The position numbers and the translations under genes were made by a program. This document shows, piece by piece, positions 1 through 64,000 of a DNA stretch of 64,000 bases. The notes below the pieces were generated by a model that saw nothing but the letters and a program-made list of their open reading frames with translations, had not been told where the DNA came from and ran no database searches. This DNA comes from an uncultured archaeon (GTDB taxonomy: Archaea; Thermoplasmatota; Thermoplasmata; Thermoplasmatales; Thermoplasmataceae), in assembly GCA_000965745.1 (NCBI GenBank), contig CP009479.1, forward strand, positions 878,457-942,456, written 5' to 3'. Within the stretch, counting starts at the first letter, position 1; the number at the start of each line of letters is the position of its first letter.

Positions 1-1
1 C

Positions 2-322
2 GCAAAGTACCCAAGGGTAGTGAAGGTTTCAGCCTCAACTGGTGTTGGGGTGGAGGAACTCAAAGAGAAGATCTACGACGAGCTGGATCTTGTAAGGGTG
101 TATCTAAGGAAGAAATCAGGCGATGTTGATTTTGAAAGACCGCTCGTTCTGACCCGTGGTGCCACAGTTCGCGAAGTCTGCAGGCGAGTGAGCAGGGAGA
201 TGCTCAGGTCGTTCAGGTATGCATTGCTGACTCGGAACAACAACAAGGTTATTGACCAGCGTGTCGGCCTGGATTATGATATTGAGGATGAGGACATCGT
301 TACAATAGTCAGCAGGAACTGA
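2..322 (+). CDS. C-terminal part of DRG/Obg-like GTPase (TGS domain), truncated by window start
   Basis: The reading frame is open from the first bases, so the gene begins before the window. The visible 107 or so residues hold the end of the G domain (KVSASTGVGVEELK, the SA-type G5 region) followed by a TGS domain ending in DYDIEDEDIVTIVSRN. This is the C-terminal layout of the developmentally regulated GTP-binding (DRG) subfamily of Obg GTPases, which are ribosome-associated translation GTPases in archaea and eukaryotes. An internal GTG at 20 could be read as a start but lies inside the domain, so it is not used. The next gene, acylphosphatase, follows 43 nt downstream on the same strand. 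Confidence 0.85.
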   Translation, partial: AKYPRVVKVSASTGVGVEELKEKIYDELDLVRVYLRKKSGDVDFERPLVLTRGATVREVCRRVSREMLRSFRYALLTRNNNKVIDQRVGLDYDIEDEDIVTIVSRN

Positions 323-365
323 CGGATCGTTACTATTTTAATTCATAAGGCATACTCAGCATCGT

Positions 366-638
366 ATGCCTTTAACCAAGAGAGTCAGATTTTACGGAAG
401 GGTTCAGGGCGTTTACTTCAGGAGGCGCACAAGGGATGCTGCTTCTGAGTACGGTGTGTCCGGATGGGTGAAGAACTTGCCGGATGGGTCCGTAGAAGCA
501 GAGTTATCCGGTGATACAGATAAGGTTCAGAGGCTGATAGACTACTGCCAGAACGAGATGCCTGTGGCAAGAGTAGACAGGGTGGAAATTACTGACATGG
601 GCTATATTGACCACATCGGTTTCAAGATCAAATACTGA
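366..638 (+). CDS. acyP: Acylphosphatase
   Basis: A 90-residue protein, the usual length of the family. It hydrolyses acyl phosphates such as carbamoyl phosphate and 1,3-bisphosphoglycerate in the cytoplasm. The phosphate-binding loop GRVQGVYFR near residues 11-19 contains the catalytic Arg, and SGWVKNLPDGSVEAE at about 32-46 carries the catalytic Asn. The ATG at 366 is the first residue of the conserved fold. It is convergent with the threonine dehydratase gene, with only two bases between the stop codons. Confidence 0.93.
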   Translation: MPLTKRVRFYGRVQGVYFRRRTRDAASEYGVSGWVKNLPDGSVEAELSGDTDKVQRLIDYCQNEMPVARVDRVEITDMGYIDHIGFKIKY

Positions 639-640
639 CT

Positions 641-1873
641 TCAGAAATCAGAAGAAGTGAGCACATCGAACTTGTACCCTATTTCCCTTAGCTTCCCGAG
701 GAGTTCGGAAAGATGATCCTGTCCCCTCAGGCTGAGAGTGAACATGATGCTCTGAAAGCCTATGGGCGTATCCTGGATCAGGTTGTCTACCTCGGCGTGG
801 AATATGTTCGCGCCAGTCCCCGAAATGGCTGCACTGATCTTCTGCAGCGTCCCCGGCTTGTCCGGTATCTTGCACATGATCCTTACCAGCTCAGAGTTGT
901 TTTCAAGGCTTTTGAATATTATTTTTGAGAGCAGTAGGAAGTTTATGTTTCCTCCTGAAAGAATAACTGCGACGTTCTTTCCTGCCACGTTAACCTTACC
1001 CTCCATTATGGCAGCAAATCCGGCAGCCCCGGATGGCTCAACTAGGGTCTTGTTTCTTTCCAGAAGCTTGAACAATGCCTTTGCAATCCCTTCTTCAGTT
1101 ACGGTTACTACTTCATCCACATATTTCATTGCAACTTTGAGATTGAGCTCTCCAGGATACTTCACCGTTATCCCGTCCGCTATGCTGTCATAGCTCACCT
1201 TTGGGACAAGTTTCCCCTCGAGCATGGACAGGCGCATTGAATCTGACAGTTCGGACTGCACTCCTATGATCCTGACGTCTTTTTTGAGGTATTTTGCGCC
1301 GAGCGCAACCCCTGCTATGAGACCTCCTCCTCCGACAGGCACTACTATGGTGTCGACATCTGGGAGGTCTTCGAGAATCTCCAGGCCTATTGTAGCCTGC
1401 CCTGATATGATGGCAGGATCATTGAATGCTTCTATGAATACCCTATTCTCATTCTGTGCGATCTCATCAGCCTTTTCCCTGGCCTCCGCGTAGTCGCTTC
1501 CATGCAGGATGACCTTAGCCCCGTAGCCAAGTACAGCGTTTGCTTTAGCGGGTGTTGCAAACTCCGGCATCACAATTTTCGCGTCTATACCGTTCACCAT
1601 TGCAGAATATGCAAGCCCCTGTGCGTGATTCCCGGCACTGGCAGTGGTCACCCCCCTCTTTTTCTCCTCTTCTGTAAGATTTGAAATCCTGTACATGGCC
1701 CCTCTTGTTTTGAAAGAGCCCGTCTTCTGCAGGTTTTCCATCTTGAAATGAATATTGCCGGAATAGGTCTTGCTCATAGTGCTTGAATAAAAAAGAGGGG
1801 TTCTGTTTATCTTCCCCTTCAGGTATTCCTGCGCCTTTCTTATATCATCCAGTGTCGGGATCTCGCCTTCCAT
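641..1873 (-). CDS. ilvA: Threonine dehydratase with ACT domain
   Basis: A PLP-dependent lyase that converts threonine (and usually serine) to 2-oxobutyrate plus ammonia, either feeding isoleucine synthesis or acting in catabolism. The PLP lysine lies in KTGSFKTRGA (about residue 55 from the chosen start) and the phosphate-binding glycine loop is VGGGGLIAG. The last 90 or so residues (from about SELVRIMCKIPDKPGTLQ) are a single ACT domain, as in TdcB/IlvA-type enzymes of archaea and Gram-positive bacteria; ACT domains usually bind an amino-acid effector. I chose the ATG at 1873 because a GGAG sits 8 nt upstream. A GTG at 1897 would add eight residues. Confidence 0.9.
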   Translation of the reverse strand: MEGEIPTLDDIRKAQEYLKGKINRTPLFYSSTMSKTYSGNIHFKMENLQKTGSFKTRGAMYRISNLTEEEKKRGVTTASAGNHAQGLAYSAMVNGIDAKIVMPEFATPAKANAVLGYGAKVILHGSDYAEAREKADEIAQNENRVFIEAFNDPAIISGQATIGLEILEDLPDVDTIVVPVGGGGLIAGVALGAKYLKKDVRIIGVQSELSDSMRLSMLEGKLVPKVSYDSIADGITVKYPGELNLKVAMKYVDEVVTVTEEGIAKALFKLLERNKTLVEPSGAAGFAAIMEGKVNVAGKNVAVILSGGNINFLLLSKIIFKSLENNSELVRIMCKIPDKPGTLQKISAAISGTGANIFHAEVDNLIQDTPIGFQSIMFTLSLRGQDHLSELLGKLREIGYKFDVLTSSDF

Positions 1874-1936
1874 CAGAAACACTCCAATGAATCCCACATG
1901 GTGAAAAAAGGGCTATGAATTTTTCGCACAAAGTCT

Positions 1937-3580
1937 TCAGAATAGACCAGTGATCTCACCATTTTCATCTACGTCTATCCCCTCGGCGGATGGGTGGGTT
2001 GGAAGGCCCGGCATGGTCATTACCGATCCCAGAAGCGGCACAACAAAGCCTGCTCCTGAAGAAATCGAGACTGAAGTCACCTTGATCCTGAAATCCTTGG
2101 GGGCGTTCAGCAGTGTCGGATCGTCGCTAAATGAGTACTGGGTTTTTGCCAGGCAGACCGGAGCTTCCTCCATTCCGACTTTCTTGAGGTTTCTGATATC
2201 CTTCAGTGCGCCTTTCTCATATATTACACCCGAGGCGCCATAAATCTCCGTCGCGATCTTTTCTATCTTCTCCTTGATATCGTCATCATCGTTATAGGTC
2301 CTCTTTATCTGGATATCCTTCTCGGGGATGCTTCCGATAACTTCCTTTGCAAGGTCGATTCCACCATCCCCCCCTTTGGCGAAGACTTCTGAAAGCGCGA
2401 ATTTTATGCTGTTCTTCTGCAGTATTTCGATCAGGGCTTTTATTTCGTTCTCAGTATCCTTGGGGAACCTGTTTATCGCTACAACCGGCTCGAACCCGAA
2501 TTGGCGCATGTTCTGCACGTGTCTGATCAAGTTTTCTGATCCTGATTCGAGCGCTTCAACGTTTTCCTGGTTGATATCCTCGGCCCTGCCATGGTGCTTC
2601 AAAGCCCTGATAGTTGCGACTACTACCACCGCATCAACCGGAAGATTGCCTATTTTGCTTGCGAGGTTCATGAACTTCTCGGCCCCGAGCTCAGAGCCGA
2701 AACCCGCCTCAGTTATCAGATAATCTGTAAGCTTCAGTCCTAACTTGTCTGCAAGGATGCTCGATGTTCCATGGGCAATATTCCCGAATGGCCCAGTGTG
2801 AACGAAAGCTGGAACTCCTTCCTGAGTCTGGACAAGATTTGGCCTCAAAGCATCCCTCAGAAGCGCAGCCATAGCACCTGCAGCCTTTAGGTCCCCTGCG
2901 AACACAGGCTTGTTGTCTGTTGAATATCCCACAAGTATCTTCGAGAGCCTTTCCTTAAGGTCAGAGTAACTCTGGGAAAGCCCAAGGATTGCCATAATTT
3001 CTGAAGCGGGAGTAATCACAAATTTGTCATTGGTTATTGCACCGGTGTCCCTTCCTCCTACTCCCACAATGATCTCCCTGAGGGACCTGTCATTCATATC
3101 TATCGTTCTTGGAAAGAGTATCTTCTTCGGGTCTATATTTAGCGGGTTTCCATGGTGAATGTGGTTGTTGATCAGCGCAGAGAGCAGGTTGTGTGCAGCT
3201 GAGACTGCAGGAAAATCAGAAGTGAACAGAAGGTTGATCCTGTCGCTTGGCTCCACGGTGGATTTTCCGCCACCGGTAGCACCTCCCTTAATGCCGAAAC
3301 ATGGACCCAGAGAGGGCTCCCTGAGTGCTACCGCCACATTCTTTCCCAGTTTCTGGAAAGCCTGGGAGAGACCTATGCTTGTAGTGGTCTTCCCTTCCCC
3401 CGCCGGTGTCGGGTTTATTGCAGTTACAAGTATGAGTTTCCCTCTTTTTCTCCCCTCCCTCCTAGACAGGGCCGAAAGCGAGACTTTGGCCATGGTTCTC
3501 CCGTAGGGTTCGTACTCATCCTTCCCAAGCCCAAGCTTGGATGCTATTTCGGATATTTCCCTCAATTCCATCTCATTCAT
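1937..3580 (-). CDS. fhs: Formate--tetrahydrofolate ligase
   Basis: A 547-residue ATP-dependent ligase that makes 10-formyl-THF from formate and THF, close to the family's usual 550-560 residues. The P-loop is TPAGEGKTTTSIGL at about 58-71. Other conserved stretches are REPSLGPCFGIKGGATGGG and the C-terminal MTMPGLPTHPSAEGIDVD. It is the last gene of a three-gene minus-strand operon and overlaps the cyclodeaminase gene by 8 bp. Together the three genes move the formimino carbon of formiminoglutamate on to folate, with Fhs joining the formyl pool in either direction. Confidence 0.95.
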   Translation of the reverse strand: MNEMELREISEIASKLGLGKDEYEPYGRTMAKVSLSALSRREGRKRGKLILVTAINPTPAGEGKTTTSIGLSQAFQKLGKNVAVALREPSLGPCFGIKGGATGGGKSTVEPSDRINLLFTSDFPAVSAAHNLLSALINNHIHHGNPLNIDPKKILFPRTIDMNDRSLREIIVGVGGRDTGAITNDKFVITPASEIMAILGLSQSYSDLKERLSKILVGYSTDNKPVFAGDLKAAGAMAALLRDALRPNLVQTQEGVPAFVHTGPFGNIAHGTSSILADKLGLKLTDYLITEAGFGSELGAEKFMNLASKIGNLPVDAVVVVATIRALKHHGRAEDINQENVEALESGSENLIRHVQNMRQFGFEPVVAINRFPKDTENEIKALIEILQKNSIKFALSEVFAKGGDGGIDLAKEVIGSIPEKDIQIKRTYNDDDDIKEKIEKIATEIYGASGVIYEKGALKDIRNLKKVGMEEAPVCLAKTQYSFSDDPTLLNAPKDFRIKVTSVSISSGAGFVVPLLGSVMTMPGLPTHPSAEGIDVDENGEITGLF

Positions 3581-4196
3581 CTCCTATTGCGGCTTCAACG
3601 AGTTGGAGGACTTCGGATTTAAGCCCGTCACAGTCTTTCATGAAAATGGACATCTTAGACTTCTCCTCACGGGCAAACTCTTCATCCTTCACAGAGTTGA
3701 GATTGATCTTTACGTTGTAGAGTACTCCTTCTATTGCAGAATGTGCAAAGAGAGCAGCACAGCCGGCATCAGTGACGGCATTCCTGTTCCCATGCCTGGC
3801 AAGAGCCAGCGCGAGCTCAAGGACTTCCCGTGAGGCTGAGGCTATCTTCCACGGTACCCGTATTGCCCCTTTCGAAGCCTCCACAATCTTATCTTTTCTC
3901 TCTTTGACCTCTTCGTCAGAATTCTTTGGCATTTTCAAGGCTTTTATGATCTCATTGAAGGCATCTTCATCATCCTTCATGAATTTCCTGAGGTCAGCAT
4001 CTATCTTCTTGCTCTTCTCAATGATTGAATTCATCTCGCCTTCGTATTCCTCGTATTTTCTCTTGTTGACTGTAAGCGAGGCAACCATCTGATTTAGTGA
4101 TGAGGCGACTATAGATACCATTGCACTTGCTGCCCCTCCACCAGGAGCAGGGGATGAGCTTGCAAGCCTTTCCAGAAATGTGTCATAGCTTTCCAC
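3573..4196 (-). CDS. fchA: Formimidoyl-tetrahydrofolate cyclodeaminase
   Basis: A cytoplasmic enzyme of about 207 residues that converts 5-formimino-THF to 5,10-methenyl-THF and ammonia. The N-terminal signature SSSPAPGGGAASAM is typical of the FTCD_C/FchA family, and the rest is helical as expected. The start chosen is GTG at 4196, which has GGAAGTGA just upstream and begins 4 nt after the stop of the previous gene. A TTG at 4223 would add nine residues but lacks a ribosome-binding site and overlaps the upstream gene by 23 bp. It is the middle gene of the formimino-folate operon. Confidence 0.88.
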   Translation of the reverse strand: MESYDTFLERLASSSPAPGGGAASAMVSIVASSLNQMVASLTVNKRKYEEYEGEMNSIIEKSKKIDADLRKFMKDDEDAFNEIIKALKMPKNSDEEVKERKDKIVEASKGAIRVPWKIASASREVLELALALARHGNRNAVTDAGCAALFAHSAIEGVLYNVKINLNSVKDEEFAREEKSKMSIFMKDCDGLKSEVLQLVEAAIGDE

Positions 4197-4200
4197 ATAA

Positions 4201-5097
4201 TCACTTCCACAGTTTTCTCTCAAGGATCTGGTCGTTCTTGAATGAATTGAGCTGCAGGTAGAATTTTGTTGCCTCTATCATGGCATCCATTGGAACAAGT
4301 CCAACGATTTCCGATTCCACCACAGAGACTCCATATCTTGCAGCCTCCATTTTGACCATTTCGAAAACTCGATATATGGGGGTTTTCTTGTAATTTGTCA
4401 GGTTCATGGAGATCTGCACCATCCTCTTATCCTCAAGGTAGAATGCCAGCGATTTCACAAAGGCGAACCCCCCGTCTTTCGCGCGGAGCGCCCTTGCTAT
4501 TTTTTTCCCGAGATTTATGTCCACGGTGTTGAGATTGACATTGTAGGCTATTAGAAAATCCCTGGCCCCAATTATTGTGGCTCCTGCACTGCCAACTTTC
4601 TGCGGACCAAAGTCAGGCTTCCATTTTTCTTCATCTATGGATGCCTTTAACTGTTCAAACTGAAATTTCCGGCCCCTGATATCCTCAAGGCTCTTCCGTG
4701 ATGGGACGAGTGCAGCGTCACTGTATAGGTAAACCGGAATATTGAGCTCCTCCCCAACTCTCTTTGCTAACATTCTTGCGAGCTTAACGCAGTCATTCAT
4801 GTCTGCTCCGCTCAACGGTATGAATGGTACAACATCTGTTGCCCCAAACCGGGGATGCTCTCCCGAGTGCCTGTTCAGGTCAATGAGCTCTGCAGCCTTT
4901 TTTATGCCCTGAAATGCAGCTTCCACCACATTTTCATAATCTGCAGTGAATGTAACAACACTCCTGTTATGGTTTTCGTCCATCTCCATATCGAGAATGG
5001 TAACACCCTTTACAGAAGAAATTGCAGAAACTATCTGTTCAACCCTGTCCTCTTTTCGACCTTCACTGAAATTAGGGACGCACTCGATCAATTTCAT
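4201..5097 (-). CDS. Glutamate formimidoyltransferase
   Basis: A 298-residue match to the stand-alone N-terminal half of FTCD. It transfers the formimino group of N-formimino-L-glutamate (a histidine degradation product) to THF, releasing glutamate. Visible signatures are MKLIECVPNFSEGR at the start, the HNRSVVTF segment, RHSGEHPRFGATDVVPFIP and the mid-protein PDFGPQKVGSAGATIIGAR. It heads the operon, with the cyclodeaminase and fhs following at tight spacing. No hutH, hutU or hutI is in the window, so the source of formiminoglutamate is elsewhere. Confidence 0.92.
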   Translation of the reverse strand: MKLIECVPNFSEGRKEDRVEQIVSAISSVKGVTILDMEMDENHNRSVVTFTADYENVVEAAFQGIKKAAELIDLNRHSGEHPRFGATDVVPFIPLSGADMNDCVKLARMLAKRVGEELNIPVYLYSDAALVPSRKSLEDIRGRKFQFEQLKASIDEEKWKPDFGPQKVGSAGATIIGARDFLIAYNVNLNTVDINLGKKIARALRAKDGGFAFVKSLAFYLEDKRMVQISMNLTNYKKTPIYRVFEMVKMEAARYGVSVVESEIVGLVPMDAMIEATKFYLQLNSFKNDQILERKLWK

Positions 5098-5384
5098 AGT
5101 AAGTTATCGGACGAATGGTATTAAATTTGATTAGGTATATTTCATGGGGTGAATAATAATTATTGAGCGTTCTAATTTTCATGTTTTACTGTTTTCATAA
5201 GTTATTTACAGATTTCATTTTCCATTAGGAAGCGCTTGATTTCTATATTATGATCCAGACATGGTAATCATTAGGGTAGGTTATATATGATCGAATTTGC
5301 ATTCAAAGCTAATAAAATATCAAATAATACAAACTCTATTATTTGATTTACAGATGGTTAGGTTACCATCTCGGAGGCTTATGA
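5098..5384. promoter_or_regulatory. AT-rich divergent promoter region of ftcD-like operon and nrdJ
   Basis: A 287-bp gap between divergent genes. It is strongly AT-rich, with several candidate TATA elements, for example around 5281-5292 (GGTTATATATGA) and 5320-5335 for the rightward gene. CTCGGAGG at 5371-5378 is the ribosome-binding site of nrdJ. I see no RNA gene and no convincing repeat. Confidence 0.45.
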
Positions 5385-7730
5385 ATGATAAACCAGATCG
5401 TTAAGAGGGACGGAACAGTTGTGCCGTTCGATAAGACAAAAATCACCAGGGCTATCTACAAGGCGATGCTCTCGGTGAAAAATGGCACCATGAATGATGC
5501 CGAAAAAATAGCCGACAAAGTAGTCAAGGAACTGGAAAAGAAAAAGGGAACGCCAACAGTTGAACAGATTCAGGATCTGGTAGAAAGTACCCTGATGACC
5601 ACCAAGATTAACAACCAGCCCTTCAAGAACGTTGCAAAGACATACATCCTTTACAGAGAAAAGAGAAGAACAATAAGGGAAGAGAAGGAGAGACTGGGCG
5701 TAAAAGATGATCTCAAGCTTTCAATAAACGCTGTTAAGGTGCTTGAAGCAAGATATCTTCTTAAGGATGAAGAAGGTAAGATTATAGAAACACCACGCCA
5801 GATGTTCAGAAGAGTTGCAATGCATCTAGGAATAGTGGACTCCCTTTACGATTACAAGTCATTCCAGAAAACTGGAAACGTCAGAAAAGACGGCAAAAAA
5901 CTCTCATATCTGTCAAATACTCAAATAGAGACCCTCAATCGGGCGTTCGACAGCATGGTGGAGGATGGAGACCTGACAGGTTCGTTCGAAGAGTTTCTGG
6001 ATTTTGTATATACAAACTACACCACTGCAGAAGAAACGATCAACGAATTCGAGGAGATGATGCAGAACCTTGAGTTTGTGCCAAACTCACCAACCATGAT
6101 GAACGCAGGCGCTAGGCTTGGCCAGCTTTCAGCATGTTTTGTGCTTCCAGTTGGCGACAGCATAGAAGACATCTTCGATGCAGTCAAGTACACTGCCCAG
6201 ATACACAAGTCCGGCGGTGGAACTGGGTTTGCCTTTTCGCGCCTTAGGGCAAAGGATGACCTAGTAGGATCAACAAAGGGGGTAGCCTCCGGTCCGGTCT
6301 CCTTCATGCAGATATTCGACAAAACCACTGATGTTATAAAGCAGGGTGGAAAGAGAAGGGGAGCAAACATGGGAATCCTGAGGTATGATCATCCTGACAT
6401 AATGGATTTCATCATGAGCAAGGACAACCAGAACACCAAATTGGCCAACTTCAACATATCAGTCGGAATGGAAGACGAATTCTTCGAAAAACTTGATCAG
6501 GATGGTTATGTAGAGCTCAGAAACCCAAGGTCAAGGAAGGTAGTCAACAGGATCAAAGCCTCCACTATGTGGGATGCAATCGTCAACCAGGCATGGAAGA
6601 CCGCAGACCCCGGGCTGATCTTTCTGGATGAAATAAACAGGAAGAACCCGGTAAGGCACATCGCAGATATAGAGGCAACCAACCCGTGCGGAGAACAGCC
6701 TCTTATGCCCTATGAATCCTGCAACCTGGGCTCAATAAACCTTGCAAAGTTTGTCAAGGACGGGGAAATTGACTATGAGAGATTGAGGAGGGTGATCAGG
6801 CTTTCAACAAGATTCCTCGATAATGTAGTAGATGCGAACAACTTCCCGGTCGATCAGATCAAAAAGATGACAAGGAGCACCAGAAAGATCGGCCTAGGTA
6901 TAATGGGATTCGCAGACATGCTGATAAAACTCGGCGTGAGATACAACAGCGGGGAAGCGCTCGAAATGGCCGAGAAGATTATGAACTTCCTTCAGGAGGA
7001 ATCACACATGGAGTCTGAGAGGCTCGCTGAAGAGAGAGGCGTCTTCCCTGGCTGGTACGGCTCAACCTGGCAGGAGATGGGCGTGAAGATGAGAAACTCT
7101 ACTACAACTACCATAGCTCCGACAGGAACAATCTCAATAATCGCAGGTTGCTCATCAAGCATAGAGCCTATCTTTGCAATAGCATTCATGAGGCATGTCT
7201 TGAACGGTCAGGAACTTATTGAGGTCAACCCGCTGTTTGAATCATATCTCAGGGAAAGGAACCTTTACTCGGAAGACCTCATGCACGAAGTAGCCAAGAC
7301 AGGCAACCTGCACAACGTTGAACTTCCGCAGGAAGTCAAGGAACTCTTTGTCACATCACACGAGATAGAGCCGGAATGGCATGTTCTTATGCAGGCCACA
7401 TTCCAGAGGTATTGTGACTCCGGTGTTTCAAAGACAATAAACCTTCCAGCAGAGGCATCTCCGGGAGATATCGCAAAAGCCTACAGGATGGCAAAGGATC
7501 TCCACTGCAAGGGAATTACGGTCTACAGGGACAGGAGCAAATCTGAACAGGTTCTATACTCCGGAACAGAAAGCAAGAAGACGGAGGATAAGAAAGAAAG
7601 GGTCAAGGACGCACCTTCACATGAAGAGGAGGATAAAGTCATAGAACTTATAACGAAGGTTCCTGACAAGTACCTGAAGGTTGATGCAACCTTCGATCCT
7701 GCCTGCCCCACTGGAAAGTGTGACAAGTAG
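5385..7730 (+). CDS. nrdJ: Adenosylcobalamin-dependent (class II) ribonucleotide reductase
   Basis: A 781-residue protein that reduces ribonucleotides to deoxyribonucleotides with B12 as radical source. An N-terminal ATP-cone (about 1-90, starting INQIVKRDGTVVPFDKTKI) precedes the barrel, which shows NSPTMMNAG, QLSACFVLPVGDSIEDIF, NPCGEQPLMPYESCNLGSIN and the loop APTGTISIIAGCSSSIEP. The C-terminal CPTGKC provides the redox-active cysteine pair that re-reduces the active site. The ATG at 5385 has a GGAGG 7 nt upstream; an overlapping ATG at 5381 is out of frame. It fits a B12-using organism, as does the B12/radical SAM protein at 22.7 kb. Confidence 0.95.
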   Translation: MINQIVKRDGTVVPFDKTKITRAIYKAMLSVKNGTMNDAEKIADKVVKELEKKKGTPTVEQIQDLVESTLMTTKINNQPFKNVAKTYILYREKRRTIREEKERLGVKDDLKLSINAVKVLEARYLLKDEEGKIIETPRQMFRRVAMHLGIVDSLYDYKSFQKTGNVRKDGKKLSYLSNTQIETLNRAFDSMVEDGDLTGSFEEFLDFVYTNYTTAEETINEFEEMMQNLEFVPNSPTMMNAGARLGQLSACFVLPVGDSIEDIFDAVKYTAQIHKSGGGTGFAFSRLRAKDDLVGSTKGVASGPVSFMQIFDKTTDVIKQGGKRRGANMGILRYDHPDIMDFIMSKDNQNTKLANFNISVGMEDEFFEKLDQDGYVELRNPRSRKVVNRIKASTMWDAIVNQAWKTADPGLIFLDEINRKNPVRHIADIEATNPCGEQPLMPYESCNLGSINLAKFVKDGEIDYERLRRVIRLSTRFLDNVVDANNFPVDQIKKMTRSTRKIGLGIMGFADMLIKLGVRYNSGEALEMAEKIMNFLQEESHMESERLAEERGVFPGWYGSTWQEMGVKMRNSTTTTIAPTGTISIIAGCSSSIEPIFAIAFMRHVLNGQELIEVNPLFESYLRERNLYSEDLMHEVAKTGNLHNVELPQEVKELFVTSHEIEPEWHVLMQATFQRYCDSGVSKTINLPAEASPGDIAKAYRMAKDLHCKGITVYRDRSKSEQVLYSGTESKKTEDKKERVKDAPSHEEEDKVIELITKVPDKYLKVDATFDPACPTGKCDK

Positions 7731-7741
7731 TCTGCCATAAT

Positions 7742-7768
7742 CCCCCCTTTTCTTTTTTTTTGATTTTT
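7742..7768 (+). terminator. Oligo-T terminator after nrdJ
   Basis: A run of C followed by two long T tracts begins 11 nt after the nrdJ stop codon. Archaeal RNA polymerase terminates at such T-rich tracts without needing a hairpin. Confidence 0.6.
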
Positions 7769-7814
7769 CAATAGCAGGATAAGTATAATATCTGGTTTGC
7801 TCATGCTATCTGGT

Positions 7815-8240
7815 ATGGCAGAAAGGTCCAATTTGATAAGTATGCTTATTATGATCCAATTCACACTTCTCATTGTGGAATTTCTCGTAGGAATGTACCT
7901 CAACCTGTTTCCCCAAATAAATTTCCCACTCTCCATGGGGTCAGGTTTCAGCTCAGTGATGCTTTCTCTTGCTCCACACATGGCAATAGGAATACTGCTT
8001 TTCGTCATTGGCCTAGTGATAGTGATAATATCCGTAAGGGGAAAGGACCAGAGAATAAGGACAAGTTCAATACTCGCACTGCTGTTCATTATTCTTGCAG
8101 GAGTGGCTGGCTATATGTTTGCATTCCAGTCCGGATCAGACCTCATGTCTTTCTCAATGGCAACAGGATTCGTCCTTGCGCTGATAATTTACATGATCCC
8201 CGTATCAGTTCTGATGAGATCCACTGGTCAGGTAGCATAA
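7815..8240 (+). CDS. Four-helix integral membrane protein of unknown function
   Basis: About 141 residues with four predicted membrane segments (roughly 8-28, 48-75, 86-105 and 115-134) separated by short loops, one of them basic (VRGKDQRIRT). I do not recognise the family. A TATA-like TATAATAT at 7785-7792 lies about 26 nt before the ATG at 7815, which suggests a leaderless transcript; an ATG at 7803 and a TTG at 7797 are alternatives. It is the last chromosomal gene before the tRNA-Leu integration site. Confidence 0.65.
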   Translation: MAERSNLISMLIMIQFTLLIVEFLVGMYLNLFPQINFPLSMGSGFSSVMLSLAPHMAIGILLFVIGLVIVIISVRGKDQRIRTSSILALLFIILAGVAGYMFAFQSGSDLMSFSMATGFVLALIIYMIPVSVLMRSTGQVA

Positions 8241-8363
8241 CAGGGCATCAAGAAATATTAACGCAGTAGGAACAGATCATGGGATCAAAGTGGATTCGGT
8301 GAGAACATATCCGCCTGCGATACAGTAAATTAAATATTGTATCTATTAATCCCTTTCAACAAA

Positions 8364-8448
8364 GCAGGGGTTGTCGAGATTGGTCAAAGGCGCTAGATTG
8401 AGGGTCTAGTCCCGTAGGGGTACGTGGGTTCAAATCCCATCCCCTGCA
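8364..8448 (+). tRNA. tRNA-Leu (GAG)
   Basis: An 85-nt gene that folds as a class II tRNA. The acceptor stem GCAGGGG/CCCCTGC is followed by discriminator A at 8448, the T arm is GTGGGTTCAAATCCCAT and there is a long variable arm (CCCGTAGGGG). The anticodon loop TTGAGGG is closed by CTAGA/TCTAG, placing GAG at 8400-8402. CCA is not encoded. A TATA-like TTAAATATT lies about 30 nt upstream. Its 3' end is the integration site of the following element. Confidence 0.95.
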
Positions 8449-8449
8449 T
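8438..8449 (+). repeat. attL: 12-bp direct repeat at tRNA-Leu 3' end
   Basis: CATCCCCTGCAT spans the end of the T arm, the 3' acceptor strand, the discriminator base and one flanking base. The identical copy is at 19634-19645. A short CCAAAT follows both copies at slightly different distances. Integration at this place leaves the tRNA gene intact. Confidence 0.85.
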
Positions 8450-8555
8450 ACCTCCAAATGTTCAAAACACTACACCAGCAAACGATCCATTTTTGTAACT
8501 CTTTAAATACTAAGCGTAATTCATACTACTATATTCATATTTAAACATCACTAAT

Positions 8556-8570
8556 TGTGTTTTAAACACA
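8556..8570. promoter_or_regulatory. 15-bp palindrome in the leader of the cargo module
   Basis: TGTGTTTTAAACACA is a perfect 7+1+7 palindrome in the 262-bp AT-rich stretch between tRNA-Leu and the radical SAM gene. It could be an operator. The promoter of the gene itself is probably the AAAATATTAA at about 8681-8691, some 25 nt before the GTG start at 8711. Confidence 0.4.
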
Positions 8571-8710
8571 TACTCTTTGAGAAGGAATTGTCGGAATTGG
8601 CATAGGAAAATGGTTTCCCCATTCTATTAGGTTGAACCTTACAGCGGCATAGAAAATTCCAAATTTCCGCCTTGTAGAGAAAAATATTAACGAAGATTTA
8701 AATTATTGGG

Positions 8711-9781
8711 GTGCCTGTAATACGTAAGGATATGATCGAAGAAAGCAATCCAGCAGAGGATTCAATTCGACACTTTGCGGCCCAGGCATCTGCTTTTAAA
8801 AGTCACAAGAAAGCAAGGGACGCTGCATTTAAAGCTTGGAGAACAATGAGAGCTAGAGAGCTTGAAATAGCTTCTAGGGGAGTTCCAAGGCTAGATAAAT
8901 TCAACAAAGACGCATACCTAGTTCCAGAAGGCGTCAGCTTCTCGACATACAGGACTTCTTCTCCTTTAGTTAAAACCTCAAAGCTAACGAGCAAGGAAAA
9001 TGGCGGTGTTGGGAAGGAACTCTCAGACGGTTGGGTAGCAAATTATGCTACAGGATGCACTCATGGATGCAAATTCTGCTACGTGGATGCAATCCATAAA
9101 AAATTTGGTCAGAAAAGGGTTGGCAGTATTGTGTATGATGACTGGGGAGATTACTTTGCTATCCCTTCCAATCTGGACGAGGTTATTGAAAATACTAAGT
9201 GGAAGAGGTGGAGCGGGACTGAAGTGATGCTTTCATCAACTCATGACCCATATCTTCCTCAGGTTAACAAGTACACAAGAAAAATCCTCGAAAAGGCTCT
9301 TCCCGAAGGGGTAAAATTCTGCATACAAACGAGAAATCCACTTGTGGAGCGTGATATGGAGCTTATAAGTCAATACCGGGACCAAGTGAGACTTCAGGTG
9401 TCCATAGCATCAATGAATGAGGATCTCTCCAGAGCTATAGAACCAAGGGTAGTTAAACCAGAAAGAAGACTGCAAATCCTCGAAAAGGCTAGAGAACATG
9501 GGCTGAATACCGGAGTCATAATAGCTCCTGTATTCCCGGAACTAAAAATCAGACCACACGTTTATGCAGACATAAAAGCCATTGCCTCAAGACTAGAGAC
9601 ATTTAGGCCAGACCACATATATGGCGAATCACTGCATCTAAGGGGAATAAACATAGCATATGTTGAAGATGCACTTGGGCAAGCAGTGAATATCGATGGG
9701 TTTGACAAAAAGGCGGAAGAATGGTTCCACAAAGCCTTAAGTTGCTATAATCTGAAAGGAATTTGGTGGAAGGAGTTTTGA
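8711..9781 (+). CDS. Radical SAM protein (SPL-like/three-Cys-motif), partner of TcmP
   Basis: A 356-residue protein with the radical SAM cluster motif CTHGCKFCYV at C116, C120 and C123 (CX3CX2C). It is followed by TIM-barrel features similar to spore photoproduct lyase-like proteins (STHDPYLPQVNKYTRKILEKAL, IQTRNPLVERDMELI, VRLQVSIASMNEDLSRAIEP). The N-terminal 100 residues are charged and helical. It starts at GTG 8711 with a TATA-like box about 25 nt upstream, so it is probably leaderless. It converges on the TcmP gene 7 bp away. The substrate is unknown. As the first gene inside the integrated element it looks like cargo rather than replication machinery; a host-protection role is only a guess. 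Confidence 0.8.
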   Translation: MPVIRKDMIEESNPAEDSIRHFAAQASAFKSHKKARDAAFKAWRTMRARELEIASRGVPRLDKFNKDAYLVPEGVSFSTYRTSSPLVKTSKLTSKENGGVGKELSDGWVANYATGCTHGCKFCYVDAIHKKFGQKRVGSIVYDDWGDYFAIPSNLDEVIENTKWKRWSGTEVMLSSTHDPYLPQVNKYTRKILEKALPEGVKFCIQTRNPLVERDMELISQYRDQVRLQVSIASMNEDLSRAIEPRVVKPERRLQILEKAREHGLNTGVIIAPVFPELKIRPHVYADIKAIASRLETFRPDHIYGESLHLRGINIAYVEDALGQAVNIDGFDKKAEEWFHKALSCYNLKGIWWKEF

Positions 9782-9788
9782 ACTATTC

Positions 9789-10799
9789 TTATTCAGTATC
9801 AAACTTCAGGGTCTGTTGTTCAAAACATTTGTTAAGGGCTGTCTCAGCATCTTGTCCAGTGACATTTTCAAGATGGTAGGCTATCCAGTTAACAGACTTG
9901 ACCCAATCACTTCCGGTTAGTGTATTTCTCGTGTAATAACCTAAGTGATATACGGGTGTATTTTTACGGGAATAAATTGGGAAAGCTTGCCCCTTCTCTT
10001 TTCCTATGCTATCTTCGAATTGTTTGTTCAACAGGCTTCTATAGGTTCCCTTCGAGTTTAGGTCGTTCATTTCAACATCAAGTATTTCCTTCAACTCCTC
10101 TGGGGTTTTGCCCAAACTGGTGCATATTGCCTTTACATAACCTAGATTACCTTTCTTCAGGGCACCATAAACTCGTTCAGATCCAGAGCTAATATTCACT
10201 AGGTAATCAACCCCTAAGTATTTTGAAGATAGGTATCTGTAAGTTCTCCAGTCAGTTTCCATTCCTTCTTGGTCCCCAAGGGCAAAAATAAGTGGCTTTT
10301 CAAATTTTTCTTCTATCAATTTGACGGCTTCACCGATTTTTTTATTACAGTTGCCCTCGATTACATGAAACTTATCTTGAAGCCCCATTTGACCAACCCT
10401 ACTTTTCAAGAGGCGAGCTCTCTCTTCGTTGCTCTCAATAAATATCGCCATGTCAAATTCTCTGTTTCCCTCTTGTTCCACGGTTGCCGCAAAAGGAGAT
10501 CCCACAACAGCTCTAAGTTTGCTACCTCTCTTGCCTCTAGTGACAGTAAGGCCACCTCCCGCGTACAGGTCAAGATAAATAGCTCCGTCATAATTTGCAG
10601 AAATAGCTTTTTCTCCCTTAGCTACCATCAGAAATCTGCTTGCAATGCTCCTCACTGCAACCAGTTTAGACAGCGTATAGGGCTTATAACTCACATCGTG
10701 GCTCGATGGTTCAAACACTTTTGCTAGCCTGACAATAGTTTCTATTCTGTCGCTTAAATATTTGATAGAGGCATCAATACTCGGTTTCCTGACTTCCAA
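9789..10799 (-). CDS. tcmP: Three-Cys-motif partner protein (TcmP family)
   Basis: A 336-residue protein resembling the TcmP family, whose members sit next to radical-SAM-like proteins carrying a three-cysteine motif. The N-terminal half has a Rossmann/methyltransferase-like core (AIYLDLYAGGGLT at about 70-82, IFIESNEERARLLKSRV at about 118-134, and a strand FALGDQEGMETDW). The C-terminal part is helical. TcmP biochemistry is not established. Its tail-to-tail arrangement with the radical SAM gene, with 7 bp between the stops, supports a functional pair, although they must be expressed from separate promoters. Confidence 0.75.
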   Translation of the reverse strand: MEVRKPSIDASIKYLSDRIETIVRLAKVFEPSSHDVSYKPYTLSKLVAVRSIASRFLMVAKGEKAISANYDGAIYLDLYAGGGLTVTRGKRGSKLRAVVGSPFAATVEQEGNREFDMAIFIESNEERARLLKSRVGQMGLQDKFHVIEGNCNKKIGEAVKLIEEKFEKPLIFALGDQEGMETDWRTYRYLSSKYLGVDYLVNISSGSERVYGALKKGNLGYVKAICTSLGKTPEELKEILDVEMNDLNSKGTYRSLLNKQFEDSIGKEKGQAFPIYSRKNTPVYHLGYYTRNTLTGSDWVKSVNWIAYHLENVTGQDAETALNKCFEQQTLKFDTE

Positions 10800-11138
10800 T
10801 TTAAAGATCAGTTTATATCATGAAACTGACCATAAAAAAATGTATCGGTCAAGCAGCCCTTGAATATTTCTCAATAGACTTCTTAATTGATGACATGACT
10901 TCAGAGAAACAAGTGCTGCTTACTAAGAGTTTTTGATACCATAGTATCAAATTTGTGGAGTTAGCGGAATACCATCTCTCCGAGAAACAGTTTTTTGTAG
11001 AGACTGACTGCTAACGATTATTAGCAGAGTAATCGCTTTGAAAACCAGTATCAGAAAGGGTTTGCAGAGGGGGATAATGCCAGGGTATATTACCCCCTTT
11101 GACAATTATATAAGTAGAACACAGGAAGTGATGAGAAA
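10800..11138. promoter_or_regulatory. Control region between cargo and replication operon
   Basis: A 339-bp non-coding stretch that serves as promoter for the leftward TcmP gene and the rightward replication operon. It contains the palindrome at 10932-10951, a half-site CAGTATCAGAAA at 11047-11058, and a TATA-like AATTATATAAG at about 11104-11114 that positions transcription close to the ATG at 11139. The same palindrome plus half-site recurs at 17255-17291. It is a candidate replication origin or regulatory hub. Confidence 0.45.
10932..10951. promoter_or_regulatory. Palindromic operator/iteron TTTGATAC-N4-GTATCAAA
   Basis: A perfect 8-bp inverted repeat with a 4-bp spacer (CATA). Its core, TGATAC-N4-GTATCA, recurs at 17255-17270. 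A dimeric ribbon-helix-helix protein such as the one encoded at 11139 is a natural candidate ligand, but this is inference. Confidence 0.55.
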
Positions 11139-11345
11139 ATGGTTGACAGAATAAGTGTAGCTTGCCATGATGACTTCTTGGAAAGTCTTGATAAGCTTTC
11201 AGAAAGGCTTACGCTCTCCAGAAGTGCAACGCTAAGGCTAGGAGTGTATGAGTTGGCTAAAAAGGAAGGTATGGGCCCTGGTGACGTTAACACCAGGAAT
11301 CCCGTGGACAGTTCCCAGGAGTTGAACCAAGGAGAGTCCGTATGA
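11139..11345 (+). CDS. Ribbon-helix-helix (CopG/Arc-type) DNA-binding protein
   Basis: A 68-residue protein. Residues 3-45 fit the ribbon-helix-helix pattern: a short beta strand DRISVAC, then two helices (FLESLDKLSERL and SRSATLRLGVYELAK). The rest is a hydrophilic tail. Such proteins act as copy-number or transcription repressors in plasmids and archaeal viruses. It is the first gene of the replication operon; GGAAGTGATG precedes the ATG. Its TGA overlaps the ATG of the next small gene (ATGA), implying translational coupling. It probably controls its own promoter through the nearby palindrome. Confidence 0.75.
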   Translation: MVDRISVACHDDFLESLDKLSERLTLSRSATLRLGVYELAKKEGMGPGDVNTRNPVDSSQELNQGESV

Positions 11346-11476
11346 AAGATACAAACTTTGCTAATAAACATTCGCAATCAGACCGTAAAAATACAGGTTC
11401 TCCAGCTAACAATAGGGCTGAACGGATGAAAGAATACATGGATCTCCTGGACGAGCTCTTTGAGGGTGTTGAGTGA
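11342..11476 (+). CDS. 44-residue hydrophilic protein of unknown function
   Basis: A small frame that begins with the ATG of an ATGA overlap with the ribbon-helix-helix gene and ends at TGA 11474-11476, just before the helicase gene. The protein is polar in its first half and ends in an acidic helix (RMKEYMDLLDELFEGVE). The tight stop/start overlap, and the GGAGG for the next gene placed at its stop codon, support it being translated. I do not recognise it; it may be a small helicase-loading or regulatory peptide. Confidence 0.55.
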   Translation: MKDTNFANKHSQSDRKNTGSPANNRAERMKEYMDLLDELFEGVE

Positions 11477-11487
11477 GGAGGACCAAA

Positions 11488-13638
11488 ATGCAACCAAGTG
11501 GTTATTCTGCACTTTCAGTGGCCTTAAGTCCTGGTCAGATAGATGAGTTTGAGAAACGCCTGCAGTTCCTCACAGAAGGTCGTTCAAAGAAATTCAGCGA
11601 GGTTTTGTCACAATATTCTGCGGTCGCAATCACTTTGCATCAGGCAAAGGAAATTGATCGCCTGAGAGGGATTCAAAGCAAACTGGTCAGGGTGTATGAC
11701 ATTTACAGCGGATATGACCAGCCCGACCCCGCTCCAGAGCTAGTTGAGGGATGGATGGAATCTGTAAGAGAGGAGGTCATCAATAAGAACGAAGTTGACC
11801 GTCAAAAGCTAGCCCAGGAAATAAACGAGGAATACGGGTTTGCCAATCTAAATGGTGTCGAGTTCCTTAGATACGATGATGCTGAAGGATATTGGAAGCC
11901 TGATGCTGAGTTGTTCATAGGGAAGATAGTCAGACATGTTCTGCCCGATGAGTCCACACAACATATTGTCAATGAGGTTTGCCATTGGATTAAGGACTAT
12001 AGACTATTAGCAAACCCTTCTGAATTTGAGAAAGTCCCTGATGGGTTGATAAATATGCCAAGAGGTGTGTTCAACATCAGAACGGGAAAGCTGGAACCCC
12101 ACAATCCAGACTACCACTTCAGATATGTGTTGCCTTTCAACTACAATCACAGGGCCAGGAAGTCCAAGTTCATGAAGGTCCTTTCCGAGATTACTGAGGA
12201 TGACCCCCGTAAAGCTGTTAGGGTTCTAGAGATGTTTGCATGGGTCCTCATTCCTGGATATCCCATACAGAAAGCTATTGCACTGTATGGGAACGGAAAC
12301 AATGGAAAATCAGTGATTTTGGGAGTTCTGTCTGCATTTGTAGGCTCCCTAAATGTCTCTGGCGTCACTATGCAGCAGTTATGTGACAACAGATTTGCCG
12401 CAGCAAATCTTAGAGGGGCCCTTGCCAACATCTCAGGAGATGTCGGTGCAGGTGCATTACTGGACACCTCTCAGTTCAAGCAGGCAACGGGAGGGGACAG
12501 AATAGATGCGGAGAAGAAGGGCGTTCAGGAACCCTTACGGTTCTGGAACACAGCTAAGATGATCTTCTCCTTCAATACTCTTCCAAGAACCAGAGATACC
12601 ACTAATGCGTATTTCAGGCGGTTTGAGTTAATTGAGTTGGTACAGGACTTTGAAGGCAGAGAGGACAAGAAGCTTCTGAGCAAGCTCACAACAGAGGATG
12701 AGTTGCAGTCCATATTCAACACAGTCAGTTCGGTATTCCTGCCAGCGCTCCTGGATAAGCTGGAGTTCGAGTTCGGAAAGAAGGCTGATGAAATCAGGAC
12801 AAATTACGAATTGAATGCAAATTCCGCTCTTGCATTCATAGATGAAAGAATAGCGCCTAACAGCATTGGACAGATACTTTCCCAAGACCTATATGCCAAA
12901 TATACTGAATGGTGCAAGGAAAAAGGAGTTGTTGCACTCTCAGAGGAATCCTTCGGAAGTGCACTCATCAAGCTGTCAGGCATAGAAGGGGTTTTTAAGT
13001 CTCGAAAGCAGGAGAACGGTGTCAGGAAAAACTACTACGTTGGAATATCTTTGACAACACCTGAGAATGATTCTAACAAACCTAAAAACAAGGAAGAGAC
13101 CCCGACCTATGGCACGTTTGAAGAGGCAGTATTAGACTATATTTCCAATCACTTCAAGGACCGGAGTGCCATAGGTGGCATAGTATCTGTACTCCCGGAT
13201 GGTTTGGGAAACGGTACGAGAGTACAAAACCCATGCCACCTATGGCAGCAAAAGAGAACCATACTCTCAAAAGATGCCGTAATAGCATCTCCAGAGAAGT
13301 GCCATAGCTTATCGGTACCTATGGCAGAAGATGATTCCAAAGACTGTGTCTCCCCATCTGAAGTTGACGACATCAGCGAAAGTAATGAAAACGAGGGAGT
13401 GCAGACAGATACTGAAAAATCACTGCTTGAAAGAGTTATCGACCTTCTTACTGATTGTACATACAACACCACAGAGAAATTCAGATCTGTTCAGTATCTT
13501 GCTGAAGCAGCAATAGACGGAGACATCACACATAGCACAATCTACGAGGCTCTGGAGGAAGGGGTTAGCCGGGGACAGGTAGTCAAGAAGGGTGCAAAGT
13601 ACGGATTCAAGTGTTACGTTGGAGGTGATTCAACATGA
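11488..13638 (+). CDS. SF3 (D5/P4-type) replicative helicase with N-terminal RHH-like segment
   Basis: About 716 residues. The helicase core has Walker A GNGNNGKS at about 268-275, preceded by a D5_N-like region (GLINMPRGVFNIRTGKL), and later QATGGDRIDAEKKG and FSFNTLPRTRDTTNAYFRRF, typical of plasmid and viral D5/P4 helicases. No archaeo-eukaryotic primase domain is evident at the N-terminus. Instead, the first 45 residues (ALSVALSPGQIDEFEKRLQF and onward) look like a ribbon-helix-helix unit. After about residue 525 comes a low-complexity linker containing inverted repeats, then a C-terminal winged-helix-like segment. The start is ATG 11488, with GGAGG upstream; GTG 11473 is less likely. It is the key replication protein of the element. 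Confidence 0.85.
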   Translation: MQPSGYSALSVALSPGQIDEFEKRLQFLTEGRSKKFSEVLSQYSAVAITLHQAKEIDRLRGIQSKLVRVYDIYSGYDQPDPAPELVEGWMESVREEVINKNEVDRQKLAQEINEEYGFANLNGVEFLRYDDAEGYWKPDAELFIGKIVRHVLPDESTQHIVNEVCHWIKDYRLLANPSEFEKVPDGLINMPRGVFNIRTGKLEPHNPDYHFRYVLPFNYNHRARKSKFMKVLSEITEDDPRKAVRVLEMFAWVLIPGYPIQKAIALYGNGNNGKSVILGVLSAFVGSLNVSGVTMQQLCDNRFAAANLRGALANISGDVGAGALLDTSQFKQATGGDRIDAEKKGVQEPLRFWNTAKMIFSFNTLPRTRDTTNAYFRRFELIELVQDFEGREDKKLLSKLTTEDELQSIFNTVSSVFLPALLDKLEFEFGKKADEIRTNYELNANSALAFIDERIAPNSIGQILSQDLYAKYTEWCKEKGVVALSEESFGSALIKLSGIEGVFKSRKQENGVRKNYYVGISLTTPENDSNKPKNKEETPTYGTFEEAVLDYISNHFKDRSAIGGIVSVLPDGLGNGTRVQNPCHLWQQKRTILSKDAVIASPEKCHSLSVPMAEDDSKDCVSPSEVDDISESNENEGVQTDTEKSLLERVIDLLTDCTYNTTEKFRSVQYLAEAAIDGDITHSTIYEALEEGVSRGQVVKKGAKYGFKCYVGGDST
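13167..13326. repeat. TGCCA/TGGCA inverted repeats inside the helicase gene linker
   Basis: TGCCATAGGTGGCAT at 13167-13181 and its exact reverse complement ATGCCACCTATGGCA at 13233-13247 form a 15-bp inverted repeat. Each arm is itself a TGCCA-N4-TGGCA palindrome. A third pair, TGCCATAG at 13300-13307 and CTATGGCA at 13319-13326, follows. All lie in the section encoding the variable linker of the helicase. They could bind a replication or partition protein, or mark an insertion. Confidence 0.6.
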
Positions 13639-13826
13639 TCCCTTCACTTGAATCATTCGAGACCAAACAGCAGGACACCATGATACTGGTTGCCATTTCG
13701 CAGGACTTCAATGTTGCCTGGAAGGACCGGGACTGGTATCTGCACGAACAGGGCCTCGTATATCTTGATGTGGAGCTCGCTGAAATGCTGATTCAGAGGG
13801 GCATTGCCAGGAGGGTGAGAAGATGA
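13635..13826 (+). CDS. 63-residue protein of unknown function
   Basis: It begins at an ATGA overlap with the helicase stop and ends at another ATGA overlap with the next gene, so it is embedded in the coupled operon. The sequence has a hydrophobic beta-rich centre (ILVAISQDFNVAWKDRDWYL) and a basic end (RGIARRVRR). An internal ATG at 13680 would give a 48-residue form. No family is recognised. Confidence 0.6.
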   Translation: MIPSLESFETKQQDTMILVAISQDFNVAWKDRDWYLHEQGLVYLDVELAEMLIQRGIARRVRR

Positions 13827-14182
13827 AACGAGGACTGAATCCGGGGAAATCGCTCGCAGACAAGCTCCAGCTATTGCCCAAGAAGGTCCCCAGACTCATC
13901 CAGGAAAACCTGGATGGGATAGCATCTCCATACCTTGGAAATATTGTGGTTATCTCTGACCAGGGGCAACAGGATGCACTGGGCAGTGAGATTATCAGTT
14001 TTCTTGAGGCCGAGGGGTTTGCTCTGGAGGCCGCACCCGTATATGTGCGACACAAGGATCACATTGGAAAGGTCTGGAAGTTTTCGCTGGGGCTCTATGT
14101 CAGTCTGTTCTACCGCGTACAGGAAGCAAATAACATCTCAATCACTGGAAGGATTGCAAGGGTCCAGGGGAGGTTCCCATGA
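13823..14182 (+). CDS. 119-residue protein of unknown function
   Basis: Coupled to both neighbours by 4-bp overlaps. The N-terminus is basic (KRGLNPGKSLADKLQLLPKK), and the middle alternates strand and helix (GNIVVISDQGQQDALGSEIISFLEAEGF). There is no membrane segment. The family is not recognised. Its position in the replication operon suggests a DNA-metabolism or regulatory role. Confidence 0.6.
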   Translation: MKRGLNPGKSLADKLQLLPKKVPRLIQENLDGIASPYLGNIVVISDQGQQDALGSEIISFLEAEGFALEAAPVYVRHKDHIGKVWKFSLGLYVSLFYRVQEANNISITGRIARVQGRFP

Positions 14183-14382
14183 AATTCGGAAAATACTCTG
14201 TCTCGGAGGTTCAGAAATTCAAGGGCCAACTCGTGAAGGTCTATTACTTCGATGTCAACAAGGGCCTGGTCACCCACGCTGGCGAAGTGCTGAATCGTTC
14301 ATTCAAGTATCTGCCCGTAGAATCTCGGACCTGGAGGAAGAGGATACCCCTGGAGCAAATCGTGGAGGTCCAGGAAATATGA
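14179..14382 (+). CDS. 67-residue basic protein, possibly SH3-like
   Basis: Starts at an ATGA overlap with the previous gene. It is rich in beta strands (GQLVKVYYFDVNKGLVTHAGEV) with conserved-looking aromatic and basic residues near the end (YLPVESRTWRKRIPLEQIVEV). It resembles a small SH3-like barrel, but no family is recognised. Confidence 0.55.
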   Translation: MKFGKYSVSEVQKFKGQLVKVYYFDVNKGLVTHAGEVLNRSFKYLPVESRTWRKRIPLEQIVEVQEI

Positions 14383-14513
14383 CTCTCAGAAAGCTACTCA
14401 TCAGAATATACGAGAACTATCTCTGGCTAGCATACTACAGGCTGAAATCACGCATTTTCGGGGAGCCTGAATACATATTTCTTGGGGAGGATGACAATGC
14501 AGATCGCCCGTGA
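14379..14513 (+). CDS. 44-residue protein of unknown function
   Basis: A small frame beginning at another ATGA overlap (14379-14382). It has a basic aromatic helix (RKLLIRIYENYLWLAYYRLK) and an acidic end. It overlaps the start of the winged-helix gene by 17 bp and carries that gene's GGGGAGG ribosome-binding site. The unbroken run of stop/start overlaps is the main evidence that it is a gene. Confidence 0.5.
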   Translation: MTLRKLLIRIYENYLWLAYYRLKSRIFGEPEYIFLGEDDNADRP

Positions 14514-14757
14514 GGAAAGGGAAAGGGCCCGAATCCTTTGGCTGGTGAAAGAGTCAGAATGGCAATCGGCCAAGCATATAGCTGCGAGATACCAGGAACT
14601 GTATCACGAAGAGATGAGCGTCCAGAAAGTCAAGAATATCCTGCAGCTCTTCATAGATGAGGGTCTCATAAGAGCCAAATCAACAAGACAGCGGAATTTC
14701 GCCAGGAATGTCTATTCCAGGAATGAGCCAACACTTATAAGCGAGGAAAAACTATAA
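14497..14757 (+). CDS. Winged-helix DNA-binding protein
   Basis: About 86 residues from the ATG at 14497, which lies 6 nt after GGAGG; an ATG at 14491 and a TTG at 14482 are less well placed. The order of elements (ARILWLVKESEWQSAKHIA, a recognition-type helix MSVQKVKNILQLFIDEGLI, then a basic wing RAKSTRQRNFARNVYSR) fits a winged helix-turn-helix. It is the last gene of the replication operon and is followed by a hairpin terminator, so it may be a regulator of the operon or of the membrane cassette. Confidence 0.65.
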   Translation: MQIAREERERARILWLVKESEWQSAKHIAARYQELYHEEMSVQKVKNILQLFIDEGLIRAKSTRQRNFARNVYSRNEPTLISEEKL

Positions 14758-14794
14758 TTTATTAGGTGTTGAACCAACCATTGTGAGGCAACTC

Positions 14795-14842
14795 TGGGGC
14801 AGAGTCAACCACTGCCCCAACTCCTATTCTTATCATTTTTCA
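14795..14842 (+). terminator. Hairpin plus T-rich terminator of the replication operon
   Basis: TGGGGCAG (14795-14802) and CTGCCCCA (14812-14819) form a perfect 8-bp stem with a 9-nt loop, followed by T-rich sequence ending ATCATTTTTC. It sits 38 nt after the winged-helix gene's stop codon and before the promoter of the membrane cassette. Confidence 0.6.
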
Positions 14843-14909
14843 AAACCTAACTTATCCTTGAAAACACTGACTTTCCAAACGATTTTATGGCTAAAACATA
14901 CGAGGTAGG

Positions 14910-14918
14910 TATATATAT
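14910..14918 (+). promoter_or_regulatory. TATA box of the membrane-protein cassette
   Basis: TATATATAT centred about 35 nt upstream of the ATG at 14949. Transcription would start near 14940, and GGTGAT at 14941-14946 lies next to the start codon. It marks a separate transcription unit for the five membrane or secreted proteins. Confidence 0.55.
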
Positions 14919-14948
14919 GGTTGGCAGGCTGTTTCAGCCAGGTGATCT

Positions 14949-15815
14949 ATGGAAAAATTGAAACCTAAACTAAAACGGTTCACCATTTTCGGGTTCCTGG
15001 CGGTCATGATCGCCGTGATTGCGCTGCCAGTGGGAACCTCGTTTGCCCAGGGCATCAGTGGGCATGGAAACACTCAACTGTACTCCACTCAGTTCGTGTC
15101 AGAGGCCCTGGCAATGCAGAATGGTACAACTACCTACAGCGCACTGCCCTTCAGTTCTGTGAATGGTTCATATACCATTTCAAACAGCTACCTGGTCGCA
15201 GGAGTCAACAACACAACTTTCACGGAGAATTACGGTGTAGTCTATCTTGCATCGAATATAACATTCAGCGAACTTTCATCTCACTCAGTCAACAAGCTTG
15301 TTGCACACATATCTCCAGTCTCCAACATCACAGCAGAACTTGGATTTGGGTCTGCATCAGTGACACCTAACGGAACATCTCTCTCATTCACGCCACTGCT
15401 TTCACAGAACACCACGGGAACAAATGGCTCTGCAACAATGACATTCAACCTTAACCCAGCTGAGCTCTCTGAAAACTCAACAGATGTTGTCGTTCTCAAG
15501 CTCCAGTTCACCAATGCATCATCATCGTTTTCAGCCTCAGGCTATGTTCTAGGCACCCAGAACGCTGAACCATGGTACATAGCAGGCGAATCTGCAGCCT
15601 ATGCAGTTGGCGGAACTCTGCTCTTTGCATTCGGATTTCTTGCACTCCCACACCTTGACATCAAGGTCAACAAGGCTAAGCTCCCATCGCTCCCAAGGAA
15701 GAAGTCCAAGTCATCACGGAAGACACAGACAACTCAGTACAGGCAGCAGGTCCAGAGAGCAAAACAGGTGAACAGCAGCAACAGAAAGAACTCGAAAAAA
15801 GGAGGTCGAAAGTAA
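14949..15815 (+). CDS. Secreted, membrane-anchored Thr/Ser/Asn-rich protein
   Basis: A 288-residue protein. A basic N-terminus and hydrophobic stretch (FTIFGFLAVMIAVIALPVG, about 15-33) ending FAQG looks like a signal peptide. Residues 35-215 form an extracytoplasmic region rich in N-x-S/T sequons and beta strands. A second membrane segment lies near 217-236 (AYAVGGTLLFAFGFLALP). The last 50 residues are a strongly basic cytoplasmic tail (KSKSSRKTQTTQYRQQVQR...KNSKKGGRK). This type I topology with a nucleic-acid-like tail suits a spike or envelope protein that contacts DNA, which is inference. Its TAA overlaps the next ATG. Confidence 0.65.
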   Translation: MEKLKPKLKRFTIFGFLAVMIAVIALPVGTSFAQGISGHGNTQLYSTQFVSEALAMQNGTTTYSALPFSSVNGSYTISNSYLVAGVNNTTFTENYGVVYLASNITFSELSSHSVNKLVAHISPVSNITAELGFGSASVTPNGTSLSFTPLLSQNTTGTNGSATMTFNLNPAELSENSTDVVVLKLQFTNASSSFSASGYVLGTQNAEPWYIAGESAAYAVGGTLLFAFGFLALPHLDIKVNKAKLPSLPRKKSKSSRKTQTTQYRQQVQRAKQVNSSNRKNSKKGGRK

Positions 15816-16282
15816 TGGCAGACACAGACTACATGCTATACAAGCGGATTATCTCGAAGCGTATGAGTGTCGGTGCAACCATCCTGGCATCATTCCTGGT
15901 GCTCATAGAACTTGCACTGCTCTTCTCTAGACCGTCATTCGGATTCGCTGGACATACCTACTACGTCAGCCAGGGTGTTGCAGCCTTTGCAATGCTCATT
16001 GGTGCACTCTTTTGGGCCATTGCAGAGATGTTCACACCCGCAGGAAGGACATTCTGGGCCCTGGCATCACGGTTCATAGTTGCATTCCTGATTGGCGGAA
16101 TATTCGGCGGTATAGTCGGTTCAGTGAGTGATTTCGGGCAGCTTGTGCTGGTCCCTGCATCAAACGGAAACGGGCTTGCAATATTCATGCTCCTGGGGTA
16201 TCTCTGGGTATTCATCGTCCTGGTATATTCCGGTGCATGGATGCACGCCAAGAACTTTGTCAAGAGAGGTGGTAAGCAGTGA
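15815..16282 (+). CDS. Four-helix membrane protein of the cassette
   Basis: A 155-residue protein with four hydrophobic segments (about 18-38, 49-72, 79-104 with a glycine-rich GGIFGGIVGSV, and 119-141). Both termini are basic and probably cytoplasmic. The ATG overlaps the previous stop by 1 bp, and its TGA overlaps the next GTG. No family is recognised. It is the largest polytopic protein of the cassette and could organise the smaller FG(V/I)W proteins. Confidence 0.65.
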   Translation: MADTDYMLYKRIISKRMSVGATILASFLVLIELALLFSRPSFGFAGHTYYVSQGVAAFAMLIGALFWAIAEMFTPAGRTFWALASRFIVAFLIGGIFGGIVGSVSDFGQLVLVPASNGNGLAIFMLLGYLWVFIVLVYSGAWMHAKNFVKRGGKQ

Positions 16283-16629
16283 ATGTGGTAACGGCAATCG
16301 CAGCCAAGGTGCTCCCCGCAACAACAAGCGGCTCAGGGACATCCGGTCTTGGAATGACCATCTTCAACTCGATCTGGAAGTTGGTGATGGGATTCCTTGG
16401 CGGCATACTGGATGGGGTCAACCTTCTCATGAAGGATACCTTTGGCGGTATCGGCCAAGCGATCATGCAGGTATTCCAGTCCTGGGGATTCTCGGTGAAC
16501 TCTCAGTTCGGTGTCTGGGCCCCTGTCGGACTCGTCCTGGTGCTTGGTGTAGCTGGAGCCCTGATATACGTCATGTTTGACGCAATCGGCATAGAGAAGG
16601 ACGTGCTGCACGGGGAAGAAGACATATAG
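16279..16629 (+). CDS. Small FG(V/I)W-motif membrane protein 1
   Basis: A 116-residue protein starting at GTG in a GTGA overlap. A glycine-rich amphipathic stretch (MGFLGGILDGVNLLMKDTFG) is followed by FGVWAPVGLVLVLGVAG, which begins the C-terminal membrane helix. The end is acidic (GIEKDVLHGEEDI). The FG(V/I)W(A/S)xP pattern at the mouth of the last helix is shared with the next two genes, marking three diverged paralogues. Confidence 0.6.
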   Translation: MNVVTAIAAKVLPATTSGSGTSGLGMTIFNSIWKLVMGFLGGILDGVNLLMKDTFGGIGQAIMQVFQSWGFSVNSQFGVWAPVGLVLVLGVAGALIYVMFDAIGIEKDVLHGEEDI

Positions 16630-16646
16630 ATGGAGGGTGAAAATAA

Positions 16647-16907
16647 TTGACACTCTCCATTCTCACTTTTTTTACCCAGATTTTCCAGTTCATAATTCAG
16701 GGATTGTTCGGTCTCATCAGCGGCTCTTTTGACTTCATTCTCTCGCTGGCAGGCAGCAGCATTCAGTCAGTGTCTGAACAGTTCGCACTGTCTGTTGAGG
16801 CATTCGGTATATGGTCCGTTCCGATGCTTGTTGTTGTCCTATCAATCACTGCAATCGGAGTATATGCGATCTTATCAGGGAGCGAAATGGTGGAGGGTCT
16901 CATTTGA
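16647..16907 (+). CDS. Small FG(V/I)W-motif membrane protein 2
   Basis: An 86-residue protein starting at TTG 16647, with GGAGGGTGA at 16632-16640. Two hydrophobic regions are separated by a polar amphipathic section (SSIQSVSEQFALSVEA). The second opens with FGIWSVPMLVVVLSI. It has the same layout as the 116-residue and 111-residue neighbours but no charged tail. Its stop overlaps the TTG of the next gene. Confidence 0.6.
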   Translation: MTLSILTFFTQIFQFIIQGLFGLISGSFDFILSLAGSSIQSVSEQFALSVEAFGIWSVPMLVVVLSITAIGVYAILSGSEMVEGLI

Positions 16908-17239
16908 GCGTAGTCAGCTTCTTCCAGAATCTCGGTCAGCAGGCATGGGGAGGTCTCACATGGCTCTACAATAATACAATAGGAGCAGGTCTGACTCTCT
17001 TTCAGAATGAAGTTCTGTCAGGTGCTGAATCCTTTGTCCTCAGCATTGCATCAGCGGCGCTCTCATTCTTTGGACTCATACTGTCCACAATCAATGGGAT
17101 ATTCGCCAGCTTCTTCAGCTCAATAGTGTTTATCTCTGCCAGTTTGGGAGTTTGGGCATTGCCTGTGGTGGTGTTCATACTCTTGGCTGTTTTCATCGTT
17201 ATGTACACGTTCATCAAGCTGGTTGTAGACCTTCTGTGA
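16904..17239 (+). CDS. Small FG(V/I)W-motif membrane protein 3
   Basis: The true start is probably TTG 16904, in a TTGA overlap with the previous stop and with GGAGGG at 16892-16897, giving 111 residues (MSVVSFFQNLGQQAWGG...). The frame stays open further upstream, but that part overlaps gene 2 entirely. A central hydrophobic segment (FVLSIASAALSFFGLILS) precedes LGVWALPVVVFILLAVF, the shared motif leading into the last helix. It is the last gene of the cassette. Confidence 0.6.
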   Translation: MSVVSFFQNLGQQAWGGLTWLYNNTIGAGLTLFQNEVLSGAESFVLSIASAALSFFGLILSTINGIFASFFSSIVFISASLGVWALPVVVFILLAVFIVMYTFIKLVVDLL

Positions 17240-17254
17240 ACTGTGAATTATTTT

Positions 17255-17288
17255 TGATACTACAGTATCATTTTTTAACACAGTATCA
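17255..17288. promoter_or_regulatory. Second copy of the TGATAC-N4-GTATCA operator plus half-site
   Basis: TGATAC (17255-17260), spacer TACA, GTATCA (17265-17270), then a further GTATCA half-site at 17283-17288 embedded in CAGTATCAGAAA. The same full site and half-site context occur at 10932-10951 and 11047-11058. Two matching arrangements 6 kb apart suggest one DNA-binding protein acting at both. Confidence 0.55.
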
Positions 17289-17530
17289 GAAATAATGATA
17301 GAATGAAGCTCCCTGGCTCTCCCTCCCTGGTAGTCCAACCCTGGGACATCGAACCAATACATGGGAGACTAGCCCCGTTCCTCCATTTCTGATAGACTAA
17401 TAATAATATAATAGCCCCAAGTGCGATTTTTTCGCGTACGCGTGATCGGAATATTTGTGATACTGACTTTAGAAAGGTTCTCGAAAATACCCTAATCAAT
17501 GTCTCATTAGTGCCGTATTTCAAACAACAA

Positions 17531-17586
17531 TGTACAAAATATAGGTATTCTGTCTAAAATGTGTGCTGATACCCCTATATTGTACA
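17531..17586. repeat. Long imperfect inverted repeat upstream of the 17.6-kb gene
   Basis: TGTACAAAATATAGGTA (17531-17547) pairs imperfectly with TACCCCTATATTGTACA (17570-17586), separated by about 22 nt. A TGATAC site is embedded next to the right arm. It ends about 60 nt before the ATG at 17649 and could be an operator or a replication-associated hairpin. Confidence 0.5.
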
Positions 17587-17648
17587 TGTTATTTCACACG
17601 TGCAGGCATATGCCCAAGCGTTATTAGCGACTTTCTGCTAGTCTAATC

Positions 17649-17966
17649 ATGGCATCACGAATGAACCAGGCTCAAATGGAAATACTTGAGGAGTACTACA
17701 GGGCAGTCGAGAAGACCGGGCTCACGGATGAGGAGCTCAGGCGCTATGTCAGAAGGGAGTTCGGGGTGACCCTGTCCAAGTCATATATCCCGGACCTCAG
17801 AACCCGCCTCAAGAATGGCAAGAAGATGCGTGCCAGCCCGCACACTGCTGATTCCGCAATCGACATAACCGAGTTCCTGGCAGAACCCCTGACAGACTGG
17901 AAGCCTCCCTACTGCTCACTGCCAGAATCCAGAAATCCCCTTAATCACATTATTATCAACCACTAA
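17649..17966 (+). CDS. 105-residue protein with helix-turn-helix-like region, unknown function
   Basis: The N-terminal 60 residues are helical and charged, with a pattern suggestive of a helix-turn-helix (TDEELRRYVRREFGVTLSKSYIPDLRTRLK). The C-terminal 45 residues are proline-rich and irregular. The family is not recognised. It is a solitary gene between two repeat-rich non-coding regions, which fits a small regulator or origin-binding protein of the element. Confidence 0.55.
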   Translation: MASRMNQAQMEILEEYYRAVEKTGLTDEELRRYVRREFGVTLSKSYIPDLRTRLKNGKKMRASPHTADSAIDITEFLAEPLTDWKPPYCSLPESRNPLNHIIINH

Positions 17967-18274
17967 TTTTATAATTCACTCGTTTAGAACTGATTTAAGG
18001 CTATTGAAATAACCTACCTTGAGTATTTGTCATACGATTCTGTAAGCAAACGAACCTGAATGGCAGGGTTGGATGTACTGGTATCTCAGTGGGTCACCTA
18101 TCCTGAATTTGATGAGGGTGTGAACCCGTGAACCAGTTTGTGAACTTTGTGAACCTTTTTCGTGAACCTGTGAACTGGAGCCAAAGAGAGGCAACAGGGT
18201 TGTTTTGTTGGCCTGCCTTGAGTGATTACACGTTCAGAGGGAGTTTCAATCAAAATAGAGCGATTTGGAGGGTA
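17967..18274. other. Non-coding stretch between the 17.6-kb gene and integrase 3' end
   Basis: A 308-bp gap. Its right half contains the GTGAAC repeat array (18120-18175). The left half is AT-rich without recognisable structure. A frame through the repeats (from 18128) is not considered a gene because its apparent protein repeats come directly from the DNA repeats. Confidence 0.4.
18120..18175 (+). repeat. Six GTGAAC iteron-like direct repeats in 56 bp
   Basis: GTGAAC occurs at 18120, 18128, 18140, 18149, 18162 and 18170, all in the same orientation with 8- to 13-bp steps. Short, same-strand, closely spaced repeats are typical of replication iterons or of integrase arm-type sites. The array lies 100 bp beyond the 3' end of the integrase gene. 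Confidence 0.65.
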
Positions 18275-19579
18275 TCAGTTGCCCTCCTTACTCAACCTCC
18301 TTCTGATTTCATCCTGGAGCGATTCAAATGACCCGGACTCCTTAGCGCCCTTCAGAATTATCCTAACAAACTCTGATCTTGCTTCAGGATTATCAAGCAC
18401 GGTCTCAAGCAGTTCCTTTTCGGCCCCGCTCACATTGTCAGACTGTCTGAGGGTCTCAACTGTTAGGGCCTCTTTCTCCAGGAATTCCTGCAGTACAGCA
18501 TGGTCCAGGGGCAGCCAGCACCTTCTGCAAACCTTTGAATTTGAAGGGTTCTCAGTTTCACACCTGGGGCACATAATGGGCCTCTCCTCTTCAAGCGGCT
18601 TATCCTCATCCTCCATTTTAACCCCATACGCACATAGAATAGCTCCATCTACGTCCTTACCAGAAAGGTGAACATAGGTCTGACTCATCTTTGATCCATG
18701 CACCCATCCCATGTGTTTTTCTAGTGGGGCTTCTCCTATCTTACTCGCAAGCAGGGTTGCCCTTGTATGCCTGAACAGATGAGGATAGACCCTTCTTGTG
18801 ATTCCTACTCTCTCGGCTGCTTTCTTCAGCATGTTCCGAACTTCAGGATAATCCATCTGGTTGTTGAAGTTCACAAGTTCGGTGAATAGCCAGGCATTCT
18901 CATCAGTACTCTTTGGGTGATTGCTCAACCAGGACCTGATATAAGCTATGCTGTTTCCAACTACCCTGACTTTCCTAAAACCAGTTTTTCCGGTCACGCT
19001 TATCATAGCCCCATATTTGTCAAACGCAAGGTCCTTAATCCTCATTGAGAGAAGTTCCGAAATCCTGCACCCCGAATCATATAGGAGTGATATGAGTGCC
19101 TTATCTCTAGCGTTTCTGCAACCTTCCAGGAGCTTGTCAACTTCTTTTGCAGTTATGTTTGTTTCTGGTTTCTTCTCTCTGCTTTTATGTCCAACAGTGG
19201 TTTTCAACCATTCAACACACTCAGGGTACTTCCTATCATCTGTAAGGAGCCATTTATAGAACCTCTTTAGAGTAACAGAATAAGCCTGAATGGCATTATC
19301 TGAAGGTTCGTGGAGTTCCCCGCCTCCCCATCTTACCTTCGTTGTGCTAACTGTCCTAACTACCTTCTTTATGTCCTTGGTTTCCGGGTTAAGAAATTCA
19401 TTTGGGATGATCTCTGCTATTTTCCTCAGTCTCAGAATATATGCGTATCTCCTTCCAGCAGATATTTTCTGAAGTGATAAGTCATCAATGAACTCAAGGA
19501 TTTTCTCCTTTGAGTCTTCAGATAGACTTGATTCTGTAAGTTTCCGCCTTTCCCTCTCCAGCCCATCTTCGTAAGTCAT
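18275..19579 (-). CDS. int: Tyrosine recombinase (integrase) with C-terminal zinc ribbon
   Basis: A 434-residue site-specific recombinase. Residues 1-130 form a SAM-like core-binding domain. The catalytic domain shows R172 (GCRISELL), H267-x-x-R270 (HLFRHTRATLL), the HMGW segment near 289-292 and the nucleophile Y302 (TYVHL). A C-terminal extension carries a four-cysteine ribbon (C337, C340, C351, C354; CPRC...CRRC) and a charged helical tail. All catalytic residues are present, so it is probably active. It starts 55 bp from attR, with a TATA-like ATTATAAAGG near 19620-19629. The gene is intact, not split by integration. Confidence 0.92.
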   Translation of the reverse strand: MTYEDGLERERRKLTESSLSEDSKEKILEFIDDLSLQKISAGRRYAYILRLRKIAEIIPNEFLNPETKDIKKVVRTVSTTKVRWGGGELHEPSDNAIQAYSVTLKRFYKWLLTDDRKYPECVEWLKTTVGHKSREKKPETNITAKEVDKLLEGCRNARDKALISLLYDSGCRISELLSMRIKDLAFDKYGAMISVTGKTGFRKVRVVGNSIAYIRSWLSNHPKSTDENAWLFTELVNFNNQMDYPEVRNMLKKAAERVGITRRVYPHLFRHTRATLLASKIGEAPLEKHMGWVHGSKMSQTYVHLSGKDVDGAILCAYGVKMEDEDKPLEEERPIMCPRCETENPSNSKVCRRCWLPLDHAVLQEFLEKEALTVETLRQSDNVSGAEKELLETVLDNPEARSEFVRIILKGAKESGSFESLQDEIRRRLSKEGN

Positions 19580-19598
19580 TGTTAGATTAATTGTTGAA

Positions 19599-19609
19599 AG
19601 TTAATAACT
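19599..19609. promoter_or_regulatory. 11-bp palindrome in the integrase leader
   Basis: AGTTAATAACT is a perfect 5+1+5 palindrome between the probable TATA box of the integrase gene (about 19620) and its ATG at 19579. It is well placed for a repressor of the integrase. Confidence 0.4.
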
Positions 19610-19633
19610 GTTTTGAACCTTTATAATAGTGCA

Positions 19634-19645
19634 CATCCCCTGCAT
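19634..19645 (+). repeat. attR: 12-bp direct repeat
   Basis: CATCCCCTGCAT, identical to the 3' end of tRNA-Leu at 8438-8449. The flanking bases differ on both sides, so the core is exactly 12 bp, with a nearby CCAAAT also shared. It marks the right end of the integrated element. Confidence 0.85.
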
Positions 19646-20001
19646 TCCAAATTTAGCCAGAACTGTTTTTCCATTCGATTTTTAGGCCTTGTGAAAAATA
19701 GGTGTTACCTTGTTATGATTAGAGAATACTTCAGTTGCTCCCTTTATTCCAACGCAGTTGCAATGGAATACCAGGAGTTCTATTCTGGTGCAGAGACAGG
19801 TGGTCAGGCCCAAGGCAGAGAGTGACCGAGAGCAAATCTATCTGACCATTATTGAAGTATGTCATTTTGAATCGGTTCATTTATGGAGCGATTGAAACTC
19901 TATTCTTGCAGAAAAGGCAGTGCTACCATTGCATGCAACTTAGAAAATGAAAACAGACAATCAATCAAAGAACTGGCATAATAATGGAAATATCACATAT
20001 C
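19646..20001. other. Chromosomal intergenic stretch right of attR
   Basis: This 356-bp stretch lies between the element boundary and the 3' end of the Lrp-type gene, and would have been the sequence downstream of tRNA-Leu before integration. I see no gene, RNA or clear repeat. A 70-codon frame crossing attR is not convincing. Confidence 0.4.
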
Positions 20002-20454
20002 TCACTGAATCTCCCGGAATGAAGACAAAGTGAGCGTCCTTGCCACGCCAGGTATGAGATGCATCTTATCCACTACGGACTCACCGACATCCTCGATCGA
20101 TTTTGCCCTTATTTTTACAAGAATGTCATATTCGCCTGAAATTATGTGGACTTCCTCAACGTTTCTTATTTTGGAGAGGGATTTTGCCACCTCATTCTCA
20201 CTTACTCCCCGTGACGAGTCAAAAGAGATCAGGATAAACGCAGTGGTAGGAAGGCCAAGTTTGGCGTAATCTTTCCTGATCTCAAAACCCTTGATAAGAC
20301 CAAGTTCAACCATCCTGTCTATTCTTGATTTTATTGTGGTCCTCGGGACATTGAGAATTCTTGAAAGCAAAGTGGGCGTGAGCCTGGAATCATCCTCAAG
20401 GTGGGCCAATATGTCTTTATCTAGATTGTCAAGTTTTATTCTAGCCGATGTCAA
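20002..20454 (-). CDS. Lrp/AsnC family transcriptional regulator
   Basis: A 150-residue protein. An N-terminal helix-turn-helix (DKDILAHLEDDSRLTPTLLSRILNVPRTTIKSRIDRM, in part) is followed by a RAM/ligand-binding domain (EEVHIISGEYDILVKIRAKS). Members sense amino acids and bind as dimers or octamers. It is divergent from the AsnA-like asparagine synthetase, with only 55 bp between the genes. This arrangement resembles bacterial asnC-asnA and points to asparagine as the likely effector. The shared spacer contains an AATTAATTATTAATC element that could be TATA and operator together. Confidence 0.9.
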   Translation of the reverse strand: MTSARIKLDNLDKDILAHLEDDSRLTPTLLSRILNVPRTTIKSRIDRMVELGLIKGFEIRKDYAKLGLPTTAFILISFDSSRGVSENEVAKSLSKIRNVEEVHIISGEYDILVKIRAKSIEDVGESVVDKMHLIPGVARTLTLSSFREIQ

Positions 20455-20509
20455 TATGCCAGGAATATAATTAATTATTAATCACTTTGCGTCAAACTGA
20501 CAATATACG

Positions 20510-21508
20510 TTGACTAACGGTTCTATATTAGAAATTCCTACTGGCCTCATGGCATTTGTGAACGAGATATCTCCGGAGGAGAGGGAAGGGCTTTCCAACC
20601 TTTACAGCAAGATTTCAAGTGAGAGATCAAGAAGGATTCTGCATGTAAACTCAGAAGTGAGAAAGAGCCTTCGGGACTTTTTCATAGGGGAAGGCTTTTA
20701 CGAACTGTCCCCTGTAATATTGGGACCAGTCACCGACCCTCTGAATCACCCAGTCTCAGATGCCAGCATTAACTATTACGGCCACAAATACGGGCTTACA
20801 CAGAGCATGATTTTCCACAAGCAGATTGCGTTGCTCTCATACGAGAAGCTTTTCATTTTCTCACCGAACGTCAGGCTCGAGCCGTTGGATAGGCAGGCTA
20901 CCGGGAGGCATCTTGCAGAATTCTCTCAGCTCGACGTTGAAGTGAGGGACTTCTCAAAAGATGATGCAATCTCTCTTGCAGAAAGGATGTACTGCTTTGT
21001 CATAGAACAAGTCAGGAAATCCTGCGCCGAAGACCTGGAATTTTTTGGAAGAGCTCTTTCTGTTCCACACATCCCGTTCAGGAGGTATGATTACAGCCTT
21101 GCCAAGGAGAGGTACGGGGAAGAGTTTGAAGCAAGTTTATCAGAAAACCACAAGGATCCATTCTTCATTGAAAATGTAGCCCTCCTGGACAGGGAGTTTT
21201 ATGACAGGGAAATGGAAGAAAGGCCGGGAATACTCAGTGACATGGACATGGTTTATCCGGAAGGCTTCGGCGAAGCACTGTCAGGTGGAGAAAGGGAATA
21301 TCAGCTTGAAAGGATTATTGACAGAATAAAGAAGAAGGGCCAGACCTTTGAGCAGTTCAAGTACTACCTGGAAGTGGCTAGAATGGGCCTTCCTAGATCA
21401 GCAGGCTTTGGGATAGGGATAGAGCGGCTTGTGAGGTATGTGCTCGGTCTCAGGAACATTGAAGACGCCACGCTGTTTCCGAAGGTCATAGGGAAGTTCA
21501 GCCTCTGA
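20510..21508 (+). CDS. Asparagine synthetase A-like (AsnRS-related) enzyme
   Basis: A 332-residue class II synthetase catalytic core without an anticodon-binding domain. It closely follows the archaeal AsnRS-related asparagine synthetase (AS-AR) pattern: PVILGPVTDPLNHP, YGLTQSMIFHKQ, FSPNVRLEP, HLAEFSQLDVE, NVALLDREFYDRE, SGGEREYQLERI and motif 3 GFGIGIERLVRYVLG. The family makes asparagine from aspartate, ammonia and ATP. The start is TTG 20510 (probably near-leaderless); an ATG at 20549 would remove 13 residues. The divergent AsnC-type regulator supports the assignment. Confidence 0.85.
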   Translation: MTNGSILEIPTGLMAFVNEISPEEREGLSNLYSKISSERSRRILHVNSEVRKSLRDFFIGEGFYELSPVILGPVTDPLNHPVSDASINYYGHKYGLTQSMIFHKQIALLSYEKLFIFSPNVRLEPLDRQATGRHLAEFSQLDVEVRDFSKDDAISLAERMYCFVIEQVRKSCAEDLEFFGRALSVPHIPFRRYDYSLAKERYGEEFEASLSENHKDPFFIENVALLDREFYDREMEERPGILSDMDMVYPEGFGEALSGGEREYQLERIIDRIKKKGQTFEQFKYYLEVARMGLPRSAGFGIGIERLVRYVLGLRNIEDATLFPKVIGKFSL

Positions 21509-21578
21509 ACCTCTTCGAAATATTTTCCTTTTTGTATTGTAGTAAAATATATCTACACATGAAGTAACCAAATAATGG

Positions 21579-22511
21579 ATGAAGGAGTCCATTATAAGAA
21601 CAGTTGCCCTCAGACGGAACTTAAGGACTTTTCTTAAAGGATTCTTCAAAAGCACCCTCAACGATTCTCTGGTAGTAGCCATGATTGCTGGAATATTCAT
21701 GATCAGCATATCCGGCACAATGCACCCGATGGAGTCAAGCGTGCTATCTCAGAATAACCATTACTATGTTACTCCGAACGTAACAAGTCAACCTGCATTT
21801 ACTCTTTTCTCCAACAAAATAACATATGTGAAGTTCCAGATGCCTCAGAGCCAGGAGGTAAATTATTCACTACTTACTCTTACAGAGGAGCACGTGAAAT
21901 CCAGCCTGGCAAATCCGGGAGGCATAAAGCTGGTTTGGAAACATGTGGTGAATGGAACAGCATCTGATGGAACCATAATCGCGATACCTCCTCCGGCATG
22001 GCTTTATAATTAGAATATTGGGTACATAATTTCATCTCCCACCCACATGATTTTCTTTGACTCCATAATAAACCACGATCCGGAAGTTGCACTGAGCTCC
22101 CTGATGCATCTTATTCTCCCTGTTGTAACACTGACGTATGCAATTCTCGCGATGATCGTCAGAACAATGAGATCAGGGATGGTAGACGCTTCCACTCAGG
22201 AATACATACGGACTGCAAAGGCAAAGGGGGTGCCATTCAAGGCCATTGTGAAGAAACATACCAGAAGGGACGCACTCATCCCTACCATAACAATAATGGG
22301 AATAGTGATGAGCTATCTTCTCACCGGCCTGATAGTTGTTGAGACTATTTTTTCATACCAGGGGCTCGGTTGGCTGATGGCAGAGTCGGTTCTTCACGCT
22401 GAGATATACTCAATAATATACTCGTCCCTCCTTTTCGGGGTGTTCATAGTTATTTCAACGCTTGCAGCGGACGTTATTTATGCCTACATTGACCCACGCA
22501 TAAGATACTGA
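21579..22511 (+). pseudogene. Peptide ABC transporter permease (DppB-like) interrupted by one in-frame TAG
   Basis: A 144-codon frame (21579-22013) and a 154-codon frame (22047-22511) lie in the same reading frame and are separated only by a TAG at 22011-22013 and eleven sense codons. The downstream half is a clear DppB/OppB C-terminal domain: HLILPVVTLTYAIL, the EAA-loop EYIRTAKAKGVP, and the terminal YAYIDPRIRY. The upstream half has a basic start, one membrane helix and an extracytoplasmic segment ending IPPPAWLYN. Read through, the protein is about 310 residues but seems short of some membrane helices. No partner permease, ATPase or binding protein adjoins it, so it is probably a decaying gene. 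Confidence 0.7.
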
Positions 22512-22537
22512 ATGAGCCGTCTCTTATTTGTTAGGGT

Positions 22538-22557
22538 AGCCGGTTATTAATCCGGCT
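22538..22557 (+). terminator. Small hairpin after the broken permease
   Basis: AGCCGG (22538-22543) and CCGGCT (22552-22557) form a perfect 6-bp stem around an AT-rich 8-nt loop, 27 nt after the permease stop codon. There is no strong T tract after it, so terminator function is uncertain. Confidence 0.35.
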
Positions 22558-22608
22558 TGAATAAAAAGGTATGACGTTTTTCTCGCCAGCCCGGAAAATG
22601 GGGAACTC

Positions 22609-22740
22609 ATGCATGGGGGCGGATATCTGCACGGGTACTACCGGTCATTATCAGGACATCATGAAATACCCTCCATCCCTGGCGGGAATGAATTCAGGGG
22701 CAGAAATGGACATCACGTTGCAGGAGGCCTGAAGCTGTGA
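22609..22740 (+). CDS. 43-residue Gly/His-rich small protein, tentative
   Basis: A frame starting at ATG 22609 (preceded by GGGGA) and ending at a TGA that overlaps the GTG start of the radical SAM gene (GTGA). The product is rich in Gly, His and Tyr (MHGGGYLHGYYRSLSGHH...) without a membrane segment. The codons stay open upstream to 22561. The coupled overlap is the only support; it could equally be a remnant of a longer gene. Confidence 0.3.
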   Translation: MHGGGYLHGYYRSLSGHHEIPSIPGGNEFRGRNGHHVAGGLKL

Positions 22741-24479
22741 AAACCGATGTAACATTCGTCCACCCTCCAAGTATTTACAACTTCAGATCGAGGAATCTAC
22801 GTCCCGGGCCCATAAGTGACGTAGTACCATCGACACCTGTCTTTGAAATGTACCCCATAGGCCTCATAAGCATGCTCAACTACCTGACGACTAGGGGGTA
22901 CGATGCGAGAATCAGTAATCTAGCTGTCCTTATGCTGTCATCCAGCACTTTTGACGAAGAGGCATACCTCAAGGGGCTGGATTCGGACGTTTTCGGTGTG
23001 GACCTTCACTGGCTTCCCCATGTTCATGGCGCCATAAATGTTGTTAGAACACTCAAGAGGCTCCACCCGGAATCAAAAGTTGTCCTTGGGGGGTATTCGG
23101 CTTCATATTTCGCTGAGGAGATAATGCAAACATACCCCGAAGTTGACTATGTGCTGAAGGGAGACCTCCAGGAGAGGCCCATGCTCGACCTGGTCGAATA
23201 CACGCAAGGGAAGGGGGATGTAGAGGACATAGAAAATCTGCTTTACAGGCAGAATGGTGCTGTCAAGTCAAACAAAAGGTCAAATGACCTCAAGAGAATG
23301 GATGATGTGTTCCTCAACTACGAACTTCTTCTGAAGAACGCCTTGAAATACCACGACATAAAGGGGCACCTCCCATTCCTTTCCTGGATATACAACCCAA
23401 TGGCCATGACGCTTATCCAGCATGGCTGCAACATGAACTGTGCTTTCTGCGGGGGCTCGTATTATTCCTACAAGAAGAACTTCTTCCCGCATTCTCCCAT
23501 AGTCCGTGATGTCAGCAGAGTGGTGGACGAGGTGGAACTGGTGCACCAGAAACTGGGTGCCCCCATCTTCATTGCCGGAGACATAAACTACTCAGGCGAA
23601 AAATTCTATACCCGCTTCTTTAAGGAGATAAGGGAAAGGGGGATAGACATACCATTGCTCACGGAGTACTTCACGCCTCCGGGGCTCGATTACTATCTGG
23701 AACTGAAAAAGGCATTCCCCGAGTATACTTCTGAGATTTCTCCTGAATCTTCCGTGGAGAACATAAGGGCTAGAACAGGGAAGGTGTACTCCAACAAAGA
23801 CCTTGAAAAAAGCGTAAGGCATGCGGCCGAAAATGGATGCAGAAAATTTGACATATATTTCTCGATCGGTGTTCCCGGCCAGGAACCGGATGACGTCTTC
23901 GCGGATGTAAAGTACTCTGAAAAGCTCTTCAGGGACTTCCATGACACTAGAATGCAGCTTTCTGCCTTCATATCGCCATTGACTCCATTCCTTGATCCGG
24001 GATCTCTAATATACGAATTCCCCGATAGGTACGGATACAGGATTAGGGCAACCGGGATACAGGACTATTACGATCTTCTTGATTTCGGATCAGGCTGGGA
24101 GGATTTCCTCAACTATGAGACAGACCGGATGAACAGAAAGACCATTGAGGAGACTACATACATCGCTGCCAAGATGATGGCAGACCTGAGATTCAGGATG
24201 GAATACATAAGCGAAGCAGAACACTCAAGAATAGTAGAGAGCATTCAGGAGTATGTTGAGGGAAAGCCTGTGGAACACAAAGGGCGCCTTGACCACCATC
24301 TGACTTACATGAGCAAGGAAATACAGTGGTCAAGGAAACACCACCTGACGCTGTCGTCATTCATGATCTTCCTGTACCGCCAATACTACGGGCTGGAAAA
24401 CTCCAGGATGGTCCGGAAACTAATTGCAGGATTTGCGGCTCCGTCCAAGAAGAAGGAAAGCACCAACGTCCAGCCTTAG
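22737..24479 (+). CDS. B12-binding domain/radical SAM protein, candidate GDGT ring synthase
   Basis: A 580-residue protein. Residues 1-170 form a cobalamin-binding Rossmann domain (VHPPSIYNF, YPIGLISMLNYL, DLHWLPHVHGA and VVLGGYSASYF), though the usual DxHxxG loop is modified (DLHWLP). The radical SAM cluster motif CNMNCAFC is at C231, C235 and C238, followed by a barrel and a helical C-terminal domain. This layout matches the Thermoplasma-type B12/radical SAM family to which the archaeal tetraether ring synthases GrsA/GrsB belong, as far as I recall. Cyclised membrane lipids fit an acidophile. The GTG start has GGAGG at about 22724-22728. Confidence 0.7.
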   Translation: MKTDVTFVHPPSIYNFRSRNLRPGPISDVVPSTPVFEMYPIGLISMLNYLTTRGYDARISNLAVLMLSSSTFDEEAYLKGLDSDVFGVDLHWLPHVHGAINVVRTLKRLHPESKVVLGGYSASYFAEEIMQTYPEVDYVLKGDLQERPMLDLVEYTQGKGDVEDIENLLYRQNGAVKSNKRSNDLKRMDDVFLNYELLLKNALKYHDIKGHLPFLSWIYNPMAMTLIQHGCNMNCAFCGGSYYSYKKNFFPHSPIVRDVSRVVDEVELVHQKLGAPIFIAGDINYSGEKFYTRFFKEIRERGIDIPLLTEYFTPPGLDYYLELKKAFPEYTSEISPESSVENIRARTGKVYSNKDLEKSVRHAAENGCRKFDIYFSIGVPGQEPDDVFADVKYSEKLFRDFHDTRMQLSAFISPLTPFLDPGSLIYEFPDRYGYRIRATGIQDYYDLLDFGSGWEDFLNYETDRMNRKTIEETTYIAAKMMADLRFRMEYISEAEHSRIVESIQEYVEGKPVEHKGRLDHHLTYMSKEIQWSRKHHLTLSSFMIFLYRQYYGLENSRMVRKLIAGFAAPSKKKESTNVQP

Positions 24480-24508
24480 TTAAGCCGGGAATATGTCCTG
24501 TCCCCCCT

Positions 24509-24976
24509 CTATTTTCTTTTGTAATTTCCCATGTAGGAAACCACTTCTATTATTCTCCCGCCTATTTCACCGTCAAATTCTTTCCTGCTTATGCCTGCTT
24601 CAATACGCCCGGCAGGCTTAAGCGCAAAAAGCCTGAAATAATACCTGTGGGATCTTCCGCGAGGCGGGCAAGGGCCCCCGTAGCCGATATTTCCGAAGTC
24701 GTTCTTCCCCTGCCTTGCACCCGATTCAAGTTTCCCATCAGAAGGGAGGCTGGCATCCAGGCCCCCATGGTTCAGGCCAATACTGTAAATGATCCAGTGC
24801 GTAAATGTGCCCATCGGAGCATCCGGATCATCCATTATAAGGGCAAGGGAGTCAGTTCCTTCGGGCAGATCTGACCACTCTATGGCCGGGGACCTGTCCG
24901 CTCCGTCGCAACTGAACCTTACAGGTATTTCTTCTCCATTCTCAAACCCCGCCACCACTATTTTCATGAATATCAT
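24509..24976 (-). CDS. YbhB/YbcL family (PEBP-like) protein
   Basis: A 155-residue phosphatidylethanolamine-binding-protein fold, cytoplasmic, with no signal peptide. Signatures are CDGADRSPAIEWSDLP, the anion-pocket stretch ALIMDDPDAPMGTFTHWIIY and GYGGPCPPRGRSHRYYFRLFAL. The physiological role of the prokaryotic family is not defined. A TATA-like CATATATTTTTAA about 25-30 nt upstream of the ATG at 24976 suggests a leaderless mRNA; ATG 24967 is the alternative start. It is convergent with the radical SAM gene. Confidence 0.88.
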   Translation of the reverse strand: MIFMKIVVAGFENGEEIPVRFSCDGADRSPAIEWSDLPEGTDSLALIMDDPDAPMGTFTHWIIYSIGLNHGGLDASLPSDGKLESGARQGKNDFGNIGYGGPCPPRGRSHRYYFRLFALKPAGRIEAGISRKEFDGEIGGRIIEVVSYMGNYKRK

Positions 24977-25040
24977 CTAATAATGAATCGGGAGTGTTAA
25001 AAATATATGAATAAATTATACAGGGCCCTGACTTATCCGG

Positions 25041-26138
25041 TCAATCCTCCTTCCAGCTGAATGTTATGAGAGTTGCGATGAAAATAACCACTGCGACCGC
25101 GATACTGACCACTATGTCCACAAGAGCCGCATTCATGTTTGAATAGATCATTACCGAATTCAGGCCGTCAATTATGTAATAGAGTGGCAGTATGTGGGCA
25201 ACAGTCTGGAGCCACCCGGGCATGATCGATACCGGGAAGAACGTCCCGGAGAGAAACATCATCGGGAAGGTTATGATGTTTCCAATAACTGAAGCCCCCT
25301 CCTCGGATTTAGACACAGATCCCGCAAGGATTCCCAGGCTCGTGAACATGAACACGCCAAGAAGTATGAAAGGAACCATGTATAACGTGAGGGAAACATG
25401 CGAGTGGAACAGGAAGTACCCAACCGCCACAATTTCAACAGCCGAGAGCGCTGATATTATCAGGTACCAGAAGAACTTGGAAATGAACCATTCACCCTTC
25501 GAGAGGGGCGTCAGGGATAGTTGCCTGAATATCTTGTTCTTTTTGTATGAACTAACAACAAAAGTCATTGAGAACATCGGGGAAGTCAGTATCACAAGAC
25601 CGATAAGCCCCGGAATGAGATAGTCCGAGGTGTTTGTGGCCTTGAACGATACACTTGCAGTGGAAACTGATATATTTCCGCTGGCCGTTGACCCCTGGTT
25701 GTTGAAGGCCTGAACTACAAACTGTATGGCCTGCTGTGCAACCGCACTTGTTGATTGCGAGGGGTTAAAGTAGTAAGTGAGATTTACCTGCATCCCCTGG
25801 ACGTAATCCTGCGAGAAACCTTGAGGTATCAGCAGGGCTGAGCTGATTGAGTTCTCGGATATGTATTTTGTAATGTTCACAGATGCAGGTATCGTCCTTA
25901 TGCTCACAATATGTGTATCATTAAGGGCTGCTATGAACTGGGAAGCAAGGGTGCTGTTGCCGTCAAGATTCTGCACATAAAGCGGAGTCGGGCTTGAATT
26001 TCCTCCGGAAAAGATGGAACCGAAAATGAGCATGAACAGTAGGGGAAAAATGAATACAAAGAACAGCGCGGTCCTGCTTCTCATGTAGTTCTTGCCGTAT
26101 ATTTTCAGCTCAGCGACTATATTCCTGATCCTCATCAT
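25041..26138 (-). CDS. ABC-2 type transporter permease
   Basis: A 365-residue membrane subunit. One N-terminal helix (ALFFVFIFPLLFMLIFGSI), a 150-residue extracytoplasmic loop rich in N-x-T/S sequons, then five helices from about residue 175 to the end. This is the YhgE/DrrB-like ABC-2 topology. Its start overlaps the stop of the ATPase gene by 4 bp, so the two form one exporter operon. The substrate cannot be told from sequence; drugs, lipids or polysaccharides are typical for the class. Confidence 0.88.
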   Translation of the reverse strand: MMRIRNIVAELKIYGKNYMRSRTALFFVFIFPLLFMLIFGSIFSGGNSSPTPLYVQNLDGNSTLASQFIAALNDTHIVSIRTIPASVNITKYISENSISSALLIPQGFSQDYVQGMQVNLTYYFNPSQSTSAVAQQAIQFVVQAFNNQGSTASGNISVSTASVSFKATNTSDYLIPGLIGLVILTSPMFSMTFVVSSYKKNKIFRQLSLTPLSKGEWFISKFFWYLIISALSAVEIVAVGYFLFHSHVSLTLYMVPFILLGVFMFTSLGILAGSVSKSEEGASVIGNIITFPMMFLSGTFFPVSIMPGWLQTVAHILPLYYIIDGLNSVMIYSNMNAALVDIVVSIAVAVVIFIATLITFSWKED

Positions 26139-27052
26139 TCTTCCTCCTTTCCTACCAGGTCTACGAATATGTCTTCAAGGGTGTCCTCCCTCAGCTGAAG
26201 GGTGCTTATCGGTATGTTGTTCCTGTCAACGAATGATAGAATATCGATCACATCGCTGTTGCTGTTGACATGGGCAGATATGAGGCCGTTTTCCAGGGTG
26301 GACTCAAGCTTCAGCTCTTTTCCAATGTATTCTGAAAGTTTTTCGTCTCTGCTTACAAGAAGGCGCTTCCCTTTTCCCATCTTTTCTATTATCTCCTTTG
26401 GAGTCCCCTCCACAATCATTTTTCCGCGTGACACTATTCCGACCCTGTCTGCCAGCATTTCTGCTTCTTCAAGGTAGTGTGTTGTGAGAATGATCGTCCT
26501 CCCCTCTTCCTTCAACTGCCTTATGAGTTTCCAGATTCTTCTTCTTGCCCTGGGATCAAGCCCCGTAGTGGGCTCATCGAGAAATACTACCTTTGGATTG
26601 TTGACAAGGGCGAGGCATATTCCAAGCTTCTGCTTCTGCCCTCCTGAAAGGTTCTGGAAATAAACATTCCTGACATCATCCAGTTCAACAAGTTCAAGAA
26701 GCTCTTTGCTCCTGTCCGCAACTCCAAAGATTGTGCAATAGAACCTGATGGCCTCCTCAGGGTTTATACGCTCAACGAACCTGAAGTCCTGCGGCATTAT
26801 CCCGACCGTTTGCCGTATATCAGCCTGTGAATGCCATGGATCCATTCCCAGGACCCTGACCCGGCCGCCATCGGGCTTTCTCAACCCCTCAACTATTTCC
26901 ACCGTTGTGGTTTTGCCGGCACCGTTTGGGCCGAGAAGGCTGTAGACCTCTCCTTCATATACCTTGAATGAAAGGCCGTCCACTGCTTTTATGCTCCCAT
27001 AACTCTTTCGCAGGTTTTCCACCAGAATTGTGACGCCGTCCCCGTTCATCAA
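26135..27052 (-). CDS. ABC transporter ATP-binding protein (DrrA-like)
   Basis: A 305-residue ATPase. Walker A GPNGAGKTTTVEIVEG, signature LSGGQKQKLGICLAL, Walker B VVFLDEPTTGLDPRARR and the switch His in ILTTHYLEEAEML. The C-terminal 90 residues form the extension common in DrrA-type exporters. It is first in a two-gene operon with the ABC-2 permease. It is divergent from the dipeptidase gene across a 235-bp gap. Confidence 0.92.
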   Translation of the reverse strand: MMNGDGVTILVENLRKSYGSIKAVDGLSFKVYEGEVYSLLGPNGAGKTTTVEIVEGLRKPDGGRVRVLGMDPWHSQADIRQTVGIMPQDFRFVERINPEEAIRFYCTIFGVADRSKELLELVELDDVRNVYFQNLSGGQKQKLGICLALVNNPKVVFLDEPTTGLDPRARRRIWKLIRQLKEEGRTIILTTHYLEEAEMLADRVGIVSRGKMIVEGTPKEIIEKMGKGKRLLVSRDEKLSEYIGKELKLESTLENGLISAHVNSNSDVIDILSFVDRNNIPISTLQLREDTLEDIFVDLVGKEEE

Positions 27053-27287
27053 AGAAGCAACTCCACAGAGTCAGATTTTCCCCTATTGCAAGATTCAACC
27101 AAGAAAAGACATGATGCCAAAGACACTTGGAACTACCTATTAGTGTAAAGAATGAATGGCTATATAAGATATGCAGGAAACTTATTAGGCATCCGGGAGC
27201 AGATTGCCCCGAGACTGATCGGGCACTTGAAACCAACCCAATTGTTATGTCCTTGGCAGCCATCCACATGTGAGAGTGCTTCTAACT

Positions 27288-28373
27288 ATGTCCGACTACA
27301 GGGAAAGATTAGGTGAATTAAGGAAAAAACTGGCCGAAGAAGAACTGCAGCAGGCAGTAATACTTTCAAGGGAAAATATCTGCTACCTCACAGGATTCTG
27401 TGTTGGAAGTAATGAGAGGTTGACTGCGCTTATTGTAAACGGGAAGGAAACATCGCTGGTTGTGCCAAAGCTCAGCCAGGGGCAGGTGAGGGATATCGGG
27501 GTCGATAAGACAGTAACCTGGGATGACAGGGATGACCCATATGCAATTGCAAAGGAAATCATTGGATCAGGGGGAAAAGGAAGGATTGCACTGGAATCCC
27601 AGACACCTCTTTCGCTGTACATGAGGTTTAAGGATATGTTTGGCCCTGATCCTGTTTTTGCAGATCAGTTGATGGTGGCCCTCAGGCAGAGGAAACGAGG
27701 CGAAGAGGTGGAATTCATAAGAAAAGCTGTCGAAATAAGTGAGAAAGCCCTTGAAGAAACAACACAGGAAATCAAACCTGGAATGACTGAGAAGGAAGTC
27801 GCGGGGATACTTGAGTACAATATGAGGCGGAACGGATCTGACGGAAATGCATTCTCCACCACGGTCGCATCCGGAAAAAACAGCGCCAACCCTCACCACG
27901 TCACGTCTGACAGCAGAATTGAAGCCGGAAGCTCCCTGGTTATCGACTTTGGGGCATCCTACAGGAATTACTCATCAGACACAACCAGAACCTTTGTAGT
28001 GGGTAGCATTCCAGAGGGGTTCAAGGACGTGTACGAAACAGTCAGAAAGGCCCAGCAGACAGGCATAGACTGCGCTAATCCGGGAATTCCTGCAGGAGAT
28101 ATCGACATAGAGGTAAGAAAAGTGATTGAAAACGCGGGATATGGGGAATATTTCACCCACAGGACAGGTCATGGTATCGGCCTGGAGACCCACGAGCCTC
28201 CGTACATCAATGAAAGCAACAGATCTCCGCTCCAGCCTCCGGCCACATTTACCATAGAGCCCGGAATTTACATTCAGGGGAAGTACGGCGTCCGTATAGA
28301 GGATACAGTGCTGATGGACGAAAAAGGGACCCGGGCAGTCAACTCATTTTCGAAGGAACTTCGGATACTGTAG
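27288..28373 (+). CDS. pepQ: Xaa-Pro dipeptidase / M24 family aminopeptidase
   Basis: About 361 residues in two parts: a creatinase-like N-terminal domain (about 1-125) and a pita-bread metallopeptidase domain. The metal ligands are visible as D and D (VIDFGASYRNYSSDTTRTF), H in HRTGHGIGLETHE, E in FTIEPGIYI and E in GVRIEDTVLM. It cleaves dipeptides with C-terminal proline, fitting a peptide-scavenging lifestyle. ATG 27288 is chosen; GTG 27270 is possible. A strong TATA-like CTATATAAG near 27168 would give a leader of about 95 nt containing a small hairpin at 27205-27225. Confidence 0.9.
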   Translation: MSDYRERLGELRKKLAEEELQQAVILSRENICYLTGFCVGSNERLTALIVNGKETSLVVPKLSQGQVRDIGVDKTVTWDDRDDPYAIAKEIIGSGGKGRIALESQTPLSLYMRFKDMFGPDPVFADQLMVALRQRKRGEEVEFIRKAVEISEKALEETTQEIKPGMTEKEVAGILEYNMRRNGSDGNAFSTTVASGKNSANPHHVTSDSRIEAGSSLVIDFGASYRNYSSDTTRTFVVGSIPEGFKDVYETVRKAQQTGIDCANPGIPAGDIDIEVRKVIENAGYGEYFTHRTGHGIGLETHEPPYINESNRSPLQPPATFTIEPGIYIQGKYGVRIEDTVLMDEKGTRAVNSFSKELRIL

Positions 28374-28418
28374 GAAAAATGTGGAAGAATGCCCGATGGG
28401 AGCAGTTTGGGCCTGTTC

Positions 28419-29240
28419 TCATCTCACATTTATTTTTGGCGCAAGCCCTTCCGCCCACTGTGCTGAAATACCACCATCAATAACATGTGTTGCCCCGGTG
28501 ATGAATGATGCAGCATCCGATGCGAGGAATACAACAAGTTTCGCAATCTCCTCAGGTTTCGCAATCCTGCCCATTGGATACAGCTCGTTGTATGCTTTTC
28601 TTGCCTTCTCCGCATCTCCGAAATGAGCGAAATCCCTCTCCACCATGGATGTTTCAACGGAGCCGGGGGCGATGCAGTTTACCCTTATGCCGTATTTTGC
28701 AAGGTCCATGGCAGAAGCCCTGGTGAGCCCTATTATGGCACTCTTTGATGCACAATAGGCAACGGATTCAGTTGAGCCCTGCAGGCCCAGGGCGGAAGAA
28801 GTGTTGACAATAACTCCCCTTGTTTTTATGAGGTGCGGTATGGAATTTTTTGTGCAATAAAAGGCACCTCCCAGATTTGTGTTGAGTATCCTGTCCCATG
28901 TCTCCGTGGAAATATCTTCTATTGAAAACCACTCGTAAATTCCGGCATTGTTGAACAGAATGTCGATACGGCCAAATCTCACAGCGGCAAAGGATATGAG
29001 CATCTGAACCTCATCTTCGCTGCTTACATCGACCTTGAAGGGCTCAACCTCGCAACCCCTGACTTCTTTCCTGATCAGGTCAACTGTTTCTTTTGCCTTC
29101 TCTTCAGATATATCTGCAACGCATACACTGGCTCCGTTCCTTGCCATTTCCAGTGCAGTTGCCCTACCTATTCCTGAACCGGCCCCAGTGACAATTGCCA
29201 CTTTTTCGCCTAGTACTCCTGAGTCATTCCCTGCGGACAT
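28419..29240 (-). CDS. Short-chain dehydrogenase/reductase (SDR)
   Basis: A 273-residue NAD(P)-dependent oxidoreductase. The cofactor motif TGAGSGIG is at about 18-25, and an Asp after the second strand (VADIS) suggests NAD preference. NNAG is followed by the catalytic Ser (NTSSALG) and YCASK. The C-terminus is VIDGG-type. The substrate is unknown; the overall form is 3-oxoacyl reductase or sugar dehydrogenase-like. It is monocistronic between pepQ (convergent) and the tandem MFS genes (divergent). Confidence 0.9.
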   Translation of the reverse strand: MSAGNDSGVLGEKVAIVTGAGSGIGRATALEMARNGASVCVADISEEKAKETVDLIRKEVRGCEVEPFKVDVSSEDEVQMLISFAAVRFGRIDILFNNAGIYEWFSIEDISTETWDRILNTNLGGAFYCTKNSIPHLIKTRGVIVNTSSALGLQGSTESVAYCASKSAIIGLTRASAMDLAKYGIRVNCIAPGSVETSMVERDFAHFGDAEKARKAYNELYPMGRIAKPEEIAKLVVFLASDAASFITGATHVIDGGISAQWAEGLAPKINVR

Positions 29241-29376
29241 AGTACATCTAGACTTTGACAGCTTGTCTGTATATATTCATTTCGTGAGGGGCAGAATAAG
29301 AACTGAAGTTTTGCCGCTTCATTCCCCAATATCCGGCAAAACACGGTCTCCTGTGTAAGTATGGTTAGGCGCCACG

Positions 29377-29386
29377 CTTAAATACG
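29377..29386 (+). promoter_or_regulatory. TATA-like box of the first MFS gene (leaderless start)
   Basis: CTTAAATACG centred about 25 nt before the ATG at 29407, the exact distance expected if transcription starts at the A of the start codon. No ribosome-binding site is present. Confidence 0.5.
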
Positions 29387-29406
29387 ATGAGTATCTGCAC
29401 CACGAG

Positions 29407-30774
29407 ATGAGTCACTACGGTTCTGAAACAACGCTGATGCAGGGGAGCAGCAGCTCAGTCCGCAAGAAAGTTTCGAACTACTGGTTCATCAGCTATCTTT
29501 TTTCCAACACTGCCTATGGCCTTACAATACCGCTCATCCCACTGTTTGTTGTCATGTTCCTGAAGAGTGGGGTAGTGTGGGACGGGATAGTATATTCCCT
29601 GGCATCGGCGGCATCGGTTCCGGCCCTTCTATTCTGGGGAAACCTGTCGGATTCAATCAAAAAAAGGAAAATTTTCGTGATAATCGGGTTCCTGGGTGCC
29701 GGAATAGCATTAATCCCAATATTTCTCGTTCACACACTTGGCGTCTACATCCTGTTCCTGATCGTCGCTCAGGTCGTAGGAATGGCGAGTGTCCCTGTTT
29801 CCAACCTTCTGATTTTCGAAAGCACACAGCAGTCCCAATGGCCAAACGTCATGGCTACATTTAACATGATCGCATCAACAGGCACAGTTCTTGGACTCGC
29901 CATAGGTGCCGTAATGGTGGTCCTGTACGGATCCGGAGTGGATTCTGTTATCCCTCTCTTTTACCTTGTAGCAGGTGCAATATACATTCTTGCGGTGATC
30001 AGTGCAATGATTATACTGAAAGAGCCATCCAGGAACATTAACAGGGCAAAGCTGGGGCCATTTTACTCATTGAGGGTCATTGAAAGGGTCAGGTATTTTC
30101 CAAGCAGCGTCATACACATCATTTCCGACAGGAAGATGAAGGCCCTGAACAAGCTGTCTCCTCCCCTGAGGCATTACATATACGCATCCTCTTTCCTGAT
30201 GTTCGGCTTTCAGCTCTTTATACTGGCATTTCCAGTCTACGTCATTCAGAATGTTGGCGGAACAACAGAGGACATATTCTACCTCTACCTCATCAACGCC
30301 ATCTTTTCAACCCTCACTTTCAGGTTTGCAGGGAATTACATCCGACTTAAAGGAGGAAAGAAGACCCTCACTATGTCGCTTGCGTCAAGGTTCATCACGT
30401 TCGGCGCAGCGGCTTTCCTTCCGTACATTGTGATGCAAAGCACTCAAGCCCTGATGGTTTCAATGATCATATACGCAGTGGTGGGAGCTTTCTGGGGGTT
30501 TATAAGCATAGGCCAGATCTCTTTTGTCTCTGATAACGCTCAGCCGAAGCAGAGGGGAAGGGCAGTAGGCTACTACAACTCATTTTTTGGATTCGGACAG
30601 ATAGGCGGATCATTCATTTCAGGAGTAATATCCGAATATGTAGGCTACAGTGCTGATTTTGCCGTTTCGTCCCTGATAGTGCTTGCAGGCACAGTCCTGA
30701 TACTCAGATACTACCCGCACATAAGGATCATAACTTCTGATCCTGACAGTGTAGCCTCTACTGACAGTCTTTAA
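29407..30774 (+). CDS. MFS transporter (tandem paralogue 1)
   Basis: A 455-residue twelve-helix major facilitator. The MFS loop 2-3 motif appears as WGNLSDSIKKRKIF, and a second-half helix ends with the RGRAVGYYNSFFGFGQIGGSF region. A hydrophilic central loop (about 210-255) separates the two six-helix bundles. The substrate is unknown. It is followed 72 bp later by a clearly related transporter; shared phrases include FLMFGFQ, GYYNS and GQIGG. Confidence 0.88.
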   Translation: MSHYGSETTLMQGSSSSVRKKVSNYWFISYLFSNTAYGLTIPLIPLFVVMFLKSGVVWDGIVYSLASAASVPALLFWGNLSDSIKKRKIFVIIGFLGAGIALIPIFLVHTLGVYILFLIVAQVVGMASVPVSNLLIFESTQQSQWPNVMATFNMIASTGTVLGLAIGAVMVVLYGSGVDSVIPLFYLVAGAIYILAVISAMIILKEPSRNINRAKLGPFYSLRVIERVRYFPSSVIHIISDRKMKALNKLSPPLRHYIYASSFLMFGFQLFILAFPVYVIQNVGGTTEDIFYLYLINAIFSTLTFRFAGNYIRLKGGKKTLTMSLASRFITFGAAAFLPYIVMQSTQALMVSMIIYAVVGAFWGFISIGQISFVSDNAQPKQRGRAVGYYNSFFGFGQIGGSFISGVISEYVGYSADFAVSSLIVLAGTVLILRYYPHIRIITSDPDSVASTDSL

Positions 30775-30846
30775 TAATCCATATCCTGTTTATCAGAAAA
30801 TAGTTGACTAGAATGAGTTGAACGAAGGAATATGAGGTGGAGAGAG

Positions 30847-32169
30847 ATGGAAAACATTACAAAAAGTGATGGAGGCAATGCCATGCCCGGTGCTGGCAGC
30901 AAATGGTTCGCCAGTTATCTTCTTTCAAATATTGCAGCAGGAATCATTTCGCCTCTGATCCCGCTTTATATTGTAATATACCTGAACTCAAACGTATTTT
31001 ACGTTGGCCTGGTATCATCACTTGCTTCTGCAGCTGCAGTGCCTTCCCTAATTTTCTGGGGGAATCTGTCAGACTATGCCGGCAGGAGAAAGATATTCAT
31101 ACTCGTTGGATTCTTTGGCTCCTTCCTGACACTGCTTCAGATCATGTTCGTTCGCGATCTTTCCGCTTACATCCTGATGCTGGTATCTTTTCAGGCCATT
31201 GCAATGGCTGCAGTCCCTGTGTCCACCCTTATTATACTGGAAACCCGGCAGGAGGCAGAATGGCCCCAGGTGATGTCTACCTTCAGCCTGGTTTCGGCTG
31301 CAGGCACAGTAACGGGCCTGATTGCAGGATCCGGGATCATCGTGTACTGGCATTCCCCAAGTGTTCTTCCTGCAATGTATCTCATTGCATCCTTCATATA
31401 TCTCACCGCAGCTATAGGGGCAATTGCGCTTCTGCCGGAACCGGGGAGGAAGCTTATAAGAGCGAGGCTGCACAACCTGTTCTCCTACCGAATCGTTGAA
31501 AGGGGACGGCACTTTCCGAGCTACGTGCTTCATGTCATACCGTTTGGCAGAAACAAGGGCGAAACACATGCTTTCTCCCCAACAATGAGGAAGTATCTTT
31601 TCACAACAACTTTTCTCATGTTCGGGTTCCAGATTTTCTTCGTGCCTTTTCCAGTTTTCCTTATAGATTATTTTCACGCTGCAGAATCTCAGATCTTCAT
31701 TCTTTATCTGTTGAACAGCGCATTATCCATGGTTACGTTCAGAATAGCAGGCATCCTTGTGCGAAAAGGGGGCATCCGAAAGACAATTTCCTTCGGCATA
31801 TTTCCCAGAATAGCAATATTCTCACTGGCTGGGATCCTGCCGCTCTTGGCAGCCTACGGCAGAGTGGTCCTGATAACCGCAATCATAATGTACGGAATCT
31901 TGGGAGCACTGTGGAGCCTCATAAGCATCAGCGAGGTGACAAGCATAACAAAGCTTGCGGTCAAGGCCAACAGGGGGAAGGCTATCGGATACTACAACTC
32001 TCTCCTGGGCGTGGGGCAGATAGGTGGTGCAAGCATATCCGGTGTTATTGCGTATGACCTTGGATACACCGTTGACTTTGTTACCGCTGCAGCGGTTGTC
32101 CTCATCGGAGCGTACATGATACTCAGGTTCTACCCTGAAAACAGAGGTGTTCCTGCCCTAAAAACTTAA
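30847..32169 (+). CDS. MFS transporter (tandem paralogue 2)
   Basis: About 440 residues, paralogous to the preceding gene along its whole length: WGNLSDYAGRRKIF in loop 2-3, VIERGRYF/IVERGRHF-type central loop, FLMFGFQIFFVPFPVF, and RGKAIGYYNSLLGVGQIGGAS near the end. The ATG at 30847 has GGTGGAG directly upstream; an ATG at 30832 is in frame but less likely. The divergence between the pair suggests an old duplication with different substrates. Confidence 0.88.
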   Translation: MENITKSDGGNAMPGAGSKWFASYLLSNIAAGIISPLIPLYIVIYLNSNVFYVGLVSSLASAAAVPSLIFWGNLSDYAGRRKIFILVGFFGSFLTLLQIMFVRDLSAYILMLVSFQAIAMAAVPVSTLIILETRQEAEWPQVMSTFSLVSAAGTVTGLIAGSGIIVYWHSPSVLPAMYLIASFIYLTAAIGAIALLPEPGRKLIRARLHNLFSYRIVERGRHFPSYVLHVIPFGRNKGETHAFSPTMRKYLFTTTFLMFGFQIFFVPFPVFLIDYFHAAESQIFILYLLNSALSMVTFRIAGILVRKGGIRKTISFGIFPRIAIFSLAGILPLLAAYGRVVLITAIIMYGILGALWSLISISEVTSITKLAVKANRGKAIGYYNSLLGVGQIGGASISGVIAYDLGYTVDFVTAAAVVLIGAYMILRFYPENRGVPALKT

Positions 32170-32182
32170 ATTCCCATCTGTA

Positions 32183-32557
32183 CTAGAATGACCCTCTGAT
32201 CCTGTTTCTGTCGATGGCCATGCCTCTCGGGGTTATGGCTATGAGGTTCTTCGTTATTCCGGCCACGTCACCGTCTACATCCTTGCCTATTGTCCGGACT
32301 TCCTGAATTATTCTTCTCATCTGGAGCTCGTCTCCTGCCACAGGGGTGCAGTCCAGAATCAGTATGTCGCCGTTATAAACAAAATCGCTGATTCTCATGA
32401 GATCCTCAAATCTCTGTATTTCCGCAACTTTCAGATGTTTTCTCTCAACATCTGGGACGTCCGGCAACTTGAAGTCGGCCAGATCAATAAATTTTCTTTC
32501 AGGCCTCTCCTTTCCCCTGTCTCCCTCCGGATTTTTTTTCTTCAGTAACGGCGCCAT
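32183..32557 (-). CDS. sepF: SepF, FtsZ membrane anchor (cell division)
   Basis: A 124-residue protein of the SepF/DUF552 family. A short N-terminal amphipathic membrane-targeting stretch (MAPLLKKKN) and charged linker precede the core (KHLKVAEIQRFEDLMRISDFVYNGDILILDCTPV ... GDVAGITKNLIAITPRG). In archaea SepF dimers tether FtsZ filaments to the membrane. The length and single core domain fit the archaeal form. It is convergent with the MFS gene and monocistronic. Confidence 0.9.
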   Translation of the reverse strand: MAPLLKKKNPEGDRGKERPERKFIDLADFKLPDVPDVERKHLKVAEIQRFEDLMRISDFVYNGDILILDCTPVAGDELQMRRIIQEVRTIGKDVDGDVAGITKNLIAITPRGMAIDRNRIRGSF

Positions 32558-32658
32558 CGGAACTCTGAGTCAACTATGATCATACACGATAAAAATCTTT
32601 TGGGTTGAGCAGCAATATTCCTACCTGCCGTGCAAATTGAGCAGAAGTATGAGGCAAT

Positions 32659-33318
32659 TTATCTTTCAACCCTCTTTATGAAGAGGTAGAACAGATTGTT
32701 GAACCCGTCTCTCCAGGTCTTCAGCTTTGGTTTTGTAATCCTAACACCGTATTTCACAGGAATTTCCATGAATTTTCCCCTCCTCACGGCCTCTATCTTT
32801 ATGTCCTGGGAGAATGACATTCCATCACTGAGCGGCCCCATGGAATCATAAAGGGATTTCCTGAATATCCACATGCCGCTTTGGGAATCATTCATCCTTA
32901 CCTTGAAAAGTATGCTGATTGTCCTGTTCAGGATGCTGTTTCCAACATAGTGAAGCGTTGTGTAATTGAGTGAAGTCCTCAAGGTCATCCTGTCGCAGGA
33001 AATGAAATCGACCTCATTTATCTCCAGGATATTGATTAGCGGCTCGACAATCTCCGGAGGATATGTGCCGTCACCATCAAGGCACACCACTATGTCGCCG
33101 GTAACTTCAGAGAGGCCGGTCTTGTACGCCTTTCCATACCCTCTCTCAGGCTGGTTGATGACCTTTGCACCTTTTTCCTGCGCGATTTTCTTCGTGCCGT
33201 CTGTTGAGTTTGTGTCTACGACTATGACCTCTACATTGCTCATCTTCTTGAGTCCGTCTATAACCATCCCAATGGTCTTCTCTTCGTTTATCGTAGGAAT
33301 CACTGCGCTTATCTTCAA
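32659..33318 (-). CDS. Family 2 glycosyltransferase (dolichol-phosphate mannosyltransferase-like)
   Basis: A 219-residue GT-A glycosyltransferase. The start MKISAVIPTINEEKTIG, VVDTNSTDGT and the DxD-type metal site CLDGDGTYPPEI near residues 78-89 are typical of DPM1/DPG-synthase-like GT2 enzymes. There is no C-terminal membrane domain beyond a short hydrophobic end. It probably charges a polyprenyl phosphate for N-glycosylation or lipid glycosylation, consistent with the many sequon-rich surface proteins in the window. Confidence 0.88.
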   Translation of the reverse strand: MKISAVIPTINEEKTIGMVIDGLKKMSNVEVIVVDTNSTDGTKKIAQEKGAKVINQPERGYGKAYKTGLSEVTGDIVVCLDGDGTYPPEIVEPLINILEINEVDFISCDRMTLRTSLNYTTLHYVGNSILNRTISILFKVRMNDSQSGMWIFRKSLYDSMGPLSDGMSFSQDIKIEAVRRGKFMEIPVKYGVRITKPKLKTWRDGFNNLFYLFIKRVER

Positions 33319-33472
33319 TCAGCCACATCCTGTTGTATTGTTCAGGGTAACAGTGTCGAAACTATTAAACCATAATCTTAAACCATTATTAAATTCCGAT
33401 TGTTTAATCACATGTTAATTTAGGCAAGTATGGATATATTTGTAATAATGGGTGGTCGCGTTGAATGGTGAG

Positions 33473-34453
33473 ATGGGTGAGAAGATAGTAAGATGGGACT
33501 TGGATGATATAGAGATGGAGGCAACAGTCACATTTCCTGGAGACGGGAAAGAATACCCGGGTATAGTCATGATTGCAGGAAGTGGTCCGACTGACAGGGA
33601 CTGGTGTTCCCCACTAATCCCGGGAAGCAACGGTACCGGGAAACTGTTGGCTGAAGCTCTCACGAAATCGGGATATGCGACCATCAGGTTTGACAAAAGG
33701 GCTTCAGGCCCTTATATACAGGAGAACGTTCAGAAGCTGATGGGAAGGATCAGCATGAAGGGGCATGCTGAAGAGGTGGAGTCCGCCGTCAAGGCACTCG
33801 TTGAAAATACAAACGTGTCCCGGGAAAACTTATGTGCACTAACAAACAGTGAAGGTGCGATTCATGCCCTGAATTACCAGGCAGGGGCAAGCGAGAACAA
33901 GTTCAGTGGGCTCGTTCTTACAGGAGTTCCCGGAAGATCTGTTGGTGATGTGGCAAGGGAGCAGATATTCAACCAGCTTAAGGGTGCAGAAAATCCGGAA
34001 TATCTCATGGGTCTTTACGACAAGGCTGTTTCAGATTTTGAGATAGGCAAGCCTTATATTCCAGATCCCAAAATCCCTGAAAGCATGGATCTGCTTCTTA
34101 GAAGCATAACTTCTCCTGCTAATCAGCCCTTCAGCCTGGAACTCTGGAAAATGAACCCCGCCGACCTGATAAATGAAGTACCTGATCCGATGCTTCTGCT
34201 GATTGGCAAGAAAGATATTCAGGTGAACTGGGAGGTTGACGGTGCAATTCTTAGAAGAAGACTCTCCGGGAGGCAGAACATAACGATCTCATTTCCTGAA
34301 AATGCGGATCATGTCCTGAAATACGAGCCTATGCCAAGGGACCAGATAGTTCCGGGACTGGCTGGGCAGAACTACAATCAGGCTTCCAGAGACCTTGACG
34401 ATGAGACCCTTGGAATCATGCTGGGCTGGCTTCGTGAGAACTGCAGCCGATGA
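33473..34453 (+). CDS. Alpha/beta hydrolase family protein
   Basis: About 326 residues of the cytoplasmic alpha/beta hydrolase fold related to bacterial YtmA/EstD-like esterases. Visible are the oxyanion strand IVMIAGSGPTDRDW, YATIRFDKRASG, and the nucleophile elbow NSEGA (normally GxSxG), with a late Asp (IGKKDIQVNW) and His (NADHVL). The elbow reading NSEGA rather than GHSEGG is unusual. ATG 33473 is preceded by GGTGAG; GTG 33452 would add seven residues. Confidence 0.8.
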   Translation: MGEKIVRWDLDDIEMEATVTFPGDGKEYPGIVMIAGSGPTDRDWCSPLIPGSNGTGKLLAEALTKSGYATIRFDKRASGPYIQENVQKLMGRISMKGHAEEVESAVKALVENTNVSRENLCALTNSEGAIHALNYQAGASENKFSGLVLTGVPGRSVGDVAREQIFNQLKGAENPEYLMGLYDKAVSDFEIGKPYIPDPKIPESMDLLLRSITSPANQPFSLELWKMNPADLINEVPDPMLLLIGKKDIQVNWEVDGAILRRRLSGRQNITISFPENADHVLKYEPMPRDQIVPGLAGQNYNQASRDLDDETLGIMLGWLRENCSR

Positions 34454-34457
34454 AGTT

Positions 34458-37136
34458 TCAACCCTGATACACGGATGATACGCCATTCACCTTTGTAACC
34501 TCGAATGATGCATCGGCAGCTGAGGTCAACTCAGTGTGGTGTGTGATCATTATCATCTGCTGAACCATGTTTTCATCCTTCAGGGAGTACTGTATGATCT
34601 CCTTCAGGTTGTTCCTCCTGTCCTCGTCAAGGAAATTTGTGGGCTCATCCATAATAACAGTGCTGACCCTTCCTGTCAGATATTTGGCGATGGCGAGTCG
34701 CACCGCGATAGCCAAGGAGATTCTCTCCCCGCCACTTAAGGAATCAAGTGGCTCTTCAACGCCATTGTTTATCACTTTTATGTCAAAATTCTCGTCTATC
34801 CTGACATCGTCAAACTCGAAGTTGAACGACGAAAGGTAATTCCTTGTCATGTTGTTAATTGAAACGGACGAATCCTTTCTTATGAGGGCCTGAATCCCGT
34901 TTCTTTCAAAGGCACTTCTCAGTTTCTCGAGTTTTGCGGAAGCAGCCTTTATCTTATCCAGTTTCAGTTTGTCCTTCTCCAGGGATGACAATTCGAGTTC
35001 TAGCTTTTCAATTGTTGACCTGAAGGTCTTCATCCTTTCAGAATATGCGGTTACATTCTGCCTTATCCCATCCAGCTCTTTCTTCTGCCTGTTGTACAGT
35101 TCAACTGCCCTCTCAAGTTCCTGCCTGACATCTCCGAGGGATATGATTTCATTACTCTTCTTCTCAAGGTCAGAATCGATCTCGGCCAATGCCCTCCTGT
35201 CGTTTTCGAGCTCATTCAGGACCCTGTTGTACTCTGCTTCTGCATTCCTTATCCTCTCGTATTTTTCCACCAGGGCCTCAAGCCGGTTCCGGTCCTCATC
35301 AGAGGGCTCCATCCCTATGCTGATTACCAGGCTCTCCAGCAACTCGCTCTTTTCCCTCTCCTCATTTTCGTACCTGGCCAGTTTTTCCCGCAATGTCTCA
35401 ATGGGGATTCTGCTCACTGCATATGTTATGGAATTGAATTCATTCTCCTGTTGCTTAAGGGCCTCCTTTTCTTTCATAGCCTCTCCGAGTTTCCCCTCCA
35501 CGTGTGAAAGTTCTGCAAATTTCGACTTCAACTCATCCATTCTCTCCTCCTTTTCGGCTATGGAGTCCTTCAGCCTTGAGAGTTCGTCCCTTGCAAGCAT
35601 GAATCTCTCTATGCCAGGTCTTCTCAGCCGGGCAAGTTCCTCCTCTCTCTTTCTGTAGGCATTATTGAGGCCGGAAACTTCTGCGCCGGACTCGGCTATT
35701 TCCTTCAGAAACTCTTCTTCTCTTGCCTGGTAGGCAGAGTGAATCTCCCCGAGGTGAAAATCATCGAGGTCACTTCCGCAAACAGGGCATTTCCTGTTGT
35801 CACCAAGCGTCTCCTTATTCTTCCTGAGTTCTGTGAGCTGTCTATTGATTCCCCCGACACGCTCTTTCAGGGCATTTCTCTGCCCTTCTATTTCCCTGAG
35901 CCCCTTCTCTAGCTCTCCAATTGACCGGGCAACACTGTTCCTGTCAAGGCTCATCAGGTCGGCAAATTCAGGGGAAGAAAGGGTTCCGGAAAGTTCCATG
36001 GCTTTCCTCTTCTCCGCTTTGACTTCTTCATCGGCAGAGTCTTTCAGCGCTTTATAGCTGTGTAGCGACTTTGCCTTCTCCTCAAGGTCTTTAACAAGGG
36101 ATTCAACCTCCCTGTACCTTCTGTGGCTTTCTGCAAGTGCCCCTAGCTTCTTCTTCTCTGCCTCATAGTCACTTATGGCAGTTCTTACATTTTCAAGAGA
36201 GACTTCGAGAGTCCTGAACTCGCTCTTGAGGTTGAAAAATCTGGTAACTTCCGACTTCCTGGCGAACAACGTTTCCTTCTCTATCCTCTCCTTTTCAGCT
36301 GCAGAGAACGAGATACCCTTGATGAGCTGCTGGCTCTTCCCGATATTATTCTTGACAGCTTCCGCCTTGGCCTTCAGTTCGTCAATCCTGGTTCTTACCG
36401 CATCAAAACCTGCCTTTTTCTGCATTGCGTCGTCTCTTCTTATTTCGAGCTCCTGCATTGCCTCGTGCGCCTTCTTCTCTCTCCCGGCTTCTTCTGATAA
36501 GAGAACTTCAGCCTTTTCTAACTCCTCTTTAGCTTCAGACCTGTCACCGGATATCCTGTCAAGCCTGTCCTGAATGTTTGAAAAGCGCGCTTCTTCCAAG
36601 CGCAGTGCATCCCTTATGCTCTTTATCTTCTGCGCATTCTCCGACAGCACATCAATTCCAATGATTTTGCTGAACAGTTTCTCCCTGTTGGCAGGCGTTT
36701 CAGAAATGAGCGCGTCCATCTCGCCCTGCCTGACAAAAACAGAATTCAGGAATATGTCCTTCGGGATCCTTAGCCCGTCCTTTATCTCCTTGTTTACTCC
36801 CTCGGCAGTCTCTGCTATCATCACATTGTCAAGCTTGATCCAGGAATTTCTTCCGGTTATGCTGCTCTTCCCAAGGGTAAGGCTCCTGAACAGCTCGTAA
36901 TATCTGTCGTTAAGCCTGAAGCCGATGGTGACTGCACACTCCCTTGCGCCGCTCCTTATGAGCTCGGCAATCTTGTCGCCGCGCTTCTCGCCGAAAAGGG
37001 CGAACCTGATTGCATCAACAATGCTGGATTTTCCCGCACCATTTTTTCCATAAATGATGTTGATGCCATTCTCGAAGCGAATCAGCGTGTCAGAATGAGA
37101 CAGGAAATTGTTAAGCTGGATATAGTCAATTATCAT
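34458..37136 (-). CDS. rad50: DNA double-strand break repair ATPase Rad50
   Basis: About 892 residues. Walker A IYGKNGAGKSS is close to the N-terminus, then long coiled coils flank a zinc hook CPVCGSDL near the middle. The C-terminal lobe has the signature SLSGGERISLAIAVRLA and Walker B VIMDEPTNFLDEDRR. It forms the Mre11-Rad50 complex that processes DNA ends. The start is ATG 37136, overlapping the mre11 stop by 11 bp; TTG 37145 is also in frame. It is the last gene of the nurA-herA-mre11-rad50 operon. Confidence 0.96.
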   Translation of the reverse strand: MIIDYIQLNNFLSHSDTLIRFENGINIIYGKNGAGKSSIVDAIRFALFGEKRGDKIAELIRSGARECAVTIGFRLNDRYYELFRSLTLGKSSITGRNSWIKLDNVMIAETAEGVNKEIKDGLRIPKDIFLNSVFVRQGEMDALISETPANREKLFSKIIGIDVLSENAQKIKSIRDALRLEEARFSNIQDRLDRISGDRSEAKEELEKAEVLLSEEAGREKKAHEAMQELEIRRDDAMQKKAGFDAVRTRIDELKAKAEAVKNNIGKSQQLIKGISFSAAEKERIEKETLFARKSEVTRFFNLKSEFRTLEVSLENVRTAISDYEAEKKKLGALAESHRRYREVESLVKDLEEKAKSLHSYKALKDSADEEVKAEKRKAMELSGTLSSPEFADLMSLDRNSVARSIGELEKGLREIEGQRNALKERVGGINRQLTELRKNKETLGDNRKCPVCGSDLDDFHLGEIHSAYQAREEEFLKEIAESGAEVSGLNNAYRKREEELARLRRPGIERFMLARDELSRLKDSIAEKEERMDELKSKFAELSHVEGKLGEAMKEKEALKQQENEFNSITYAVSRIPIETLREKLARYENEEREKSELLESLVISIGMEPSDEDRNRLEALVEKYERIRNAEAEYNRVLNELENDRRALAEIDSDLEKKSNEIISLGDVRQELERAVELYNRQKKELDGIRQNVTAYSERMKTFRSTIEKLELELSSLEKDKLKLDKIKAASAKLEKLRSAFERNGIQALIRKDSSVSINNMTRNYLSSFNFEFDDVRIDENFDIKVINNGVEEPLDSLSGGERISLAIAVRLAIAKYLTGRVSTVIMDEPTNFLDEDRRNNLKEIIQYSLKDENMVQQMIMITHHTELTSAADASFEVTKVNGVSSVYQG

Positions 37137-38289
37137 AGTTACCAACTTCGAAATCTATTCCAAGTTTCTCGAGTATTACCCGCCGTGCCTTTTCGAATTC
37201 ATCATCCCTTAGTGTCTCATAGACCTCATTCGCAAGGGAGGACATGCTATCATCACCAAAATACGCTTTGAAGTAATCGATAAGGCTGTTCATGTTGGGT
37301 TCTTCAACCGACACCTCTTTTTGAGGGTCGAACCTCACTCTTCTGAAGAAATACTGGTCTGATAGCTTCTTGAGGGAATTCTTGACCTCTTCCCTGTCGG
37401 ACTCACCAGTTATCGTGAGAAGCACCATTGGCTTCTTTTCCCCGAACCTGTCAGCATACCTGCTGTGCATTTTCTCGAGTTCATCAATATAGTTTTCCTG
37501 CCTCGCGGTGACTTCGACCTGAAACCTTGTGCTCTTGAGCCTGACTCTTTCAACTGATACCTCCCCTCCCTTTACTTCAACGAGATTGACGCCCTTGCCC
37601 CCTTTCAGGAACCTTGCGATCTCGCTGGAACTGGTCATGTCGGTGGACCCTGCGTATGAGAATACTGGATATTCCTTGTCCCTCACCACATGATCGTGGA
37701 TATGCCCGAATGCAAGGTACGAGAAGGTTTTCGGGAGATCGTCATACCTGGCCTCACATGCTTCAGGGTGCAGGTAAGGTGAAACAGCCTGGTGTGAGAG
37801 GAGTACTGAGGATCTATAATCTGTTGCCATGGATTCTGCTTTCCTGTACTCTTCAACAAGCAGATCCTTCCTGAGCCCTTTCATATTTGAAATTCCGTAA
37901 AGAAGCATGCTTTCACCGTCGTAGCTGAGCTCAACATTTCTCCGGGCATCCGGAGCCCCGTCATCGAGCAGCTTAACACCGAGAAAATCAAATATCTTGG
38001 AAGCCGGGTCATCCCTTCTTTTAGGCCTGTCGTGGTCGCCCATTATTATGTACATGCCCCTGTTTGCATCAGATATCTGCCTGGCGAAATCCTTGAACTT
38101 GAGCAGTGCGTGGTTTCCAGGATTCCATGTGTCAAACAGGTCTCCAGTGTGGATGAAGAAGTCTACATGCTCCGAAAGACCAATATTTATGGCTTCCTGG
38201 AAAGCCTCGTAGAAATCCTCTTCCCTGAAAGATTCTCCATATTCCCTGTTTCCAAGGTGTGTGTCCGAGAAGTGAAGGAACTTGACCAT
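37126..38289 (-). CDS. mre11: DNA repair nuclease Mre11
   Basis: A 387-residue manganese-dependent exo/endonuclease. The phosphoesterase motifs in order are FLHFSDTHLG, IHTGDLFD, IIMGDHDRP, LLSHQ and FGHIHDH. The third motif reads GDHD where most nucleases of the family have GNHD. A capping domain and Rad50-binding C-terminus follow. The ATG at 38289 directly abuts the herA stop, so translation is coupled. Confidence 0.95.
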   Translation of the reverse strand: MVKFLHFSDTHLGNREYGESFREEDFYEAFQEAINIGLSEHVDFFIHTGDLFDTWNPGNHALLKFKDFARQISDANRGMYIIMGDHDRPKRRDDPASKIFDFLGVKLLDDGAPDARRNVELSYDGESMLLYGISNMKGLRKDLLVEEYRKAESMATDYRSSVLLSHQAVSPYLHPEACEARYDDLPKTFSYLAFGHIHDHVVRDKEYPVFSYAGSTDMTSSSEIARFLKGGKGVNLVEVKGGEVSVERVRLKSTRFQVEVTARQENYIDELEKMHSRYADRFGEKKPMVLLTITGESDREEVKNSLKKLSDQYFFRRVRFDPQKEVSVEEPNMNSLIDYFKAYFGDDSMSSLANEVYETLRDDEFEKARRVILEKLGIDFEVGNYDN

Positions 38290-39819
38290 TTAATCACCCA
38301 GAAGGTTCCTGATCCTTTTGTTGTCCTCAGCTGGATCGGTCTTCTTTCTTCGGTCCTCCCTGGCCTCACGGAGGAGCGAAACCAGATCAACATCCCCTCC
38401 TCCCTCTCGCGTCTTTCTTTCCCTTATCTTTGTCACGACAGGAAGTTTCACGAATTCCCCAACAAGGACTGCTTCACCGACATTAAGCGATGGAAGGTCG
38501 TCTATGACGGCCTGGCTTATGCTTTCTCCACTCTCGAGGACAGCATTCTGGTCAAGGGGATTTGTTATCCTGAGAATTATTTCGGAATTGCACTGGCTCA
38601 GCACATCCTGGTCAATCTTTCCCGGCCTCTGTGTGATAACCACAAGGAAAATGCCGAATTTTCTGCCTTCTGAAGCTATCTTCTTGATCATGGCTGATAT
38701 CTGGGTGTTCTGCTTCGGAGGGACAAAGTTGTGTGCCTCCTCAATAAACACAAAAACTGGGTACTTGTAGTCCGATGTTGCCTTTATTTCGTAAATCTCG
38801 TTCAGGACCCGGAACGAGAAATAGTTTGCAAGGAACTGGTCCATCCCTGAGAGGTCGAGAATGCTCATCTGTCCCGGTGCCAGATACTCTCCTATGCCAG
38901 TGGTCCTTTCCCCGAAAATTGACTTTATCTTGGACAGGAACCTGAGCCTTCCTGCAATCTTTCTCTGGTCTTCCTGCTGCAGCTTGTCCGCACTTTTTAT
39001 GAAGTCATCAAGGTCCTTTCTTCCGGACATCTGCTTCATCATCTCATCAACAATTCTGTTAAGGTTCGTCCATGACTCTTTTATTCCCATTATTCCCGAG
39101 ACATCTTCAGTTTCCATGTCCTGGAACCTCAATGAAAAGTCTTCGGCAAAGAAGCTTGAGGGGGAATATCTGCCAGTGCTAAGGGGAGTCCTGAATACCT
39201 TCACAGAATCCGCGAACTCCTTATCTTCCGAGCCACGCTGCATCAGCACATAGTCGGCGTGGGGGTCAAGAACTATTATCGTTGCACCCTTCTTCAGGAG
39301 CTCTTCCATCAGGACTCCTGCAGTATGGCTTTTTCCCGCGCCTGTCTGTGCCACAATTGCCAGATGCCTTCTCAGCCCGTTCACGTTTACAGCCACTCTG
39401 ACATCGGATCTGTCGGCAAGGTACCCTATATGGAGGGATTCCTGCTCCCCATAACCGAAAATTCCTTCCAGAAGGCCGGTTTCCGCCCTGTACACTTCGG
39501 TTCCTGGCTTGATAAGTTCCCTGGTCAGATTCAGCCCATCACCATTCAAGGTTCCGAGGGTTCTAGTATAGCATATTATGTTATTGTCGCCTATCTCGCT
39601 CGTCACGTATTTCGAGACACTCTCGAAATCGAGGCCCGTATTCAGCAGCTCGCTCCGGGAGACGATCCTCTCAACTCTTCCTATTATCCTGTCTTTCCCG
39701 CTGTTTATGTAAACATACTCCCACTTCTTGACTTCAGCATCGGGGTTCAGCACAAACATGAACGAGTCTGACGAGTTGTCACCTACTGTAAAACCCAGGT
39801 TAGATTCTGATTCTGGCAC
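38290..39819 (-). CDS. herA: DNA translocase/helicase HerA
   Basis: About 509 residues. The N-terminal HAS-barrel (about 1-95) precedes a FtsK/VirB4-like ATPase with Walker A VAQTGAGKSHTAGVL and Walker B VFVFIEEAHNFVP, then the sensor VITQRPGKIDQDVLSQ and an arginine-finger region. The hexamer works with NurA to resect DNA ends after Mre11-Rad50. GTG 39819 is chosen because GAGGTGA lies 6 nt upstream; GTG 39828 would add three residues. The 5' end overlaps nurA by about 20 bp. Confidence 0.95.
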   Translation of the reverse strand: MPESESNLGFTVGDNSSDSFMFVLNPDAEVKKWEYVYINSGKDRIIGRVERIVSRSELLNTGLDFESVSKYVTSEIGDNNIICYTRTLGTLNGDGLNLTRELIKPGTEVYRAETGLLEGIFGYGEQESLHIGYLADRSDVRVAVNVNGLRRHLAIVAQTGAGKSHTAGVLMEELLKKGATIIVLDPHADYVLMQRGSEDKEFADSVKVFRTPLSTGRYSPSSFFAEDFSLRFQDMETEDVSGIMGIKESWTNLNRIVDEMMKQMSGRKDLDDFIKSADKLQQEDQRKIAGRLRFLSKIKSIFGERTTGIGEYLAPGQMSILDLSGMDQFLANYFSFRVLNEIYEIKATSDYKYPVFVFIEEAHNFVPPKQNTQISAMIKKIASEGRKFGIFLVVITQRPGKIDQDVLSQCNSEIILRITNPLDQNAVLESGESISQAVIDDLPSLNVGEAVLVGEFVKLPVVTKIRERKTREGGGDVDLVSLLREAREDRRKKTDPAEDNKRIRNLLGD

Positions 39820-40894
39820 GTCTTTCACCTCTTGTCTCGTAAAACGGGACTCCTACAACACTTTCGAATGTTCTCATGTATAACCCTTCAATTTCTTTCT
39901 GCCTGAACTTGACGTCCCTGTCCACGTCAGCAAGCCAGATATTGTGGGTTTTCAGGCCACCATATCCCCAGAAGATCATCTCCATAATATCGCCGTCCAG
40001 GTCGTATGCTGCAGTCCTGGCATCAGCGGAATCCTGTGCTTCAGGCAGTACAAGGTCAACCTTGATGGGCAGATCATTATGATCAGGCAGGGCATGTAGG
40101 GTTACTACATTAAGCCTTGACTGGCCAAGCTCATTCCTGTCAGCCGGGAATGACACCTTCAGAGGCACGGTGTAGCCACTTGCTTTGGCGAACGATTTGA
40201 TAAGAAGATGATCGGTTCTCCTGTACTCACGCTCGCTTTTGATCATATCTTCGGTGTGCACACTCCTGTCCAGGTTATCAAGCAGGTAATTCCTGAAAAG
40301 CAAACTTTCCGAGCTTTTTGCTACGAATGCCATCGGTATCCCGTTCTCTATGCAGTACCGGAGCAGTGCGTAGAGTTCCCTGAAGTAAATTTCGATGAAG
40401 TTTTCATAGTTTTCAGCATCTATCCTGTTTCTCTTATGCCTGAGCCTTCCAGCCAGAGATCCATCCATGAGGACATAATCGGGCTTCTCCTCCTTCAGGA
40501 GATTGAGTGTTGCAACATGTTCTGTGTGCTCCATCAGAAGTATGGTGAAATTTCTTATTTCGTCCCTGTTCACGTCCATTACCTCGCAGATGAAATCTTT
40601 GGCAGTTCTGTTCTTTGTCTTGGCATAAGCCCTTATGAGGATCAGCTTCTTTCCGTTGTACAGTTCACGGACAAATTCGCTGCTGTCTGTGGCAGAGATC
40701 GAACCCGGATTGAACCTGCTGTCTGCTTTCTCTATGAAATTCTTGCCGAAAGCTTCATCATACAGGCGCCTGAGAGGAGAATCGCTGTCTATCAGCAATG
40801 ACTCCCTTACCCTCTCCAGATTATCGTTAAGAAACTTAAGGTAGTCCTCATAGGTATCATTCATAATCAAACACTTGATGGCTGATGTTCCCAT
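39800..40894 (-). CDS. nurA: 5'-3' nuclease NurA
   Basis: A 364-residue nuclease of the NurA family, which has an RNase H-like core. Visible are DSSEFVRELYNGKKLILIRAY in the first acidic strand region, DYVLMDGSLAGRLRHKR in the second, and the C-terminal DLDGDIMEMIFWGYGG. It heads the four-gene resection operon, with the partner HerA immediately downstream. The start at ATG 40894 has an AT-rich TATA-like stretch about 20-25 nt upstream; ATG 40864 is the alternative. Confidence 0.9.
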   Translation of the reverse strand: MGTSAIKCLIMNDTYEDYLKFLNDNLERVRESLLIDSDSPLRRLYDEAFGKNFIEKADSRFNPGSISATDSSEFVRELYNGKKLILIRAYAKTKNRTAKDFICEVMDVNRDEIRNFTILLMEHTEHVATLNLLKEEKPDYVLMDGSLAGRLRHKRNRIDAENYENFIEIYFRELYALLRYCIENGIPMAFVAKSSESLLFRNYLLDNLDRSVHTEDMIKSEREYRRTDHLLIKSFAKASGYTVPLKVSFPADRNELGQSRLNVVTLHALPDHNDLPIKVDLVLPEAQDSADARTAAYDLDGDIMEMIFWGYGGLKTHNIWLADVDRDVKFRQKEIEGLYMRTFESVVGVPFYETRGERRARIRI

Positions 40895-40938
40895 GAGATT
40901 GTGTGATTAAAAATTTTGTTGTATTGCCTGCTGAACAA

Positions 40939-42024
40939 TCAGGAAACGGATAATGGCACTATTGTGAAGCTGAGGATGAACATTACAAGCGCAGCTACAC
41001 CAAGAAGGATATCCCGTGACGGAATGCCTGAATAGTCATCAAGGGCAGGGGGATGATTGAGGCCCATGAACACGACGAACATGGCAAGGAACCACCACCC
41101 GTTGTACCTGAAGCCTATGAGGAAGAGGAAAGCGACAAATATGTAGTCAACAACTGAAGCCCTTTTCCCCAGAAGCCCCCTGACAACATGCCCGCCGTCA
41201 AGCTGTCCCACAGGAATCAGATTCATCGCTGTTGCGAATATGCCAACCCAAACAGAAAACACCATTGGAAATACCGGTCCCTGAAATTCTGTTGTGAGTC
41301 CAAGGAACTGATAGAGCAATGGAAAGTTGATCACGAACGGCATGTAATTGCCCGTGGCAGGGAAGAAGCCCTGCACGTACTCCGCGACAAACAGGAGTGG
41401 AAGTGCTGTCAGGAACCCGGCAATAGGGCCTGCTGCACCGATCTCCAACATTACTTTCTTGTTTGGAATCGGATCACGCAGGGAAATGAAGGCTCCAAAT
41501 GTTCCTATCCCCACCGGGAACGGGATGAAAAAGGGGAGGGACGCTTTCACCTTGTGCCTTCTGGCAACTATATAATGCCCGGTTTCATGCACTCCGAGTA
41601 TCAGCATGAGTGGGGCCGAAAAGAACACGAACCCGTATATGTATTTGAGAGCGCCTCCCCATGCACCGGGCTGGACAAAATTTGCAGCATATATTGACCC
41701 CACGTATATGGTTGAAGCCAGAGTTAGGACAAGCATCACGAGATTAACGTAATTGCTCCTGTAGGTAGTGGCTGGCCTCCTTGACACCTCTATGAAATTT
41801 TCAACGTCCTTGACAAGAAAAGGGACATATCCTTCAGGCACAAGCTCTGTCCTCAGTTTGTCGAACTCATTTGTAAGATCTGGATTGTCGCTCAGGAAAA
41901 AGAAGAATCGGATACTCAGAGGGTTGACATCAGTCTCGTATACATTGATGTAGGATCTTACTGTCCTGACCACCTTTTCAAGGTCTTCGCTCTGAATCCT
42001 AACAGTCCTCGAGGTATTCTCCAT
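40939..42024 (-). CDS. Site-2 protease family membrane metallopeptidase (M50)
   Basis: About 361 residues. An N-terminal soluble region of 100 or so residues, then at least six membrane helices. The zinc site is HETGH in LILGVHETGHYIVARR, and the third ligand is in NLIPVGQLDGGHVVRG. Such proteases cleave membrane-bound regulators. I chose ATG 42024, preceded by GGTGA; the frame stays open to 42174, but the extra 50 residues look non-coding. It is downstream of and on the same strand as the HtrA-like protease gene. Confidence 0.88.
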   Translation of the reverse strand: MENTSRTVRIQSEDLEKVVRTVRSYINVYETDVNPLSIRFFFFLSDNPDLTNEFDKLRTELVPEGYVPFLVKDVENFIEVSRRPATTYRSNYVNLVMLVLTLASTIYVGSIYAANFVQPGAWGGALKYIYGFVFFSAPLMLILGVHETGHYIVARRHKVKASLPFFIPFPVGIGTFGAFISLRDPIPNKKVMLEIGAAGPIAGFLTALPLLFVAEYVQGFFPATGNYMPFVINFPLLYQFLGLTTEFQGPVFPMVFSVWVGIFATAMNLIPVGQLDGGHVVRGLLGKRASVVDYIFVAFLFLIGFRYNGWWFLAMFVVFMGLNHPPALDDYSGIPSRDILLGVAALVMFILSFTIVPLSVS

Positions 42025-42400
42025 AAGGTTCACCGTTAAACTGTTCCCCAGGTTAACGAAGTTATTCACGTTTCGTAACTCTCTGACCCACTGGGGATTT
42101 TGTTGCCAGCCGCTGATCGAACCTACATAGCATGAACTTATCATACGCTCAGTCCGAGGCCCATGGCGTGGCAAATTATTGTCTCATGTCGTCATACATG
42201 TTCATCAGATCACATGTACTATTTTTTGAGACAACCTAATAGGTAATACTCTCTCTTAAAGTTTTTATCTCAAATGTGTTAAATTAACTGAAATTGCTGA
42301 GCTGCCAGTATGAATTATGCATGGTCACTCAGAACATAATATATCAACTCTGCTCCATGAACCGCTTCTCTTCCGGCAAAAACGGCAAAAAAAGTGTGGT
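42025..42400. promoter_or_regulatory. Leader region of the S2P-type protease gene
   Basis: A 376-bp gap. It contains the nested hairpin at 42179-42234, an AT-rich stretch around 42255-42290, and nothing that looks like a gene in any frame apart from the unlikely 5' extension of the protease. Confidence 0.4.
42179..42234. repeat. Nested inverted repeat (hairpin)
   Basis: TTGTCTCA (42179-42186) pairs with TGAGACAA (42227-42234), and inside it TACATG (42195-42200) pairs with CATGTA (42213-42218). The result is an 8-bp stem, a near-symmetric internal loop, a 6-bp stem and a 12-nt loop. It may be a regulatory RNA element or a protein-binding site. Confidence 0.45.
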
Positions 42401-43375
42401 TTAATCTCTCCAGACTTTCCTTACAGAAGCTATTCTGGGAGATTCCTCGAGGCTCATCCTGGTCCTGTACGTGATCCTGCCCCTCGTGAACAGGATCTCG
42501 ACTGAACCACCTATGTTCTCATTTGCCATGTATTCGATGAGTTCCTTCATCCCGTTTATGTTCTTGTCTCCCATTGCAGTAATGACATCACCGGGTTGGA
42601 GCCCAGCATAATAGGCCGGGCTGTCCTGGGAGACCCTGGCAACAAGAACTCCGCTGTCATTGCTCAGGTTGTATGCGCAGGCAACACTGGAGTTGAGCTC
42701 CATTCCAGATATTCCCAGCCAGGGCCTGATGACTCTGCCGTTCTCCAGAATATCATTCATGATCCTCTTCACTGTGTTGACGGGTATTGCGAAACCCACT
42801 CCCTGTGCAAACGGGATCATCGCGGTGTTTATTCCTATCACTTTGCCTGAAAGGTTTGCAAGAGGCCCTCCACTGTTGCCAGGGTTGATCGCTGCATCAG
42901 TCTGGATCAGCCCTTCAAAAATGAAGTCCGCCCATGGGAGGGGCCTTCCCACTGCACTTACAAGCCCAAGCGATACTGTGGGGTCTCCAGGTAGCCCCAG
43001 TGCATTTCCTATTGCAAGCGCCATTTGCCCCGGCCTGACCTTGTCTGAATCGGCGAGATCTGCAACAGGAAGGCCATGCCCCTCGATCCCGACCAAAGCT
43101 ATATCTGTGGCAGGATCTGTCCCAAGAACCTCTCCAGGCCTGCTCTCCCCATTTGGAAGTACTACTTCCACATTTTCAGCCCCCTCAAGCACATGGTTAT
43201 TGGTGACGATGTGCCCCTCTTGGTCAACAATAATGCCGGATGCTGAACCAATTGAAGGGGACAGACCGTACATGAAGTTGCGCGAAACCCTTGTAGTGTT
43301 GATTGTGACAACACTGTTCCTCAATCTCTCCACAGACTTCTCTATCTCACTTTGAAATTTCTCCAGCTCGGACAT
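42401..43375 (-). CDS. HtrA/DegP-like serine protease with PDZ domain, cytoplasmic
   Basis: About 324 residues. The trypsin-like triad is H61 (TNNHVLEG), D91 (ATDIALV) and S168 (NPGNSGGPL), and one PDZ domain occupies about 235-315 (SGVLVARVSQDSPAYYAGLQ...). There is no signal peptide or membrane anchor, so it should act on misfolded proteins inside the cell. ATG 43375 is preceded by GGTGA five nt upstream; the GTG at 43384 is less likely. Confidence 0.92.
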   Translation of the reverse strand: MSELEKFQSEIEKSVERLRNSVVTINTTRVSRNFMYGLSPSIGSASGIIVDQEGHIVTNNHVLEGAENVEVVLPNGESRPGEVLGTDPATDIALVGIEGHGLPVADLADSDKVRPGQMALAIGNALGLPGDPTVSLGLVSAVGRPLPWADFIFEGLIQTDAAINPGNSGGPLANLSGKVIGINTAMIPFAQGVGFAIPVNTVKRIMNDILENGRVIRPWLGISGMELNSSVACAYNLSNDSGVLVARVSQDSPAYYAGLQPGDVITAMGDKNINGMKELIEYMANENIGGSVEILFTRGRITYRTRMSLEESPRIASVRKVWRD

Positions 43376-43510
43376 TAGTTTCACCTTTTTCCGGAACTTC
43401 TCTGTTGTGCACCTTTATTCCTGATCAGGTTGCACTCAGCTCCTTCGTCAGAAATAACGGACAAATTAATATATGAGGCAGTATTTGAAAGACTATCTGG
43501 TGATTGTAAC

Positions 43511-43855
43511 ATGTCAAGGTCTGCTACACTTGACCTGGTAAGGTTGGAAAAAAAGAGCTCCGAGCAGAAGATCCTTCATGTCTTCAGGACTTGGACAATT
43601 CCTGTTGTAAGAGCACTCGGAGAGAAATCACCATCCAGGTTCAATGAACTCAAGAGAAAAATAAGGGGAGTAAGTTCAACAAGCCTTTCTGAAAGGCTTT
43701 CGAGCCTTGAAAAAGAGGGAATTCTGCAAAGAGTCGTTGTGCCAGATAACCCTCCAAGTGTTGAATATTCTCTTACTGCCAAGGGCATGGAACTCCACAC
43801 AATACTCGTTGAACTGGGAGACTGGGCTGAAAAGTGGAACGAAAACATCAGGTGA
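43511..43855 (+). CDS. HxlR-type winged-helix transcriptional regulator
   Basis: About 114 residues. The core matches the HxlR pattern: KILHVFRTWTIPVVRALGEKSPSRFNELKRKI, SSTSLSERLSSLEKEGIL (recognition helix) and VEYSLTAKGMELHTIL (wing). ATG 43511 has GGTGAT 6 nt upstream and a TATA-like TTAATATATG about 40 nt before it. A TTG at 43430 would add 27 unconserved-looking residues. It lies head-to-head with the HtrA-like gene and may regulate it. Confidence 0.85.
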   Translation: MSRSATLDLVRLEKKSSEQKILHVFRTWTIPVVRALGEKSPSRFNELKRKIRGVSSTSLSERLSSLEKEGILQRVVVPDNPPSVEYSLTAKGMELHTILVELGDWAEKWNENIR

Positions 43856-43897
43856 AGTGTCAAATTAAAAATACACAGTTTCACTCACCTTAACTAC

Positions 43898-43970
43898 GGG
43901 CTTGTAGTCTAGCGGTCATGACGTCGCTCTCACACAGCGGAGGTCGCCGGTTCAAATCCGGCCAGGCCCA
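43898..43970 (+). tRNA. tRNA-Val (CAC)
   Basis: A 73-nt gene. The acceptor stem GGGCTTG/CAGGCCC is closed by a G-T pair, with discriminator A at 43970. The T arm is GCCGGTTCAAATCCGGC. The anticodon loop CTCACAC between TCGCT and AGCGG places CAC at 43931-43933. CCA is not encoded. A TATA-like ATTAAAAATAC lies about 25-30 nt upstream. Confidence 0.95.
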
Positions 43971-44335
43971 TCTAGATTGACGTGATGCTGTAAGGTCTTT
44001 TTATTCTCACAGGCAGGGAAAGGGCGTGTACCCAACAATCCAGTATTACCTGGAATACACTGTCCGTATGCCATCGGGTCTTTTACAAGGCATGTTCCAC
44101 AATGGAACAGAGTTGGGAGGTCTGGCAGTCCTTCTTTTCAGGGATTTTTCGAGTCTAGAAGCTTGGGGCGCTAACTGAGCTTCATCTATTGATCAATAAG
44201 CAACAGTAGATCTGGACGCACTAGTGCAAGTCATTTTCTAGGTCTGCCTAATAAATATTGAGTGAGTGTTATAAGTTACGCATTAGGTTTAAAAACATAT
44301 TTGTCATTACTGTCAGTCCGTCTGGATAGATACAA
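43971..44335. other. Intergenic stretch after tRNA-Val
   Basis: 365 bp. It includes a 50-codon frame at 44026-44178 (GTG start) that I cannot support as a gene, a small palindrome GTTCCACAATGGAAC at 44094-44108, and a TATA-like TTTAAAAACATA near 44288-44300 that probably serves the proline dehydrogenase gene. Confidence 0.4.
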
Positions 44336-45187
44336 ATGGCTGATTACAGACATCTTGCTAAATTATTTGCAGGTCGCTGGATTCCCGGTCCCAAGGTGGA
44401 AGATGGGATGAGGTTTGCAAACTACCTGAATGGAAAGGGAATCACTACAATCCTCAATTATCTCGGGGAAGGCTTCAAGGAGACGAAGGACATGGATCAC
44501 ACTTTTGAGGTGTATGATGAAATCCTAAAGGGCCTTCGGAATTCTATCAACTACCAAATCTCGATCAAGCCCACTCAGATTGGAATACCTGATTATCCCG
44601 AACTTGCCGCTTCTTATTATGACAAGCTGGTAGAAGAAGCAGGCAGGTACGGAATTTTTGTCTGGGTAGACATGGAAGAATCAAACACTGTCGATGCCAC
44701 CATTGACTTGTACCTTCGCAAAATAGACAGGCCAAATACAGGCCTCTGCATACAATCTTACCTTAAGAGGAGTTTTGACGACGTCAAGAACCTCGTGGAG
44801 AAGGGAGGAAGGATCAGGCTTGTCAAGGGAGCTTACAATGAGGCCGAATCAATTGCCTACAAAGAACGGTCGGAAACTACAAAGAACTTCAGCAAGATAA
44901 TGGATTATCTCTTTGAACACGAGAATTACTTTATGGTGGCTACACACGATCTGAACCTTGTGAACGAGGCTATTGAAAAGAACAGGAAATACAACAGGAA
45001 TTTCCATATTGCAATGCTTAACGGAATAAGGAACAAAGAGGTCCAGAGACTGGGTTTGCACGGGGCCAGGGTAGCACTTTATGTGCCCTTCGGCGAAGCC
45101 TGGATGAGCTATGCTGTCAGGAGACTCAAGGAAACCAGCAATTTGAGGCTTGTCATGAGATCACTCCTGCAGAGCCAGAAAATATAA
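44336..45187 (+). CDS. Proline dehydrogenase
   Basis: A 283-residue FAD-dependent enzyme of the PutA/ProDH barrel family that oxidises proline to pyrroline-5-carboxylate. Signatures are SIKPTQIGIP near residue 77, VDMEESNTVDATIDLY, RIRLVKGAYNEAE, FMVATHDLNLV and the C-terminal HGARVALYVPFGEAWMSYAVRRLKE. The length is that of monofunctional ProDH. It starts a same-strand group with an ornithine cyclodeaminase-like gene and a UbiD-like gene, while P5C reductase lies at 55.9 kb. Confidence 0.92.
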   Translation: MADYRHLAKLFAGRWIPGPKVEDGMRFANYLNGKGITTILNYLGEGFKETKDMDHTFEVYDEILKGLRNSINYQISIKPTQIGIPDYPELAASYYDKLVEEAGRYGIFVWVDMEESNTVDATIDLYLRKIDRPNTGLCIQSYLKRSFDDVKNLVEKGGRIRLVKGAYNEAESIAYKERSETTKNFSKIMDYLFEHENYFMVATHDLNLVNEAIEKNRKYNRNFHIAMLNGIRNKEVQRLGLHGARVALYVPFGEAWMSYAVRRLKETSNLRLVMRSLLQSQKI

Positions 45188-45284
45188 TAAACAACCATCA
45201 GAAGGACAGCTATTGAGACTTGCAACATTTTTTCGGAATTCTCAATAACAAAGATTTTAATATTGCTTGTTAGTAGCAATTTTT

Positions 45285-46376
45285 ATGCTGCTAATTGAGG
45301 ACAATTTCGTCCCACAGTCAATCAACATGGACAATTTAATTGAACTGATGGAGAAAGTATTCAGGGAAGAGGCGGAAGGAAAAGCTGCAAATGCCCCAAG
45401 ACTAAGATACAGGCTCCCCAAAGAGGAAAGTGAAAGAGTTTTCATGTCAAACATCATCTGTGGTGCTTCTGAAGGGCTTGGAGTGGCCGCAGTCAGATAT
45501 GATGCTACAGTGATGCATGAATACACTTACTCGGGAGGAACAAAGAGGACAGATTTCGAATATTCTGCAGGCAGGAGCTGGGGGTTCGTAATTCTTTCGA
45601 GCCTCAAGACGGGAGAACCGCTTTCAATAATACACGACTTTAGCTTATCGCCGATCAGGGTCGCTGCCACCACAGCAATCGCAATAAGAAAACTTTCCAG
45701 AACCAATTCCAAAATTGTAGGGCTATTTGGGTCAGGCAATGAGGCAAAGAGAAATATAGAAGCAATATGCAAGGTGAGAGAAGTGGATGAAGTGAGAGTA
45801 TACAGCCCAAACTTGTCGCACAGGGAAAAATTCTCCAAGCAAATGACTGAAGAAATGGGTTTACCATTTCTCCCCGTAGACAATCCGGAAAGTGTAGTCA
45901 AGGGCTCAGACATAATAATGTGTGCCACCAATTCCAGTGAACCAGTTTTCAACGGAGATTTATTGGAAGAAGGACAGACGGTTGCCACGATAGGGGCTTC
46001 GGATGTAGTCCACAAAAGAAGAGAGGCTGATGATACAACTTTTATGAGAAGTAGAAGATTAGTCTTGAACAGTTATCAGACAGCTGTAACTAACAGACAG
46101 TCAGAGATTACAGATCTAATAGATTCAGGAAAGATTAGGCGGGAGGATGTTCATGACCTTGGCGATGTACTGATCGGAAAATCTGAAGGCAGGAAAAATG
46201 ATAGAGAGATAGTATATTACAACTCAAATGCTGGGGTCGGCATACAATTTGCAGCCACCTGCTATCAGATATTCCAGGCATGCAAGAAAAATGGAACAGG
46301 AAGGGAAATTCCAACTGAATGGTTTGGTGCAGATGTATCTGAATGGACTGAAAAGGGATACTCACCATCCCCATAA
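45285..46376 (+). CDS. Ornithine cyclodeaminase / mu-crystallin family protein
   Basis: About 363 residues with the NAD-binding fold GLFGSGNEAKRNIEAI near 150-165 and substrate-side residues in PRLRYRLP. Members include ornithine cyclodeaminase (ornithine to proline), alanine dehydrogenase and ketimine reductases. The neighbouring proline dehydrogenase would fit an ornithine-to-proline-to-P5C route, but the exact substrate cannot be told. ATG 45285 lies about 25 nt after a TATA-like TTTTAATATTG, suggesting a leaderless mRNA; TTG 45267 is a weaker start. Confidence 0.85.
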   Translation: MLLIEDNFVPQSINMDNLIELMEKVFREEAEGKAANAPRLRYRLPKEESERVFMSNIICGASEGLGVAAVRYDATVMHEYTYSGGTKRTDFEYSAGRSWGFVILSSLKTGEPLSIIHDFSLSPIRVAATTAIAIRKLSRTNSKIVGLFGSGNEAKRNIEAICKVREVDEVRVYSPNLSHREKFSKQMTEEMGLPFLPVDNPESVVKGSDIIMCATNSSEPVFNGDLLEEGQTVATIGASDVVHKRREADDTTFMRSRRLVLNSYQTAVTNRQSEITDLIDSGKIRREDVHDLGDVLIGKSEGRKNDREIVYYNSNAGVGIQFAATCYQIFQACKKNGTGREIPTEWFGADVSEWTEKGYSPSP

Positions 46377-46461
46377 TCATTCACAGGAGAATCTGCATGT
46401 ATGTAAAAACAAATATCCTGATCTTTATATCAGGAAAAAGGTATGAATTGAAGAGCATAGC

Positions 46462-48111
46462 TTGGAACTTTTTTACCCGGGGTGCTCCTATTTGAAAGCA
46501 ACTTCACTGAGGGGTTTCATTGAGCGCTACGGATCATCCTATCCGGAGGATGTTTTCACCGAACAGTCTGAAGTTGATATTTTCTATGAGCCAACAGCTT
46601 ATTACAAGCTTATGGAAACTGAAAACCCCCTGCTATTTTTTACAAAAATCAGAAAGTTCAGAGATTTCAATCTAGTCACTAATACCTTGGGCAGCAGAAG
46701 AAGAATGGCATTTGCCATAGGTACCGAAGAGGAAAACCTATATCAACAGTGGGACGAGGTCATTTCGAACGATGCTGAACCGAAAGTAATTGAAGGGCAC
46801 AGCCCGGTCAAGGAAACACTTCAGACTGGCGATGGGCTGGACCTGTTCGGACTGCCTGCGCCGGCCCACTTTTCCATGGACGGTGAAATAAAGGGTTTCA
46901 TGAGATACATAACAGGCGGACTTGCCGTGGCAAGGGACCCTTTGAACCCGGAAACGGTGAATCTGAGTTTCACTCGGATTCAGATAATCGGCAAGGACAG
47001 GTATGCATTTGATATGGGGAGCCATGGTCATCTCTGGAATTATGTTTATAACGCTAGAAAAGAAAGCAAACCAATGCCTTTAACAATATTGATTGGGCCT
47101 CACCCCGTTTTCTATATGCTTGCGGCGTCTTTTATCGAGAATGAATACTCTCACGCCTCATATTTGGCCGACTTCAGGTATACTCCGGGAGAATTCAATG
47201 ATATTCCTATTCCCGCTGATACTGAAATTGCAATAGAGGCAGAAGTCATGTTAAACGAAAACTTCAGTGAGGGTCCGTTCAGTGAATTCACTGGATATAT
47301 GTCCTCAAGGAGTACTGGCAATGTAGCCAGAGTCAAATCAATAATGAGGAAGCGCAATCCTATTTTCTACGATATAGCCGCATCCAATTCGCATGAACAC
47401 GTTGGCTTGTTCAGCATACCGAGAAACGCCTCGATAATCCGGGGCATAAAACAATACCTGCCGCCTTCAGGGGGTTATCAGATTGACTGGCCATTCAGTT
47501 CTTCACACATGGTGGCTTTGTGCAACGTCAGGAATCCTGAGCCAGGGCTGTCTAAACAGCTGGGGCTTGCAATAATAGGTCTTGACGCGCTATTTACTAA
47601 GATAGTCTTTATTTCTGAGGGCGGACAAAAAGTCCCGAGCCTGGAAGAAGCTCTGCTAAGTCTCGCAGGTTCCGAAATTATTGAAGGGCATAACCTATTG
47701 CTTATTCCGGAAGTCTTCACCATAAAGCTTGATCCTTCCTCATCAAAGGAAGGGACTAACGGTAAGGCAGTGTTCCTCTTTCATAATTCGGTCACCTCAT
47801 TCGAAAGAGAAATTCTAGAGAATGCTGTCAGGATCACCAGTGACTCAAAAAGTGTGGTATTTTCCCATGAAGAAAACGATGCCTGCAGAGTCAATGTATT
47901 GGTAGACCATGATATAGATCTGGATAACACAGACGCAGTGATGTGGGCGATTGCAACACGAACAAGACCCGACAAGGATATCAGGTTAAATAAAGGAAGA
48001 CTCGTAATCAATGCAAGATCAAAAACCCGCTTGATAGTTCCTGAACTGCCCCCTGAGATTGTTGAGAGGATAAAGAAAAGGCTGAATAGTGCGTCCAGCA
48101 TAAAAAAATAG
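46462..48111 (+). CDS. UbiD family (prenylated-FMN) decarboxylase
   Basis: A 549-residue protein of the UbiD family, which (de)carboxylates aromatic or unsaturated acids with prenylated FMN. Visible conserved stretches are LPAPAHFSMDG, RYITGGLAVARDP, TILIGPHPVFYMLAA, the acid-containing EGPFSEFTGYM and the late LGLAIIGLDALFTKIVFISEG. A UbiX-type prenyltransferase is not in the window. The start is uncertain: TTG 46462 gives the listed length, and TTG 46492 would begin nearer the usual LRGFIE start of the family. Confidence 0.85.
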   Translation: MELFYPGCSYLKATSLRGFIERYGSSYPEDVFTEQSEVDIFYEPTAYYKLMETENPLLFFTKIRKFRDFNLVTNTLGSRRRMAFAIGTEEENLYQQWDEVISNDAEPKVIEGHSPVKETLQTGDGLDLFGLPAPAHFSMDGEIKGFMRYITGGLAVARDPLNPETVNLSFTRIQIIGKDRYAFDMGSHGHLWNYVYNARKESKPMPLTILIGPHPVFYMLAASFIENEYSHASYLADFRYTPGEFNDIPIPADTEIAIEAEVMLNENFSEGPFSEFTGYMSSRSTGNVARVKSIMRKRNPIFYDIAASNSHEHVGLFSIPRNASIIRGIKQYLPPSGGYQIDWPFSSSHMVALCNVRNPEPGLSKQLGLAIIGLDALFTKIVFISEGGQKVPSLEEALLSLAGSEIIEGHNLLLIPEVFTIKLDPSSSKEGTNGKAVFLFHNSVTSFEREILENAVRITSDSKSVVFSHEENDACRVNVLVDHDIDLDNTDAVMWAIATRTRPDKDIRLNKGRLVINARSKTRLIVPELPPEIVERIKKRLNSASSIKK

Positions 48112-48163
48112 AAAGGTTGAAGGGGTTCAAACCCCTCCAATAATCAATTACACACCCCCTGTT

Positions 48164-49489
48164 TTACTCTATTCTAACATGTCTTGTTTCTTTCACAAAC
48201 ATAAGTGCGATTATGGATGCAATGACGACTATTATCCCAACCGTTTCTACATACGGCCACGAATTCAGAAGGCCACCGGATAGAACGATAATTGCCGGTA
48301 GAACGAATACAGTAATCAGTCCTGCAATAAGTCCGCCAAATGTGTATGCAAGGCCAGAACCTGAAGCTCTATATCTGGTGGGAAATGATTCCGCGAAAAG
48401 CGTGTTTTGTGACGCAATAGTAAATACCGTGGGACCAAACAGCATCATGTCTGCAAAAATGACTAGTCCATGATTCATGGTGTTTACCAGCGGGAAAAAT
48501 ATTATAACACTTACCAGAGCCCAACTTGCACCCAAAACAAGCATATTCCTTCTCCCAAGTCTGCTTCCAAGCACGAATCCAAGCATAAGTGTGAATATTC
48601 CAAAGGCAAAAGATATGGATGTTGCGTAGGTGAGAAACACGGGGGGCAGTCCCTTTGTAGCCAGATATCTCACTGAAAATGGAACTTCTATTGCTGATAC
48701 AAGGGTGATCATGAATCCTATGGCAAAAGCAAGGAGTATTATTTTCTTCCAGTAGAGTTTAAGAGTCTGGGAGGCAGGGGAGGCCTCAACAGCTTTTCTA
48801 TCAATCAAATCTCTCATGAATGGGCTCTCTGCAACTTTGTACCTGATTACAACACCAATTACAACAAGTGCAGCTCCAAACACGAATGGAATTCTCCACC
48901 CTACTGTGACAAAGCTTGCCTTGTAGAATGACGCAAGGGCTGCAAAGCTTAACGAGGCTGCCAACAACCCAAGAGGCACAGGGGTCGCCCATAGATTCCA
49001 AAAAGGTCTCCATTTTGAATTCTTTGATGTTTCTGTTATCCATGATACGGCCCCGCCAAATTCTCCTCCTATTCCTATTCCGAAAAGGAGCCTGAAGATG
49101 AACAGCAGGGCTATAGATGTAACACCGATTGAAGCATACGGGGGCGCAAGCCCTATACCTAAAAGTCCAACGCCCATTGCCGTCATGGTCAGCAGAAGGG
49201 TAGTTCTTCTTCCGGCTCTATCGGCAACCTGCCCAAAGATGAACGCTCCGACTGGGCGTGCCAGAAACACTACTCCAAAGGATGCGAAAGAGAGAGCTGA
49301 GGCTAATGATGCATTATGAACCCCCGAAAAGAACACTGCAGGCCAAACACTTGCCGCAGCAAATGATGCAATAAAAAAATCAAAGTATTCCACAAATCCC
49401 CCGAAACCTGCCGCAAGGGTAACCTTCGCAAGTGCATTGGTTGAATTCTTCGGTTGTGTCTCTAAATTAACATCGACTGTGGTATCCAC
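48164..49489 (-). CDS. MFS transporter, metabolite:H+ symporter (MHS) type
   Basis: A 441-residue twelve-helix transporter with the MHS hallmarks GGFVEYFDFFIASFAAA in helix 1, GQVADRAGRRTTLL in loop 2-3 and FGIGIGGEFGGAVSW in helix 4. The family imports organic acids such as alpha-ketoglutarate, shikimate, proline or citrate. It is convergent with the UbiD gene and likely supplies this catabolic group with substrate, which is inference from position. Confidence 0.9.
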   Translation of the reverse strand: MDTTVDVNLETQPKNSTNALAKVTLAAGFGGFVEYFDFFIASFAAASVWPAVFFSGVHNASLASALSFASFGVVFLARPVGAFIFGQVADRAGRRTTLLLTMTAMGVGLLGIGLAPPYASIGVTSIALLFIFRLLFGIGIGGEFGGAVSWITETSKNSKWRPFWNLWATPVPLGLLAASLSFAALASFYKASFVTVGWRIPFVFGAALVVIGVVIRYKVAESPFMRDLIDRKAVEASPASQTLKLYWKKIILLAFAIGFMITLVSAIEVPFSVRYLATKGLPPVFLTYATSISFAFGIFTLMLGFVLGSRLGRRNMLVLGASWALVSVIIFFPLVNTMNHGLVIFADMMLFGPTVFTIASQNTLFAESFPTRYRASGSGLAYTFGGLIAGLITVFVLPAIIVLSGGLLNSWPYVETVGIIVVIASIIALMFVKETRHVRIE

Positions 49490-49699
49490 GACTGATCAAC
49501 ATGATTCACTCGCTTGAAATATTTAAATGTTTACTATTGAAAACATCTACATTCGATATATTTTTATATGAATGTGGGAAGATTTCGGGTCGATAGTATA
49601 TTTATAGGTAACCAATGATGGAAATCCAGCTAACCATTATGCTTATGATGTTGGATACTATCACCATCGGCCGCAATATGGCTGTATGGTGAACTCGAT

Positions 49700-51127
49700 A
49701 TGCCTGGAAATGGGAATGATGAAAGAGTTGATTTTAAGGGAAAATATGTCGTGCTTTCGGTCACGACTCTTGCCCAGTTTATGGCTGCAATAGATGCAAC
49801 CATTGTTTTCCTTGCAGTCCCATCTATGGGCCGATATTTCCACACAAACGCCTCATACATGACCATTCTTGTTGTTGCATACATAATATCCACAACCTCA
49901 CTACTTCTTCCCAGCGGAGCTATTGGCCAGAGGTTCGGCAGAAAGTTTCCATTCCTCATTGGATTTGCTATTTTTGCTATATCTTCTCTTGGAATAGCCC
50001 TATCTCCAGGAATTCTGTGGGCTATCGTCCTCAGGGCAATAGAAGGATCCGGGGCAGCTCTTATGCTTACACTGGGCATACCGATACTTCTCAAGGCATT
50101 TCCACCGGAGGAAAGGGGGAAAGCAGTAGGCATAAGCTCCACCTCGTGGTCAATCGGGGCTCTTCTTGGGCCAATCGTGGGTGGTTATCTCGTGACGTTT
50201 GCCTGGCAGTATATTTTCCTGATAAACGTCCCCATAGGCATCATAGCAATGGTAATGGGATTCTACAGAATCCCTAAGGAGGAAGGGCTTTCTACAGTCA
50301 AAATCAACAAGATGAACGTTGCCGGTTTTCTTGCTTTTCTCGTGCCTCTTGTAATAGGTATCGCATTCATCAGCATTTACTGGATCGTCGCTTCATTAGT
50401 TCTTCTTCCTGTATTTCTGCTCACGCAAAGGGGTCACCCGCTCATTCCGGTCGAGCTCTTTTCCAACAGGAAATACTATCCAATTATTCTTTCAGCTGCA
50501 TTGCAGGGCATAGGCTTCATGGGCATACTTTACGTTCTGAGCGTATTCTTCCAGAGTGATCTGGGCCTCTCATCAATCGAAGCTGGACTCGCGGTATCCG
50601 CTTTTCCGGCCGCATCGATTCTCGGAACTCCTCTGGGGGGATACCTGTTGGACAAAACTGGAAGAGGGGGGTCGCTTATGTTTCTAAGCATGGCATTGCA
50701 GGGTGTTGCCATCTTCATGATGGTTTTTTTCATCAGGGATCTGCACACTATGATTATTCCCCTGCTGATAGCGGGTTTTGGGGGATCTGTGTTCTGGTCA
50801 GTCTCCACAACGCTAAGTGTGGATGTTGCAGGAGACAGGTTCAGGAACATGGCCAGCGGGACCCTGTTTACTGTGAGAAACGGAGCCCTTATAGTGGGCA
50901 TAGCGCTTCTGCCGGTATTCATAAGCTTCTTCTCCAGTTCGGGTGCTTCAGGAACGCTTCTGATTTTCGGGACAGGTGTGAGTATATTAGAACCTGTGCG
51001 GGCATACATTATCTTCCTGGCAGCCATATCTTTAGTTTCTTCTGCTATCCTTGCCGCCACTAGGAAAAGATGGGACGTTCCCGGTGAAAAAGTGAGTTCA
51101 GCAAAAGAGAACCCTTCCGAAAGTTGA
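49700..51127 (+). CDS. MFS transporter, DHA2 (EmrB/QacA-like) drug-efflux type
   Basis: A 475-residue transporter with 13-14 hydrophobic segments. DHA2 motifs include helix 1 FMAAIDATIVFLAVPSMG (motif D1), GQRFGRKFPFLIGF in loop 2-3, and motif C SIGALLGPIVGGYLV in helix 5. It probably exports hydrophobic compounds by proton antiport. GGTGA lies 10 nt upstream of the ATG. It is divergent from the MHS transporter. Confidence 0.9.
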   Translation: MPGNGNDERVDFKGKYVVLSVTTLAQFMAAIDATIVFLAVPSMGRYFHTNASYMTILVVAYIISTTSLLLPSGAIGQRFGRKFPFLIGFAIFAISSLGIALSPGILWAIVLRAIEGSGAALMLTLGIPILLKAFPPEERGKAVGISSTSWSIGALLGPIVGGYLVTFAWQYIFLINVPIGIIAMVMGFYRIPKEEGLSTVKINKMNVAGFLAFLVPLVIGIAFISIYWIVASLVLLPVFLLTQRGHPLIPVELFSNRKYYPIILSAALQGIGFMGILYVLSVFFQSDLGLSSIEAGLAVSAFPAASILGTPLGGYLLDKTGRGGSLMFLSMALQGVAIFMMVFFIRDLHTMIIPLLIAGFGGSVFWSVSTTLSVDVAGDRFRNMASGTLFTVRNGALIVGIALLPVFISFFSSSGASGTLLIFGTGVSILEPVRAYIIFLAAISLVSSAILAATRKRWDVPGEKVSSAKENPSES

Positions 51128-51248
51128 TCCTAATGATTACGCGCATCCTGTGCCAGAGGAATGTTTCTGCGAAAAACAGTGCGGCATTTCGCCCTATCGG
51201 GTAAAGTTTAATATCGGATGGGGAACATTTTGTTAGAAGGGGTAAATA

Positions 51249-51842
51249 ATGGACGATCACGATCCATTGAGGGCCCGGATCAGTAATGCCAGAAGGTACA
51301 GCGAACTGCTGGGCCTTAGGGATTCTGTCTGGAATCTCAGTGGGAAGATCGATTTTTCATCGTACGTAGATCTAAGGAAAAGAGTAGATGATAGGATCAG
51401 GGATTTCGAAACCCCCGAATGCGAAGACATTGAGATAAGGATACTTTTTCCCGACAGGGACCCTTCTTTGCTTGACCTTAGGGAATGCAGGATAGCAATG
51501 GGAAAGAATGCGTCTCTGCCGAAATACATCTTCTCAAAATATGACAATGCTGAGGACATCGAGATCAGACCTCTGGGAATATCAATGGAGGGTGAAAACT
51601 CAAACAGCACTGCGTTTGATCCACAGAAGGCGGGAGATTCAAACGCACATTTCAACCCAAAACTGGGAATTCTCCAGAACAGGATCGAGAAAGTCATCAA
51701 GCTTGCCAACTATATGAATGAGACTTATTCCACGGTAATTCCGAAGATATCTTCCGATCTGAATGATATTGTTTCAAAACTTGAAGAACTCTACAAGAGA
51801 GTTTCCAATAATGAATATGAATTGAGAGACGGTGGCATTTAG
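51249..51842 (+). CDS. 197-residue soluble protein of unknown function
   Basis: A charged, soluble protein with no signal peptide. Residues 1-85 are mixed alpha/beta, the middle (about 105-135) is polar and probably disordered, and residues 135-190 form a long helix with heptad-like spacing (LQNRIEKVIKLANYMNE ... LNDIVSKLEELYKRV), suggesting a C-terminal coiled coil. GGGG lies 12 nt before the ATG. The family is not recognised. It is convergent with the hydrolase gene, 6 bp apart. Confidence 0.65.
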   Translation: MDDHDPLRARISNARRYSELLGLRDSVWNLSGKIDFSSYVDLRKRVDDRIRDFETPECEDIEIRILFPDRDPSLLDLRECRIAMGKNASLPKYIFSKYDNAEDIEIRPLGISMEGENSNSTAFDPQKAGDSNAHFNPKLGILQNRIEKVIKLANYMNETYSTVIPKISSDLNDIVSKLEELYKRVSNNEYELRDGGI

Positions 51843-51848
51843 CTGCAT

Positions 51849-52517
51849 TCAATGCAGGACAGTCTTCTTGGCCACAAGATTTTCAAGGAACCAGTCTCTT
51901 GCCAAGTCTGCCACTTTTTCCAGCGTGCCGGGCTCTTCAAAGAGATGTGTTGCCTCGGGAACTAGTTCCATCCTTTTTCTGCACTTCAGCTTGTTGTATG
52001 CGCTCTCATTAAGCTCCACGACTCCGTAGTCGCTGGAACCAACTATCAGCATAGTTGGCGAGTCCACTTTTTCGAGGATCTCCCAGGCAAGGTCCGGGCG
52101 CCCGCCTCTTGATACAACAGCACCCACCTCTGTTTTGCCGGAGGTTGATGCCCTAAGGGCAGCCGCTGCACCGGTGCTCGCGCCGAAATAACCGATTGGC
52201 AAACCCGCGGTCTCAACGTTTTTCATTATCCAGTTTGTTGCCATAACAAGCCTTCCGGAGAGAAGCTCGATATCAAAAACGTTTGCCCTTTCCATGGACT
52301 CATCGGGTGTAAGAAGGTCGAAAAGCAGCGTTGCAGCTCCAGCCTTGTTCAGCAATCTCGCAACGAATTGATTTCTCCTGCTGAATCTGCTGCTTCCAGA
52401 CCCATGTGCAAAAATCACAATACAGCTGGCTTCTGCGGGAATTGCCAGAAATCCGGGGAGATCAACGCCTTTTCCGGAAATTGTGACTTCTTTAACGATG
52501 GCAGAATTGCTTTTCAT
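51849..52517 (-). CDS. Alpha/beta hydrolase, dienelactone hydrolase-like
   Basis: A 222-residue single-domain hydrolase. The oxyanion segment is IVIFAHGSGSSRFSRRN, the nucleophile elbow GYFGASTGAAAAL holds Ser at about residue 115, the acid is in VGSSDYGVVELN, and the His in EATHLFEEPGTLE. Archaeal and bacterial homologues are often found next to phosphoribosyltransferases; none is here. The substrate is unknown. Confidence 0.85.
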   Translation of the reverse strand: MKSNSAIVKEVTISGKGVDLPGFLAIPAEASCIVIFAHGSGSSRFSRRNQFVARLLNKAGAATLLFDLLTPDESMERANVFDIELLSGRLVMATNWIMKNVETAGLPIGYFGASTGAAAALRASTSGKTEVGAVVSRGGRPDLAWEILEKVDSPTMLIVGSSDYGVVELNESAYNKLKCRKRMELVPEATHLFEEPGTLEKVADLARDWFLENLVAKKTVLH

Positions 52518-52786
52518 CTCATGTCCCCAAATTAAACAATCTTACGTAAAATATTAACGTAGTACCGTCATAGTAACACTTCAGCTTACAAAGTGTCAAA
52601 CCCATAAAACTCGATCAGGTCACATATTGCCGCTTATGGAAGGGGTTTGGCTCTCATTCCGGTATGGCAGTTAGCCATGTTCAGGCCACGGTGGCTGGAA
52701 GTGTATATGTCTAAATAACCGGAAACGATATTCGGTTGCATGAAGAACCATAAACCACGGTCCTTGCCACTGCCGCAGGTGCATTT

Positions 52787-53704
52787 ATGATATCAATTGA
52801 GAACGTTTCAAAATCCTATTCCCCAAAATCTCCGCTTGCTGTTGATGAAGTTACATTAGAGATAAAAGATGGGGAAATTCTGGGCCTTGTAGGCCTTAAC
52901 GGTGCAGGAAAGACAACTACTATCAGGATGGCATCTGGAATAATACTTCCAACAACGGGAAGCATTAAGGTCGATGGCTTTGATATCGTTGAGGATAAGC
53001 TCAAGGCATCTTCCAGAGTGGGATGGATACCGGAATTTCCAAACTTCGAGCCAAATGCAAAACCCCTCCCCCTCATGAAATATTTCGCCGGCTTTTACGA
53101 TCTGGGCAGGAAGGATGTAGATACATTGATCAATGAGCGTCTGGACAGTGTGGGTCTTGCACCATACCTCAACCGGAAACTCAGGACCTATTCCCAGGGA
53201 ATGAAAAAGAGGTTTTCAATTGCCGAATCCCTTATAGGCGATCCTCAGAACGTGATGTTTGACGAGACCCTTAATGGGCTTGATCCCGAAGGTGTGGTAT
53301 TCGTAAGGAAGTTGATAATGAGCCTTAAATCAGAAGGAAAGGCTATACTCCTGTCATCGCATATTCTGACGGAAGTTCAGAACATAGCAGACAGGGTTGC
53401 GATAATAAGCCACGGCAAACTGATCAAGACTCTCACGAAGGACGATATGAAGAGCCTTGGAAAGGAGGCAATACACATTACTGTTGATAATCCGGACGGA
53501 AACCTGTCCGGCCTGCTTGATCAATATGGAACAGTGTCAGTGTCGGCAGGGGAGATCACAATAACAGACCTGTCAGTGCAAAAATCCGATTATCCCGAAA
53601 TCCCGGCACTGCTCATAAGCAAAGGATACAGGGTCAGGAATTTCAGCAGTACAGGAGTAAGCCTTGAGGAGTATTTCTTCACACTGGTTGGTGATAAGCT
53701 TTGA
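52787..53704 (+). CDS. ABC transporter ATP-binding protein
   Basis: A 305-residue ATPase. Walker A GLNGAGKTTTIRM, a signature of the SQGMKKR type (YSQGMKKRFSIAESL), Walker B VMFDETLNGLDPEG (Thr in place of the usual Pro after DE) and the switch His in LSSHILTEVQN. It overlaps the permease gene by 4 bp (TTGA). The 269-bp region upstream holds no gene. It probably powers an exporter of the NosF/CcmA-like class. Confidence 0.9.
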   Translation: MISIENVSKSYSPKSPLAVDEVTLEIKDGEILGLVGLNGAGKTTTIRMASGIILPTTGSIKVDGFDIVEDKLKASSRVGWIPEFPNFEPNAKPLPLMKYFAGFYDLGRKDVDTLINERLDSVGLAPYLNRKLRTYSQGMKKRFSIAESLIGDPQNVMFDETLNGLDPEGVVFVRKLIMSLKSEGKAILLSSHILTEVQNIADRVAIISHGKLIKTLTKDDMKSLGKEAIHITVDNPDGNLSGLLDQYGTVSVSAGEITITDLSVQKSDYPEIPALLISKGYRVRNFSSTGVSLEEYFFTLVGDKL

Positions 53705-55161
53705 GGCCAATTACTTATGAAATAAGACGTACTCTTACCAGCAAATTTGTCATTCTCATGATTGTGGCAATTGTGGGGCTTTCCACGCTGCTTGCCTATG
53801 AGTCAGCGGCTACATTCCAGTCGTCCCCTCTCGTGTCGAGCACTCCGTCTGTAAATTACGGTTATTACATCTCCAGCGAAAATATCACTGTGGTCACCTA
53901 CTCCTATGAACCATCCGGCTCACCATACAACGGACTGCATATTTATGTCAACTCCCAGAACGATACTTCTTATCCTCTTGTGTCAAACAATGCCGGATTC
54001 GCCAATGTAACAATGCCATATAATCAGACAAGCAAGCAGCCCCTGTCATTCAATTACACTTACAACATATTCGGCAGAACAATATCAGTTCCAAAGACCC
54101 AGATTGCTGTAAATCCGCTAATCATGTTCTCCGGATATACTATAGTTCCGAGACTGGTAGATAACCACAATACCTCGAACTTTGGGTTCCAGGTCCTTTA
54201 TGTGGGGGCAAATGGTTCCAAGGCTCCTTTGACTCACATCAGCGTTGCGACTTACCAGCAAGGCGAGACGAGCTCTGAAGTGGTATCAAACGCAACCTAT
54301 TCCACAAACGTTTCAGGCTTCTCAGTCATAAACGTCTTCCCGAAAATACCGGACCACCTTTACAACCAGACTTTCGGGCTCGCAGTGATAAGCAATGGCC
54401 AGAATGTCACCACGTCAGGCCCATATGCATTTCCACTTGGAAGGCTGTCGACATATTCGCCCATGACTCAGGAAAGGCTTCAGACCCTTGTATTCAGTGG
54501 CATTGGCCCAATCCTGGGATTCCTGATTCCAATCCTGGGAGTTTTCGCAGCCTACCTGACATATGGAAAGGACCGTACCACGGGAGTTCTTGAATCGGTG
54601 CTGAAACGTCCGGTCACAAGGCAGGGCCTAATATCTTCAAGATTCGTTGCAAACTCGGTCTCGATAGTAGCTTCAGTGATTGTTTCAATGATATTCGCAG
54701 ACCTGATAATCATGCATTACTTTTCACTTGGTCTTTCAACCTATTTCTCACTCTTCTTTATCTGGACATATATTGTCGAGGGGCTGTCATTCCTGGCTCT
54801 GATCTACATGTTTGCCCATGTCGTCAAGTCTCAGGGCGCATTGCTTGGTGTCTCGATCGCGGTCTTTGTGGTCATGGCACTTTTCTGGTCAATAATTCCG
54901 TTCACAATTCTGGCGGCCCTGAATATTGCACCGGCAAGCTCGACCTATATCTTTGCATCAGTTGTGTTCAACTATGCCAGCCCATCAGGTTATTCCAGCC
55001 TGGTGCAGTTTCTGTTCACAAACCACATTGGGCTTCTGAGCACATTAAGTGCAAACCCGGCAGCTTATGCTGTTACTGAGCCTCTGCTGATTGCAGCCGG
55101 TATACTCTGGATAGCAGTTCCATTCGGCATTGCTTACTATCTTTCCAAGAAGTACGACTAG
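53701..55161 (+). CDS. ABC transporter permease with large extracytoplasmic domain
   Basis: A 486-residue membrane subunit starting at TTG in the overlap with the ATPase gene. One N-terminal helix (FVILMIVAIVGLSTLLAY), an extracytoplasmic region of about 230 residues with many N-x-S/T sequons, and six helices from about residue 265 on. The cytoplasmic loop KDRTTGVLESVLKRPVTRQGLISSRF is the coupling segment typical of ABC-2 permeases. The substrate is unknown. Confidence 0.88.
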   Translation: MRPITYEIRRTLTSKFVILMIVAIVGLSTLLAYESAATFQSSPLVSSTPSVNYGYYISSENITVVTYSYEPSGSPYNGLHIYVNSQNDTSYPLVSNNAGFANVTMPYNQTSKQPLSFNYTYNIFGRTISVPKTQIAVNPLIMFSGYTIVPRLVDNHNTSNFGFQVLYVGANGSKAPLTHISVATYQQGETSSEVVSNATYSTNVSGFSVINVFPKIPDHLYNQTFGLAVISNGQNVTTSGPYAFPLGRLSTYSPMTQERLQTLVFSGIGPILGFLIPILGVFAAYLTYGKDRTTGVLESVLKRPVTRQGLISSRFVANSVSIVASVIVSMIFADLIIMHYFSLGLSTYFSLFFIWTYIVEGLSFLALIYMFAHVVKSQGALLGVSIAVFVVMALFWSIIPFTILAALNIAPASSTYIFASVVFNYASPSGYSSLVQFLFTNHIGLLSTLSANPAAYAVTEPLLIAAGILWIAVPFGIAYYLSKKYD

Positions 55162-55213
55162 AATGAGAGGAAGCTTTTGCGGAAAGGATGCCTTCAAACA
55201 TCACTTTCCCCTC

Positions 55214-55720
55214 TCATGCATTTCCTTTCTTTTTAACGAACAATCCGAGCCCTACGACAATCAGGCCGGCAATGCCTGTCATTATGCCAAAGAGGGTCAG
55301 CAGGCTGAAGATTGAGGTATACGGGGCGTCATGTATGGCGGTGTAATGGATTGAAGGGGCTGATGAGGAAAATGCCACTATGTAATACTGTCCAGGATCA
55401 TTTATGAAGGATATGATAAACGTGTTGCTTGTGTTGGAGGTCTGGTTTGGGGTCATTGAATAATGGGAGAGATCAGATTGATTTACCGCTGACAGCTCTG
55501 ATGCGGGCACGAGCCCCACTGTAAAGTTTTCTGACATGGTTACATCAATATCTGTGCTGGAAGTCGAGTTCAGCTTAACGGATATCCATTCTCCCGCGCC
55601 ATGGGGGTTAGTTACTGAACCTTTGGAAACGTGGCCGTTGACAACTGAAGCGGAGGAGAACAGCATAGTGGCTCCCAATGCAAGAATTACGACTCCTAAT
55701 GCAACTACCTTCCGCCTCAT
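55214..55720 (-). CDS. Secreted membrane-anchored protein of unknown function
   Basis: 168 residues. An N-terminal signal sequence (VVALGVVILALGATMLFSS), an extracytoplasmic beta-rich domain with several N-x-S/T sites (about 35-130), and a C-terminal membrane helix (about 138-160) with a basic end (KKKGNA). The topology is that of a surface protein held by one or two helices. It is convergent with the ABC permease gene. No family is recognised. Confidence 0.65.
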   Translation of the reverse strand: MRRKVVALGVVILALGATMLFSSASVVNGHVSKGSVTNPHGAGEWISVKLNSTSSTDIDVTMSENFTVGLVPASELSAVNQSDLSHYSMTPNQTSNTSNTFIISFINDPGQYYIVAFSSSAPSIHYTAIHDAPYTSIFSLLTLFGIMTGIAGLIVVGLGLFVKKKGNA

Positions 55721-55929
55721 ATCACGTTTACACCCTTCTCGTCCTGTGGTTTCAGTTACTGTAGCTATATTTAATCATGCCTAATGGCTTTGTAATAATT
55801 TTATATCTGAAACAGAGGATTCCTAATAAATCTGGTCCAGACTATCCTCACACCGACCTATAATAAGTAGACTTGAACTAAGTCCGTTTCCTGCTCGATC
55901 TTAAGCTGTGCAAATATAATAAACAGGAA

Positions 55930-56766
55930 CTAATGAGTTCCTTTTGTTTCGGTTTCTTCAAGGTTGTTCAAGAATTCAAGAGAACTCTTCTTTGCCTTAT
56001 CGGCTGCAGCTTCAATGGCTTTCATGAAGGCCGTTGTGATCCTTGAATCCTCAAGTTCGTAGAGTGCCTCTATTGTAACGCCTCCGGGCGTTATGACAGT
56101 CTCCTTTAGGGCTGAAAGTGAATCTCCGCTCTCAGCAACCAGTTTTGCTGATCCCAGGATAGTCTGGTATGATGCTCTAAGTGCAAGCTCTCTTGGAAGC
56201 CCTACTTTCAGGCCGGCATATACCATTGCCTCTATGACTGTGAAAATATATGCGGGACCACTTCCGCTAATCGGCGTCAGGGCATCCATGTATCTCTCCT
56301 CTATCTTCTCGACCTCTCCGAAGCATCTCAATATATCAAGGGCCTGTTTTTCTCCTTCCTCCGAGACTTTTTCAGTTATGCTGTAAGCTGTGAACCCGCC
56401 CCCTACTCTGGATGCAACATTTGTCATCGCCCTGATGACTGTCGATTCGGGAAGAAGCGATTCAAGTTTCGAAAGAGGCAGGCTGGCGCATATTGATATC
56501 ACCAGTTTGCCCTTCAGCTCACCCTGCATCTGCTGAATCTGAACTACAGTCTCGGCAGGCTTAAGTGAGAATATGATCGCATCAGACTTCACGATTGCTT
56601 CTCTGTTGTCGGATGTAACTTCCATTCCCATTGTCTTGAGGTCATCCAGTTTCTCTACCGATCTCCGTGTAGCAACAACGCTGTATCCGTTGTTCTTGAG
56701 GGCAACTGCAACTGCGCTGCCCATTGTGCCAGCTCCTATTATTGCTACTGATTTATTGCTCATCAT
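55930..56766 (-). CDS. proC: Pyrroline-5-carboxylate reductase
   Basis: 278 residues. The N-terminal NAD(P) motif AIIGAGTMGSAVAVAL is followed by the reductase core (FSLKPAETVVQIQ, VIRAMTNVASRVGGG) and the C-terminal dimerisation helices with the family signature around GSGPAYIFTVIEAM and ETVITPGGVTIEALYEL. It makes proline from P5C. A second methionine directly follows the first, so the start may be 56763. Confidence 0.93.
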   Translation of the reverse strand: MMSNKSVAIIGAGTMGSAVAVALKNNGYSVVATRRSVEKLDDLKTMGMEVTSDNREAIVKSDAIIFSLKPAETVVQIQQMQGELKGKLVISICASLPLSKLESLLPESTVIRAMTNVASRVGGGFTAYSITEKVSEEGEKQALDILRCFGEVEKIEERYMDALTPISGSGPAYIFTVIEAMVYAGLKVGLPRELALRASYQTILGSAKLVAESGDSLSALKETVITPGGVTIEALYELEDSRITTAFMKAIEAAADKAKKSSLEFLNNLEETETKGTH

Positions 56767-56845
56767 CTATCAAATCCGTTTGCGCCAATTATACGGTTAA
56801 CGTACTAAAGTTGAACGGAAAGAACTTAAATACAATGAAAAAGGG

Positions 56846-57358
56846 CTAAAAATCTTTCCAGCCGATGAACCAGTATTCATTCTCAATTGTATGGTACGAG
56901 TTCTCCCTGAAGTATTGCTTCACCACAGATTCTGATCTTTCGAGGTCCTCAGGGCTATGCGGATTGGACATCCCAGCTGAATTCCTATTCCAGTCAGCGA
57001 CTATCAGCCTCCTTGATGTTACTCTCTCCATGTTTCTCAAGCCCTGTTCAGGTGAAGCGAGATGGTGCATGGATGATATAGAAATGGTGGAGTCAAACTC
57101 ATTGTCCTCAAACGGCGGATCATCAATGTTCTCTCTCAGCAGCTTAAGCCTGCCGGTTGCTATCTCAGTTTCATATTTATCCTCAAGCTCACTGAAAGTC
57201 CATGCCTCAGGATCAATGCTTACAAGACTGCATCCGGTCGTTGTGAGAACCTGGTCCACTACAGCACCGAAGCCGGTTCCAACATCCAGAACGGAGTTGC
57301 CTTCAATTCTCAGGGCGGCTTCTTTTGCTATTTCCTCTAGGCTATCATATTCTGGCAT
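56846..57358 (-). CDS. Class I SAM-dependent methyltransferase
   Basis: A 170-residue Rossmann methyltransferase. Motif I NSVLDVGTGFGAVVDQVL, an acidic end of strand 2 (LVSIDPEAW), and motif IV-like region FDSTISISSMHHLASPEQGLRNM, as in the Methyltransf_11 group. The substrate is unknown. It lies 43 bp downstream of the arsB stop on the same strand; an arsenic methylation role is not supported, because the cysteine motifs of ArsM are absent. Confidence 0.8.
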   Translation of the reverse strand: MPEYDSLEEIAKEAALRIEGNSVLDVGTGFGAVVDQVLTTTGCSLVSIDPEAWTFSELEDKYETEIATGRLKLLRENIDDPPFEDNEFDSTISISSMHHLASPEQGLRNMERVTSRRLIVADWNRNSAGMSNPHSPEDLERSESVVKQYFRENSYHTIENEYWFIGWKDF

Positions 57359-57401
57359 AACTGGACAAATTTTTCAGGCTGATTAATTTTTTGAGACTCT
57401 G

Positions 57402-58712
57402 CTATGGAATAATCAGGAATGTCAACCACAGTGAGATCAGCGTTAAGGAAAGCACAGGCAACCCGACTGCCAGGCCAACTTTTGTGTAATAGAGCCCTGA
57501 AACCCTGGCAACCTTTTTCTTCTCCAGAGAATGGATCCAGAGTAGTGTGGCAAGGGAACCTATGACGGTGAATTTTGGGCCTATGTCGTTGGCTATGACG
57601 TTGGTGTAGATCATCATGCTGCTGGCGGAAAGGTGGCTCAGTGACAGATTTATGATCATCACGGAGGGCATATTATTCATCAATGCAGCAACCAAGGCAA
57701 AAAAGAGCCCAGAAGAGAGGACCGACAATGGCCCTGGAAGATTCTGCAGATGGGAAACTACATTTGCGAGGACTACTGTAACACCTTCTCTGCCCATTCC
57801 GAATACTATTATGTACATTCCGAGGGAGAAGAGGACAATCTGCCAGGGAGCATTCATTATTGCGGACTTCACATCAATCTTCCTGCTCATAATAGAGATT
57901 ATTGTGAGGATTGCAACTGCAGGAACAGAGATGAGTGCGACCGGGATTCCTATGGCACCGCCAAGGGCGTAAACGGTTACTAGTATTATGATGAAGGGTG
58001 CAGCAATCCTGAAAACTAGGGGATCCCGTATTTCTTCCCTGGAGAACGTCACTTCATGATCATATTCGGTAATTATGGACTTCCTGTAGAAAATCCAGAG
58101 AAAGGCTATGCTTGATAAAATTGCAACAAGGTCCGGTATCAGCATCACAATGCTGTATTCCAGGAAAGATATGCTGAAATAGCTGGCAGTTACTATGTTG
58201 ACCAGGTTGCTGACAACAAAGGGCATGCTTGCGGCGTCGGCTATAAAGCCTGTTGCCATAATAAAAGGCAGAATACCCTCCTTTTTGGCCCCTATCCGGA
58301 CAAGTATTGAATACACAATAGGGGTGAGCACCAGAGCCGTGCCGTCGTTCGCAAAAAAGGCTGATATCAGGGCGCCAAGGAGAATTATGAACACGAAAAG
58401 CCTTCTGCCGCTTCCCTTAGAGAATCTTACGAATTTAACTGCAAGATATTCAAAAAAGCCAGCCTCATCAAAGATCAGGGAAGCAATTATTATTGCCACC
58501 AAGGTGAATGTGGCATTCCACACTATGCCCCATACTATCTCGACATCCCTGAATGTGGTTATTCCCAATGCAAGAGTGATCCCTGCTCCCAACAGTGCAG
58601 AATATCCAATTCCTATTCCGTAAGGCCTCTTTATAACCAGGAAGAGGGTAAGTGCAAAGATTGCTAAAGAAATGAAGAGATAGGTCTGCGTAAAATCATC
58701 CCTGGCGATCAG
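57402..58712 (-). CDS. arsB: ArsB-type arsenite/anion permease with non-canonical start
   Basis: The frame encodes an ArsB-like efflux permease of 11-12 helices: VWGIVWNATFTLVAIIIASLIFDEAGFFE, FFANDGTALVLTPIVY and ATGFIADAASMPFVVSNLVNIV. The first canonical start, TTG 58592, would remove the first helix. Upstream codons continue the homology (FALTLFLVIKRPYGIGIGYSA) with no ATG, GTG or TTG before the in-frame stop at 58725. The best candidate is CTG 58712, which overlaps the arsR stop as CTGA, like the ATGA overlaps elsewhere here. A base-call error is the alternative. Confidence 0.8.
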   Translation of the reverse strand: MIARDDFTQTYLFISLAIFALTLFLVIKRPYGIGIGYSALLGAGITLALGITTFRDVEIVWGIVWNATFTLVAIIIASLIFDEAGFFEYLAVKFVRFSKGSGRRLFVFIILLGALISAFFANDGTALVLTPIVYSILVRIGAKKEGILPFIMATGFIADAASMPFVVSNLVNIVTASYFSISFLEYSIVMLIPDLVAILSSIAFLWIFYRKSIITEYDHEVTFSREEIRDPLVFRIAAPFIIILVTVYALGGAIGIPVALISVPAVAILTIISIMSRKIDVKSAIMNAPWQIVLFSLGMYIIVFGMGREGVTVVLANVVSHLQNLPGPLSVLSSGLFFALVAALMNNMPSVMIINLSLSHLSASSMMIYTNVIANDIGPKFTVIGSLATLLWIHSLEKKKVARVSGLYYTKVGLAVGLPVLSLTLISLWLTFLIIP

Positions 58713-59038
58713 TTGCCCGAAACTTCACTCTCACATTCGACACAATTGCAGATCTTACGTATATTTTGGCCTGCCTCTTCTCCGAAATTAAGCAGAGAGA
58801 CGATCGACTCATCCGACAGCCGGTATACAATATTCTTCCCCGATCTGAAGCTGGAGACCAACCCGTTTTCGCGAAGGTCTTTCAATTTATGTGAAACCAG
58901 GGTCTGAGAAACCCCGACCTCAGACATTATATCACTAACACATTTTTCACTGCCAGAAAGTATCTTGAGTATTTTCAGCTTAGTGTCATCAGCCAGCATT
59001 TTGTAAATTGTAAGGTCGCCAATATTGCCGATGTGCAT
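58709..59038 (-). CDS. arsR: ArsR family metalloregulator
   Basis: About 109 residues. The winged-helix core is KMLADDTKLKILKILSGSEKCVSDIMSEVGVSQ... (in part), with recognition helix SQTLVSHKLKDLRENGL and wing SFRSGKNIVYRLS. Cys residues in EKCVSDI near the recognition-helix side and in the C-terminal CNCVEC are candidate metalloid ligands. ATG 59038 is preceded by GTG 59047 in frame. It is the first gene of an arsR-arsB operon, with a palindromic operator just upstream. Confidence 0.9.
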   Translation of the reverse strand: MHIGNIGDLTIYKMLADDTKLKILKILSGSEKCVSDIMSEVGVSQTLVSHKLKDLRENGLVSSFRSGKNIVYRLSDESIVSLLNFGEEAGQNIRKICNCVECESEVSGN

Positions 59039-59061
59039 GTAAATCACATTAGTTATTTTTC

Positions 59062-59081
59062 ATATGAATATAGATTCATAT
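59062..59081. promoter_or_regulatory. ArsR-type operator ATATGAAT-N4-ATTCATAT
   Basis: A perfect 8-bp inverted repeat with a 4-bp spacer (ATAG), 24 nt upstream of the chosen arsR ATG. Its AT-rich right arm overlaps the probable TATA box, so binding of the dimer would block transcription. This is the classic size and placement of an ArsR/SmtB operator. Confidence 0.75.
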
Positions 59082-59143
59082 TTAATACAATCCTATCCAG
59101 TTAAGCTACAAAACGAATATCATCATGAGCCAAATCGTAATTT

Positions 59144-59836
59144 GTGAAAGTTCTAATCATCTCAGATATTCATGGAAACTATGAAGCATTGAAGGCAGTA
59201 ATGGAACTCGAATCATACGATCAGCTTGTTTTTCTTGGTGATGCTGTGGATTATGGCCCACAACCTGCAGAAGTTGTGGACTTTCTCCATGAAAACTCAA
59301 CCTTCAACCTCATGGGAAACCATGATTATGCAGTTGCTTACAACGAAGACTGCAAGTGTTCCCCGCTGATGCATGATTTAAGCGTGTTCTCACGTGAAGA
59401 GATTTCAAACAAGCTTCTAGGCCCGACGGACCTGCAGAAAATAAAGGAATTTAAAACACACATCGAGACAGAAATAGGCGGCTTGAAAATATACATGGCG
59501 CATGCCTCTCCTTACAACAACATGTATGGATATCTGTTCTCAACTGAGGCTGAAATGGTGAGCAGGGACAAAAAACTGGCAGACTTCTCTTACATTATGG
59601 TAGGCCACACTCACTTCCCCATGTTCTACAAGGGCAGGATATTGAACCCTGGAAGCGCTGGCCAGCCGAGAGACGGTTTTTGGAAGCCATGGTATTCTGT
59701 CCTGGAGACTGAGGAAACGAGAGTGGAATTCAAGAGATTCAGGTATGACAACCAGAAGGTCATCAATCAGCTCAAAGAACTTATAGACACCGAAAATCCC
59801 CATTTCAAGGAACTGGTAAAATTTTATTCTTCCTGA
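59144..59836 (+). CDS. Calcineurin-like metallophosphoesterase (YfcE/MJ0936-like)
   Basis: 230 residues. The five metal motifs are IISDIHGN, FLGDAVDYGP, LMGNHDYA, YMAHASP and VGHTHFPMF, followed by NPGSAGQPRDG, a signature of the YfcE/MJ0936 group of phosphodiesterases. The substrate is probably a phosphodiester or cyclic nucleotide. It starts at GTG 59144. It is divergent from arsR across 105 bp that include the arsenic operator. Confidence 0.88.
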   Translation: MKVLIISDIHGNYEALKAVMELESYDQLVFLGDAVDYGPQPAEVVDFLHENSTFNLMGNHDYAVAYNEDCKCSPLMHDLSVFSREEISNKLLGPTDLQKIKEFKTHIETEIGGLKIYMAHASPYNNMYGYLFSTEAEMVSRDKKLADFSYIMVGHTHFPMFYKGRILNPGSAGQPRDGFWKPWYSVLETEETRVEFKRFRYDNQKVINQLKELIDTENPHFKELVKFYSS

Positions 59837-60007
59837 AACCAACCACCGGCCCAACCTTTTTTCACCCAGGATTGGACAACGTGCTTAACTGGGTGTATTT
59901 AATCATTGCCAATGTAGAAAATATATAATTATATATCCAATATAGTTAGATATATAATATTTGGACATCTTATATATCATTTCCAAGAATCTTCACCTGA
60001 AAATCAC
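59837..60007 (+). promoter_or_regulatory. pst operon promoter region
   Basis: 171 bp, very AT-rich in its second half, with several ATATAT runs between 59921 and 59980. An imperfect inverted repeat runs from TCCAATAT (59936-59943) to ATATTTGGA (59958-59966) just upstream of the probable TATA box TTATATAT (about 59970-59977). The position fits a phosphate-responsive operator. Confidence 0.5.
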
Positions 60008-61084
60008 ATGAACACAAGAAACGTAGCAATAACAATAATTGTTGCAGTGATCGTAGTGGTTGCAGGTGTAGTAGCCTATGAGCATTTCAGCTCGGGCACC
60101 AGCGCACCAAAACAGACCATCACAGAAGCTGGATCAAGCCTGCTCTTCCCGGTATTTAATTCATGGGCAGGAAACTACACTAATGCAAGCATTCAACCCG
60201 CCGCAGGCGGCAGTGGACTTGGAATCTCACAGGCAATAACAGGACAGACTGACATAGGAGCTTCAGATGCATATTTGCCGGAAGCTACAGCGAACGCAAA
60301 CCCGTATGTTATGAACATTCCGATTCTGATATCTTATCAGTACATAGCATACAATGTTCCCGGAATCAACAACGTTCATCTGAACCTTTCTGCTAACGTA
60401 ATTGCTGGCATATACATGGGAAAAATAACCAACTGGAACGATTCTGCAATTCGGGCTGCCAACCATGGCGTGAACCTGCCAGACCATTCAATATCGCCTA
60501 TACACAGGTCTGACGGAAGTGGAGATACCTTCATGTTCACATCATTCCTGAGCAAGGGGAACTCAACCTGGAATACAACCATTGGAGCCTCCACAGCACC
60601 CAACTGGCCAAGTGTTTCAAAAGCGTTGACTGGAGACGGTAACACTGGAATCATAGCAACAATGAAATCCAACCAATACAGCATAGGGTACATTGCAGCA
60701 ACATACAACAAGACAGTGACAGCCGATGGATTCGGAATAGCACACCTCCAGAACAGAGATGGGAAATACGTGTCACCAACAGTGCAGAATGTAATCACAG
60801 CAGCCTCAAAGTATCTCAATGACATACCTGCAAGCGGAACGATAGCACTTCAGTACGCTCCAGGGCCAACTTCCTACCCGATAGCAGACATGGAATACGT
60901 CATAGTGAAACAGAACCAGACCAGCCAGGCAAAGGCAACGGCAATGCAGGACTTCCTGAAATGGGCAGTCAGTTCAACAGGCGGAAGCCAGTCAAAGTAT
61001 CTTGATCAGCTTGATCTTGCACCACTGCCACCAGCTGTCGTGAACAACGTGACAATACCGCTGATAAACAAGATAGCTGGTTGA
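60008..61084 (+). CDS. pstS: Phosphate ABC transporter substrate-binding protein
   Basis: A 358-residue PstS. A membrane anchor at about 6-24 (VAITIIVAVIVVVAGVVAY) tethers it outside the cell. Phosphate-binding features are ITEAGSSLLFPVF, GGSGLGISQAITGQTDIGASDAYL and HRSDGSGDTFMFTSFL. It is the first gene of pstSCAB, 14 nt before pstC, and probably leaderless from the TATA box about 30 nt upstream. Confidence 0.95.
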   Translation: MNTRNVAITIIVAVIVVVAGVVAYEHFSSGTSAPKQTITEAGSSLLFPVFNSWAGNYTNASIQPAAGGSGLGISQAITGQTDIGASDAYLPEATANANPYVMNIPILISYQYIAYNVPGINNVHLNLSANVIAGIYMGKITNWNDSAIRAANHGVNLPDHSISPIHRSDGSGDTFMFTSFLSKGNSTWNTTIGASTAPNWPSVSKALTGDGNTGIIATMKSNQYSIGYIAATYNKTVTADGFGIAHLQNRDGKYVSPTVQNVITAASKYLNDIPASGTIALQYAPGPTSYPIADMEYVIVKQNQTSQAKATAMQDFLKWAVSSTGGSQSKYLDQLDLAPLPPAVVNNVTIPLINKIAG

Positions 61085-61097
61085 ACTGGAGGAAAAT

Positions 61098-62075
61098 ATG
61101 AATACAAAAAACAAATCTTTTAATTTTTTAACTTTTTTAATGGCCATAGTACCAGCTTTCGTGCTTCTTTCAATTGTTGGGTTTGTTTTCTACTACTCTA
61201 TCCCGGCAATAAAATTCATGGGAATCAACTTCTTCACAACATTTCTTTGGAACCCTGGGATTCAGTCAAAGCCGCCTGAGGTAGTCAATGGGGTACTAGC
61301 ACCGTTCGGTGCGTCATTCGGAATACTTCTCTTCCTTCTGGGAACAGTCGTTACATCACTTCTCGCACTTCTAATAGCCTTCCCGCTCAGCTTTTTACTC
61401 GCCTTGACGATTGAACTCTATACACCACTGAGACTAAAAAGAGGACTGATCTCATTAGTTGAGCTATTTGCAGGGATACCAAGCGTGGTTTACGGACTTT
61501 GGGGGATCGTTGTTCTTGAGCCGGTTTTACTTAACAGTGTGGAGCCATGGATGAGTGCAAACCTATCCTTTATCCCGGGATTTTCGGGTGAAGTATACAC
61601 TGGGGCCGGCATAATCGCTTCCGGAATAATTCTGAGCATAATGATCGCGCCAATTATAACATCTGTAATGGTCAACAGCTTCGACACAGCGCCTGAAGGC
61701 ATCAAGAGGGGAATAATATCATTGGGGGCAACAAAATGGGAACTTGGAAAGTATCTCATTACCAATTATTCAAGATCATCAACATACGGAGGCACCCTTC
61801 TTGGACTCGGCAGAGCGCTCGGAGAGACCATGGCAGTACTGATGGTAAGCGGAGGACTGGTCAACGTATACCCGGGAAGCATATATTCGGCCATAAACAC
61901 AATGGCAGCTCACATAGCGTCTTATCTCGACAGTGCATTCTTCGACAGCACAGGGATGAATGTTGCCGCACTAGCATATCTTGGCTTGGTGCTTATGGGA
62001 ATCTCCCTAGTTGTAAACATCATTGGAAGAAAGATCGCCGGAAGAGGTGTATTGAGGGGGTATGAAAGTGATTAG
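61098..62075 (+). CDS. pstC: Phosphate ABC transporter permease PstC
   Basis: 325 residues with six membrane helices. The permease EAA-type segment is KRGIISLGATKWELGKYLI, followed by LGLGRALGETMAVLMVSGG, a PstC hallmark. GGAGG is close to the ATG. It overlaps the pstA start by 14 bp. It forms the inner-membrane channel with PstA. Confidence 0.95.
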   Translation: MNTKNKSFNFLTFLMAIVPAFVLLSIVGFVFYYSIPAIKFMGINFFTTFLWNPGIQSKPPEVVNGVLAPFGASFGILLFLLGTVVTSLLALLIAFPLSFLLALTIELYTPLRLKRGLISLVELFAGIPSVVYGLWGIVVLEPVLLNSVEPWMSANLSFIPGFSGEVYTGAGIIASGIILSIMIAPIITSVMVNSFDTAPEGIKRGIISLGATKWELGKYLITNYSRSSTYGGTLLGLGRALGETMAVLMVSGGLVNVYPGSIYSAINTMAAHIASYLDSAFFDSTGMNVAALAYLGLVLMGISLVVNIIGRKIAGRGVLRGYESD

Positions 62076-62934
62076 CAACGATGAGCGGGCGTCTGTAACG
62101 TGGAAAAACATCAAGACAAGAAGAGGCAAGGATGGTGCGGCCAGAGCTCTAGGCTACCTTGCCCTGCTGGTCATGTTTGGAATACTTGCATCTATTTTTG
62201 GCTACATAATGAGGGGTGGAGCTACCCACATAACAATTCAGATGCTTACAACTGTTGGAAACGGCTCGACCGGCGGGCTTCTTAACGCCATAGTCGGTAC
62301 GTGGCTTCTCGTTGGTGTGGGCCTAGTATTCTCATTGCCTCCGGGGATACTAGGGGCCCTTTACTTTGTGCAGAGGAAATCCATGACCAGGATGGCATCA
62401 ATAATGAGGATGTTTACGGATGTCCTCACAAGTGTGCCGTCAATAGTCATAGGACTGTTCGGCTACCTTGTTCTCGTTATAAGGTTCAACATGGGCTTCT
62501 CACTGACGGCAGGGGGCATGGCCCTTGGAGTGATGATGCTACCATATATCCTTAGAGTTTCCGAACTTTCCATGAAAGATGTGTCAAAGGAACAGGTTGC
62601 CAACGCGTATGCACTCGGAGCGGACGATATCCAGGTAGCGACGAGGATATACATACCACAGGCAATAGCCGGAGTATTATCAGGAATCCTGCTTGCAATC
62701 AGCATAGCAGCAGGAGAAACAGCACAACTTCTCTATACGGCGTCATGGAACAATAGTTTCACGAGCGGATTTTTGCACTCTCGTGTAGCGTACCTGACCT
62801 ATGTGGTGTGGTACGGAATTGATCAGCCGGGGCAGTCTGCACACAACCTGGCGTTTGTTGCAGCGTTGATACTCATATTGACAGTAACCGCGTTGATCGT
62901 GATATCAAAATATGTTAACTACAAAAGGAGGTAA
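62062..62934 (+). CDS. pstA: Phosphate ABC transporter permease PstA
   Basis: 290 residues, six membrane helices. The coupling loop is EQVANAYALGADDIQVATRIYIPQ and the PstA-type ISIAAGETAQLLYTA follows. It is translationally coupled to pstC. The ribosome-binding site of pstB (AGGAGG) covers its final codons and stop. Confidence 0.95.
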   Translation: MKVISNDERASVTWKNIKTRRGKDGAARALGYLALLVMFGILASIFGYIMRGGATHITIQMLTTVGNGSTGGLLNAIVGTWLLVGVGLVFSLPPGILGALYFVQRKSMTRMASIMRMFTDVLTSVPSIVIGLFGYLVLVIRFNMGFSLTAGGMALGVMMLPYILRVSELSMKDVSKEQVANAYALGADDIQVATRIYIPQAIAGVLSGILLAISIAAGETAQLLYTASWNNSFTSGFLHSRVAYLTYVVWYGIDQPGQSAHNLAFVAALILILTVTALIVISKYVNYKRR

Positions 62935-62939
62935 ATAAA

Positions 62940-63689
62940 ATGGAAAAGATAATAGAAATAAAGAATCTGAACGTAAAAGCAGGAAAGAAAGAGATTCTGA
63001 AGGATGTAAAACTAAACATCTACAGAAACAAAATAAACACCATAGTCGGACCCTCCGGCGGAGGCAAGAGTACGCTGTTGAGATGTCTGAACAGGCTCAC
63101 TGAACTCGAACCCAACTTTGAGATCAGGGGTGAGATCCTCTTCAACGGCAAGGAACTGAGGGAATACAGCGACATAGAAGTCAGAAGACAGATTGGAATG
63201 GTATTCCAGAGGCCGAATCCATTCCCCATGTCAATCTATGATAATGTGGCATTCGGAGTCAGGCTGCAGGGCAACGTGAAGAAGGAGAAACTTGACGAAA
63301 TGGTCAGGACATCCCTTGAAGAAGCTGGACTCTGGGATGAGGTCAAGGATGACCTTAAAAGGTCCGCGTTCACGCTTTCAGGAGGTCAGCAGCAGAGACT
63401 CTGCATTGCCAGGGCGCTCGTTCTGAGGCCGGAGATCCTCATGATGGATGAGCCAACCAGTTCCCTGGACCCTGCGGCAAAGGCAAAAGTTGAGGACCTG
63501 ATGCTTGATCTTAAAGAAAAATACACCGTAGTGCTCGTGACCCATGACATAATACAGGCGAGAAAAGTTTCTGACTACACTGCAATGATATTCAACGGAA
63601 AAATTGTTGCAACGGGAGAAGGAAGAGACCTGTTGGAGGAATCCTCCAGTGATTCCGTGAAATCCTTTCTTGGATCAGTTATGGCATGA
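62940..63689 (+). CDS. pstB: Phosphate ABC transporter ATP-binding protein PstB
   Basis: 249 residues, the normal length. Walker A GPSGGGKSTLLRCLNRL, the Q-loop GMVFQRPNPFPMSIYDN typical of PstB, signature LSGGQQQRLCIARAL and Walker B ILMMDEPTSSLDPAAKAKVE. It is the last pst gene; no phoU follows within the window, so phosphate signalling must be arranged differently or elsewhere. Confidence 0.96.
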   Translation: MEKIIEIKNLNVKAGKKEILKDVKLNIYRNKINTIVGPSGGGKSTLLRCLNRLTELEPNFEIRGEILFNGKELREYSDIEVRRQIGMVFQRPNPFPMSIYDNVAFGVRLQGNVKKEKLDEMVRTSLEEAGLWDEVKDDLKRSAFTLSGGQQQRLCIARALVLRPEILMMDEPTSSLDPAAKAKVEDLMLDLKEKYTVVLVTHDIIQARKVSDYTAMIFNGKIVATGEGRDLLEESSSDSVKSFLGSVMA

Positions 63690-63756
63690 GCAGGGCAATG
63701 AGGACGATTTGTAGTTAAGTCCTCTACTATTTATTTCATTTAGAGATGGTGATCTT

Positions 63757-64000
63757 GTGCATTATACAGAGATTCTAGTCGCAAGACATGGAGAGACGGA
63801 CTGGAACAACAGCGGAAAGTGGCAGGGAGACAGCGACATACCGCTCAATGCGAAAGGCATGGAGCAAGCGAGGGAACTCGCCGGCAGATTATTGAAAGAA
63901 GATATCAGGTATATTTATTCCAGCGACCTCAGCAGGGCCAGGACAACTGCTGAAATTGTAAGAAAAATTATCTCTTCATACGGCGTCTACGAGGAAAAGG
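63757..64000 (+). CDS. Histidine phosphatase (phosphoglycerate mutase-like), truncated by window end
   Basis: The N-terminal 81 residues are visible. The catalytic motif LVARHGETDWN appears at about 7-17 (active-site His 11), followed by GDSDIPLNAKGMEQA and the SSDLSRARTTAEIV stretch, all typical of dPGM/CobC-like histidine phosphatases. The start is GTG 63757 with GGTGAT at 63748-63753. It follows pstB by 67 bp; the substrate could be a phosphometabolite or a cobalamin precursor. Confidence 0.88.
   Translation, partial: MHYTEILVARHGETDWNNSGKWQGDSDIPLNAKGMEQARELAGRLLKEDIRYIYSSDLSRARTTAEIVRKIISSYGVYEEK

Follow-up and report, generated by a model that had tools for sequence, protein, structure and literature searches.

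A convergent radical SAM/TcmP gene pair on a tRNA-integrated archaeal element as a possible mobile conflict module

The stretch of DNA that we analyzed, hereafter the window (64,000 nucleotides), belongs to an archaeal chromosome of 2.23 Mb. Next to a tRNA-Leu gene, it carries a gene for a radical SAM protein (rSAM) resembling spore photoproduct lyase (SPL) and a gene for TcmP, the three-Cys-motif partner protein. The features of the locus, in window coordinates, are as follows.

8364-8448, + strand: tRNA-Leu (GAG), the integration target (ARAGORN)
8438-8449, + strand: left att core, 12 bp, at the 3' end of tRNA-Leu (exact repeat of 19634-19645)
8711-9781, + strand: SPL-like rSAM, 356 aa, with CX3CX2C at residues 116-123 (PF04055, 4e-21)
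9789-10799, - strand: TcmP, three-Cys-motif partner, 336 aa, methyltransferase fold (TIGR04474, 63.7 bits)
11473-13638, + strand: P4-type primase/helicase of the element (TIGR01613, 1e-54)
18275-19579, - strand: tyrosine recombinase (integrase) of the element (PF00589, 8.7e-26; XerA-like, 4.8e-34)
19634-19645, + strand: right att core, 12 bp (exact repeat of 8438-8449)

The rSAM and TcmP genes are convergent, with their stop codons 7 bp apart, and together they form the first cargo of an element of about 11.2 kb bounded by the 12-bp repeats. A k-mer scan placed the right copy of the repeat 55 bp beyond the start of the XerA-like integrase; a search for direct repeats of 20 bp or longer found none, and the att core is 12 bp only. 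Judged by its sequence, this is a tRNA-integrated element, since it has both an integrase and a tRNA-derived direct repeat at its two ends. The first-pass annotation had proposed that an integrated element carried the pair as cargo at its edge, and the tRNA-Leu gene and the 12-bp repeats bear this out. The Lrp gene and the AsnA-like gene to the right of the element adjoin in 11/11 of the relatives' loci examined, and the right flank is therefore ordinary chromosome. Between the primase and the integrase (14949-17239) we observed a one-strand run of small ORFs, several of them hydrophobic by eye, for which there was no PHROG match except one weak holin-like one. The element may be viral in nature. 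The convergent rSAM/TcmP pair was found again in other archaea, with an rSAM identity of 51-57% in the closest ones, and this recurrence indicates that the pairing in the window is not due to chance.

We analyzed the rSAM by profile searches and by an AF2 model (pLDDT 85.4). The protein matched PF04055 at 76.3 bits (cut-off 29.5) and phrog_13321 at 1.2e-75. The best structural match of the model was SPL (Z 20.0, rmsd 3.7 over 256 residues), compared to Z 16.3 for the next family, and Foldseek matched the model to spore photoproduct lyase at 4.6e-12; the earlier description of the partner as an SPL-like radical SAM protein was thus well founded. The protein also keeps, like SPL, a Tyr beside the third Cys. 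The three cluster cysteines were present in 24/24 aligned rSAM sequences and no other Cys was invariant. SPL requires a fourth Cys, C140 or C141 (PMC3742179). Unlike SPL, the window-type rSAMs do not conserve it: no conserved counterpart was found when the 24 proteins were aligned by sequence. With only three cluster cysteines invariant, SPL chemistry is not expected of the rSAM. The earlier suggestion of repair therefore does not stand in the SPL sense. We also rejected membership in the SPL-type repair family on the missing conserved fourth Cys and on the score against the SPL model TIGR04070, which was far below the cut-off (15.4 bits against 400); the relation to SPL stands.

The TcmP of the window matched TIGR04474 at 2.5e-17 and 63.7 bits, above the curated cut-off of 53, and neither Pfam nor PHROGs returned a match at E 0.01; PDB sequence searches with the protein also gave nothing significant. 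Compared with the TIGR04474 family, the window copy is highly divergent. Like that family, it adjoins a three-Cys protein, here the CX3CX2C rSAM. It is convergent with its SPL-like partner, whereas the Desulfobacterota TcmPs that we examined are co-directional with theirs. An AF2 model (pLDDT 87.7) had its nearest folds tied among Trm1 (Z 14.6), LCMT-1 (14.5) and RlmJ (14.3), which agrees with the methyltransferase-like core that had been proposed from the sequence; the closest folds of TcmP include the RNA methyltransferases Trm1, RlmJ, TYW4, TrmR and Trm5. Nine residues (K45, D77, G81, G83, G100, S101, D176, R209 and Y284) were invariant in 17 TcmP sequences; the SAM site (D77, G81, G83) and the motif IV Asp (D176) are therefore kept in 17/17. 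By its predicted fold and its SAM-site motif, TcmP is a putative class I SAM-dependent methyltransferase. Its DPFG-like motif may resemble that of Trm1. Position 177 of the D-P motif is Pro in 16/17 aligned TcmPs and Gln in the window copy alone, suggesting that catalysis by the window TcmP is possibly altered.

To determine how often TcmP occurs with a three-Cys partner, we collected from four phyla 77 TcmP loci that pass the TIGR04474 cut-off, weaker matches being left out of the count: 12 from the phylum of the window, 30 (of 32) from that of a Desulfobacula genome, 14 from that of a Halobaculum genome and 21 from that of a Phytoactinopolyspora genome. The genome tallies are lower bounds, because the search overlooked the window's own TcmP (0 matches in its genome, G000). 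A three-Cys partner, adjoining or fused, was seen in full at 74/77 loci; in two more (L017, L220) it was cut by the contig end, and with these the partnered TcmPs are 76/77, although the way in which the family was assembled may account for part of the pairing, since TIGR04474 was named from its neighbourhood (the model itself is blind to neighbours). The sole partnerless TcmP (L170) is truncated and ends at profile position 199 of 263. The partner calls of L180, L231, L240, L244 and three fusions were settled by eye, and the three-Cys motif occurred in only 1/177 (narrow form) or 2/177 (wide form) control ORFs. The first-pass annotation had held that an absence of co-occurrence would speak against its reading of the pair; what we observed was strong co-occurrence. 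In each of the three fusions (L174, L176 and L177), one ORF matches TIGR04474 over its first half and radical SAM or SPL over its second. A class of partners carries CX3CX3C in place of CX3CX2C (L174, L176, L180, L213, L224, L235-L239 and L244-L246); L174, L176 and L180, the three tested, still match PF04055.

We evaluated the neighbourhoods of 16 paired loci using 115 ORFs within about 6 kb, of which 108 came from 15 loci and 7 were hand-chosen from L045, reaching further out. As a control, 18 arbitrary regions of related genomes, with 218 ORFs in all, supplied 115 randomly drawn ORFs. Counting an ORF under several families where it matched them, the neighbours included five phage integrases, three N6 methyltransferases, two each of Dcm, Eco57I and Vsr, and one each of D12, GmrSD and DUF5131; among the 25 commonest of the 156 Pfam families of the control there was no integrase or restriction family, although such families may occur once each beyond those 25. 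The neighbour ORFs matched 194 PADLOC models compared to 56 for the control ORFs, both figures being inflated by redundant models, and many of the control matches were to ATPase-type models. Mobile and defence surroundings had been predicted for TcmP, and its loci do adjoin integrases and restriction-modification genes; a conserved housekeeping context, the alternative setting that had been named, was not the main one. At L048:7647-11969, a three-Cys gene resembling DUF5131, together with a TcmP-like ORF, is followed, back to back, by an rSAM with its own TcmP. In Sinorhizobium, the regulated-gene table of one study (PMC12445080) places TcmP immediately after an Hna defence gene (SMa2243 and SMa2245).

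We further analyzed the partner from its own side. Scanning contigs with four rSAMs yielded 40 loci, among them 23 close relatives (L048-L070) that all bear archaeal record titles, and a scan of Thermoproteota gave 12/250 genomes at E < 1e-80, three of them already among the earlier loci. After an HMM scan of neighbouring ORFs we had 34 distinct close cellular rSAM loci, including the window and G128. TcmP adjoins the rSAM in 22/34 (18 convergent, 4 co-directional), two are undecidable by position (L070 at a contig end, L126 at the locus edge), and 10/34 are without an adjacent TcmP (L059, L061, L063, L065, L067, L068, L069, L128, L131 and L132). Within this last group, the TcmP of L059 lies at a distance of 3.7 kb, the TcmP of L061 is decayed and contains a stop, and the rSAM of L128 carries an internal stop. 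In L067 and L068 (Desulfurococcales/Acidilobaceae, 85% identical over 4.5 kb), the lone rSAM is convergent with a helicase-like gene and may be a domesticated copy. The lone rSAMs of Acidilobaceae and Desulfurococcales sit among seemingly ordinary chromosomal genes and may have another job. Some loci hold two rSAM genes: L126 has two adjoining, divergent genes of the window type next to the end of a TcmP (the second identified by eye), and the haloarchaeal L071, L072, L075 and L079 have a TcmP with two rSAM genes of the same family, in tandem in the first three and about 2 kb apart in L079.

Partners without TcmP were also found in viruses. The radical SAM protein gp44 of Acidianus two-tailed virus (ATV) has 50.6% identity over 88% of the window rSAM. 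Unlike the window protein, it stands alone: the 10.9 kb examined contained no TcmP. No relatives were returned when viral contigs were scanned with single proteins, and an A1-based scan gave only ATV. DUF5131 (Gp37/Gp68), another three-Cys partner, occurs in 161 of 50,697 phage records, compared to 4 and 8 records matched by two TcmP queries, a comparison weakened by the divergence of TcmP; for this reason we inspected 14 DUF5131 loci. As expected for so divergent a family, tblastn of the window TcmP in phages gave no match, and we used HMM scans of the neighbours instead. TcmP was absent from 13/14 phage DUF5131 loci (3-kb flanks, three HMMs), and several of the lone DUF5131 genes lie within long co-directional runs with replication or DNA-metabolism genes. 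In Fairfaxidum, which came from the 14 DUF5131 matches, and in ThankyouJordi and Bosnia, which were chosen by their TcmP matches, DUF5131 and TcmP are convergent. In 3/3 Gordonia phage loci seen, TcmP is the next gene downstream of the immunity repressor and runs in the same direction. Genes in that position are commonly expressed in lysogens.

We compared the two proteins across 18 loci, including L059, whose TcmP is not adjacent. Over the 153 pairs, the mean identity was 54.8% for rSAM and 24.3% for TcmP. The rSAMs of L054 and L055 are 91.9% identical and their TcmPs 19.2%; the DNA similarity spans the upstream region and the rSAM gene and stops 18-21 bp before the rSAM stop codon. The same breakpoint pattern was observed for L050/L057 and L051/L054. 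Across the rSAM, L063 and L064 are 94.7% identical, one with a TcmP and the other with none, and the similarity ends about 20 bp past the stop. In L045/L050 the homology returns beyond TcmP. In trees of 22 loci, the TcmP groups c2 (6 rows) and c3 (5 rows) each formed one clade on the TcmP tree (100/100 and 100/98), but the rSAM tree required 6 and 5 changes for them, the maximum possible; its well-supported branches alone force at least 5 (c2) and at least 4 (c3). Overall, the two proteins still show a weak correlation (Mantel rho 0.23, p 0.018), and in the window and L048 both the rSAM and the TcmP are of related forms, indicating that exchange of TcmP is not universal.

Our leading interpretation, which we put forward tentatively, is that the two genes make up a mobile two-component conflict module with TcmP as the harmful, exchangeable effector and the rSAM as the protective partner. 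Such a module would serve defence or element maintenance and would presumably act on nucleic acid. TcmP, an enzyme of the SAM-dependent methyltransferase fold from an often exchanged clade, would be the harmful, target-acting component, and the rSAM would be a generic protector that undoes or neutralises the lesion or mark made by TcmP, like an antidote. As in restriction-modification, safety is expected of whichever component can occur by itself. Among the 77 loci TcmP was not found intact alone whereas the partner stands alone in cells and viruses, suggesting that TcmP is harmful and the rSAM safe. The exchange of TcmP beside a more constant rSAM also suits a generic antidote, because repair of a product needs no match to the toxin surface. 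We also count in its favour the c2 and c3 trees, the L063/L064 difference, the enriched neighbours and the place of TcmP behind the immunity repressor in the Gordonia phages. Viruses with only an rSAM or DUF5131 partner would then carry a counter-defence. However, several observations count against a toxin-antidote reading. The TcmP-rSAM fusions also suit a jointly acting enzyme and are the strongest counter-evidence; toxin-antitoxin genes are seldom arranged convergently; and a TcmP serving the rSAM as an accessory would give rise to the solitary-occurrence asymmetry too. The Gln of the window TcmP in the D-P motif and the chromosomal setting of the lone Acidilobaceae and Desulfurococcales rSAMs also weigh against it.

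A joint two-step modification, which we consider rather unlikely, would have TcmP methylate or activate a DNA or RNA base that the rSAM then elaborates, either marking self DNA or blocking an invader. Wyosine offers a parallel, with Trm5 and TYW1 acting in sequence. The three single-ORF fusions are consistent with such a pathway, as are the RNA methyltransferases among the closest folds of TcmP and the SAM site and motif IV Asp kept in 17/17 sequences, but the solitary partners of viruses and cells would be left without their first step, and rSAMs 92% identical beside TcmPs 19% identical indicate that no matched pair is kept. It is improbable that TcmP is instead an exchangeable specificity or recruitment subunit, with the rSAM as the effector that damages or modifies the target selected by TcmP. 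That arrangement would agree with the fusions and with a diverse, exchanged TcmP beside a more constant rSAM; invariant D77, G81, G83 and D176 are, however, unusual for a mere adaptor, and where a virus or cell carries the rSAM alone, a damaging rSAM would have nothing to select its target. An ordinary housekeeping gene for UV or spore-photoproduct-like DNA repair, with TcmP as an accidental neighbour, is very improbable, for although SPL is the nearest solved fold, the rSAMs have three invariant Cys only and no SPL fourth Cys, the TcmP partnership is near-universal, and the loci are placed in elements and beside defence genes.

The conflict-module interpretation can be extended to a radical-enzyme conflict system in which TcmP modifies, the rSAM reverses and viral three-Cys proteins are counter-defence antidotes; this whole chain, taken together, is doubtful. 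The modification of nucleic acid by TcmP would be reversible and would stop infected cells or cells losing the element, and the three-Cys radical-SAM protein would reverse it. Stand-alone three-Cys antidotes would then span ATV to Mycobacterium and Gordonia phages (Gp37/Gp68, DUF5131 family). Many genomes have annotations for TcmP and its three-Cys partner; the new observations here are the solitary-occurrence asymmetry, the exchange of partners and the virus-borne partners. The asymmetry, the exchange and the lone viral partners turn a vague association into a directional, testable claim, in which TcmP harms, the partner protects and viral partners cross-protect. The claim would, in addition, point to a function for the DUF5131 (Gp37/Gp68) family.

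The TcmP/three-Cys family is already known and is already a PADLOC candidate. That listing had not been mentioned in the first-pass annotation, nor had the fusions, the exchange of partners or the lone partners in viruses. The window TcmP matched PDC-M41A at 9.6e-15, and the rSAM matched M30B and M41B weakly (0.0011 and 0.0027); PDC-M41 and PDC-M30 are candidate systems only. PDC-M30 is treated as a ‘guilt-by-embedding’ candidate in Pseudomonas in one report (PMC10855318). We found no functional study of TcmP, three-Cys-motif proteins, DUF5131 or PDC-M41 in the open-access literature, subscription papers and bioRxiv being mostly outside the scope of the search. The Radical SAM mobile pair A/B (TIGR04471/TIGR04470) is likewise a mobile two-gene unit with an SPL-like rSAM, but the second gene in the window is TcmP and not a second rSAM, and the window rSAM scores far under the cut-off of pair B (80.4 bits against 410 for TIGR04470). 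In DarTG and similar toxin/repair-enzyme modules, one enzyme makes a reversible nucleic-acid lesion and a second removes it. The logic that we propose for the rSAM/TcmP pair is alike, although the folds and chemistry differ and the comparison is one of analogy only.

Follow-up and report, generated by a model that had tools for sequence, protein, structure and literature searches.

DNA transfer by plasmids of the pT26-2 family, and by pR1SE, is believed to run through membrane structures (PMC6972569; PMC10818511). The pT26-2 plasmids measure 17–38 kb, integrate, and share a conserved region rich in transmembrane (TM) segments that encodes a carboxypeptidase-regulatory domain, a carbohydrate-binding domain and an AAA+ ATPase (PMC6972569); pR1SE-like plasmids combine a PKD/lectin structural protein with an ATPase (PMC10818511). 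The lemon-shaped virus LSV-48N has no recognisable capsid protein (PMC12714723), so a virus family lacking one has a precedent. Thermoplasmata cells are mostly without an S-layer (PMC12448462), and our literature searches found no description of a membrane-containing virus from this class.

The cassette analysed here comprises five genes, SPIKE, TM4, PA, PB and PC, in an archaeal window (the whole stretch of 64,000 nucleotides that was analysed). A sequence-only reading had offered three origins for it: the envelope of a membrane virus, a vesicle-forming plasmid, or a pore. We think it probable that a so far undescribed family of integrative Thermoplasmata viruses with membranes uses this cassette as its conserved envelope (virion) module. 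This explanation fits best because the cassette lies in a mobile element, because its ~19-kb relatives are targeted by CRISPR and carry a spindle-virus ATPase, and because the predicted SPIKE fold resembles glycan-binding domains; a vesicle-forming or DNA-transfer plasmid remains as its rival. The features of the locus are collected in Table 1.

Table 1. The integrated element and its membrane cassette, in window positions.
Feature	Position	Strand	Description and basis
tRNA-Leu(gag), integration target	8364..8448	+	ARAGORN
attL CATCCCCTGCAT, tRNA-Leu 3' end	8438..8449	+	12-bp exact repeat with attR; 11-mer occurs only twice in window
Radical SAM protein (cargo)	8711..9781	+	NCBIfam radical-SAM families, E 1e-25 to 1e-18, below their cut-offs
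Three-Cys-motif partner protein TcmP (cargo)	9789..10799	-	TIGR04474, 63.7 bits (cut-off 53)
Palindrome TTTGATAC-N4-GTATCAAA	10931..10951	.	one of only two such sites in 2.23-Mb genome
Ribbon-helix-helix (RHH) regulator	11139..11345	+	PF01402 above cut-off
D5-type primase/SF3 helicase (replication)	11473..13638	+	DUF5906, D5_N and Pox_D5 above cut-offs; PHROG DNA primases
Small protein	13635..13826	+	55% identity over 49 aa with one in related locus L036
Small protein, function unassigned	13823..14182	+	ORF
Small protein	14179..14382	+	29% identity over 59 aa with one beside D5 in L117
Putative winged-helix protein	14482..14757	+	weak Pfam/PHROG HTH matches; blastp to relative upstream of SPIKE in L036
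SPIKE	14949..15815	+	predicted two-TM anchored, sequon-rich glycoprotein with beta-sandwich ectodomain and basic tail; homologues in relatives, fold of fused relative, sequons
TM4	15815..16282	+	four-TM membrane protein; 1-nt overlap with SPIKE
PA	16279..16629	+	amphipathic helix, TM helix and acidic tail; 4-nt overlap with TM4
PB	16647..16907	+	PA paralogue; TTG start, 17-nt gap after PA, GGAGGGTG upstream of start as ribosome site
PC	16904..17239	+	more distant PA/PB paralogue; TTG start, TTGA overlap with PB stop
Second palindrome TTTGATAC-N4-GTATCAtt	17252..17272	.	13 nt past PC stop
Putative HTH protein	17649..17966	+	weak PF13592
Tyrosine integrase, C-terminal zinc ribbon	18275..19579	-	PF00589, 8.6e-26; XerA-like, below cut-off; homologues beside D5 in L117, L119 and L124
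attR CATCCCCTGCAT	19634..19645	+	next to integrase start; repeat of attL

ORF analysis showed all five cassette genes to be intact and stop/start-coupled over 14949–17239, with PC starting at the TTG at 16904 and not at the ATG at 16811 of the mechanical ORF. The coupling by overlaps or close ribosome-binding sites described earlier thus holds for the whole set. A four-helix protein and a glycoprotein do precede the small proteins as claimed, but in the reverse order, SPIKE first and then TM4. The motif reported at the start of the last hydrophobic segment of three consecutive small proteins was found as FGVWA at PA 77, as FGIWS at PB 53 and as LGVWA in PC; among the 208 window ORFs of at least 60 aa, the pattern [FL]G[VI]W[AS] has these three matches only. 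Shuffled PA, PB and PC sequences give the motif with p 0.0015–0.0028 per protein, so three copies in a row are not due to chance. The last TM helix begins at the motif and has a mean hydropathy of 2.5. Carried over to homologues, the motif as written stands in part: its Gly recurs in 57 of 58 superfamily members and a Pro six positions later in 37 of them, but its Trp is not conserved. FG(V/I)W is a local form of a motif whose superfamily-wide core is Gly plus Pro at +6.

Profile comparisons show that PA, PB and PC are true paralogues, as had been proposed, with PC the more distant one. The PA profile recovers PB from almost every locus (E 1e-14 to 1e-4) and the window PC at E 0.009, and the PC profile matches PA members, down to 1e-8; hhalign yields 99.2% for PA-PB, 86% for PA-PC and 82% for PB-PC. 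Whichever of the three is used as seed, iterated profiles converge on one set of 58–59 sequences. E-values from small local databases are indicative only, so the homology claims rest on this convergence and on conserved synteny. In PA, ~40 amphipathic residues (moment 1.1–1.4) precede a strongly hydrophobic TM segment (mean 2.5) and an acidic tail. The AlphaFold model of PA is one long helix (pLDDT 76), whose pTM of only 0.37 fixes neither its tertiary nor its oligomeric form; no structural match to it was found. Ion channel and tape-measure protein were discarded as candidate identities for PA, the matches being weak and composition-like.

SPIKE contains TM segments at residues 11–29 and 215–233, 11 N-glycosylation sequons in its ectodomain, and a tail that is as basic as first described (18 K/R vs 1 D/E in 52 residues). 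Across the SPIKE family, 151 sequons stand against 56 expected in shuffles (shuffle maximum 75). The N-terminal segment, previously taken for a signal peptide, is probably an uncleaved membrane anchor, because it corresponds to an internal TM helix in the 13 relatives in which TM4 and SPIKE are fused. The predicted fold of one such fused protein (L025; mean pLDDT 79.6, pTM 0.69) runs through four helices, a fifth helix, a beta-sandwich and a sixth helix. Its sandwich resembles CBM86, CBM6, CBM22 and CBM4 (Foldseek best E 9e-4, probability 1.00, target TM-score 0.55), and its viral fold matches are mostly phage proteins, several of them named tail or tail-fibre. The best PDB match of the SPIKE profile, non-significant at E 0.29, is a surface glycan-binding protein that was also found by fold. 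SPIKE is thus predicted to be glycosylated and to hold, between its two membrane helices, a beta-sandwich resembling carbohydrate-binding modules. In split loci SPIKE precedes TM4, whereas TM4 comes first in the fused proteins; therefore the domain order has been swapped. The fusion in relatives argues that TM4 and SPIKE act as one complex.

The cassette occurs in 20 loci including the window, all in class Thermoplasmata, and in each of them two or three PA-type genes come after SPIKE and TM4. SPIKE and TM4 are split in 9 loci, the window among them, and fused in 13 of all loci. One further locus, L026, was left out of the counts as a possible assembly artefact, its TM4-SPIKE being joined to another element protein: at 2226–3500 the N-terminal part of TM4-SPIKE meets the C-terminal half of the protein F279 at an NGRITYWC-like stretch shared by both, as a natural recombinant or an assembly error. 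The distribution of TM4 homologues is patchy: they turned up in 12 of the order's 117 genomes and in 14 of 400 from the class. When 390 genomes of the phylum were searched by profile, matches were confined to the class, and the named carriers are Thermoplasmata MAGs. Values of dN/dS in close pairs lie between 0.02 and 0.27, one pair with saturated synonymous sites excepted, and point to purifying selection on the cassette. In 16 of the 20 loci a giant surface protein is encoded within about 0.65 kb downstream; that of one locus examined contains PKD domains. In L027 a DDE transposase (7559–8488) is inserted between PC and the gene of a 938-aa surface protein. L035 (13315–14322) and L076 (13681–14700) each encode, near one element end, a protein with a weakly MPTase-PolyVal/anti-restriction-like C-terminus, and the element in L028 has as cargo a DUF5131 gene with an intein.

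The window cassette lies inside an element integrated at the 3' end of a tRNA-Leu gene, whose extent is ~11.2 kb because the tRNA 3' end at attL is repeated at attR. With its integrase and att repeats the window element qualifies as an integrative mobile element, and patchy distribution and CRISPR targeting are seen in its relatives. A radical SAM and TcmP cargo pair (8711–10799) occupies the space between attL and the replication gene. The palindrome TTGATAC-N4-GTATCA brackets the RHH-D5-cassette unit, at the only two sites in the whole host genome; further sites lie in L049 (3997, 13817), L118 (1993) and L119 (7601, 10202), and in L049 identical 24-mers bracket the stretch from SPIKE to the giant-protein gene. 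The palindrome may serve as an operator, a terminator or a site of module exchange. Its identity as a chromosomal dif site was dismissed, since just 6 of 61 family genomes contain it. Pairs of integrase and D5 genes related to those of the window are found in L117, L119 and L124, three loci in which no cassette was detected; backbone and cassette are therefore separable modules. The L124 integrase is 45% identical to that of the window, and its element is bounded by a 15-bp tRNA-Ser repeat.

Three descriptions fit the window copy: a minimal virus, a satellite dependent on a helper, or a provirus in reduced form. That it is a decaying or satellite element, which kept its envelope genes, lost fibre and ATPase and does not move alone, is quite conceivable, though we lean slightly against it. 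We found neither a giant-protein remnant (best tblastn E 0.059) nor an ATPase homologue in the host genome, where only a zinc-ribbon match appeared, and the palindromes enclose the D5-cassette unit; against this, the five cassette genes, D5 and the integrase gene are all undamaged, and attL and attR are both kept. Such a status would concern the window copy only and is compatible with a virion module.

Relatives provide a record of mobility and of host defence. One complete genome holds two copies of an 18,976-bp relative that are 99.9% identical. In a congeneric genome of another species (G061), 13 spacers of a 133-repeat CRISPR array (L179, 7395–16164) match that ~19-kb relative, 5 of them perfectly over their full length; one match, 37/37, lies inside TM4-SPIKE. 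A second array, from another genus, has a 38/38 match, and reversed-sequence controls gave no spacer match passing the same filter. Spacers of two arrays thus show that hosts treat such elements as invaders, the targeting being seen for the ~19-kb relative, and the 133-repeat array with its 13 spacers is a record of repeated immunisation against one relative.

Relatives code for an AAA ATPase whose homologues include that of the lemon-shaped virus LSV-48N (tblastn 4e-19, profile 1.8e-32) and B251 of fuselloviruses (hhalign 97.2%, E 4e-11). PA shows no detectable homology to VP1 or VP3 (hhalign 0.2% and 0.5%), in a profile approach that did recover His1 gp21 from VP1, and PA, PB and PC have no detectable homology to known capsid proteins. 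The other structural genes likewise gained no hhalign support against spindle-virus counterparts, and the giant protein matched nothing in phage records by tblastn, its likeness to VP4 or end filaments being analogous only. L044 (9117–13883), L035, L039 and L037 share a downstream block of c6, c12, c18, c4, F279, c17, c16 and c15. The block end F279 (275–279 aa)-c17-c16-ATPase mirrors SSV1 B277-C102-A154-B251 in order and with similar sizes; the ATPase alone is demonstrably homologous. Three assignments did not hold: c18 as a capsid protein like VP1 (single-profile E 0.04, lost at 1.4% in profile-profile comparison), SPIKE as B277 (only 3.9%), and F279, c17 and c16 as homologues of B277, C102 and A154, which agree in order and size but not in sequence.

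That the proteins belong to no described family agrees with our searches. Pfam held no family above cut-off and PHROGs no significant family for SPIKE, TM4 and PA (for PB and PC the scan covered PHROGs); the cassette proteins matched nothing in 50,697 phage records and 72,556 plasmids; and pattern scans of IMG/VR with TM4, PA and F279, which have limited sensitivity, returned no member. An ATPase scan of IMG/VR gave one short match in the zinc-ribbon region, on a contig without the cassette.

From these data we infer that particles are produced, that they are virions, and which role each protein plays in them. TM4 and SPIKE would form one membrane complex that exposes a CBM-like, glycosylated beta-sandwich on the outside of cell or particle, and the sandwich may bind the sugar-rich surface of the host. 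PA, PB and PC, as small amphipathic-helix-plus-TM paralogues, would coat or curve a lipid shell, much as spindle-shaped viruses use their hydrophobic helical shell proteins. For most relatives, the giant surface protein could serve as a fibre and the ATPase in replication or genome delivery. More speculatively, and with considerable doubt, the module could represent a new virion architecture: a lipid shell made by three amphipathic-helix/TM paralogues plus a TM4-SPIKE complex, unrelated to known capsid folds, fitted to acid-loving archaea without an S-layer, and carried by full viruses of ~19 kb as well as by minimal integrative elements of 11 kb.

The main rival to a virion module is a plasmid-encoded machine for DNA transfer or vesicle formation, like those of pT26-2 and pR1SE, whose membrane proteins would bud vesicles or form a channel without making a true virion. 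We regard this as rather unlikely. The plasmid architecture outlined at the start resembles that found here; gene order in pMEFER01 is similar (small TM proteins, large two-TM proteins, ATPase), the 938-aa surface protein near the cassette in L027 contains CarboxypepD_reg, and the D5/integrase backbone also exists without the cassette (L124). However, no sequence homology with the pMEFER01 core proteins was found (hhalign at most 3.2%), cassette profiles finding no credible match among the seven pT26-2 core proteins of that plasmid; the relatives' ATPase matches the spindle-virus one and not that of pMEFER01; and no conjugation gene was present among the scanned genes of relatives. A cellular pore, transporter or lysis (holin) set, the pore having been among the original suggestions, is very improbable: the top PDB matches of the PA profile are ion-channel pores, but at a non-significant E of 0.2 or worse, the single PHROG holin match is weak (E 0.019), no Pfam transporter family scored above cut-off, and the cassette lies in mobile elements, one of them CRISPR-targeted.

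As an envelope module, the cassette gives a defined marker, widespread in the class and with a host CRISPR record, by which such viruses can be recognised and tested although it is missing from Pfam and PHROGs and was not met in IMG/VR pattern scans. Because backbones with either MCM or D5 carry this one module, it also bears on the relation between virus and vesicle-plasmid envelope modules.

With the D5-helicase/zinc-ribbon integrase elements L117, L119 and L124 the window element shares the backbone, L124 also sitting at a tRNA 3' end, but it carries a cassette not detected in those three. Like pT26-2 (pMEFER01) and pR1SE-like plasmids, it is an integrated plasmid-like element whose kind combines a TM-rich conserved module with carbohydrate-binding/PKD surface proteins and an ATPase; unlike pMEFER01 it has no homologous core protein that we could find, and the ATPase is a different one. 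Fuselloviridae, His1 and LSV-48N resemble it as integrative ~15–25-kb elements with exchangeable replication modules, a B251/DnaA-like ATPase (here in relatives only), tandem paralogous small hydrophobic proteins (cf. VP1/VP3) and a large end-filament or fibre protein. It differs from these spindle- and lemon-shaped viruses in that its shell proteins, fibre and SPIKE/TM4 lack sequence homology to theirs, in that the window copy has no ATPase, and in its three paralogues plus a TM4-SPIKE complex. Profiles matched no protein of HRPV-1, the sole pleolipovirus genome compared; the arrangement recalls Pleolipoviridae, where a small multi-TM protein adjoins an anchored spike (HRPV-1 VP3/VP4), and departs from it in a SPIKE ectodomain predicted to be a single small CBM-like domain and in the additional PA/PB/PC family.
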